Positions 1 to 33,178 of a stretch of DNA of 33,178 nucleotides are shown piece by piece. How positions within the stretch are numbered: position 1 is the stretch's first letter; every line of letters starts with the position of its first letter. The stretch covers positions 1-33,178 of the forward strand of contig NZ_JAFUAG010000036.1 in NCBI RefSeq assembly GCF_017464355.1, given 5' to 3'. Source of the DNA: Ruminococcus sp. GTDB taxonomy: Bacteria; Bacillota; Clostridia; Oscillospirales; Ruminococcaceae. The notes beneath the pieces were generated by a model, which was not told the DNA's origin, searched no databases, and saw only the letters and a program-made list of their open reading frames with translations. Made by a program: the position numbers and the translations under genes.

Positions 1-50
1 CGCTGACACACCACAAAAACAGCGGCTATACAGAACTTAAGGTTCTTGGC

Positions 51-89
51 GTATATCTTTCCCCCGCCGCAGGCGGGGGAAAGATATAC
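51..89. repeat. GC-rich perfect hairpin, related to the core of the ~100-bp palindromic elements
   Basis: The arms (gtatatctttcccccgcc and its complement) are perfectly complementary around a very short loop. The inner part, tttcccccgccg-(a/c)-aggcgggggaaa, is the same as the core of the elements at 12312-12411 and 16619-16717. There is no T-run, so it is not a typical intrinsic terminator. Confidence 0.8.
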
Positions 90-152
90 AACGCTCAATT
101 ATCCTTTTGTTTACCGCATTTTTAGTTGGTGTGCTAAAGGGATAGTCATATT

Positions 153-189
153 AGGTTTTGTACCCCGCCTTCGGCGGGGTACAAAACCT
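153..189. repeat. Second GC-rich hairpin
   Basis: Perfect inverted repeat with arms aggttttgtaccccgcc and its complement around a short ttc loop. It has the same design as the hairpin at 51-89 (AT-rich base, CCCCGCC top) but a different base sequence. No T-run follows on either strand. Confidence 0.75.
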
Positions 190-218
190 GATCCGTATAA
201 AATAAATAAGGTCACACA

Positions 219-256
219 AAGACCCCGCCTTACGGGAATTACCTGTGGGCGGGGTC
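219..256. repeat. Third GC-rich hairpin, with longer loop
   Basis: The arms agaccccgcc and ggcggggtct (the right arm preceded by tgt) enclose a loop of about 18 nt. It is the third CCCCGCC-type hairpin in about 200 bp and ends 14 bp before the -35 box of the following gene. The rest of 1-269 holds no gene that I can see. Confidence 0.65.
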
Positions 257-269
257 TTGCTGTGCAAGC

Positions 270-298
270 TTGACTTTTTTACGGAGATATGCTATGAT
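270..298 (+). promoter_or_regulatory. Sigma-A type promoter of the gene at 327
   Basis: TTGACT (270-275), 17-bp spacer, TATGAT (293-298). The predicted start of transcription is near 305, leaving a short leader with the aaaggag ribosome site. Confidence 0.65.
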
Positions 299-326
299 AA
301 CAAAAATGCGTATAAAGGAGAAAACC

Positions 327-704
327 ATGGTAGTTATATGGACAGACCTCAACAGCATAAATGAAGCAGACGGCGGATACTGGATATCTCCCGCAAAAGC
401 CCAACGTTTCAAGCTTACAGATGGCATGAAGATAAAGATAGTTGACGGCGATGAGATGTGGGACGCAGTGGTCCACAGGACAAATTCGCAGAACTGCAAT
501 GACCGCTGGTCCGCAGAGCTTACAAGCGAAGCTGCAACGCTTGGCGAGGAAGAACACAAATGGCTGGAGATAGGCATTTCAAACGGTATCTGTGTCGGTA
601 AAGGCATAGTCGCTCGTTCGTTGATAGGCCGTATGCTCGAGCTTGGATACAGCGCTGATGATATCCGCAGGATATTCGGGGCGACCGAAGAAACACTTTT
701 GTAA
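327..704 (+). CDS. Hypothetical protein, 125 aa
   Basis: I do not recognise this family. The ATG at 327 is chosen because an aaaggag ribosome site lies 7 bp upstream and the promoter at 270-298 places transcription start after the earlier in-frame codons. The protein is soluble, with no signal peptide or membrane segment. It is rich in Trp and acidic residues. Its N-terminal half looks like beta strands (for example MKIKIVDGDEMWDAVVH) and its last ~40 residues look helical (IGRMLELGYSADDIRRIFGA), like a small binding or HTH-like tail, but no catalytic motif is visible. It is a single-gene unit that ends at the hairpin at 718-747 and converges on the GGGtGRT operon. Confidence 0.75.
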   Translation: MVVIWTDLNSINEADGGYWISPAKAQRFKLTDGMKIKIVDGDEMWDAVVHRTNSQNCNDRWSAELTSEAATLGEEEHKWLEIGISNGICVGKGIVARSLIGRMLELGYSADDIRRIFGATEETLL

Positions 705-712
705 AAAGAAAG

Positions 713-750
713 AAAAACTCCCGACAGACCTGATGATCTGTCGGGAGATT
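713..750. terminator. Bidirectional intrinsic terminator
   Basis: An 11-bp stem, ctcccgacaga/tctgtcgggag (718-747), lies between two converging genes. On the minus strand it is followed by TTTTT, so it is strongest as the end of the GGGtGRT operon. On the plus strand it is followed by an AT-rich tail. Confidence 0.85.
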
Positions 751-779
751 ATTATATGCATGATATTGCTGAAAAGCAA

Positions 780-1778
780 TTACTTCATAGCCTCTTCAAC
801 AGCAACTGCACAAGCAACTGTTGCACCGACCATGGGGTTGTTGCCCATGCCGATGAGACCCATCATCTCAACGTGTGCAGGAACAGAAGAAGAACCTGCG
901 AACTGAGCGTCAGAGTGCATACGACCCATAGTATCGGTCATACCGTAGGAAGCAGGGCCTGCAGCCATGTTATCGGGGTGCAGTGTTCTGCCTGTGCCGC
1001 CGCCCGAAGCAACAGAGAAGTACTTCTTGCCTGCATCAGTTCTTTCCTTCTTGTATGTACCTGCAACAGGGTGCTGGAAACGGGTGGGGTTAGTGGAGTT
1101 ACCGGTGATGGAAACGTCAACGTTCTCCTTCCACATGATAGCAACGCCCTCGGTAACATCGTTAGCACCGTAGCAGTTTACCTTTGCTCTCAGACCCTCG
1201 GAGTAAGCCTTGCGGAATACTTCCTTTACCTCGCCTGTGTGGTAATCCATCTCGGTCTCAACGTAAGTGAAGCCGTTGATACGAGCGATGATCTGTGCAG
1301 CGTCCTTGCCCAGACCGTTCAGGATAACTCTCAGGGGGTTCTTTCTAACCTTGTTAGCCTTTTCAGCTATACCGATAGCGCCCTCAGCAGCAGCGAAGGA
1401 CTCGTGGCCTGCCAGGAAAGCGAAGCACTCGGTATCCTCTTCCAGCAGCATTTTGCCCAGGTTGCCGTGGCCAAGACCAACTTTTCTCTGGTCAGCAACG
1501 GAACCGGGGATACAGAAAGCCTGAAGACCCTCGCCGATAGCAGCAGCAGCGTCAGCAGCTCTTGTGCAGCCCTTCTTGATAGCGATAGCGCAGCCTACAG
1601 TGTAAGCCCACTTAGCGTTCTCGAAGCAGATAGGCTGAATGCCCTCGACCAGCTTGTATATATCCAGACCCTTTTCCTTGCAGACATCTGCGCACTCCTC
1701 GATGGAATTTATACCGTACTCCTTGATAACGGCAAGGATCTGCTTTTCTCTTCTCTCATAAGATTCAAATAATGCCAT
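780..1778 (-). CDS. GGGtGRT protein
   Basis: Member of the GGGtGRT family, named after its signature, which is here GGGTGRT at residues 259-265. At 332 aa it has the expected full length. It is soluble, with no signal peptide. Other Gly-rich conserved-looking stretches are GLGHGNLGKML (101-111) and GLIGMGNNPMVGA near the C-terminus. The biochemical role of the family is not established as far as I know. It is typically paired with an IscU/NifU-like protein, as here: the upstream gene ends 14 bp before this start and both follow one promoter. An aggagg ribosome site sits about 8 bp before the ATG. A role in iron-sulfur metabolism is inferred from the partner only. Confidence 0.92.
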   Translation of the reverse strand: MALFESYERREKQILAVIKEYGINSIEECADVCKEKGLDIYKLVEGIQPICFENAKWAYTVGCAIAIKKGCTRAADAAAAIGEGLQAFCIPGSVADQRKVGLGHGNLGKMLLEEDTECFAFLAGHESFAAAEGAIGIAEKANKVRKNPLRVILNGLGKDAAQIIARINGFTYVETEMDYHTGEVKEVFRKAYSEGLRAKVNCYGANDVTEGVAIMWKENVDVSITGNSTNPTRFQHPVAGTYKKERTDAGKKYFSVASGGGTGRTLHPDNMAAGPASYGMTDTMGRMHSDAQFAGSSSVPAHVEMMGLIGMGNNPMVGATVACAVAVEEAMK

Positions 1779-1792
1779 GTTACTGATCCTCC

Positions 1793-2485
1793 TTATTCCT
1801 TTCTGGGGTCAACGATCTTAACGGCGTCTGCAACTCTGCCGTACTGACCCTGAGCCTTTTCAAACGCTGCGTTAGCGTCGTCGCCTGCCTTGATGAAGTC
1901 CATCATCTTGCCGAAGTTTACGAACTTGTAGCCGATGATCTCGTTGTCTTCATTCAGTGCCAGACCTGTAACGTAGCCGTCAGTCATCTCCAGATAACGG
2001 GGACCCTTAGCCAGAGTACCATACATGGTACCTACCTGAGATCTCAGACCCTTACCCAGATCCTCAAGACCTGCGCCTACTACCAGACCGTCCTCAGAGA
2101 ATGCAGACTGGGAACGACCGTAAACGATCTGCAGGAACAGCTCTCTCATAGCAGTGTTGATAGCGTCGCAAACGAGGTCTGTGTTCAGAGCCTCCAGAAT
2201 GGTTCTGCCGGGAAGGATCTCAGCAGCCATAGCAGCAGAATGGGTCATACCTGAGCAGCCGATAGTCTCTACCAGAGCCTCCTGTATAACGCCTTCCTTG
2301 ACATTCAGTGTGAGCTTGCAGGTACCCTGCTGAGGGGCACACCAGCCGATACCGTGTGTAAAGCCGGAAATATCCTTTATCTCCTTTGCCTTGACCCACT
2401 TTGCCTCCTCAGGGATAGGAGCTGCGCCGTGAGCAACGCCCTGTGCGATAGGGCACATTGTTTCAACTTCGTGCGAATAGATCAT
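1793..2485 (-). CDS. IscU/NifU-like iron-sulfur cluster scaffold-type protein
   Basis: The central part resembles the IscU/NifU N-terminal fold. The stretch ETIGCSGMTHSAAMAAEIL (residues 73-91), followed by PGRTILEAL, matches the scaffold region around the cluster-binding cysteine. Other cysteines are at 11, 49, 56 and 106. At 230 aa it is longer than classical IscU (about 130 aa), with extra N- and C-terminal segments, and the cysteine spacing is not canonical, so function as a scaffold is not certain. The ATG at 2485 is chosen over the upstream in-frame ATG because aaggag lies a few bases before it. It is the first gene of a two-gene operon with the GGGtGRT gene. Confidence 0.82.
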   Translation of the reverse strand: MIYSHEVETMCPIAQGVAHGAAPIPEEAKWVKAKEIKDISGFTHGIGWCAPQQGTCKLTLNVKEGVIQEALVETIGCSGMTHSAAMAAEILPGRTILEALNTDLVCDAINTAMRELFLQIVYGRSQSAFSEDGLVVGAGLEDLGKGLRSQVGTMYGTLAKGPRYLEMTDGYVTGLALNEDNEIIGYKFVNFGKMMDFIKAGDDANAAFEKAQGQYGRVADAVKIVDPRKE

Positions 2486-2534
2486 TGATTGATACTCCTT
2501 TCGGTTATTTGGCGAATTGACCGCCACTTATAAT

Positions 2535-2563
2535 ATAATACTACATTTTGCTCTTCAAATCAA
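2535..2563 (-). promoter_or_regulatory. Promoter of the IscU-like/GGGtGRT operon
   Basis: On the minus strand: TTGATT (2563-2558), 17-bp spacer, TATTAT (2540-2535). Transcription would start near 2528, about 40 nt before the ATG. Confidence 0.65.
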
Positions 2564-2610
2564 GTGTTTTCACAAAAATTTTTAATTTGAGTTAACTTTT
2601 TTACGACTTG

Positions 2611-2635
2611 AAAAAAGCCCGAAACTTTGGGCTTT
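2611..2635 (-). terminator. Orphan minus-strand terminator hairpin
   Basis: On the minus strand, aaagccc/gggcttt arms around an 8-nt loop are followed by a T-run. It lies upstream of the promoter at 2535-2563 and downstream of no minus-strand gene, so whatever it terminates is not a visible coding gene. Confidence 0.55.
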
Positions 2636-2649
2636 GAACGCAAGTTTCC

Positions 2650-2665
2650 GTTAGTTAAAACTAAC
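2650..2665. promoter_or_regulatory. Short perfect inverted repeat, possible operator
   Basis: gttagtt-aa-aactaac: two perfect 7-bp arms with a 2-bp spacer. It lies between the divergent promoters at 2535-2563 and 2860-2888 but overlaps neither. The rest of 2666-2859 shows only AT-rich DNA with several aaagcttt/aaagcag repeats. Confidence 0.35.
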
Positions 2666-2859
2666 CTACTCTGCAAAAATGTAAATATCTGTAAATTTGC
2701 GGAACGAGCTGTTTCTCTGCTGCCGTGAACCTTTCCCATAAAGCTTTGTAAAGCAGCTGAGGGTGTTTATGATAAAGCTTTTTCTGCTTTAAACTATGGT
2801 GATACTCAACAAATGTATTGAAAATATTTATTTAAAGTGCCGAAAATGTGAATAAAACA

Positions 2860-2888
2860 TTGCAATAAATGCTCCGATAGGTTATAAT
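2860..2888 (+). promoter_or_regulatory. Promoter of the small membrane protein gene
   Basis: TTGCAA (2860-2865), 17-bp spacer, TATAAT (2883-2888). The start of transcription falls about 35 nt before the ATG at 2929. Confidence 0.7.
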
Positions 2889-2928
2889 TAAACCATAAAC
2901 TTATTTAGTCTGAACAGGGGGTAAGTAT

Positions 2929-3219
2929 ATGGAACCGATAAAGGCTTTTATACAGAAATGGCGCGATAAGCTGGCATATATGGAGTTTGGCGATCTTTTT
3001 CCGCAGAACAGAAAGTGCGATATCCGCGATGTGAAGAGCGTGCTGTTCTTTATAGGCATCTATCTGGGTGCGCTGATAATCTGTGCGCTGATGTTTGTGA
3101 TACTGGGTGCTACACCGTGGGTAGGCTGGCTGTTCAGGGCTGTAGGTTCGCTGGTGGCTATCTACGCTATCGTAGGTATGCTGCACATTCTGGCGCAGTA
3201 CATGAAATTCAACAGCTAG
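2929..3219 (+). CDS. Small integral membrane protein, 96 aa
   Basis: Function unknown. About 35 soluble, charged N-terminal residues are followed by two hydrophobic helices (roughly residues 37-61 and 64-90, the second starting around WVGWLFRAVGSL), giving a two-pass topology. No catalytic or binding motif is seen. The ATG is preceded by agggggt. It is a single-gene unit with its own promoter and a strong terminator at 3234-3263. Confidence 0.8.
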   Translation: MEPIKAFIQKWRDKLAYMEFGDLFPQNRKCDIRDVKSVLFFIGIYLGALIICALMFVILGATPWVGWLFRAVGSLVAIYAIVGMLHILAQYMKFNS

Positions 3220-3233
3220 GCAGAAAAAATGTG

Positions 3234-3263
3234 GCCGCAGAGTTTATGCTCTGCGGCTTTTTT
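3234..3263 (+). terminator. Intrinsic terminator
   Basis: Stem gccgcagag/ctctgcggc with a tttatg loop (3234-3257), followed directly by six T. It ends the small membrane protein gene. Confidence 0.9.
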
Positions 3264-3273
3264 CATAACACAG

Positions 3274-3310
3274 AAAAGCCACAGCATTCCCAGCGGGAAA
3301 TACTGTGGCT
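3274..3310 (-). terminator. Intrinsic terminator of carB
   Basis: On the minus strand, agccacagtatttccc/gggaatgctgtggct with one mismatch and a short loop, followed by TTT. It lies about 20 bp after the carB stop codon. Confidence 0.8.
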
Positions 3311-3331
3311 TTATAATTTCAGTGTATCAGC

Positions 3332-6300
3332 TTATTCAGTGATATCAGCGTGATGTGCCTGCAGGGACTTCACACCGAAGTGTGTGTTCTGCTTGATAGC
3401 CTTGATACCCTCAGCACTTGCCTTGGCAGCAGCCATAGTGGTGATGTAAGGTATGCGGTGCTTGATAGCGTTCTTTCTGATGTAGCTGTCATCATGGGCG
3501 CTGGTCTTGCCTGCGGGGGTGTTGATTATCAGCTGTATCTCGCCGTTGGCGATCTGATCGGCGATGTTGGGTCTGCCCTCATACAGCTTGAATATCTTCT
3601 CAGCAGGAATACCTGCTTCCTTTATCATCTCGAAGGTCTTGCCTGTTGCCAGTATACGGAAACCAAGTTCATTGAAGGACTTAGCGATCTCTACCAGCTC
3701 GGGCTTATCTCTGTCGCAGACGCTCAGCAGTACGGTGCCTTCCTTGGGAAGTGCGGTCTTTGTAGCTTCCTGTGCCTTATAGTAAGCCTCGCCGAAGCTG
3801 GGGGATATACCCAGAACTTCGCCTGTTGACCTCATCTCAGGTCCGAGGACGGGGTCTACCTCCTGGAACATATTGAAGGGGAACACGGCTTCCTTGACAC
3901 CGTAGTGGCCTATCTTCTTATCCTTGAGAGCAGGAACGGGAGAAGGCTTGCCTGTCAGCTGGCTGGTGATTATTTCGGTAGCTATCTGTACCATATTGAT
4001 AGAGCATACCTTGGATACCAGAGGAACGGTTCTCGATGCACGGGGGTTAGCCTCCAGCACATAAACGGTGTCGCCCTCGATAGCGTACTGCATATTCATA
4101 AGGCCCTTTACGTTCATCTCCACAGCTATCTTCTTGGTGTATTCCTTGATAGTAGCTACCTGCTTCTCGGTCAGGTTCTTGGAGGGCAGTATGCAGGCAG
4201 AGTCGCCCGAATGAACACCTGCAAGCTCGATATGCTCCATAACAGCGGGAACAAAGCAATGCTCGCCGTCGGAGATAGCGTCAGCCTCGCACTCGGTAGC
4301 GTGGTTGAGGAAACGGTCGATGAGGATAGGTCTGTCAGGTGTAACGCCTACAGCGGCAGACATATAAACTCTCATCATATCGTCATCGTGAACGATCTCC
4401 ATGCCGCGGCCGCCCAGAACGTAGGAAGGTCTTACCATTACGGGATAGCCTATCTTATTGGCGATAGCCAGTGCCTCGTCAACGTTGACAGCCATGCCTG
4501 CCTCGGGCATAGGTATCTCCAGCTTATCCATCATGGCACGGAAGTGATCTCTGTCCTCAGCCAGGTCGATAGTTTCGGGAGTAGTACCCAGTATGTTGAC
4601 ACCGTACTTCTTCAGGTCGTTAGCCAGGTTCAGGGGAGTCTGTCCGCCGAACTGAGCGATAACGCCTACGGGCTTCTCCTTCTCGTGGATAGACAGAACG
4701 TCCTCCAGAGTCAGGGGCTCGAAGTACAGCTTATCGGAAGTATCATAGTCAGTAGAAACTGTCTCGGGGTTGCAGTTAACGATGATAGACTCAAAGCCCA
4801 GCTTCTTGAGAGCCAGTGCCGCATGAACGCAGCAGTAGTCAAACTCGATACCCTGACCGATACGGTTAGGACCGCCGCCCAGTATCATTATCTTGGGCTT
4901 ATCGGTATTTACGGGGCTCTTGTCCTCATCAAGGTGATAGGTGCTGTAGTAGTAAGCCGCATTCTCGGTGCCGCTAACATGAACGCCCTCCCAGGCCTCC
5001 TTTATGCCGAAACCTATACGGGCATTTCTTATCTCCTCCTCGGTAACTTCCAGCAGAGAAGACAGATATCTGTCGGAGAAACCGTCCAGCTTGGCCTGCT
5101 TCAGCACTTCCTTAGCGGGAACAGCGCCCTTGCCTGCCATGATAGCTTCTTCCTCGTCCACCAGTTCCTTCATCTGCTCTAAGAACCAGTGCTTTATCTT
5201 GGTCAGCTCATGTATCTCATCAATGGTAGCGCCCTTGCGCAGAGCCTCATACATAACGAACTGTCTTTCGCTGGTAGGGAAGCGCAGCTTATCCAGCAGC
5301 TCCTCCTTGGAAAGGTCGTGGAAGTTCTTTGCGAAGCCCAGGCCATATCTGCCTGTTTCAAGGCTTCTGATAGCCTTCTGGAAAGCTTCCTTATAGGTCT
5401 TGCCTATGCTCATTACCTCGCCGACAGCTCTCATCTGGGTGCCCAGCTTGTCCTCAGCGCCCTTGAATTTCTCGAAAGCCCATCTTGCAAACTTGATAAC
5501 TACATAGTCACCGTCGGGCACATACTTATCCAGTGTGCCGTACTTGCCGCAGGGTATCTCGTCCAGAGTAAGACCGCAGGCCAGCATAGCTGATACCAGC
5601 GCGATAGGGAAGCCTGTAGCCTTTGAAGCCAGTGCGGAGGAACGGGAAGTTCTGGGGTTTATCTCGATAACGACGATCCTGCCGTCCTCGGGGTTTCTTG
5701 CGAACTGGCAGTTGCAGCCGCCGATAACTTCGATAGATTCGATGATCCTGTAGGACATCTCCTGCAGCTGCTTCTGAACGTCCTCGGGGATAGTCAGCAT
5801 AGGAGCAGAGCAGAAAGAGTCACCTGTGTGGACGCCTATGGGGTCGATATTCTCAATGAAGCAAACAGTGATCTTATTGTTGTTTGCATCTCTTACAACT
5901 TCAAGCTCCAGCTCTTCCCAGCCGAAGATACATTCCTCGACCAGTACCTGGCCTACGAGAGAAGCCTGCAGACCTCTTGCGCATACGACCTTGAGCTCGT
6001 CAACGTTGTATACCATGCCGCCGCCTGCGCCGCCCATGGTATAAGCAGGTCTGAGAACTACGGGGTACTTCAGTTCCTCAGCTATCTTAACAGCCTCGTC
6101 AACCGAGTAAGCTACCTGGCTCTTGGGCATACCGATGCCCAGCTCCTTCATGGCATTCTTGAATTCGATCCTGTCCTCGCCGCGCTCGATAGCATCTACC
6201 TGAACGCCGATGACCTGAACGCCATACTTTTTCAGCACGCCTGCCTTATCCAGCTCAGAGCAGAGGTTAAGACCCGACTGACCGCCCAGGTTAGGCAGCA

Positions 6301-6556
6301 GAGCGTCAGGGCGCTCCTTGTCGATTATCTGTGTGAGCCTGTCAAGGTTCAGAGGCTCGATATAGGTGATGTCTGCTACATCGGGGTCTGTCATGATAGT
6401 AGCGGGGTTCGAGTTTACAAGAACTATCTCGTAACCCAGATTTCTCAGGGCTTTGCAGGCCTGAGTGCCCGAGTAGTCGAACTCACACGCCTGACCTATG
6501 ATTATAGGCCCCGAACCGATGATCATTATCTTGTTGATATCCTGCTTCTTTGGCAT
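3332..6556 (-). CDS. carB: Carbamoyl-phosphate synthase large subunit
   Basis: Makes carbamoyl phosphate from bicarbonate, ATP and ammonia delivered by the small subunit, for pyrimidine and arginine synthesis in the cytoplasm. At 1074 aa it is full length. The sequence shows the typical duplicated layout: two carbamoyl-phosphate synthase/ATP-grasp halves, each opening with a nucleotide-fold motif (IMIIGSGPIIIGQACEFDYS near residue 12; IMILGGGPNRIGQGIEFDYC near 560) and carrying Gly-rich ATP loops (PAYTMGGAGGG; PSYVLGGRGME). A C-terminal MGS-like allosteric domain follows (about 935-1074, TGKTFEMIKEAG...NTPAGK). The ATG at 6556 follows a ggagatc ribosome site; an earlier in-frame codon lacks one. 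No carA is present in the window, so the small subunit must be encoded elsewhere. Confidence 0.98.
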   Translation of the reverse strand: MPKKQDINKIMIIGSGPIIIGQACEFDYSGTQACKALRNLGYEIVLVNSNPATIMTDPDVADITYIEPLNLDRLTQIIDKERPDALLPNLGGQSGLNLCSELDKAGVLKKYGVQVIGVQVDAIERGEDRIEFKNAMKELGIGMPKSQVAYSVDEAVKIAEELKYPVVLRPAYTMGGAGGGMVYNVDELKVVCARGLQASLVGQVLVEECIFGWEELELEVVRDANNNKITVCFIENIDPIGVHTGDSFCSAPMLTIPEDVQKQLQEMSYRIIESIEVIGGCNCQFARNPEDGRIVVIEINPRTSRSSALASKATGFPIALVSAMLACGLTLDEIPCGKYGTLDKYVPDGDYVVIKFARWAFEKFKGAEDKLGTQMRAVGEVMSIGKTYKEAFQKAIRSLETGRYGLGFAKNFHDLSKEELLDKLRFPTSERQFVMYEALRKGATIDEIHELTKIKHWFLEQMKELVDEEEAIMAGKGAVPAKEVLKQAKLDGFSDRYLSSLLEVTEEEIRNARIGFGIKEAWEGVHVSGTENAAYYYSTYHLDEDKSPVNTDKPKIMILGGGPNRIGQGIEFDYCCVHAALALKKLGFESIIVNCNPETVSTDYDTSDKLYFEPLTLEDVLSIHEKEKPVGVIAQFGGQTPLNLANDLKKYGVNILGTTPETIDLAEDRDHFRAMMDKLEIPMPEAGMAVNVDEALAIANKIGYPVMVRPSYVLGGRGMEIVHDDDMMRVYMSAAVGVTPDRPILIDRFLNHATECEADAISDGEHCFVPAVMEHIELAGVHSGDSACILPSKNLTEKQVATIKEYTKKIAVEMNVKGLMNMQYAIEGDTVYVLEANPRASRTVPLVSKVCSINMVQIATEIITSQLTGKPSPVPALKDKKIGHYGVKEAVFPFNMFQEVDPVLGPEMRSTGEVLGISPSFGEAYYKAQEATKTALPKEGTVLLSVCDRDKPELVEIAKSFNELGFRILATGKTFEMIKEAGIPAEKIFKLYEGRPNIADQIANGEIQLIINTPAGKTSAHDDSYIRKNAIKHRIPYITTMAAAKASAEGIKAIKQNTHFGVKSLQAHHADITE

Positions 6557-6616
6557 ACTAGATCTCCTATCCCGCACCAATGTGCGTAAAATTTCTAAAA
6601 AAATCCCTTACCGTAT

Positions 6617-6645
6617 ATCATACCATATTTCCCGACAAATTGCAA
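6617..6645 (-). promoter_or_regulatory. Promoter of carB
   Basis: On the minus strand: TTGCAA (6645-6640), 17-bp spacer, TATGAT (6622-6617). The leader is about 50 nt. I see no PyrR-type anti-terminator or attenuator in it. Confidence 0.65.
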
Positions 6646-6720
6646 GACGTAAATGTAAATAATTCAATTTTTAAAATTCACAATTCACAATTATGTGATA
6701 TGCAGGAAGATACTTCCATA

Positions 6721-6748
6721 TAAAAAGAACTGCCGCGGCTGCGGCAGT
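6721..6748 (-). terminator. Intrinsic terminator of the acyl-CoA ligase gene
   Basis: Stem actgccgc/gcggcagt with a ggct-type loop (6729-6748), followed on the minus strand by TCTTTTTA. Confidence 0.85.
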
Positions 6749-6759
6749 CCCTGTGTAGC

Positions 6760-8391
6760 TTATGAATTGTTCTGCTTTGCCACAACAGATTCACCGCAGT
6801 ATATCTTTCTCAGCACGGGCTTTTCGATCTTGCCTGTGGGGTTTCTGGGAACATCTGCGAAGATTATCTTGTGGGGGCGCTTGTAGCGGGGCAGCTTGTG
6901 GCAGAAGCTGTTTATATCCTCCTCGGTGCAGGTCATGCCCTCTTTTATGGAGATAACAGCAGCGGCTATCTCACCCAGGCGCTTGTCGGGCAGGCCTATG
7001 ACAGCCACGTCCTTGATAGCGGGGTGTGCGCGGAGGAAGTCTTCTATCTGCACGGGGTAGAGGTTCTCGCCGCCGCTGATGATAACGTCCTTCTTTCTGT
7101 CAACGAGGAATATGAAACCGTCCTCGTCCTCCTGAGCCATATCGCCTGTGAACAGCCAGCCGTCCTTAAGGGTCTCAGCGGTGGCCTTGGGGTCACGGTA
7201 ATAGCAGGTCATGACACCGGGGCCTTTAACGCAAAGCTCGCCTACCTCGCCCCGCTGAACGGTGTTGCCGTTCTCGTCAACTATCTTGACCTCCCAGCCG
7301 AAGCCTGCCTTGCCTATGGCGCCGACCTTGTGTACGTTCTCAACGCCCAGGTGAACGCAGCCGGGGCCTATGCTCTCGCTGAGGCCGTAGTTGGTATCAT
7401 ACTGGTGGTTGGGGAACAGCTTCTTCCACCTTGCGATAAGGGAGGGCGGAACAGGCTGTGCGCCTATATGCATGAGTCTCCACTGGTCAAGCTCATACTT
7501 TGAGATATCTATATCCCCTCTGTCAACTGCATCGAGGATATCCTGTGCCCAGGGCACCAGCAGCCATACGATGGTGCAGTGCTCGCTCGATACTGCGTCC
7601 AGCACAAATCTGGGTTTTACGCCCTTGAGTATAACAGCCTTGCCTCCCGAGATAAGGCTGCCGAACCAGTGCATCTTGGCGCCTGTGTGATAGAGGGGAG
7701 GTATGCACAGGAAGACATCATCCTCGGTCTGGCCGTGGTGGTTCTGTTCAACTCTTGCGGAATGCACCAGGCTCTCGTGGTTGTGCAGTATGGCCTTGGG
7801 GAAGCCTGTGGTGCCCGAAGAGAAGTATATGGCAGCATTGTCCTCATCGGTCAGCTTTATGTCGGGGCTGACGCTGGAGCAGTTGGCAGCAAGTCTGTCA
7901 TAATGCTCAGCAAAGGTGGGACATCCCTCGCCCACATAGAAGAGCAGTCTGCCCACGCTGATATCATCGACTATCTCCTCAACTCTGCCAATGAACTCAG
8001 GGCCGAAGACAAGTATATCCACCTCAGCCAGTTCAACGCAGTACTTTATCTCATCGGCGGTATAGCGGAAGTTCAGGGGTACAGCAAGGGCGCCTGTCTT
8101 TAGTATACCGAAGTATATGGGCAGCCATTCCAGGCAGTTCATCAGCAGTATGCCTACCTTGTCGTCCTTTTTCACCCCGCGGGAGATGAGCAGGTTTGCA
8201 AAGCGGTTAGCCTTCTCGTTGAAGACTGACCAGCTTATCTCACGTCTGTAGGGTACATCGGCAGTGGGCTCGATGAGCTCATATTCTTTCCAGGTGACAC
8301 GCTTTTCGCGTATCTCGGGGTTAAGTTCTACCAGCGCGGTCTTATCAGGGAATTTTGCTGCGTTAGCTTCAAGAAATTCGGTTATTGGCAT
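6760..8391 (-). CDS. AMP-forming acyl-CoA synthetase/ligase
   Basis: Class I adenylate-forming enzyme (ANL family). It activates a carboxylic acid with ATP to an acyl-adenylate and normally transfers it to CoA. All core motifs are present in 543 aa: SSGTTGFPKA (191-200, phosphate loop), YGLSE (335-339), the TGDMAQEDEDGF region (about 415-426), DRKKDVIISGGENLYP (hinge, about 431-446) and PTGKIEK near 517-523 with the catalytic lysine. The substrate cannot be read from sequence; similarity is greatest to medium/long-chain acyl-CoA ligases. The insertion between residues 30 and 52 is a little unusual. It is a single-gene unit with its own promoter, candidate operator and terminator. An aaagga ribosome site precedes the ATG. 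Confidence 0.92.
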   Translation of the reverse strand: MPITEFLEANAAKFPDKTALVELNPEIREKRVTWKEYELIEPTADVPYRREISWSVFNEKANRFANLLISRGVKKDDKVGILLMNCLEWLPIYFGILKTGALAVPLNFRYTADEIKYCVELAEVDILVFGPEFIGRVEEIVDDISVGRLLFYVGEGCPTFAEHYDRLAANCSSVSPDIKLTDEDNAAIYFSSGTTGFPKAILHNHESLVHSARVEQNHHGQTEDDVFLCIPPLYHTGAKMHWFGSLISGGKAVILKGVKPRFVLDAVSSEHCTIVWLLVPWAQDILDAVDRGDIDISKYELDQWRLMHIGAQPVPPSLIARWKKLFPNHQYDTNYGLSESIGPGCVHLGVENVHKVGAIGKAGFGWEVKIVDENGNTVQRGEVGELCVKGPGVMTCYYRDPKATAETLKDGWLFTGDMAQEDEDGFIFLVDRKKDVIISGGENLYPVQIEDFLRAHPAIKDVAVIGLPDKRLGEIAAAVISIKEGMTCTEEDINSFCHKLPRYKRPHKIIFADVPRNPTGKIEKPVLRKIYCGESVVAKQNNS

Positions 8392-8446
8392 TATTAAACT
8401 ATCCTTTCAGAAATGTATTCGGGCAGAAGAACTGTCCGCAGAAGAA

Positions 8447-8496
8447 TTTTGTGCTTTACACCATGAAAGTATAAAAGCTGTAAAGCACAAAAGCAA
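8447..8496 (-). promoter_or_regulatory. Promoter and candidate operator of the acyl-CoA ligase gene
   Basis: Minus-strand promoter TTGCTT (8496-8491), 17-bp spacer, TATACT (8473-8468). A perfect 14-bp inverted repeat, ttttgtgctttaca (8447-8460) and its complement (8479-8492), brackets the -10 box. One arm fills the spacer next to the -35 and the other lies just past the start of transcription. This is the geometry of a repressor site or of a leader hairpin. Confidence 0.6.
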
Positions 8497-8570
8497 TTAA
8501 GACCATTTTAACATACTTAGCCCTAAAAGTAAAGGCTGAAAGCGGATTTTTTTCCACAAAAAAAGTTCCT

Positions 8571-8596
8571 GCCATTGTGGCACTTTGCACAATGGC
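8571..8596 (-). terminator. Second hairpin after the SH3-protein gene
   Basis: A perfect 9-bp stem, gccattgtg/cacaatggc. On the minus strand it is followed a few bases later by a long T-run. It probably backs up the terminator at 8603-8633. Confidence 0.55.
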
Positions 8597-8602
8597 GGGG
8601 CC

Positions 8603-8633
8603 AAAAAAAATCGGGAACCGCAAAAGTTCCCGA
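8603..8633 (-). terminator. Intrinsic terminator of the SH3-domain protein gene
   Basis: Stem tcgggaac/gttcccga (8611-8633), followed on the minus strand by eight T. It starts 10 bp after the stop codon. Confidence 0.88.
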
Positions 8634-8642
8634 TAACGATCT

Positions 8643-9248
8643 TTAGTTGGTGACGGGGGCAGTGAAGTAGTTGCCCCATGCATAGCCTTCGGTGCCGTTA
8701 TACTCAACGAAGAACCAGTTGTTCTCGTTGCGGTAGAACTTGACTTCAACACCTGCGGGAATGGTATCCAGCGTAGCAGAGCTTGAAGAAGGCTCGGGGT
8801 GGAGCAGAACTGCGCCTGTACACTTTATCATCTGTACATTCTCGTCCTCTTCTTCTTCCTCTTCGGCCTTGGTGGTCTTTTTCTTGGTGTTCTTCTTGGT
8901 CTCTTCACGCTCGGTGACGGTCTTGGTCTCGGGGGCTACATAATCTGTAGAGGTTATAGTGCCTGTGGCCTTTGTGCCGGTCTCGGTCTTGGTGAACAGG
9001 TTCTTCCAGAACAGCATTATAACTACTACAACTATCAGCAGGGTTATCATTATAGCTATGATACCCTTAACTGTTTGCTTAATGGAAGCCTCTCTCTCCA
9101 TCTGCTTCCTTGATTTGCGCACGCCCTGTCTGTTTGATACAGGCCTCTGGCTGCCCTGAGGTACCTGTCTTGAACGGTTAGCGTTAGGCTGACCCTGCAC
9201 GGGACGGCGGTTGGGGTTATTTCTGTATTGATTATTATTATCGGGCAT
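8643..9248 (-). CDS. Membrane-anchored SH3-domain (SH3b) protein
   Basis: 201 aa in three parts. A cytoplasmic, Asn/Arg/Gln/Pro-rich basic N-terminus (1-60) is followed by one transmembrane helix (about 61-83, IIAIMITLLIVVVVIMLFW). An outside region then has a Lys/Thr/Glu-rich low-complexity linker (about 108-138) and a C-terminal bacterial SH3-like domain (about 138-197, ending NENNWFFVEYNGTEGYAWGNYF). Such domains commonly bind cell-wall peptides or glycans, so a wall-associated role is likely but the ligand is unknown. There is no catalytic domain. The ATG follows gaaaggaag and the gene has its own promoter (9311-9339). Confidence 0.82.
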   Translation of the reverse strand: MPDNNNQYRNNPNRRPVQGQPNANRSRQVPQGSQRPVSNRQGVRKSRKQMEREASIKQTVKGIIAIMITLLIVVVVIMLFWKNLFTKTETGTKATGTITSTDYVAPETKTVTEREETKKNTKKKTTKAEEEEEEDENVQMIKCTGAVLLHPEPSSSSATLDTIPAGVEVKFYRNENNWFFVEYNGTEGYAWGNYFTAPVTN

Positions 9249-9310
9249 TAGCCTGTCTTCCTTTCAAAGAATTGTGCATAAGAAAACTCAACAAACATTT
9301 TTACCTTTCT

Positions 9311-9339
9311 ATTATACAATTTTGCAGGTAAAATGTCAA
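9311..9339 (-). promoter_or_regulatory. Promoter of the SH3-domain protein gene
   Basis: On the minus strand: TTGACA (9339-9334), 17-bp spacer, TATAAT (9316-9311). Both boxes match the consensus perfectly. Confidence 0.82.
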
Positions 9340-9441
9340 TTAAAATTTGGTTACAGTAAATCTTAAGTCTTTCTTAAGCCCCTTTACCATATTCTGCCCG
9401 AAAATTGCGGTGGATATTCTGCAATTAACGCACTAATGTGA

Positions 9442-9470
9442 TTGACTTTGGCGGTGCAGGGTGATATAAT
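9442..9470 (+). promoter_or_regulatory. Promoter of the signal-peptide/TM protein gene
   Basis: TTGACT (9442-9447), 17-bp spacer, TATAAT (9465-9470), divergent from the promoter at 9311-9339. Confidence 0.82.
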
Positions 9471-9521
9471 TCAGGTAAGATACAGTTTTTCAAAAGAACT
9501 TTGCGAAAGGAAAGTGACCCC

Positions 9522-10202
9522 ATGAAAAAGCTTTACTCACTTCTGGCCGCCGCAGTTATGGCATTTTCCCTGCCCCTGACGGCTCAGGCAGCCACCCATT
9601 ACGACCCCAACATCGCCCACATCACCTACAGCAATGCCCCCGAGGGTACGGCTTATATGGATATACTGGTGAAGATGAAGACCGATGACCAGAACTATGT
9701 TGAGTTCAATCAGGCTCCCGTTTCCCCTGAGGGTGAAACGCTGGATATCACTGCGGAGAGCGAGATAGCTGAGTATAACGAGGACGGCTATGTCAGCCTG
9801 TCTGTTCATCACAAAAAGACGGAAAGCTTCGTGCTGGGCAGCGGGGAAGACCTGATGACCATGCATTCCACCAAGCAGGTGTCCAGCGATTTCATCGACC
9901 TGAGCATTGCCTACGGCGATTTCAAGGCGGCCTACGTTGACGAAAACGGCAATATCCTCGGGGTGACAAAGGCCTCCGTTACCGAATACTCCACTGCTAC
10001 CCCCTACGGCTTCAAGGCCGACGGCGACAGCCTCATCTACCAGCGCCACGGCGCCCACCCAAGGGTCATAGCAATGATATTCGCAGCTTTCGTAATTCTC
10101 TTTGTGTCCCTGCCCATGATAGCCTTCGCTGCTTATCGCAGACACACCAAAAAGATCAAAGCCGGCGACCTCGCCGCCAAGGCAAAGAAAGCCACAAAAT
10201 AG
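9522..10202 (+). CDS. Exported single-pass membrane protein of unknown function, 226 aa
   Basis: The ATG at 9522, behind a gaaaggaaag ribosome site, opens a clear signal peptide (MKKLYSLLAAAVMAFSLPLTAQA, cleavage predicted after residue 23). An extracellular domain of about 160 residues has a beta-rich look (AYMDILVKMKTDDQNYVEF, TAESEIAEYNEDGYVSLSV). A C-terminal membrane helix follows (about 187-210, IAMIFAAFVILFVSLPMIAF), with a short Lys-rich cytoplasmic tail that ends directly at the large inverted repeat 10203-10358. I do not recognise the family. The topology is type I membrane protein. Confidence 0.78.
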   Translation: MKKLYSLLAAAVMAFSLPLTAQAATHYDPNIAHITYSNAPEGTAYMDILVKMKTDDQNYVEFNQAPVSPEGETLDITAESEIAEYNEDGYVSLSVHHKKTESFVLGSGEDLMTMHSTKQVSSDFIDLSIAYGDFKAAYVDENGNILGVTKASVTEYSTATPYGFKADGDSLIYQRHGAHPRVIAMIFAAFVILFVSLPMIAFAAYRRHTKKIKAGDLAAKAKKATK

Positions 10203-10358
10203 GCCTGACAAAACTGCCGAAGATGGTAAAGGCGGTACTTTTAACATTGGTCGTGCATTTTATTGGGGGAAACCTTTCTGAAGAAAGGTTGTCCCCCAGT
10301 AGAACATAAGACCAATGTTAAAAGTACCGCCCATATCGTCTTCGGCAGTTTATCAGGC
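10203..10358. repeat. 156-bp long inverted repeat between converging genes
   Basis: The left arm (10203-10252) and the complement of the right arm (10310-10358) align over about 50 bp with a handful of mismatches and one 1-base gap; both begin gcctga and end aacattggtc. Inside is a second perfect-looking hairpin, gggggaaacctttct... with its complement. The plus-strand gene's stop codon ends at 10202 and the AraC stop begins at 10360, so the repeat fills the gap exactly. It could be a bidirectional terminator or a palindromic mobile element. There is no T-run and no clear target duplication. Confidence 0.85.
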
Positions 10359-10359
10359 T

Positions 10360-11190
10360 TTATTTGCCTGCTTTCTTATGCAGGGAACGGAACTCGGCGG
10401 GGGAGAGCATTTCGTGCTTTTTGAAGACTGCGCAGAAGTAGCTGCAGTCGTTATAGCCCACCTTAGTAGCGATCTCGTTGATATTGAGCTTATCCTCCAG
10501 CAGGAGGATCTTAGCCTGCTGTATACGCTTTCTTGCCAGGTACTCAAAGGGGCGCAGGTTCAGGCATTCCTTGAAGAGCCTGCAGAGGTACTGAGGCGAG
10601 AGGTCGATAAGGTCGGCCAGTTCCACCAGAGTGAGTTCCTTGGAGAAGTTTGTATCGATATAGTTGATGACAGGCTTGAGCTGATTGAGCTTAGCGCTGT
10701 CGTGACCGCCGTTCTGCAGGTTAGTCACCCTATGCAGTTCGATGAGGAACTGGTAGAGGTGCATGGAGCATTCGTGGCCTGCGTAGTAGTAATTGGTTTT
10801 CAGCAGATACATTATCTTCTTGAAGATAGCTTCAAGTCCGCTGAGGTCGCTGATGTGTACCACCTTAGCCTTATCCAGCTTGATATGTTCAAGGGTGTAC
10901 TGGGCATCTCTGCCCGAGAAAGCTATCCAGTGGGTCTCCCAGATGTCCTCAGTGGGGTAATACTCGTGGGGGACATTGGGGGGCAGGTACATGGCATCGC
11001 CCGCCTTTACGGGGAACTCGCCGTCTGCTATCTTAAGCATACCTGCACCGCGGGTACAGTAGATTATCTGGTAGCCCGGGTAGCCGTCTTCTCTGATAAA
11101 ATGCCATTCTCTGTCCCTGGCACCTGCACCAAGTATAAACAGGGGAAGTGCAACTTCATCGCCCAACACAGGGTAGTAAAAATCTGTCAT
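10360..11190 (-). CDS. AraC-family transcriptional regulator
   Basis: 276 aa. The N-terminal cupin-type sensing domain (about 15-90, with GDAMYLPPNVPHEYYP) is followed by a linker and a C-terminal AraC double helix-turn-helix (about 170-272: LTLVELADLIDLSPQYLCRLFK and LNINEIATKVGYNDCSYFCAVFKK). Such proteins usually bind a small molecule, often a sugar, and activate nearby genes. No transport or sugar-catabolism gene is adjacent here, so the target and ligand are unknown. It is a single-gene unit converging on the exported protein gene, with a near-perfect promoter at 11253-11281. Confidence 0.92.
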   Translation of the reverse strand: MTDFYYPVLGDEVALPLFILGAGARDREWHFIREDGYPGYQIIYCTRGAGMLKIADGEFPVKAGDAMYLPPNVPHEYYPTEDIWETHWIAFSGRDAQYTLEHIKLDKAKVVHISDLSGLEAIFKKIMYLLKTNYYYAGHECSMHLYQFLIELHRVTNLQNGGHDSAKLNQLKPVINYIDTNFSKELTLVELADLIDLSPQYLCRLFKECLNLRPFEYLARKRIQQAKILLLEDKLNINEIATKVGYNDCSYFCAVFKKHEMLSPAEFRSLHKKAGK

Positions 11191-11252
11191 AAATATCGCC
11201 CGCCTTTACAAATAATATCGCAATTAACGTTTATTTCAAATTCTCTTATTAT

Positions 11253-11281
11253 ATAATATCACAACAGAGTTAAAATGTCAA
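11253..11281 (-). promoter_or_regulatory. Promoter of the AraC regulator
   Basis: On the minus strand: TTGACA (11281-11276), 17-bp spacer, TATTAT (11258-11253). The remainder of 11282-11438 has no gene; I see only one short hairpin there, cttcctg/caggaag at 11384-11410. Confidence 0.75.
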
Positions 11282-11438
11282 TACCCGCAGACAATTTTTT
11301 GAAAATAATTTTTCCTTGAAAACAGGCGCTGTATGGTGTTTGGAGGTTTGTTATATATATTTATTAAACCAAAGCATGACGATCTTCCTGTTTAATATAC
11401 TTGCAGGAAGACTTTGTCAGAAATAGTGACATGATCAT

Positions 11439-11468
11439 TGCCCCGAAGCGGAAGTTCGTTTCGGGGCA
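11439..11468 (-). terminator. Hairpin after the CPBP protease gene
   Basis: Stem tgccccgaa/ttcggggca around a 12-nt loop, about 35 bp beyond the stop codon. It lacks a T-run on the minus strand, so it is a weaker terminator candidate than the others in the window. Confidence 0.5.
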
Positions 11469-11502
11469 TCGTTCATATCAGTTTTAAAAGATAGGCAGGC
11501 CG

Positions 11503-12231
11503 TTATTTTACCAGCAGCATATACAGATAGCACCCGCCCACCGAGATCACATTGCTCATGCTGTGCATTATCATGGGGTAAATGACGCTGTTGCTCTTCA
11601 GCAGTACAAAGCCGTAGGCCAGCCCCAGGACAAAAGCGTAGCACACCTGGAACCAGGGGACGGAAAATGTCATAATGCTTATATGCCCCAGGCCGAAGAG
11701 AAATGCGGTGATGACAACAGCTGTGATACGGTGCTTCTTGTCATCGGGGTCCATAACGTATAGCAGCAGGGTAATGGGAATGCTCCTGAAAAGCACCTCC
11801 TCAGAGGGTCCCGAGAGGAAAAGCTGAAAGCCCAGGGTGCCTGCGACGTTTGCGCGGGTAAGCTCATAGCCGTAGGTATTTATGGAATGCAGATATCCCC
11901 CGATGATATACGTTGCTATGTAATACACAAGCAGTATCAGGCAGAATATGAGGGTGTAACGCACACCCTTGGCATCATGTGCGGGGCGAAGCTTGAAGCC
12001 GCTTACACCGAATTTGTGAAGCAACATAATAACGGCCAATGCGCATAACAGCTGGACCACATGGTGAACAGCCACCGCCGCAAACAAGCCGTCCTTATCT
12101 ATGGCAGAAAAGTCAAACAAGTCTGCCGCAAGCCAGCCAACTCTGCTGGAAAGATACTGTACCGCAAAAAGCAGCACTGTAATTATTATTACAGCGGCAC
12201 ACATTTTTGTGCCTGTTAGTTTTTTGGTCAT
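11503..12231 (-). CDS. CPBP-family intramembrane glutamic protease (CAAX protease-like)
   Basis: Polytopic membrane protein of 242 aa with about seven hydrophobic segments. The three family motifs are present: EEVLFR (144-149, the EExxxR motif with the catalytic glutamates), FLFGLGH (177-183, FxxxH) and HSMSN (223-227, HxxxN/B). The Rce1/CPBP family cleaves inside the membrane. In Firmicutes members are often linked to bacteriocin immunity, signalling or stress, but no bacteriocin gene is seen here. The ATG follows aaggagaacaacag. A palindromic mobile element is inserted right at the upstream -35 box. Confidence 0.92.
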   Translation of the reverse strand: MTKKLTGTKMCAAVIIITVLLFAVQYLSSRVGWLAADLFDFSAIDKDGLFAAVAVHHVVQLLCALAVIMLLHKFGVSGFKLRPAHDAKGVRYTLIFCLILLVYYIATYIIGGYLHSINTYGYELTRANVAGTLGFQLFLSGPSEEVLFRSIPITLLLYVMDPDDKKHRITAVVITAFLFGLGHISIMTFSVPWFQVCYAFVLGLAYGFVLLKSNSVIYPMIMHSMSNVISVGGCYLYMLLVK

Positions 12232-12277
12232 CTGTTGTTCTCCTTATTTTATGCAGCTGCCGATAAAGATCTACTTC

Positions 12278-12306
12278 ATCATAGCATAATACCGCCCCGA
12301 TGTCAA
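12278..12306 (-). promoter_or_regulatory. Promoter of the CPBP protease gene, abutting an inserted element
   Basis: On the minus strand: TTGACA (12306-12301), 17-bp spacer, TATGAT (12283-12278). Four bases of the -35 box (12303-12306) belong to the 9-bp target duplication of the adjacent element. The -35 therefore survives the insertion while everything upstream of 12311 was replaced. Confidence 0.75.
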
Positions 12307-12311
12307 CAGAA
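12303..12311. repeat. Left 9-bp target-site duplication (tcaacagaa)
   Basis: Identical to 12412-12420 and flanks the palindromic element 12312-12411. Confidence 0.8.
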
Positions 12312-12411
12312 TCCCAATTTGGTTGTGTATTGTTTCCCCCGCCGAAGGCGGGGGAAACAATACGAAAAAAAGCCATTCTGTATCATCAGCAATACACTTC
12401 AAAATTGGGAA
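12312..12411. mobile_element. ~100-bp non-autonomous palindromic element (MITE-like), copy 1
   Basis: Terminal inverted repeats tcccaatttggttgtgtatt and the complement of its right end (tcccaattttgaagtgtatt) flank a strong hairpin with a ttcccccgcc/ggcgggggaa stem at 12328-12363. A perfect 9-bp direct repeat brackets it. It has no coding capacity. A near-identical inverted copy lies at 16619-16717. Confidence 0.82.
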
Positions 12412-12420
12412 TCAACAGAA
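12412..12420. repeat. Right 9-bp target-site duplication (tcaacagaa)
   Basis: Second copy of the duplication. It runs into the T-run side of the secF terminator at 12419-12449, so the element sits between the end of the secDF unit and the promoter of the protease gene. Confidence 0.8.
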
Positions 12421-12449
12421 AAGCCATGATACACAGTGGTATCATGGCT
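12419..12449 (-). terminator. Intrinsic terminator of secDF
   Basis: Stem agccatgata/tatcatggct (12422-12449), followed on the minus strand by TTTTC. It lies about 28 bp after the secF stop codon. Confidence 0.82.
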
Positions 12450-12476
12450 TGTAATTTCTATGTTAGCGCTGTAAGC

Positions 12477-13454
12477 TTATCTTCTGCCGCTTTTAGCGGT
12501 GGAAGAGGTCTTGCTCTTGCGCCTGGGGTTCTTCTCAGCGTGCCTTCTCCAGAGTACCCAGAGGGTAGGAGCTATGCAGTTGGAAGAATACACACCTGCC
12601 AGCATACCGATTATCAGGGGGAATGCGAAGCTGATGATGGAAGATACACCGTAAATGGTGCAGACGATGCATACAACAGCCATAGCCATTACTGTGGTGA
12701 CGGTGGTGTGTATGGAACGTCCCAGAGTCTGGGTAACGGAGAGGTTGACCAGCTCTTCAAGTTCAAGCTTGCTGCCCTTGAGGGTCTGGTTCTCACGGAT
12801 ACGGTCGTAGATGATGATCGTAGCGTTGATGGAGTAACCCAGAATGGTCAGCAGGACCGCCATGAAGTTAGCGTTGATATCAAATCTGCATATAACGAAG
12901 CAGCCGTATACCATGCACAGGTCGTGCAGCAGTGCCACAACAGAGAATATACCTGCGGAGATACCGCCTATCTTCCTGAAACGGAAGCCTATGTAGATGA
13001 TAGTAACGATAGCTGCGAATATAACAGCGACCATACATTTGAGGAAGAAGTCCAGACCGTTGGAAGCGTTAACGTCGCTGGACTCGAACAGTGCCAGCTC
13101 ATTATCGGTAAACTTGCTTTCCAGTGCTTCCTGGAGTTCGTTCTGCTTTACCTCGTTTATGCCGCCTGTGGAGGACAGCTGTATCTTTACGGTAGTCTGC
13201 TTGGTGGCGGTATTTTCGCCCTTGGTAACAGTTGATTTCTGACCCAGCACATCAGTTACGACGCTCTGCACATCATCGGTGCTGATGTCGCCTGAGTAGC
13301 TGTAGGTCATTATCGTACCGCCCTTGAACATGATGTCCACATTAAGGCCAAGCACGAAAGTGAGTATGATGAATAATGCGATAAGTCCGCAGGAGATGCA
13401 GTAGAATACTTTGCGGTGTCCTACAACGTCAAGAGTTCTTTTTTCCTTAGCCAT
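12477..13454 (-). CDS. secF: Protein translocase subunit SecF
   Basis: SecF works with SecD on the outer face of the membrane, using the proton gradient to help pull proteins through SecYEG. At 325 aa it has typical length. It has an N-terminal membrane helix after the basic start, an external domain (about 45-135), and five C-terminal membrane helices with the family motif VVALLHDLCMVYGCF and the GYSINATIIIYDRIRE region. The ATG at 13454 overlaps the secD stop codon by 8 bp (ATGGCTAA), so the two genes are translationally coupled. The C-terminal tail is basic and Ser-rich. Confidence 0.96.
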   Translation of the reverse strand: MAKEKRTLDVVGHRKVFYCISCGLIALFIILTFVLGLNVDIMFKGGTIMTYSYSGDISTDDVQSVVTDVLGQKSTVTKGENTATKQTTVKIQLSSTGGINEVKQNELQEALESKFTDNELALFESSDVNASNGLDFFLKCMVAVIFAAIVTIIYIGFRFRKIGGISAGIFSVVALLHDLCMVYGCFVICRFDINANFMAVLLTILGYSINATIIIYDRIRENQTLKGSKLELEELVNLSVTQTLGRSIHTTVTTVMAMAVVCIVCTIYGVSSIISFAFPLIIGMLAGVYSSNCIAPTLWVLWRRHAEKNPRRKSKTSSTAKSGRR

Positions 13455-14853
13455 TGTTCTCAACACCTCCGTACAGCTTGCGTTTCTTGAATGCCTTGAA
13501 CTTAGAAAGTGATGAAAGCATCAGCCTTGAACAGAATATACCGAAGAAGAAGTTCAGTATGATACCTACCAGCAGGGTGTAGCCCAGTGAGTAGATAGTA
13601 CCTGCGGTAGAAGCACCGAAGGCCATGAACAGGGGCTTCAGCAGGGTGCCGAAGATACTGTCGGTGGGGCCGAAGGCGCCCATGAGTATGATAGCAACGA
13701 ACACAACGGTGATATTGCCGTCGAAGACAGCAGCCCATGCGCGCTTGTAGCCAAGCTCGATAGCGCCGTTGAGGGACTTGCCGTTGTTGAGCTCTTCCTT
13801 GATACGTTCAGAAACGATAACGTTGGCGTCAACGCCCATACCGATAGCCAGAATGATACCCGCGATACCGGGGATAGTCAGTGTGAAGCTTTCGATATTG
13901 CCGAAGAAGCCGCTTATGCAGGCAAGAGTACCTGCGGCCTGACCCAGCAGGGCGATAGAAGCCACAAATCCGGGGAGCTTGTAAATGATTATCATGTAGA
14001 TAGCTACCATGATGAATGCTATGACACCTGCAATGGTCATGGCGAACTTAGCGCCCTCACCAAGGGTAGCTGAGATTATGTTGGTGGAAGTAGATCTCAG
14101 GTTGAAGGGGAGCGCACCTGCGTTGATCTTGTCAGCCAGGCTCTTGGCGCTTTCGTAGGTGAAATCGCCTGTGATCTGGCATTTGCCGTCAGTGATAGCC
14201 TGATTTACTTTTGGCGCAGAGATCATGTCGTCGTCCATCCAGATAGATATCTGGCCGCTGCCTGCCAGCTCGGTGGTAGCGTCAGCGAAAGCCTGGGTAG
14301 CTTTTTCATTCAGCTCAAGGCTGACCACCCAGGTAGTGGCGCCTGTGTTCGGATCCTGATAAGGATCGGCAGAAGCCTTTTTAACGTCAGTACCCGAGAG
14401 AACCACATTCTCGTCCTCCAGGCTCTCTGCCTGAGTTGTGCCCTTTACGAACACCAGCTGTGCAGTATCGCCCAGCTCACTGATAGCCTCGGCGGGGTCA
14501 AAATCCTCCTCGCCCGACTGCCACGGGAAAGATACCATGATACGATGTTTTGTGTAATCGGCATACACCTCACTGTCGGTGATGTTCAGGCTGACGAGTC
14601 TCTGCTCGATAACAGCCTTAGCCGCGTCCATTTCATCATCGGTTATCTTCTTGTCCTCATTTTCAAGCTCAGGCTCGAAAGTTGCATTAACGCCGCCCTG
14701 AATGTCGATACCCCAGCGTATCTCATCTACGCCCTTGACGTAGCTGTGCTTGATATCGCCGTAATAGGTATGGATACCTGCATAGGTCAGGTAAGCGAAG
14801 CCGAGGATCAGGATAAGCACGATGAAGAAAACAGGTTTTGTGATCTTTCGCAC
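13447..14853 (-). CDS. secD: Protein translocase subunit SecD
   Basis: Partner of SecF in the export machinery. It is 468 aa with an N-terminal membrane helix, the signature RWGIDIQGGVN just after it, a large external domain (about 50-255) and six membrane helices in total. The conserved GMGVDANVIVSERIKEE stretch lies in helix 4. The start is a GTG at 14853: a perfect aggagg lies 7 bp before it. An in-frame ATG 18 bp upstream is made from the ribosome site itself, so it is unlikely. It heads the secD-secF operon. In Bacillus the two are fused as one protein; here they are separate genes. Confidence 0.95.
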   Translation of the reverse strand: MRKITKPVFFIVLILILGFAYLTYAGIHTYYGDIKHSYVKGVDEIRWGIDIQGGVNATFEPELENEDKKITDDEMDAAKAVIEQRLVSLNITDSEVYADYTKHRIMVSFPWQSGEEDFDPAEAISELGDTAQLVFVKGTTQAESLEDENVVLSGTDVKKASADPYQDPNTGATTWVVSLELNEKATQAFADATTELAGSGQISIWMDDDMISAPKVNQAITDGKCQITGDFTYESAKSLADKINAGALPFNLRSTSTNIISATLGEGAKFAMTIAGVIAFIMVAIYMIIIYKLPGFVASIALLGQAAGTLACISGFFGNIESFTLTIPGIAGIILAIGMGVDANVIVSERIKEELNNGKSLNGAIELGYKRAWAAVFDGNITVVFVAIILMGAFGPTDSIFGTLLKPLFMAFGASTAGTIYSLGYTLLVGIILNFFFGIFCSRLMLSSLSKFKAFKKRKLYGGVENNG

Positions 14854-14931
14854 TAAAAGTCCTCCTAACAAAATTTACTATGCCGAAAGCCGCGGCATTG
14901 CCGCCGCTTCAATAAGCACATTCACCTATAC

Positions 14932-14960
14932 ATTATATAACTTTTTAAGAAAAAAGTCAA
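14932..14960 (-). promoter_or_regulatory. Promoter of secDF
   Basis: On the minus strand: TTGACT (14960-14955), 17-bp spacer, TATAAT (14937-14932). Confidence 0.8.
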
Positions 14961-14990
14961 TAGGTTTTTACGATTTCGGCCTGTAAACGC

Positions 14991-15018
14991 AAAAAAGCGG
15001 AGGACCAAAGTCCTCCGC
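14991..15018 (-). terminator. Intrinsic terminator of pilA2
   Basis: Stem gcggagga/tcctccgc (14997-15018), followed on the minus strand by six T. It separates pilA2 from the secDF promoter. Confidence 0.9.
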
Positions 15019-15025
15019 AAAAATA

Positions 15026-15493
15026 TCAGTTTGTCCAGTAGGTGCCCCATGTGGGAACGTTCTGGGGGTCATGGGAAGCGCTGGGGTACTGGCCGACCAT
15101 CTGGTCGTGGTCAGCGGTCTTCCACTGAACGAAAAGTGCTGTTTCGTCCCTGCCCTCGACCGTAAACTCGCCGAGATACAATATTCCCGAACCCCTTGCG
15201 TTCTGGGCGATGGAACGATATACCTCTCTGGTGAATTCATTGTTCGGCTCGGGTGCAGTGCCGCGGCAGTCGATCTCGCTGCCCACATACTGGAGCTCTC
15301 TGCCCTCCGTGATATAGGCGGCCTCAAGACTTGCCACACAGTTGTAGGCTACCTTGGCATTGCCGTTTGATTGATTGAGCCTGGATTTCTTGACGTAGCC
15401 CATGAGCGATGGTACGAGAATAGCCGCCAATATGCCGATTATGGCGATCACGACCACAAGCTCAACGAGCGTGAAGCCCTTTTTGTTTTTCAT
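15026..15493 (-). CDS. pilA2: Type IV pilin-like protein, second pilin (PilA2-like)
   Basis: 155 aa prepilin. The short basic leader MKNKKG is cut before FTLVELVVVIAIIG by a prepilin peptidase; Glu5 of the mature protein is present and the helix AAILVPSLMGYVKKSRL follows. The C-terminal head has one cysteine pair candidate (the Cys in YNCVAS and the one in EIDCRG). It ends VQWKTADHDQMVGQYP, which is also recognisable in the upstream pilin, so the two are paralogs. The ATG follows ggaggg. It has its own promoter and terminator. In R. albus the equivalent second gene is reported as weakly expressed and its protein as cell-associated. The symbol rests on locus layout and recall, not on a search. 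Confidence 0.82.
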   Translation of the reverse strand: MKNKKGFTLVELVVVIAIIGILAAILVPSLMGYVKKSRLNQSNGNAKVAYNCVASLEAAYITEGRELQYVGSEIDCRGTAPEPNNEFTREVYRSIAQNARGSGILYLGEFTVEGRDETALFVQWKTADHDQMVGQYPSASHDPQNVPTWGTYWTN

Positions 15494-15579
15494 TGTGTTT
15501 TCCCTCCGTTGAATCCTATAAGAAACAATTGTATGTCCGCGCCCCAAAATGCGGGCATACACCCAACTTTATTGAGATA

Positions 15580-15608
15580 ATTATACTATAAAAGCCCATA
15601 TTTGTCAA
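15580..15608 (-). promoter_or_regulatory. Promoter of pilA2
   Basis: On the minus strand: TTGACA (15608-15603), 17-bp spacer, TATAAT (15585-15580). Despite consensus boxes, this unit is reported in R. albus as much weaker than pilA1. Confidence 0.8.
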
Positions 15609-15656
15609 TATATAAAATACTTAAAAATCCGTATCAAAATATATGGAAAATAACGC

Positions 15657-15689
15657 AAAAAAAGAGAGTGGCCTGAAAGACCACTCTCT
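15657..15689 (-). terminator. Intrinsic terminator of pilA1
   Basis: Stem agagagtgg/ccactctct (15663-15689), followed on the minus strand by a T-run of seven or more. It insulates pilA1 from pilA2. Confidence 0.9.
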
Positions 15690-15724
15690 GAAATATCATG
15701 TTGATAAGTAATATCTGTCAGATA

Positions 15725-16144
15725 TTAGCCGATCCATGCTGGGCAGGTATCAACGCTCTGTGCAGGATCAGGATACTGACCAACGATATCATCGTCATCA
15801 GCTCTTCTCCACTGAACAGTGAAGTTAGGATTAGCAGCAGTCAGATCGTCGAACTGAACTGCAACCTGGCCGGAACCGTTGCCGTTTGTAGACAGCTCAG
15901 CCTCAGCAGAAGTCTTAGCGTCAGCCTCAGTAGCAGAACCGATCAGACCCTGAGTCTCCATGTCAGCCAGATACTCAGCAACTGCGTTGTAAGCAGTCTT
16001 AGCATTGCCGTTAGCGGTCTTCAGTCTGGACTTCTTAACATAACCCATCATGCTAGGTACGAGGATTGCTGCGAGCACGCCGATGATCGCAATAACTACT
16101 ACCAGCTCAACCAGAGTGAAGCCCTTTTTGTTTGAATTTTTCAT
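15725..16144 (-). CDS. pilA1: Type IV pilin-like protein, major pilin (PilA1/CbpC/GP25-like)
   Basis: 139 aa prepilin: leader MKNSNKKG, then FTLVELVVVIAIIGVLAAI with Glu5, then KKSRL and an Ala/Thr-rich head. The mature chain is about 131 residues. The N-terminal ~45 residues are nearly the same as in PilA2. In R. albus the first pilin of such a pair forms the cellulose-adhesion fimbriae and was detected as a 25-kDa glycoprotein; the chain predicted here is much lighter, which would fit heavy glycosylation. No pilus assembly ATPase, prepilin peptidase or platform gene is in the window. The ATG follows ggaggg. There is a long structured leader and two possible promoters. Confidence 0.86.
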   Translation of the reverse strand: MKNSNKKGFTLVELVVVIAIIGVLAAILVPSMMGYVKKSRLKTANGNAKTAYNAVAEYLADMETQGLIGSATEADAKTSAEAELSTNGNGSGQVAVQFDDLTAANPNFTVQWRRADDDDIVGQYPDPAQSVDTCPAWIG

Positions 16145-16272
16145 AGAAAATCCCTCCATAATTAAATAATATTTTGTTCCGCTTTCGCGGTAACTTACTT
16201 TGTTATTAGCGGGAAACATTCAACCTCGATCGATCGTTTGAAGCTTCATGTTGTTTTCGTTTCCCTTACTGT
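16145..16272 (-). promoter_or_regulatory. Long structured leader of pilA1
   Basis: A transcript from the promoter at 16279-16307 would carry about 128 nt before the ATG. It contains gggaaac near its 5' end, complementary to gtttccc about 50 nt later; an enclosed self-complementary cgatcgatcg; and a ccgcgaaagcgg hairpin with a GNRA-type loop about 35-45 nt before the start codon. The structure fits a stable, abundant mRNA. Confidence 0.55.
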
Positions 16273-16278
16273 GTCTAT

Positions 16279-16307
16279 ATTATAACTCATGTTTCCTCAT
16301 TTGTCAA
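16279..16307 (-). promoter_or_regulatory. Proximal promoter of pilA1
   Basis: On the minus strand: TTGACA (16307-16302), 17-bp spacer, TATAAT (16284-16279). This is a perfect consensus promoter. Confidence 0.85.
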
Positions 16308-16410
16308 TACTTTTTTGAGATTTTTTTTAAGTTTTTTAGTTTTGTCATCTTTCACAAATCCTACATAATTTAACTGGAAATATTAACCTCAAATAACTTT
16401 ATGTGTTCTG

Positions 16411-16439
16411 ATTTTAGCATATATCACAGGTTTTGTCAA
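16411..16439 (-). promoter_or_regulatory. Distal promoter upstream of pilA1
   Basis: On the minus strand: TTGACA (16439-16434), 17-bp spacer, TAAAAT (16416-16411). It reads toward pilA1 and would add about 130 nt to the leader. Confidence 0.6.
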
Positions 16440-16444
16440 CGTAT

Positions 16445-16458
16445 CGCAAACGTTTTCG
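16445..16458. promoter_or_regulatory. Candidate cre-like/LacI-family operator
   Basis: cgcaaacgttttcg is a near-palindrome centred on CG. On the minus strand it matches about 11 of 14 positions of an idealised catabolite-response element. It lies 5 bp upstream of the distal -35 box. The rest of 16459-16618 is AT-rich and I see no gene there. Confidence 0.4.
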
Positions 16459-16618
16459 ACGTTTCTGACGGCAACTAAGACATTTTTTAGTCACAGATAA
16501 CTTGTTTTGCTAACACGACACCTCTTTAGCATGATGAAGAAAAAGTGAATTTTCGGGTTTTCGTTTTTTCGGAGATAAGCTTATTTTTGATATTTTAACT
16601 TCCTTATATATAAAAAGC

Positions 16619-16717
16619 TCCCGATTTTGAAGTGTATTGCTGATGATACAGAATGGTTTCTTTTCGTATTGTTTCCCCCGCCGAAGGCGGGGGAAACAAT
16701 ACACAACCAAATTGGGA
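16619..16717. mobile_element. ~100-bp palindromic element (MITE-like), copy 2, inverted
   Basis: Reverse complement of the element at 12312-12411 with only a few changes over 99 bp: the same terminal repeats (tcccgattttgaagtgtattg ... caccaaattggga-type end), the same gc-rich hairpin (16665-16701) and the same tgctgatgatacagaatgg arm. The flanking AT-rich DNA (ataaaaagc before, tataaaaaaaagc after) is similar but not a clean duplication. Confidence 0.82.
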
Positions 16718-16719
16718 TA

Positions 16720-16752
16720 TAAAAAAAAGCCCTGCGGGGCTGCCGCAGAGCT
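16720..16752 (-). terminator. Intrinsic terminator of the O-antigen-ligase-like gene
   Basis: Stem agccctgcgg/ccgcagagct with one mismatch and a ggctg loop (16728-16752), followed on the minus strand by eight T. The palindromic element copy 2 begins two bases past the T-run. Confidence 0.88.
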
Positions 16753-16768
16753 TGTGTGATATGCAGGT

Positions 16769-18970
16769 TTAGTCGGTCTCGACTACCTTGTTTCCCGATA
16801 CAGCGTACCAGCCCACACCGAAGATGAACCAGAACAATGGGCTTACGCAGACATAGCTGTCGTTTACTATGCCCACCACCATAAATGTTATGACGGATAC
16901 ATAGGCGCCCAGACGCAGGTGGGTGTAGCGGTCTACCACGGGGCTGATGATAACTGACTTAAGTCCCTTTATAAGGAATGCGCCCAGCAGCACCAGCACA
17001 ACGCCCAGCGAAAGCACGCCTGAATCCACGGCTATGCCCAGGTACCAGTTATGGGGCTTGTTTACCACCATGGCGGGGGTCTTGTAGACCTCCAGCAGGC
17101 TGACGTAGTCATACTGGGGGAAATATGCCACAAAGTTTCCGCTGCCCTTGCCTATGAACAGGCATTCGTCCAGGAAAGATATGGTAGCGCCCCAGATGTA
17201 AAATCTTCCCGTAAAGGCGCTGAGGTCCTTCTTGAAGAACTCGGGTCCCTGATAGGTGTTGATAGTTTCCTGAGTATAAAGGCTGTGTACATAGGGCTTG
17301 AACTTGTCGTCCTCATACTGGAAGATGAGTTTCTTTTTGTAGCCCAGGTCGATGTACAGCTTATCGGTGGAGGAGAACTTGAAGTTGCAGTTCTTGTATC
17401 TCTCATCATTAAAGCAGAAGCACTGGTCATTATTTACATAAGTTTCCAGCTGGCTGCCCTCGGTATCGTAGAACCTTACGGCATATATGCCGCTGTCGGC
17501 GGTATAGCACTCGGCGGTAATGGTGTTGCCGCTGTAGTCGTCCAGCACAAGGCTCCTGCCGTCCTGGGCTATGTTTTTCAGGACAAAGTGGTCTTTAGCC
17601 AGCTTTTCGCGCTTTTCCTCCACGGTAAGCTTTGCAGCCGAGCCGTTGTTCACAACGGAGTCCAGGCGCTTGCGGAAATCTTCATTGTTCTTCACCATAT
17701 AGGTGAGGGCACCTGCGGCGACAGCTGCTGCCAGGGCAAAGCCTATCAGTGCGGGCGCACGGGCGATCTTTCCCCTGAACCAGTAGATGATGTATATGAC
17801 AAGAAGTATCACCGCGCCCCCTGCCACGGAGTAAAGTCCGCCCGAGGAGTTTGAAAGCACAGCACCCAGCGCCACACCTGCGGCGGCCACAAGGCCTATG
17901 ACCTTGCGGATAATGTTCTTGCTGCCCAGACCCAGCGCTGCGGTTATGGGAAACATAAGTCCGCAGAAGGAGCCGAAGTAGTTGGAGTTGAAGAACGTGA
18001 TATGCACGTTGCCGCTGGAGCTGTGCAGGCTCTTGGCGACACTGTACTTATCCGCAGGCGCCATAAGGTGCGCCATGAGGTCGGTCTCCTGTATAGGCGT
18101 GCCTTTGTACTCCATGATAGTGAAGACCGTTGCTGCCGCAGAGCAGATGATGATAGCCCAGCTGAATCTTTCCAGCGACTTGGTATCGCAGAAATAGTTC
18201 ATGGCCGCCAGGAAGATGACCAGGTACCCCAGTACCCCCAGCAGACCCTCATACTGCTTGACTATGCCCATCATGACAAGCTCCTTGTTCTCGGAGAATA
18301 TGCCCGATATGATGAGCAGTACAGCGTATGCTCCTGTTAGTATCATGGGCAGCCGCAGGTTCTTCTTGCGCAGGGGGATATCCTTCCAGCGCTTTTCGAT
18401 GAATACCTCTTCCACCATGAAGATACCCAGCAGCAGCACTGCCGCTATGACCACGCAGAACTCTTTCTGGAAAAGGAACCAGTCAGTTATGCTGCCCGAC
18501 TTTGATGAATAAAATCTCTTGGTCAGGTCGGTAAGGGGCTGAACGTGCATATAGGATATGTAGGGCAGTACCGCCATAAAGCAGCACATCAGCAGCGCCA
18601 CCAGCATTTTGCGCATGGGATAATCACCCTTTATGGCCACGATGATACCCTCATCGGTCTGCTTTTCCCTTTTGCCCTTTTCCTTATCCTCTTTTTTGCT
18701 GCCGTGGCTCTTGTCCTCCGCGGGAGGCTCTTCTTCCTTTACCTCTTCCTCGGGGGTCTCCTCTATGGCTTCCTCGTCGTCATCATCATAATCGTAATCG
18801 TCGTAATCGCTGCCCTCGGCCTTAAGCTCTTCCAGCTCCAGCCGCCGCATACGCTCATCACGCAGACGCAGTTTATCTTTTTCTGCCAGCCCTGACTCTT
18901 TAAGCGCCTGTTTGAAGGCTGCTTCGTCCCGCCAGTCGAAATTAAAATTCAGCAGATCTTCTCTATTCAT
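16769..18970 (-). CDS. O-antigen ligase family (Wzy/WaaL/PglL-like) membrane protein with acidic N-terminal extension
   Basis: 733 aa. Family members transfer a lipid-linked glycan to a lipid or, in the PglL/PilO group, to pilin or other proteins at the outer face of the membrane. Residues 1-118 are cytoplasmic and highly charged, with an Asp/Tyr run (about 55-66) and Glu/Lys-rich blocks. About 12 membrane helices follow. A large external region (about 425-590) ends in the hallmark RFYIWG (589-594), with KPHNWYL (638-644) after it. The ATG at 18970 is preferred: it has agaggtg about 9 bp upstream, whereas an ATG 30 bp earlier has none and lies at the predicted start of transcription. Length and N-terminal extension are unusual. 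Next gene downstream is pilA1. Substrate unknown. Confidence 0.85.
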   Translation of the reverse strand: MNREDLLNFNFDWRDEAAFKQALKESGLAEKDKLRLRDERMRRLELEELKAEGSDYDDYDYDDDDEEAIEETPEEEVKEEEPPAEDKSHGSKKEDKEKGKREKQTDEGIIVAIKGDYPMRKMLVALLMCCFMAVLPYISYMHVQPLTDLTKRFYSSKSGSITDWFLFQKEFCVVIAAVLLLGIFMVEEVFIEKRWKDIPLRKKNLRLPMILTGAYAVLLIISGIFSENKELVMMGIVKQYEGLLGVLGYLVIFLAAMNYFCDTKSLERFSWAIIICSAAATVFTIMEYKGTPIQETDLMAHLMAPADKYSVAKSLHSSSGNVHITFFNSNYFGSFCGLMFPITAALGLGSKNIIRKVIGLVAAAGVALGAVLSNSSGGLYSVAGGAVILLVIYIIYWFRGKIARAPALIGFALAAAVAAGALTYMVKNNEDFRKRLDSVVNNGSAAKLTVEEKREKLAKDHFVLKNIAQDGRSLVLDDYSGNTITAECYTADSGIYAVRFYDTEGSQLETYVNNDQCFCFNDERYKNCNFKFSSTDKLYIDLGYKKKLIFQYEDDKFKPYVHSLYTQETINTYQGPEFFKKDLSAFTGRFYIWGATISFLDECLFIGKGSGNFVAYFPQYDYVSLLEVYKTPAMVVNKPHNWYLGIAVDSGVLSLGVVLVLLGAFLIKGLKSVIISPVVDRYTHLRLGAYVSVITFMVVGIVNDSYVCVSPLFWFIFGVGWYAVSGNKVVETD

Positions 18971-19008
18971 GCGGTCAAACACCTCTCTGTCAAAATTCAT
19001 ACATAATC

Positions 19009-19037
19009 ATTATAGCACACCCCGCAGAATATTGCAA
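19009..19037 (-). promoter_or_regulatory. Promoter of the O-antigen-ligase-like gene
   Basis: On the minus strand: TTGCAA (19037-19032), 17-bp spacer, TATAAT (19014-19009). Transcription would start near 19002, which makes the upstream ATG at 19000 effectively leaderless. Confidence 0.7.
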
Positions 19038-19127
19038 TAGTTGGAAGTGCTGAAATCACGGCCTTAAGAAGACTTCTTTTAGCACCTTTGGCGCTGCACC
19101 CATACTATTATAAAAAAGGACTGCGCT

Positions 19128-19159
19128 AAAAAAGACCGCAGGCTTTCGCTTGCGGTCTT
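19128..19159 (-). terminator. Intrinsic terminator of the lipoprotein gene
   Basis: Stem aagaccgca/tgcggtctt with a 10-nt loop (19132-19159), followed on the minus strand by TTTTTT. Confidence 0.87.
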
Positions 19160-19178
19160 GTCCTTTTGTATAGTATAC

Positions 19179-19709
19179 TTATTCTTCCGCAGTGGTGGCT
19201 TCATCGGGGGCAGCGGTAACTGTCCAGCTGAACTCGGCTCTGTCATCGGCAGGTGCATACTTGTCCAGCAGCCAGAACTGCTCGCTGTCTTCATCAAGCA
19301 CATAAACTCTGCTGTTGTCTGCCGTAACAGCTGCGGTAGCCACCTTTGTGCTGCTTTCGCCCTTGCTGTCGTATATTGCGAAAACATAGCTCAGGGTGCC
19401 GTCTACCTGCTGTTCGCCCAGGTAGCCGTAAAATCTCTTGGTGCTTTTTTTCTTCTTGGGGAAATTCTTGTCGATGGTCTTGATGACACGATCGAAAGAG
19501 GGCTCTACTTCTGCGGGTATCTCCGCAAAGGTCTCGCGGGGAGGTATGGTGAAACTCTCGGTGGTCTGGGCGTCGGTAGTCACATCTTCATTGGCAGTGG
19601 TGACAGCCATAGCAGGCTCAGCCTTTTCAATTTTCTTTTCAGACTTCTTGCCGCAGCCGCTTGCCAGCAGGGCGCAGCAGATAACTGTCAGCATGATGAA
19701 CTTCTTCAT
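19179..19709 (-). CDS. Lipoprotein of unknown function, 176 aa
   Basis: The ATG at 19709 opens a lipoprotein signal peptide with lipobox LASGC (modified Cys19). A Lys/Glu- then Thr/Pro-rich linker (about 20-70) leads to a small C-terminal domain (about 72-165, with KRFYGYLGEQQVDGTLSYVF). The protein should be anchored on the outer face of the membrane. I do not recognise the domain and see no catalytic motif. A ggagg ribosome site lies 10 bp before the chosen ATG; earlier in-frame ATGs would break the signal peptide. Single-gene unit with a leader of about 130 nt. Confidence 0.8.
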   Translation of the reverse strand: MKKFIMLTVICCALLASGCGKKSEKKIEKAEPAMAVTTANEDVTTDAQTTESFTIPPRETFAEIPAEVEPSFDRVIKTIDKNFPKKKKSTKRFYGYLGEQQVDGTLSYVFAIYDSKGESSTKVATAAVTADNSRVYVLDEDSEQFWLLDKYAPADDRAEFSWTVTAAPDEATTAEE

Positions 19710-19844
19710 TCTGTATCTAACCTCCATGGAGAATAATAGACTTGTTCTGCGCACTGCCCCTGAGGGTAGTGTACAGTATATCACACCTTATAAAAGGCTG
19801 TTTGCTGTGTTTACCGAGGCGAACTTTCCGCCTCTGCATAAGGG

Positions 19845-19873
19845 ATTATAGCATACCCCTCGCCCTTTGTAAA
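19845..19873 (-). promoter_or_regulatory. Candidate promoter of the lipoprotein gene
   Basis: On the minus strand: TTTACA (19873-19868), 17-bp spacer, TATAAT (19850-19845). The leader contains a ggcg/cgcc hairpin near its 5' end. The rest of 19710-19996 has no gene that I can see. Confidence 0.55.
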
Positions 19874-19996
19874 GGGGTGGGGGAAAAATTCCCCGTTATG
19901 AACAACCACCACAAAAACGGAGAGTTATTTTTGTGTATTTGCACAATAGACATCTGCGGGAATAGTATAGTCTGCACAAGACAAAGCCTCCCGCAT

Positions 19997-20037
19997 AAAA
20001 AGTCTGCCCCCGAGCCTTTCAGGAAAGCTCGGGGGCA
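19997..20037 (-). terminator. Strong intrinsic terminator
   Basis: Stem tgcccccgagc.ttcc/ggaaagctcgggggca-type (20005-20037), with at least 11 paired bases on each side, followed on the minus strand by agactttttat. It lies about 35 bp after the stop of the gene at 20073. Confidence 0.85.
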
Positions 20038-20072
20038 TTCAGCTTATTTGTGCTGTTAAGATCAATCGGGCT

Positions 20073-20555
20073 TTAAAAGAAGTCCATATCGCCTTTTACT
20101 TGACTCAGTTCATTCAGGAACTTATCAATTGATACTAACGCATCACATATTTCCGATCGTTCAGCACTCATTGTAAATTCAATGCTGCTCCTATATTGAT
20201 CTGAGCTGTTTTTTATCGTTCCGTGAGCCTTGCAGCGGCATTTGTCATCAAACTCAAAAACAATGTTCGTCCTGTCGTTGTTATAGTTGTTCAATACAGC
20301 TTTTGCGTTCTTGCTGAACAGTATATCATAGGCAGTATCAAGCTCCAGATAGAAATAATATATATTTCCTATGGTGATATCACATTCAAAATGACAATCC
20401 ATACCATTGCATTTATAGATGACTTCAAAAGTTCCCGACAGCTCCTCTTTACTGCCGAGTGTTCTTATCTCTTTGCACTCCAATGCAAACAACTGCTCTC
20501 CGCTGTTCAGCTCGATCAAACGGAAAGGCAGCGAAAGGCCATTAAAATCTTCCAT
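20073..20555 (-). CDS. Hypothetical protein, possibly WapI-like immunity protein, 160 aa
   Basis: Soluble, no signal peptide. The layout is a beta-rich body (LFALECKEIRTLG, GTFEVIYKCNGMDCHFECDI), a helix/strand centre (AKAVLNNYNNDRTNIVFEFD) and a closing strand-helix pair (IEFTMSAERSEICDALVSIDKFLNEL). This order is reminiscent of the WapI family of small immunity proteins, but no single motif is decisive, and it may be an unrelated DUF. The ATG at 20555 is used because aggagg lies about 11 bp upstream; a GTG 12 bp earlier overlaps that site. No toxin gene is adjacent. It has a consensus promoter and a strong terminator of its own. Confidence 0.68.
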   Translation of the reverse strand: MEDFNGLSLPFRLIELNSGEQLFALECKEIRTLGSKEELSGTFEVIYKCNGMDCHFECDITIGNIYYFYLELDTAYDILFSKNAKAVLNNYNNDRTNIVFEFDDKCRCKAHGTIKNSSDQYRSSIEFTMSAERSEICDALVSIDKFLNELSQVKGDMDFF

Positions 20556-20603
20556 TGCAGGGAACACCTCCTGTCAGCAAAATACCGATCATTGTCAGCA
20601 GCT

Positions 20604-20632
20604 ATTATATCACGGCATGACCGCCCTGTCAA
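20604..20632 (-). promoter_or_regulatory. Promoter of the gene at 20073-20555
   Basis: On the minus strand: TTGACA (20632-20627), 17-bp spacer, TATAAT (20609-20604). Confidence 0.82.
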
Positions 20633-20645
20633 TACCTGTCAACAC

Positions 20646-20689
20646 AAAAGCCATAGTATCCCCGAACTTGTATCGGAAATACTATGGCT
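20646..20689 (-). terminator. Intrinsic terminator of the acidic lipoprotein gene
   Basis: An 11-bp stem, agccatagtat/atactatggct, with an inner ccga/tcgg pairing, followed on the minus strand by TTTT. Confidence 0.82.
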
Positions 20690-20750
20690 TGAAACTTCTG
20701 TATCAGCGCCGCCCCGAAATTCAGGAGGCTGTGCTTTATACTATATTAAA

Positions 20751-21680
20751 TTACATACCGCTGTCGATAATGGTGGAGTTCATGAATACGTTGCCCTGGT
20801 CAATGGTGATCTTGGTCAGGTACATATTGCCGCCCAGCTGGAAGAGCACGCCGTCCCAGCCATGCTCGGTGTCAGCGTCATCTGTGGGAGCAGTGAAAGC
20901 GTTGTCGATGAGCTTGTTTACTTCCTCAGCGGGGATAGTGAACTCGATCTGCTTAACGTCGTGGTTGCCTATCTTGATGAAGCCGTCGCCCTTGACGAAT
21001 ACGTCAGGCCATTCCTGCTCGATCTTGGGCTTGTTGTCCTTGGTCTCGGGAGTAGCCAGATCCTCGCCGTTAGCTACCACATAGTCGGTCAGGTCAGGGT
21101 CGTTAACTGAGGGATAATCGGTGATAAGGCCCTCAAAGGTCTCGCCGAACTTGCTCCAGCCGTTTGCTCTGGAGGGTCCGATAACTATCTGGGTCTTGTG
21201 CTGGTCGGTAACACCCTCCTCGATCATCTGGTTGTAGGACTCAACATACTCGAAGTCAACTACCATGTGGATGTCCTTGTCTCTGTCAAAGCTTCTTGCG
21301 TCGATGAAGTCGCTGCCGAAGGAGCTGCCCCATGCGTCGGAGATCTGGTCGGTCAGCTCAAAAACGGTCTCGGTAGCGTTCTCGTCATAGCCTGTTACCT
21401 TGGTTATGTCGAACTCAGCAGGCTCAGCAGCCTCGCCTTCGCCCTCTTCCTCAGCCTCGCTCTCAGCGGGAGCCTCGGTCTCTTCAGCTTCGCTCTCAGC
21501 GGGTGCCTCAGTCTCAGCGGGAGCTTCGCTCTCTGCCTCTTCCTCAGAGCTTTCCTCTGCAGCGGCGGTCGTGGTAGTGGTGGTCTCGTCAGCCTTGCTG
21601 TCCGAAGCGGTATCGCCGCAGGAAGCAAAGGTCAGTGCTGCCAGTGACAGCGCCAGTGTCATAGCAAGTATCTTTTTCAT
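20751..21680 (-). CDS. Lipoprotein with acidic repeat linker, 309 aa
   Basis: Signal peptide with lipobox FASC (modified Cys21). A Thr run is followed by a low-complexity Glu/Ser/Ala/Pro linker (about 42-90) built from repeats such as APAESEAEETE. The C-terminal domain (about 92-309) starts FDITKVTGYDENATETVFELTD and ends GGNMYLTKITIDQGNVFMN. The linker should lift the domain away from the membrane through the wall. The family is not recognised; many Ruminococcus lipoproteins share this layout. It could be a solute-binding or surface protein, but no transporter genes are adjacent. The ATG follows agaaagg. Confidence 0.82.
   Translation of the reverse strand: MKKILAMTLALSLAALTFASCGDTASDSKADETTTTTTAAAEESSEEEAESEAPAETEAPAESEAEETEAPAESEAEEEGEGEAAEPAEFDITKVTGYDENATETVFELTDQISDAWGSSFGSDFIDARSFDRDKDIHMVVDFEYVESYNQMIEEGVTDQHKTQIVIGPSRANGWSKFGETFEGLITDYPSVNDPDLTDYVVANGEDLATPETKDNKPKIEQEWPDVFVKGDGFIKIGNHDVKQIEFTIPAEEVNKLIDNAFTAPTDDADTEHGWDGVLFQLGGNMYLTKITIDQGNVFMNSTIIDSGM
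21454..21516. repeat. Imperfect in-frame tandem repeat inside the lipoprotein gene
   Basis: A 33-nt unit starting gcctcgctctcagcggg is followed by a 30-nt unit starting gcttcgctctcagcggg, and a partial third unit follows. Both lengths are multiples of three, so copy-number change would alter linker length without a frameshift. Confidence 0.6.
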
Positions 21681-21770
21681 TTTAATACCCAGCCTTTCTT
21701 TAAGTAAGAGATTACCCTCTCTCCATATTATCCGTCGGCGGGGTCTCCCGCCTTACTTTCTAATGCTTGT

Positions 21771-21799
21771 ATTATAGCAGATTTCAGGCACTTTTTCAA
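21771..21799 (-). promoter_or_regulatory. Promoter of the acidic lipoprotein gene
   Basis: On the minus strand: TTGAAA (21799-21794), 17-bp spacer, TATAAT (21776-21771). Between this and the next promoter (21800-21971) I see no gene, only a short atcgt-t-acgat palindrome at 21877-21887. Confidence 0.75.
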
Positions 21800-21971
21800 T
21801 AATTGTATATAAATATCATCACATATGACAAAAAGAGATTTTATGATATCGTTTCCAGTTCTACACATCGGACAAATCGTTACGATACGTTAGTTTATTG
21901 CTGTCGGAAAAATTGGTAAAACTTCACAAAGTAAGTTTGGTAAATTCGTTTTAAATGTTAGGGCTTTTTTG

Positions 21972-22000
21972 TTGAAAAAAAGGTAAAAATGTGGTATACT
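21972..22000 (+). promoter_or_regulatory. Promoter of the dockerin protein gene
   Basis: TTGAAA (21972-21977), 17-bp spacer, TATACT (21995-22000). The leader is about 65 nt. Confidence 0.7.
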
Positions 22001-22071
22001 TAAACCAAGTAATAGTGCATATTAACTATATTAAAATATGTTGATATATTTACACGGGAGGTCGATGAAGG

Positions 22072-25000
22072 ATGACTATGAAGCTGTTGAGAGGGGTACT
22101 TGCAGCGGCTTTAGCATCGGCGGCAGCAGTCGGGAGCGTGCTCTCGGCCAGTGCATACGAGCTTGAACGGCACACACAATCCGAGATAAAGGATATGTAT
22201 GAGAAACTGTATTTTGATACCCATAGCGTGCCCGAGTTCACGCAGAACTACTCCACCGAGTATCCTGCCAATGCGGGAAAGCTCAGTGAGGACACCCTGG
22301 AAGAGGGGCTGAATTCTATCAATTTCTGTCGGTATCTGGCAGGTCTGCCCTACGATGTGGAGCTTGATGAAGAGTACAACACGGCGGCGCAGAATGCCAG
22401 CCTTATCATTTATATGAACGCTGACAAGGCGCTGACCCACAAGCCTGAGCAGCCTGAGAACATGGGCGATGACTTGTATGCGTCTGCCTACAAGGCTTCC
22501 GGTGAGTGCAACATAGGCAAGGGCTACCTGAATACTCAGGCCTCGGTGGTACAGGGGTATATGTCCGATACGGATACCTCAAACCTGCCCATGCTGGGGC
22601 ACAGGCGCTGGATACTAAATCCCGATATGCAGAAGACAGGCATAGGCTCGGTAGGCAACGGTACTGCCATGTATGTAAGGGACAAGTCCCGCGAGGACAA
22701 GTTCACGGGGGATTACCTCTGCTGGCCCCCTGCGGCCATGCCCAACGAGATGGTGGGAAACGGCAAGGCAGGCTATGCTTATTCGGTAACGCTGAACAAT
22801 GCCTACGACAAGCCCGAAAGGGACAAGGTAAAGGTAAAGCTGACCTCAAAGCTGCTGGGGAAGACTATAGTCTTCGATAAAAATTCATCAAACTCATTTT
22901 CGAGCGATGAGGAACTGGTGGGCTACTTTGATATCAGCGAGAGCTACATAGGCTTCGGCAACTGCATTATTTTCAACCCCGGTGTGCTGCCAGCCAACGA
23001 TGTGGTCGATGTGGAGATCACGGGCATTTACAAGAACGGCGTTGAAAGCCCCATAACCTACAAGGTAAACTATTTCGACCTGCTGGACGAAAGCGATTAT
23101 CCTCTGGGCTTTGACCAGAAGAATTATGAGCTGGAGCTGGGCAGCTCCATGATGCTCAGCGGCTACAAGAACCCGCTGACAAACAGCGTTTACCGCCTGT
23201 ATTACGGCACCGACCCCGGAACTAAGATAACCGATTATGTGGACAAGATAGAGTCGGGCGGAAGTGTTTTCATGACAGGCAAGAAGGAGGGCGTGTTCAC
23301 CGTATATCTGGGGGACAGCTCGACTTATTACAGTGACTATGTCACCACCGTTACGGTCACTCACCGCCATGTGAGGGGCGGCTGGATCATAGATGAGGTG
23401 GCCAGGGAGGAAACTCCCGGGTCAAGGCACCGAGAGTGTACCCTGTGCGGCAAGATAGTAGATGAAGAGGTGCTTCCTGCGACCTCGCTGACAGTGGCAG
23501 ATGTGCAGTTCTATGCGGACAAGTTCATCTACACAGGTGAGGCTGTGGAGCCTAAGATAAAGGTCTACTCAGGGGAAAAGCGCCTGGTGCAGGGCACTGA
23601 CTACGTGGTAGAGTACGAGAACAACACAGATACGGGAACGGGTGTTGTCATCATCAAGGGCAAGGGATATTTTGAAGGCGAGAAGCGGGTAGAGTTCGAG
23701 ATAGTCAAGCGTGACCCCGTTTCGGTGAACAAGCTGGATATCTCTTTCAAGAGCGACAACATCTACTACACAGGCAAGGATATCGAACCTAAGGTCACTG
23801 TCAAGGAGGGGGCTAACACCCTCGTCAAGGACAAGGACTACACCCTGACCTATGAGAACAACCACAATGCAGGCACTGCAAAGATCGTAATAAAGGGCCA
23901 GGGCGACTATGTGGGCACAAGGAACATGAGCTTCACCATACAGCCCGCAGATATAGGCTATCCCTGGGAGAACGGTAAGCTGGGCGATGTGAAGTACACG
24001 GGCTTGCCCATAATGCTCAGGCTGAAGCTGAAAAGCCAGGTATCGGGCGAGGAACTGACCGAGGGAGTTGACTATGAGGTCAGCTACAAGGACAACACCA
24101 ATGTGGGTACTGCCACCATTACCGTTACGGGTATAGGAAATTACAGCGGCACCACCACAAATACCTTCGCCATAGTTGAAGCAGCAGACTACACAGGCCC
24201 CGATGAGAGAGATGACCTCATCGAGATGGACTGCAACACAGCGCTGGTGATAAAAGGCGCCAGCGAGGAGGACACGGACATCACCTTTATAGGTGAGGAC
24301 GGCACAAGGTACAAGGTAGTGGCGGTCATCGACTGCACTTTCTATGCCGATCTTCCCGAGGGCGAATATGTGGTGTGGATACTGAGAAGATCCTGCAGAC
24401 CCGTATGCACCAACATAACTGCGGGCAGCGTGCTTGCCTCGGTCGATGTGGGCGTTTACAAGTACGGCGACCTCAACCGTGACGGCGATATAAATGTTAC
24501 GGATATTGCCATTTCCGCCGCTATAACCAAGGGCATACGCCCGCCTGTCGATGATGAACAGGGCGAGCTTGCTGATGTTAACCTGGACGGCGAGATGAAC
24601 GTTACTGATACCCTTATAATAGCAGCCCATGCCAAGAGCATAAGGGCGCTGGTAGTAGATGTGGATTTCGAGATACCCGATGATACAGACAGCAGGCCCG
24701 GCGATGAGGGTCAGCAGGACGACCTTACCACCGATGAGCAGGCAGAGATACAGTACGAGAAGATAAAGGCCGATTATCTGGAAGAATTCGGTACCGAATG
24801 GGGCGAAAGAAGTCTGGGATACCCGGGCTTTGCCAACCTTGACCTTGACGGCGATGAGGTGGACGAGCTGTTCATTCAGGGCAGCTACATCTACGGCACA
24901 CCTGACAGGCTTTATGCCATAGTGGACGGCAAGGCTGAGCTGCTCAAGGAAGTTCCTCAGGCTGAGGGCAAGTTCCTGGTGCTGACCGACAAGGACGGCG

Positions 25001-25194
25001 AGGTATATGTCCAGTGGACGGAAAGCGGTTCGACTTACTTTGAGGTGTACAAGTACGCAGGCGGTAAGCTGGAGCTGCAGGAAAAACTGGTGTTCAGCCC
25101 CGCTGCACCCGCAGACAAGGACTTCGGCGAGTACACAAGGATAGACCTTGCAAGACTTACCGAGCTGAACGAAGGGCAGATAGTTTTTGATTAA
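22072..25194 (+). CDS. Secreted CAP-domain protein with Ig-like repeats and type I dockerin, 1040 aa
   Basis: The order of parts is: signal peptide (1-28, ending SASA); CAP/SCP-like domain (about 75-240, with NFCRYLAGLP, the His of ALTHKP and LGHRRWILNP); a beta-rich region (about 245-430); a short Cys-pair stretch (HRECTLCGK); and three Ig-like repeats (about 474-547, 553-625, 635-702) of the pattern YTG...GTDY.V.Y.NN...GT..I.GKG.Y.G. A type I dockerin follows (about 797-860) with two calcium loops, DLNRDGDINVTD and DVNLDGEMNVTD. A C-terminal domain (about 890-1040) starts with the repeat-like NLDLDGDEVDELFI. The dockerin predicts attachment to a cohesin scaffold. No glycoside hydrolase is present, so a structural, protease-like or inhibitor role is possible. 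The ATG follows gggagg. Confidence 0.92.
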   Translation: MTMKLLRGVLAAALASAAAVGSVLSASAYELERHTQSEIKDMYEKLYFDTHSVPEFTQNYSTEYPANAGKLSEDTLEEGLNSINFCRYLAGLPYDVELDEEYNTAAQNASLIIYMNADKALTHKPEQPENMGDDLYASAYKASGECNIGKGYLNTQASVVQGYMSDTDTSNLPMLGHRRWILNPDMQKTGIGSVGNGTAMYVRDKSREDKFTGDYLCWPPAAMPNEMVGNGKAGYAYSVTLNNAYDKPERDKVKVKLTSKLLGKTIVFDKNSSNSFSSDEELVGYFDISESYIGFGNCIIFNPGVLPANDVVDVEITGIYKNGVESPITYKVNYFDLLDESDYPLGFDQKNYELELGSSMMLSGYKNPLTNSVYRLYYGTDPGTKITDYVDKIESGGSVFMTGKKEGVFTVYLGDSSTYYSDYVTTVTVTHRHVRGGWIIDEVAREETPGSRHRECTLCGKIVDEEVLPATSLTVADVQFYADKFIYTGEAVEPKIKVYSGEKRLVQGTDYVVEYENNTDTGTGVVIIKGKGYFEGEKRVEFEIVKRDPVSVNKLDISFKSDNIYYTGKDIEPKVTVKEGANTLVKDKDYTLTYENNHNAGTAKIVIKGQGDYVGTRNMSFTIQPADIGYPWENGKLGDVKYTGLPIMLRLKLKSQVSGEELTEGVDYEVSYKDNTNVGTATITVTGIGNYSGTTTNTFAIVEAADYTGPDERDDLIEMDCNTALVIKGASEEDTDITFIGEDGTRYKVVAVIDCTFYADLPEGEYVVWILRRSCRPVCTNITAGSVLASVDVGVYKYGDLNRDGDINVTDIAISAAITKGIRPPVDDEQGELADVNLDGEMNVTDTLIIAAHAKSIRALVVDVDFEIPDDTDSRPGDEGQQDDLTTDEQAEIQYEKIKADYLEEFGTEWGERSLGYPGFANLDLDGDEVDELFIQGSYIYGTPDRLYAIVDGKAELLKEVPQAEGKFLVLTDKDGEVYVQWTESGSTYFEVYKYAGGKLELQEKLVFSPAAPADKDFGEYTRIDLARLTELNEGQIVFD

Positions 25195-25222
25195 AAAAAA
25201 GCCGCACTCAGGTGCGGCTTTT
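25193..25222. terminator. Bidirectional intrinsic terminator
   Basis: Stem gccgcac/gtgcggc with a short tcag loop (25201-25218) has a run of A on its left and TTTTT on its right. It therefore ends both the dockerin gene (plus) and the double-HTH gene (minus). Confidence 0.9.
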
Positions 25223-26611
25223 TCATATCTGTTCGTCGGCGCTGTTTGACCTGACCGTTTCTGCAAAGCTGCGGAAAGCGCGGCACATGGGGGAGTAGTT
25301 GAAAGTGAATGAAGCTGTGGGCGCATCAAGCTTGTTGACAGTTACCGAGTTATCTTCAAGGCACAGCTGTATCTTGCCTATGGTAACGGTGCGGACATCT
25401 TCTGCTGGGGTCAGCGGGGGTGCTATCTTCACCAGGGGCCTGCAGCGGGAGAGCAGGGCATCGTAGGAGCGTCTGCATTTTCCCAGACTTTCCCTGTCGG
25501 TGATGTAACGGTATTCGGCCTCATCTGCCATATCCCGCACCGAAAAGCTCTGCACACAGGCATTTTCGGGGTCAAGGAAGATAGTGCAGGTAAAGCGGTC
25601 CCCTGCGGGGCGGGTGGAATAGTAGGGCTCGATAAGGCCTGTGAGGTACAGGGGCATCCAGCTGATTATGGCCTGTATCATCTCGTTCACGCCCCGTTCG
25701 ACGTTGTGTATTATCTTTATGCGGGTGCCGTTGCGCAGGCAGGAAAGCATCATCGCAGCCCAAAGCTCCTTGAAATCCCCCGAGAGCCAGTCCATGCGGT
25801 GATCGGAGTACAGCAGTATCTCGCGGCTGCGGTTCTCGGATACGGAGGACAGAAAGCGTATGACCGCCTGCTGCAGACCTGCGTTACCCGAATACCTCTC
25901 CTGTATCAGCACAGGGGGCACATTGAAGGAAACAGGAGGCAGCGATCCCTGGCTGCGGGGTATGTTCATCTGCTCGATGAAGCTTTTTACCGCCTGGACG
26001 TTGGCGGGCATACCGTGGTCGTACAGCCATATGTATATCAGTTCTGCCAGATGAGCTTCATCAGCCCTTACACCCAGCAGCCCGCTGACCTGCTCCAGCT
26101 TGTTCTGCTCGGTCATGCGTTCGGCCAGCACGGTGCAAAGCCTCATCATCATGCCTGTGCTTTTGCGGGGGATCCTTTCGCCGTTCTTCATGCGGCTGAT
26201 GTAGGAGGCATCAACGCTCAGCGCCCTGCTCAGCTTGCTGTTGGATATGTTCACAAGATCCATAAGGGCGGTAAGCTTCCTGCCGAAAAGCTTAAGGCTG
26301 TCCTCACTGCTGTCGTCATCGGGAAGCACCCTTTCATCAAAAAGCCAGTTTATCAGGCTTGATATCATAGCGTTTTTTTCGATGCTGCCTGTGCCCAGCA
26401 GCCTGCAAAGGTCATCAAGCCTGCCGTTGTCGCAGCAGTAGTTGTAAATGCCCTCGGTGAATTTCCTGACAGTGGTGCTGCTTTCGCTGTAGCGCCGCGA
26501 ACCGCTTTTCAGGCGGCAGAAATTGGCGGGGGAACAGCCTGCGTAACCTGCGATAACGCTGTTTTCCACATCAAGTTTTTTCAGCAGATAGGCTATCTTC
26601 TGTGAAAGCAT
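25223..26611 (-). CDS. Double helix-turn-helix transcriptional regulator-like protein, 462 aa
   Basis: Two Cro/C1-type helix-turn-helix units are visible: residues about 4-36 (KIAYLLKKLDVENSVIAGYAG...FCRLKSG) and about 108-150 (LTALMDLVNISNSKLSRALSVDASYISRMKNGER). The second has the stronger signature. The remaining ~300 residues form an unrecognised C-terminal region (ILLYSDHRMDWLSGDFKELWAAM, RIKIIHNVERGVNEMI, PYYSTRPAGDRFTCTIF), probably a sensing or effector domain. No membrane segment is seen. A short palindromic element lies in its leader. It converges on the dockerin gene and diverges from aroB. Targets are unknown; a DNA-binding role is well supported by the HTH only. Confidence 0.82.
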   Translation of the reverse strand: MLSQKIAYLLKKLDVENSVIAGYAGCSPANFCRLKSGSRRYSESSTTVRKFTEGIYNYCCDNGRLDDLCRLLGTGSIEKNAMISSLINWLFDERVLPDDDSSEDSLKLFGRKLTALMDLVNISNSKLSRALSVDASYISRMKNGERIPRKSTGMMMRLCTVLAERMTEQNKLEQVSGLLGVRADEAHLAELIYIWLYDHGMPANVQAVKSFIEQMNIPRSQGSLPPVSFNVPPVLIQERYSGNAGLQQAVIRFLSSVSENRSREILLYSDHRMDWLSGDFKELWAAMMLSCLRNGTRIKIIHNVERGVNEMIQAIISWMPLYLTGLIEPYYSTRPAGDRFTCTIFLDPENACVQSFSVRDMADEAEYRYITDRESLGKCRRSYDALLSRCRPLVKIAPPLTPAEDVRTVTIGKIQLCLEDNSVTVNKLDAPTASFTFNYSPMCRAFRSFAETVRSNSADEQI

Positions 26612-26638
26612 AGGCTCACCGTCCTTAGTTAAGATCTA

Positions 26639-26697
26639 TCCCGTTCCGGTTGCGTATTGCTATTTTGCATCATCGGCAATGCACATCGGAATTGGGA
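26639..26697. repeat. Short palindromic element, copy 3 (hairpin core absent)
   Basis: The ends are tcccgttccggttgcgtattgc and the complement of gcaatgcacatcggaattggga. The right half (ttgcatcatcggcaatgcacatcggaattggga-like) aligns with tgtatcatcagcaatacacttcaaaattggga of copies 1 and 2. At 59 bp it lacks the ccccgcc hairpin. It lies in the leader of the double-HTH gene. Confidence 0.65.
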
Positions 26698-26711
26698 GTC
26701 AAATTTATAAC

Positions 26712-26740
26712 ATTATAACATACAGCTAAGTAAAAATCAA
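26712..26740 (-). promoter_or_regulatory. Promoter of the double-HTH gene
   Basis: On the minus strand: TTGATT (26740-26735), 17-bp spacer, TATAAT (26717-26712). Transcription starts just upstream of palindromic element copy 3, so the element is transcribed in the leader. Confidence 0.75.
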
Positions 26741-26802
26741 TTATATGCAACCGAAAAAATGCCTGTATGCGCCCTTGCGGGGGCTTGTACGGAAATTTGC
26801 TA

Positions 26803-26831
26803 TTTACAAATCCGTGATAATGTGATATAAT
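26803..26831 (+). promoter_or_regulatory. Promoter of the aro operon
   Basis: TTTACA (26803-26808), 17-bp spacer, TATAAT (26826-26831). The leader to aroB is about 50 nt and contains a direct repeat, cgttaaatcgttaaat. Confidence 0.72.
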
Positions 26832-26887
26832 AATCGTGTATGTAGGTTTTAAACCGTTAAATCGTTAAATCGGAAAGAGTGATAGAT

Positions 26888-27994
26888 ATGGTATTTCGCT
26901 GTGAACTTAAAAGAGTGGTGGACGACACCTATGATATCCAGATAGGCCACGGTCTTCAGGGGCAGCTTATAGCTGACCTCAAGAACGGTCTTACGGGCAA
27001 GCGCAGGTTTGCGGTCATCACTGACAGCATAGTTGAGGGGCTTTATGCAAGGGACATCTACGAGCAGATAAAGGCAGCAGGCTTTTCGGCGGAGCTGTTC
27101 GTGATCCCCGAGGGTGAGAAGTCCAAGAGCAGGCAGATGAAGGAGTTCCTGGAGGACAGTATGCTGGAAAAGGGTCTGCGCCGTGACTGTGCGGTAATAG
27201 CCGTAGGCGGCGGCGTGGTAACTGACCTTGCAGGCTTCGTGGCAGGCACCTTTGGCAGGGGAGTGCCCTTTGTGAATTATGCCACCACCCTGCTGGCAGC
27301 AGCAGATGCTTCCGTAGGTGGCAAAACTGCGGTGGATACCCCCCTTGCCACCAACCTGATAGGTATGTTCAACCAGCCCGACAAGGTCTACCTTGATATA
27401 GATACCTGGAAGACCCTGCCGAGAGAGCAGATATCCAGCGGCCTGGCGGAGACCATAAAGCACGGCTGTCTGGGGGACAGGGAACTGTTTGAATACCTGG
27501 AAGAAAATGTTGAAAAGATATTTGCAGGTGACGTTGAAGCCTGCGAATACATAGCTGAACACAACTGCGCTGTAAAGTATAAGGTGGTCATGCAGGACGA
27601 AAGAGAAAGCGGTCTGCGTGAGGTGCTGAACCTGGGACATACCGTGGGCAGGGCAGTGGAAACTGTATCGGATTACAGGCTGTACCACGGCGAGGCTGTG
27701 GCCATAGGCACAGTGGCGCAGGCAAGGCTGGGCGAGAAGTACGGCTATATCTCCCCTGAGGACAGACAGCGGGTGGAAACACTGCTTGCAAGGGCAGGCC
27801 TGCCTGTACGCATACCCGATTACATAGACAAGGCTGCACTGGTGAAAAAGCTGTATACGGACAAGAAGGTCCGTGACGGCAAGCTGAGGTTCGTTTTCCA
27901 GAAAGGCATAGGCGAGGTAGTGCAGTTCGGCGAGAACAGCTTTGCCAAAGAGATAGCCGAGGCTGAGATAGCTGAGATAATCGCGCAGATGTAA
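26888..27994 (+). CDS. aroB: 3-dehydroquinate synthase
   Basis: Second step of the shikimate pathway: converts DAHP to 3-dehydroquinate using NAD and a metal ion, in the cytoplasm. At 368 aa it is full length. Motifs: IPEGEKSKS, the NAD-binding GGGVVTDLAGFVAGTFGRG, ATTLLAAADASVGGKT (most family members have Q-V/T-D at the AAAD position, a mild variation), SGLAETIKHG, and the metal-site LNLGHTVGRAVE and YHGEAVAIG. The ATG at 26888 follows ggaaagag by 8 bp; the in-frame GTG nine bases earlier overlaps the ribosome site. First gene of a long plus-strand operon. Confidence 0.96.
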   Translation: MVFRCELKRVVDDTYDIQIGHGLQGQLIADLKNGLTGKRRFAVITDSIVEGLYARDIYEQIKAAGFSAELFVIPEGEKSKSRQMKEFLEDSMLEKGLRRDCAVIAVGGGVVTDLAGFVAGTFGRGVPFVNYATTLLAAADASVGGKTAVDTPLATNLIGMFNQPDKVYLDIDTWKTLPREQISSGLAETIKHGCLGDRELFEYLEENVEKIFAGDVEACEYIAEHNCAVKYKVVMQDERESGLREVLNLGHTVGRAVETVSDYRLYHGEAVAIGTVAQARLGEKYGYISPEDRQRVETLLARAGLPVRIPDYIDKAALVKKLYTDKKVRDGKLRFVFQKGIGEVVQFGENSFAKEIAEAEIAEIIAQM

Positions 27995-28001
27995 ACTATG
28001 C

Positions 28002-28064
28002 TCCCGAAACTGTTTCATCAAGAACAGGAATTATGTATCATCGGCGGTACAAATCAGTATCGGG
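28002..28064. repeat. Degenerate palindromic element, copy 4, between aroB and aroA
   Basis: The ends are tcccgaaactg and the complement of cagtatcggg. The inner tgtatcatcggcggtacaaatc aligns with copy 3 (gcatcatcggcaatgcacatc) and copy 1 (tgtatcatcagcaatacactt). It is 63 bp, near the length of copy 3, again without the GC-rich hairpin. No target duplication is seen. Confidence 0.5.
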
Positions 28065-28096
28065 TGCTGTAAGAAATGAGATAAAGGAAAGATACC

Positions 28097-29326
28097 ATGG
28101 ATATAAAAATAACTCCTGCAAGGCTGCAGGGCAAGGTGACGCCCCCGCCCTCAAAATCGGTGGCACACAGAATGGTCATAGCGGCGGCACTGGCGGAGGG
28201 AACTTCTGTCATCGAAAGGGTGTACCCCTCGGTGGATATACTTACTACCATCGAAGCCATGCGTCAGCTGGGGGCGGAGATAACCGTCGAGGGCGAAAGG
28301 GCTGTGGTAAAGGGCATAGGCAAGGCCCCCGAGAGTGCAGTGATAGACTGCTGTGAAAGCGGTTCGACCATGAGGTTCATCATACCTGTGGCGGCGGCCC
28401 TGGGGGTGAAGACCACTTTCCTCGGCAGGGGCAAGCTGCCCGAAAGACCTATAACACCTTATCTCACCGAGTTCCCCAAGCACGGGGCCGACTTTGACTA
28501 CAGCGGCACCATGCCCTTTACTGTCAGCGGAAAGCTTTGGGGAGGCCGCTATGAGATAGACGGCGGCATATCCTCCCAGTTCATCACAGGGCTGCTGCTG
28601 GCGCTGCCTGTCACAGGGCAGGAGAGTGAGATAGCCCTGACCTCAAGGCTGGAGTCAAGACCCTATGTGGATATAACACGCGGGGTCATGGCGGACTACG
28701 GGGTGGATATCACCGTGACGGAAAATGGTTTCCTTATCCCCGCGGGGCAGAAGTTCAGGTCTTTCAGCGGCGCTGTTGAGGGCGACCATTCTCAGGGGGC
28801 TTTCTTCGAGGTGGCGGACGCATTGGGCTCAAAGGTGGAAATTTCGGGGCTAAATGTAAATTCTTTTCAAGGCGACAAAAAAATCATTGAAATATGCAGA
28901 GAAATGGTGTATAATAAAAGTGGTGCTTTGCGCCCCTTTGAAGTCGATGTGGCTGATATACCCGACCTGGTGCCCATACTTGCAGTGCTGGCAAGCTTCT
29001 GTGAGGGTGAGAGCAGGATAACGGGGGCGGCAAGACTTAGGCTGAAAGAGAGCGACCGTCTTGCGGCCATGGAGGAAACGCTGAATGCCCTTGGGGGAGA
29101 TGTTACTGCCACTGAGGACAGCCTTATTATAAAAGGTAAGGAAAAACTCAGGGGCGGGGCGAGAGTTTCTGCCCATAACGACCACCGCATAGCTATGGCC
29201 ATGGCCATAGCTGCCACAAGATGTGACGAGCCCATAGTCATAGAGGGCGCTGAGTGCGTGAGAAAAAGCTATCCCGATTTCTGGGAGGTCTACAGGAGCC
29301 TTGGCGGCATAGCCTGCGAGGTCTGA
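28097..29326 (+). CDS. aroA: 3-phosphoshikimate 1-carboxyvinyltransferase (EPSP synthase)
   Basis: Joins shikimate-3-phosphate and PEP to give EPSP in the shikimate pathway. 409 aa, two-domain inside-out barrel family. Motifs: PPPSKSVAHR near the N-terminus (substrate lysine), ESGSTMRF (the usual NSGT loop is changed), LPERPITPY, GGISSQFITGLL, SRPYVDIT, RLKESDR and the C-terminal NDHRIAMAMAIAA. The ATG follows aaggaaagatacc. It is separated from aroB by about 100 bp containing palindromic element copy 4, with no terminator, so it is likely cotranscribed. Confidence 0.95.
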   Translation: MDIKITPARLQGKVTPPPSKSVAHRMVIAAALAEGTSVIERVYPSVDILTTIEAMRQLGAEITVEGERAVVKGIGKAPESAVIDCCESGSTMRFIIPVAAALGVKTTFLGRGKLPERPITPYLTEFPKHGADFDYSGTMPFTVSGKLWGGRYEIDGGISSQFITGLLLALPVTGQESEIALTSRLESRPYVDITRGVMADYGVDITVTENGFLIPAGQKFRSFSGAVEGDHSQGAFFEVADALGSKVEISGLNVNSFQGDKKIIEICREMVYNKSGALRPFEVDVADIPDLVPILAVLASFCEGESRITGAARLRLKESDRLAAMEETLNALGGDVTATEDSLIIKGKEKLRGGARVSAHNDHRIAMAMAIAATRCDEPIVIEGAECVRKSYPDFWEVYRSLGGIACEV

Positions 29327-29411
29327 ACAGTTCGTCGGGGAACACGGTAAGTTTTACTTTTAAGGCATAGCAAAGGTCTGCTGATGACCCTGCTGCCACG
29401 GAGGGACGGAT

Positions 29412-29789
29412 ATGGAAAGCTTTGGCGAGTTTGTATTTGCAGAGCCCTACAGGGGCATACCTGTTGAGGCTGTGAACGATGTCCTGCTGCCTGAGGATTA
29501 TCTGGCATTCATGCATGAGCATAACGGCGGCGAGGGCGATGTGGGCGGCACCTACCTGGTGCTTTTCCCGCTGGAGGAACTGCAGACGGTCAATGACAAC
29601 TATGAGGTCACAAAGGTGCTGCCCGACAGCGTCATCATAGGCTGTGACGGCGGCGGTGAGCTTTACGGCGTGGATGAGCAGGGCAGGTATTTCAATGTGC
29701 CTGCTATCATGGATAAGGAAGATGTTTCCTATCTGGGGAACAGATTTGATGAATTTTTTGAAAAGGTGAAGAGTTTCTGGGAGGAATGA
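29412..29789 (+). CDS. SMI1/KNR4 (SUKH) family protein, 125 aa
   Basis: The domain is recognised from LPEDYLAFMHEHNGGEG near residues 26-42, FPLEELQTVNDNY and LPDSVIIGCDGGGELYGVDEQG, followed by a closing helix. Most bacterial SUKH proteins are immunity proteins of contact-dependent or polymorphic toxin systems. No toxin gene is next to it here. The ATG follows cggaggga. It is 85 bp after aroA and 4 bp before the next gene, so it appears to be inside the aro operon. The 85-bp gap has a weak ggtc/gacc hairpin but no terminator. Confidence 0.85.
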   Translation: MESFGEFVFAEPYRGIPVEAVNDVLLPEDYLAFMHEHNGGEGDVGGTYLVLFPLEELQTVNDNYEVTKVLPDSVIIGCDGGGELYGVDEQGRYFNVPAIMDKEDVSYLGNRFDEFFEKVKSFWEE

Positions 29790-29793
29790 AACT

Positions 29794-30276
29794 ATGAACA
29801 TCGACAGGATAGACTGGCATTATGATGACGCAGAACAGCTCTACACCGATACCCATGAGGTCACGGGGGAATTTACCGAGGAGCAGTACCGTGAGATAGA
29901 ACTTAAGGCCTGCAACCATATCGGGCTGTTTATAAGGTGGATAATGGATAACCACTTTGAGGGACATGGTGAGGAGATCACCCCTGCGGCCTGTGAAAAG
30001 GTGAGAAAGGGCGAGATATCGGGTGCTGAGTACCTGCTGGACTACTGCGACGGCAAGTTCTGGGACGTTGATGTGTGCAGTGAGATAATGCCCTTTGTCG
30101 AGGACTATTATGTGAACAGCGGCAGGTTCTTTCGTGATTACGGGGAAAGCTGTGGCTCTGAGGGCGGGGAGGATATGCCCTGCTATAGCTTTATCAGCGG
30201 CGACGGCGACTACAGCAGGCTGAAAGAGCGCATCGATATGGCATACAAGAAGTTCTGCGAGGAAAATAATGGCTGA
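29794..30276 (+). CDS. DUF7832-like protein, 160 aa, possible immunity protein
   Basis: The pattern IDWHYDDA near the start, ACNHIGLFIRWIMDNHF in the middle, then GEISGAEYLLDYCDGKFWDVDV and an acidic FVEDYYVNSGRFFRDYGE is what I recall of the DUF7832 family (HIGxFxxW, a GxEFL-cDGKF core, DYY). Function is not known; the family often sits with SUKH and other immunity genes. The start is 4 bp after the SUKH stop and the last 8 bp overlap the Nudix gene (ATGGCTGA), so it is tightly coupled to both. Confidence 0.72.
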   Translation: MNIDRIDWHYDDAEQLYTDTHEVTGEFTEEQYREIELKACNHIGLFIRWIMDNHFEGHGEEITPAACEKVRKGEISGAEYLLDYCDGKFWDVDVCSEIMPFVEDYYVNSGRFFRDYGESCGSEGGEDMPCYSFISGDGDYSRLKERIDMAYKKFCEENNG

Positions 30277-30727
30277 TTATATAACCTACCTGAGAAGCAT
30301 GGTGGGGCACGAAAAAGTCTTCATGGCAGCTGCCTGTGCGGCAGTGGGCGATGATGAGGGCAGGATACTTCTGCAGAAGCGCAAAAGCGGTCTGTGGGGG
30401 CTGCCGGGCGGCATAGCCGAGCTGGGTGAAGCGCTGCACGAAACGGCAGTGCGGGAGGCTTACGAGGAAACAGGCCTTGAGGTCGAGCCCGAGGTGCTTA
30501 TAGGCATATATTCAAAGTACGAAGCTGTCTGCGCCAACGGAGATAAGCTTCAGCCTGTGACAGCGCTGTTTCGCTGTAAAGTGACAGGCGGAGAACTGAG
30601 GTGCGATGAGAACGAAACGCTGGAGCTGAGATATTTCAGCAGGGAAGAGCTTCCCGAGATATACAGCCTGCAGCACAAAGATATGATAGAAGACTATTTT
30701 TCGGGAAAGGCAGGCAATTTCAGATAG
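30269..30727 (+). CDS. Nudix hydrolase, 152 aa
   Basis: The Nudix box is complete: GIAELGEALHETAVREAYEETGL (residues about 48-70, pattern Gx5Ex7REUxEExGU), with the usual strands on both sides (AAACAAVGDDEGRILLQKR). The family cleaves nucleoside diphosphates linked to another group; substrate is not predictable from sequence. The KRKSGLWGLPGG start of the box resembles NUDIX pyrophosphatases that act on nucleotide sugars or damaged nucleotides. It overlaps the preceding gene by 8 bp. Confidence 0.93.
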   Translation: MADYITYLRSMVGHEKVFMAAACAAVGDDEGRILLQKRKSGLWGLPGGIAELGEALHETAVREAYEETGLEVEPEVLIGIYSKYEAVCANGDKLQPVTALFRCKVTGGELRCDENETLELRYFSREELPEIYSLQHKDMIEDYFSGKAGNFR

Positions 30728-30749
30728 ATATACAAAAGGAGGACGGCAA

Positions 30750-31094
30750 ATGGGATTATTTGCAAAGCTTTTCGGAGGCGGCAGCAGGGAAGATGACTTC
30801 GAGCCTGCACAGAAGCCCCGTGAAATGGGACCCGTGACCCTGAGGACGGCCAGAAACGGCGGATATGATAAGACCGAAACACTGATGCTGCTGGACAGGC
30901 TGGGCAGTGAGCTGCTGGCGCTGGAGGAGGCAAGAGATGCGAGAGCGCAGGGAATGAGCGTTCAGCTGCCCCCTGAGTTCCGCTTTGATATGCCAAGGCA
31001 GGTATCGGCGGGCGGATTTGATGGGGCGGACACAGAGGCCTATCTCAATGACCTTTGCGGCAGGATAGCCCGGCTTCGGGCTGAACTGATGTGA
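30750..31094 (+). CDS. Small protein with two DivIVA-like repeats, 114 aa
   Basis: Two similar segments are visible: about 28-62 (VTLRTARNGGYDKTETLMLLDRLGSELLALEEA) and about 77-113 (FRFDMPRQVSAGGFDGADTEAYLNDLCGRIARLRAEL). Each has a strand, a G-G-[YF]-D turn and a long helix, like the N-terminal module of DivIVA. The N-terminus starts MGLFAKLFGGGSRED, which may be a small amphipathic membrane-touching segment. The family is not certain. An aaggagg ribosome site precedes the ATG. It sits between the Nudix gene and aroC with no terminator. Confidence 0.75.
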   Translation: MGLFAKLFGGGSREDDFEPAQKPREMGPVTLRTARNGGYDKTETLMLLDRLGSELLALEEARDARAQGMSVQLPPEFRFDMPRQVSAGGFDGADTEAYLNDLCGRIARLRAELM

Positions 31095-31166
31095 GCCTTT
31101 TGTAAGAGAACTTTTCATCTGCGGTACTGCTGCGGATCTGACAATACAGAGAGGGAGGACAAGTAA

Positions 31167-32258
31167 ATGTCATCAACTTGGAAAAATAATATAAGCTTCA
31201 CCGTTTTCGGTGAGAGCCACGGACCTGCCATAGGTGTGTGTATGGATAATGTTCCCCCCGGGGAGAGCATAGATGTGGACAAGATATACAAGTTCATGTC
31301 CCGCCGTGCCCCGAAGAAGGACGGCACTACTACCATGAGGAGGGAGAGCGATATCCCCCAGATAATCTCGGGCTACCACAACGGCAAGACCACGGGTACC
31401 CCTCTGGTGGCCATGATAGCCAACAGCGACCAGCATTCGCAGGATTACAATAATCTCTCAAAGCTGGCAAGACCGGGTCATGCTGACTACACAGGCGCCC
31501 TGAGATACCGCGGCTTCAACGATATACGCGGCGGCGGACATTTTTCGGGCAGGCTGACAGCACCTCTGTGCTTTGCGGGCGCTGTGGCACAGCAGATACT
31601 GGAGAAGAGGGGCATTTACATAGGCGCCCATGTAGCTGAGATACACGGCATAACCGATAAGTCCTTTGACCCCATAAATACTTCAAGACAGGATATCATC
31701 GAGCTGAGAGAGAAGGATTTCCCTGTTATCATCGACGTTCAGGGCAACGAGATGAAGAAGGAGATACTCCATGCCAGGGAGGAGAAGGACAGTGTCGGCG
31801 GTATCATCGAGTGCATTGCCATAAACGTGCCCGCAGGCATAGGCTCGCCTATTTTTGACGGCCTGGAGAATTCCATAGCACAGCTGATCTTCGGCATACC
31901 CGCAGTAAAGGGCCTGGAGTTCGGCGCAGGCTTCGATGTGGCTAAGATGACAGGTTCTGAGAACAATGACGAGTTCTATGTGAACGAGAGAGGCATTGTG
32001 GCTACAAAGACCAATTCCCACGGCGGGATACTGGGCGGTATATCCTCGGGTATGCCCATAACCCTGAGAGTTGCGGTGAAGCCTACGCCCTCCATATCCC
32101 AGCCCCAGGAAACGGTGGATTATTCTGCCATGAAGAACGAGACCCTGGTGGTAAAGGGCAGACATGACCCCTGCATAGTTCCCAGGGCAGTGCCTTGCGT
32201 TGAGGCAGCCGTGAGCCTGGCAGTGCTGAGCCATATGCTTGAATATCCAAATTTTTAG
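31167..32258 (+). CDS. aroC: Chorismate synthase
   Basis: Last step of the shikimate pathway: removes phosphate from EPSP to give chorismate, using reduced FMN. 363 aa, full length. Motifs: GESHGPAIG near the N-terminus, YRGFNDIRGGGHFSGR(L)TA in the middle (with the HFSGRLTA variant), EEKDSVGGIIE, NSHGGILGGISSGMP and GRHDPCIVPRAVP. The ATG follows gggaggac. It shares the operon that begins with aroB and aroA. Confidence 0.97.
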   Translation: MSSTWKNNISFTVFGESHGPAIGVCMDNVPPGESIDVDKIYKFMSRRAPKKDGTTTMRRESDIPQIISGYHNGKTTGTPLVAMIANSDQHSQDYNNLSKLARPGHADYTGALRYRGFNDIRGGGHFSGRLTAPLCFAGAVAQQILEKRGIYIGAHVAEIHGITDKSFDPINTSRQDIIELREKDFPVIIDVQGNEMKKEILHAREEKDSVGGIIECIAINVPAGIGSPIFDGLENSIAQLIFGIPAVKGLEFGAGFDVAKMTGSENNDEFYVNERGIVATKTNSHGGILGGISSGMPITLRVAVKPTPSISQPQETVDYSAMKNETLVVKGRHDPCIVPRAVPCVEAAVSLAVLSHMLEYPNF

Positions 32259-32276
32259 ACAGCTTCCCGAAAGAGG

Positions 32277-32906
32277 GTGATCAAGACGATAAATAATCCT
32301 GAAAACTACATTTCCGGGAACATGAAGAACGTCACAGAGGTCTACCGTGTGCAGATACTGCTGGCGTACTTCCTTAACAGGATAAATCAGCTCTGCACAC
32401 CAAATCAGCTGACAGAGATAGCTACGGGCGAGGGTATAGTGAACTATTTCGACTATACCGCAGCCGTAAGCGCCATGCTGGAAAACGGTACGCTTGAAAC
32501 AGTGGAGATAGAGGGCACAGAGTATTACCGTCTCACCGAAAAGGGCAGGGCAGGTGCAGAGAATTTCAAGAAACAGGTGGAGAAAAGCCTGCGTGACAAG
32601 ATATATGCATCGGGGCTCAGGCTGTTCGCCCAGCTGAAAAGCGAAATGGATATCTGCTTTGATATACAGCCCGTGGGCAGCGGCTACAATGTGGGCTGCA
32701 AGTATAAAGACGGCGATATGACCCTTATGGACATGAACCTTTATGCCCCTGATGAGGACCAGGCGAATTTTATCAAATCAAAAATAAAAATGAACCCCAC
32801 GGATTTTTATTGCAGGGTGATAGACTATATAATAGAGAACGAGGAGTATGTGCCAAGCGTTGCTGAGGTCGAAGAGGGTGCATCAGACACATCTTTTATG
32901 CTGTGA
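32277..32906 (+). CDS. DUF4364 family protein, 209 aa
   Basis: The core EVYRVQILLAYFLNRINQLCTPNQLTEIATGEGIVNYFDY, then LTEKGRAGAENF, matches the DUF4364 family, which is winged-helix-like and thought to be a small regulator in Clostridia; its function is not established. The start is uncertain. The GTG at 32277 directly abuts a ribosome-like aagagg, too close to be ideal. An ATG at 32321 gives MKNVTEVYRVQ and lacks a good ribosome site. I keep the longer form because its N-terminal segment still reads as plausible coding sequence. It is the last gene of the aro operon. Confidence 0.78.
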   Translation: MIKTINNPENYISGNMKNVTEVYRVQILLAYFLNRINQLCTPNQLTEIATGEGIVNYFDYTAAVSAMLENGTLETVEIEGTEYYRLTEKGRAGAENFKKQVEKSLRDKIYASGLRLFAQLKSEMDICFDIQPVGSGYNVGCKYKDGDMTLMDMNLYAPDEDQANFIKSKIKMNPTDFYCRVIDYIIENEEYVPSVAEVEEGASDTSFML

Positions 32907-32960
32907 GTAAGAAGATTGCAGCGCGAAAAAAGCTCCCCGTGGGATAAATAATGTTTTGAA

Positions 32961-32991
32961 CAGCGTGGTGCTGAGTGCCATGCTGTTTTTT
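32961..32991 (+). terminator. Intrinsic terminator of the aro operon
   Basis: Stem cagcgtgg/ccatgctg (one G-T pair) with a 9-nt loop (32961-32985), followed by TTTTTT. Confidence 0.78.
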
Positions 32992-33051
32992 AGTGGAAAT
33001 GAGTTGTGCAATTTCGACACAATTTTCGGTGAAAGTAGAAAATCATTTTAC

Positions 33052-33080
33052 TTGACAATCGAGGAAAATCGTGCTATAAT
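33052..33080 (+). promoter_or_regulatory. Strong promoter at the window end
   Basis: TTGACA (33052-33057), 17-bp spacer, TATAAT (33075-33080), a perfect consensus promoter. Its transcript starts near 33087 and runs out of the window. Confidence 0.85.
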
Positions 33081-33086
33081 AATTAA

Positions 33087-33178
33087 GCTGTCAGGGAGGG
33101 CAAGACCTCCTAAAGCCCGAAAAGAGCGAAGCGAAGGCCTCAGGCGAGAGCGCGGAGTTTGGCGATGAGGGTAAAAAA
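33087..33178 (+). other. GC-rich, structured-looking 5' part of an unidentified transcript
   Basis: It follows the promoter at 33052-33080. It contains a ggagg..caaga..cctcc hairpin near the start and several gcgaagcga/gcgagagcgcg purine-rich blocks. It has no start codon with a ribosome site. It does not resemble tmRNA, RNase P, 6S or SRP RNA as far as I can tell. It could be a leader, a riboregulator or a gene start cut by the edge. Confidence 0.35.

Follow-up and report, generated by a model that had tools for sequence, protein, structure and literature searches.

A 101-bp inverted-repeat element lying between secF and a CPBP/Rce1-like protease gene in a Ruminococcus sp. is very probably a mobile MITE copy that sits in the tail of the secF terminator and belongs to a family favouring AT-rich targets and the T-tracts of terminators. 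In kind the element is a MITE, being short, non-coding and multicopy, with terminal inverted repeats (TIRs), a target duplication of fixed length and empty sites elsewhere. The target bias towards terminator tails appears to be new: the open-access literature yielded no published account of such a bias, and no report of an R. albus MITE or of a terminator-aimed TIR element.

The window, a stretch of 33,178 nucleotides, carries on its minus strand, in this order, secD, secF, the secF terminator, the MITE, the protease promoter and the protease gene (Table 1). The sequence TCAACAGAA is repeated at 12303-12311 and 12412-12420 and encloses the inverted-repeat element, whose TIR arms (24 bp, 83%) accompany a perfect inner stem of 17 bp; folded as DNA, the element has a z of -6.40, equalled by none of 200 shuffles. 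A preliminary description had seen here an inverted-repeat element with an inner hairpin between flanking repeats, and this holds. So do its further observations that the left repeat overlaps the TTGACA -35 box, to which it contributes four bases, and that the other repeat meets the T-run of the secF terminator, which continues into it. Removal of the MITE and one duplication from the spacer leaves the terminator stem, TTTTCTG and TTGACA, in line with the earlier proposal that the target duplication preserved an unbroken -35 next to the gene. The secF terminator predates the insertion. The protease promoter is a prediction, with 11 of 12 bases matching and a TG before the -10; 2 promoter-like sites were found where 0.7 would be expected.

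Table 1. Features of the insertion locus and of the second MITE copy, in window coordinates.
Feature	Positions	Strand	Details
CPBP/Rce1-like protease gene	11503..12231	-	PF02517, E 1e-16
Predicted promoter of protease gene	12278..12306	-	TTGACA-17-TATGAT
Target duplication, copy 1	12303..12310	.	TCAACAGA; 12303-12306 also within -35
MITE	12311..12411	+	101 bp, consensus orientation
Left terminal inverted repeat	12311..12332	+	
Inner hairpin	12327..12363	.	17-bp perfect stem, 3-base loop; followed by no T-run on either strand
Right terminal inverted repeat	12390..12411	-	final base A, G in most copies
Target duplication, copy 2	12412..12419	.	TCAACAGA
secF intrinsic terminator stem-loop	12421..12450	-	12 pairs, tail TTCTGTTGAT
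secF	12477..13466	-	PF02355
Second MITE copy	16618..16718	-	94% to query; flanks ATAAAAAG / ATAAAAAA (7/8)
Terminator-like stem adjoining second copy's duplication	16727..16753	-	tail TTTTTTATAT

The duplication had been described as 9 bp long. It is real, but its length is 8 bp, because across 81 strand-copies exactly eight flanking positions agree, each in 67-75 of the 81, whereas the base beyond the eight agrees in just 25 and 26 copies on the two sides. The element itself therefore spans 12311-12411, and the ninth agreeing base at the window locus is a coincidence. Among 118 copies, with one host copy in L200 possibly grouped with the relatives, the duplication is perfect in 66 and matches in at least seven of eight positions in 93, against a mean of 2.35 and a maximum of 10 when the pairing is shuffled.

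As the preliminary description had envisaged, the element has further copies in the genome. A pattern of the family ends (TCCCAATTTNGNNGTGTATTGCTG), allowing at most three mismatches, matched 88 + 85 = 173 places in the host, compared with 3 + 0 for the reversed control. The host copies scored (40 of 138 candidates, in 77 matching pieces) are 91-100% identical, and the TIRs are conserved across 42 host copies. In addition to the second full copy, the window holds a degraded family end with two mismatches at 26677-26697 on the minus strand. Four host loci carry a shorter form of ~56 bp without the inner hairpin, which could have originated by deletion between ATTG repeats; by eye, a duplication was seen in L088 and none in L077, L079 or L086. 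A second dispersed repeat family, of ~95 bp, has a copy at 58-152 on the minus strand of the window and a large number of copies in both R. albus 8 and RUG10798. The window stretch of this repeat adjoins a CCCCCGCC/GGCGGGGG hairpin that resembles the inner hairpin of the MITE.

Beyond the host, 11 of 29 genomes of the genus gave matches at E <= 0.001. Matches were strong in six (G000, G004, G007, G009, G018 and G026) and weak in five (G003, G005, G012, G013 and G025; best E 2.5e-6 to 6.4e-4). Among the matches listed, which comprise 96 stretches, are R. albus 8, RUG10798 and other Ruminococcus MAGs, several of them from the rumen. The consensus of the host copies differs from that of the relatives' copies, which suggests separate bursts. 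A stricter pattern applied to 297 genomes sampled from the host's taxonomic family, 5 of the genus included, matched two, the host and a member of another genus (G306). The G306 element (L215) is longer, with the same ends, an unrelated interior and a perfect 8-bp duplication (GACAGATA), and on this evidence one type of end may serve several MITEs. Two pattern matches in other organisms (L106 and L138) contain no element, and the MITE had no match in phages, plasmids or viral contigs.

Empty sites at three other loci establish that the MITE family is mobile. A match across the joined flanks was obtained for 11 of the 118 copies, and six of these were aligned. Clean empty sites are given by host locus L018 when compared with a 78% similar spacer in L135, by L097 against L164, and by L128, which lies inside the second repeat family and is matched by uninterrupted copies such as L194. 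The pair L131/L190 gives a partial empty site, and alignment led us to reject L132/L030 and L007 against itself. One host insertion (L012) is apparently common to R. albus 8 (L189). Empty sites and 8-bp duplications together contradict a reading of the element as a structured RNA or chance palindrome with no transposon behind it, which we hold to be extremely improbable. Its inner hairpin is strong and the transposase search was without success, as that reading would have it, and 18 cells of the inner stem are changed on both sides; 58 cells are broken, however, in a count where one host copy in L200 is possibly grouped with the relatives. Covariation in the inner stem gives no support for a selected structure, and the window has no Rfam match at gathering scores.

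The family presumably moves by means of a transposase, and the window copy presumably inserted as the others did. The preliminary description had looked to a transposase with matching ends, and none came to light among the PF01610, PF00872, PF12762 and PF01609 transposases of four or five genomes. Members of the IS256 family make 8-9-bp duplications. An origin of the MITE as an IS256 derivative was rejected: the IS256-family ends of R. albus 8 (G004; L093/L095) show a loose likeness (TCCCAAATTCTGTGTAAAC) located inside the ends, with the remainder unmatched, and no IS256-family element was found in the host. A scripted search of 80 of the 96 named stretches for pairs of distant ends, together with visual inspection of 20 stretches of the host, gave five pairs with a duplication of at least 6/8. 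These span 168 bp (8/8, with an inner duplication), 331 bp (8/8), 283 bp (7/8), 245 bp (6/8) and 1449 bp (6/8); among the four shorter ones, three enclose stretches of the second repeat family, and no obvious gene was seen.

Target choice was assessed at 89 non-redundant sites, drawn from the 118 copies by requiring duplication matches of at least 7/8 and 250-bp flanks. The window copy is in this set and the second window copy is out. Host and relative labels were given by locus number, with no host locus among the 89 outside those labels, and the relatives' sites come mostly from one genome, RUG10798. Duplication bases are A or T in 592 of 712 cases, compared with 53% in the flanks, and all eight positions are AT-rich; a crude finder places no ORF over 63 of 77 sites. 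Terminator-like stems end within -14 to +3 of the duplication centre at 21 of the 89 sites, or 21 of 86 once three pairs of apparently shared insertions are merged. Composition-matched positions would yield 2.46 such sites, those also lying outside ORFs (>=110 aa) 4.92, and those matched for A- or T-richness as well 5.53. None of 20000 simulations reached 21, and a laxer T-count gave 23 sites against 7.08 expected; terminators and ORFs were both called with simple finders, and L106 and L138 were excluded from the control pools. Control windows shifted by 60-150 bases held 1-10 of the 89, the 10 falling at -90, and the counts at -40 and +40 were 3 and 19, the latter of which we interpret as detection of these hairpins on the opposite strand. 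Among host sites, 10 of 32 lie beside terminators, the window copy included, and the second window copy likewise adjoins a terminator-like stem. Several results count against terminator targeting: 68 of the 89 sites have no terminator by the simple finder, the -90 and +40 shifts gave the high counts just mentioned, and the fold-energy profile by itself dips only modestly at the target.

The excess could have arisen without any recognition of terminators, if this is an ordinary MITE with a generic AT preference and selection has kept the insertions that terminator tails tolerate best. We consider this a serious possibility, though clearly below an even chance. It accords with the AT-richness of all eight positions and with the predominance of sites outside ORFs, and standing insertions cannot tell targeting from survival. 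Nonetheless, the excess persists with A+T-matched controls outside ORFs, and in 14 of 22 cases the stem stops 4-7 bases short of the duplication centre, which is sharper than tolerance alone requires. We infer that target choice contributes to the excess beyond survival alone. A more specific proposal, to which we give almost an even chance, is that a DNA transposition system recognises the 3' side of terminator stems and makes an 8-bp duplication that spares both neighbours, which would amount to a safe-harbour strategy; the cue might be a cruciform, the geometry of the T-tract or a paused polymerase.

Applied to the window, the targeting account runs as follows. The family favours AT-rich targets, especially the T-tract that immediately follows the stem of an intrinsic terminator, and the window MITE probably inserted in the secF terminator tail, which led straight into the protease -35. 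Repair of a staggered cut would then have duplicated TCAACAGA, so that terminator and -35 both stayed whole. The overlap with the -35 seems incidental, because the promoter follows the terminator tail without a gap and the duplication spared each of them; the element need have had no particular affinity for the promoter. Insertion into promoters is no habit of the family, since promoter-like sites of at least 10/12 overlap the target at 7 of 89 sites, near the level of neighbouring bins, and the window copy alone reaches 11; landing in terminator tails recurs.

It has also been proposed that the MITE regulates the protease promoter, either by displacing an activator site or by insulating the gene from secDF read-through. 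The element does cut the promoter off from whatever DNA lies beyond the -35, and the spacer transcript is predicted to fold strongly (z -6.49). Such a role is nevertheless improbable, as the predicted terminator and -35 are both unaltered, a search within the window MITE (inner hairpin included, both strands for terminators) turned up neither promoter-like nor terminator-like sites, and the promoter landing does not recur in the family. Any effect on the protease gene is probably small. A comparison of secF loci gave no empty site for the window insertion, which counts against the reading of this copy, as does the unsuccessful transposase search. Among 29 such loci, taken from 28 of the 29 genomes of the genus, at least six of which end early at contig ends and all of which were compared as proteins across the whole locus, the host's is the only one to carry the protease gene, and it is absent from the other 28. 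Only 2 of the 29 genus genomes have the gene, the sole other relative being in G009 (54%), and by eye no similar promoter was seen upstream of that relative. Host secF is 93% identical to that of G002, which we take to be R. albus 7, and this identity suggests that the host is close to R. albus.

Several known elements share part of this behaviour. IS1272 undergoes inverted-repeat-replacing transposition, in which it is attracted to stem-loops and replaces them; the MITE is probably likewise drawn to stem-loops but keeps the stem and duplicates 8 bp. MITEAba12 of Acinetobacter resembles the Ruminococcus MITE in being ~110 bp long and non-coding, with TIRs, short duplications at AT-rich sites and tens of copies over related genomes, as described in the accessible part of its report (PMC6382973). 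It differs in its 9-bp duplications, its parent ISAba12 and its outward promoters (PMC6382973, same part), whereas the Ruminococcus MITE has an 8-bp duplication, no parent in the four families searched and no promoter-like site inside; a terminator preference is not described in that part of the MITEAba12 report. RUP of Streptococcus pneumoniae is similar in its ~107-bp TIR repeats, its around hundred copies, its intergenic location and the nesting of one element in another, according to the sections available of PMC3049150. In the same sections SPRITE is itself terminator-like, whereas no T-run follows the hairpin of the Ruminococcus MITE, which inserts next to terminators; a SPRITE-like intrinsic terminator element was rejected, the finder calling the inner hairpin a terminator on neither strand. 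Group IIC introns insert just downstream of terminator stem-loops, but they are described in the excerpted text of PMC7923331 as retroelements with RNA-guided targeting, and the Ruminococcus MITE is a DNA element that has TIRs and duplicates 8 bp. A review of prokaryotic MITEs places them in intergenic and 3'-untranslated locations, and the portion available names no element aimed at terminator tails (PMC10969869).

If terminator tails are truly targeted, a TIR element would occupy the niche of group IIC introns while harming neither neighbour. This would help to explain the high copy number of short elements in compact genomes, and how promoters beside terminators gain new upstream DNA with their core intact. 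The MITE family also provides a marker for comparing rumen and gut Ruminococcus strains.
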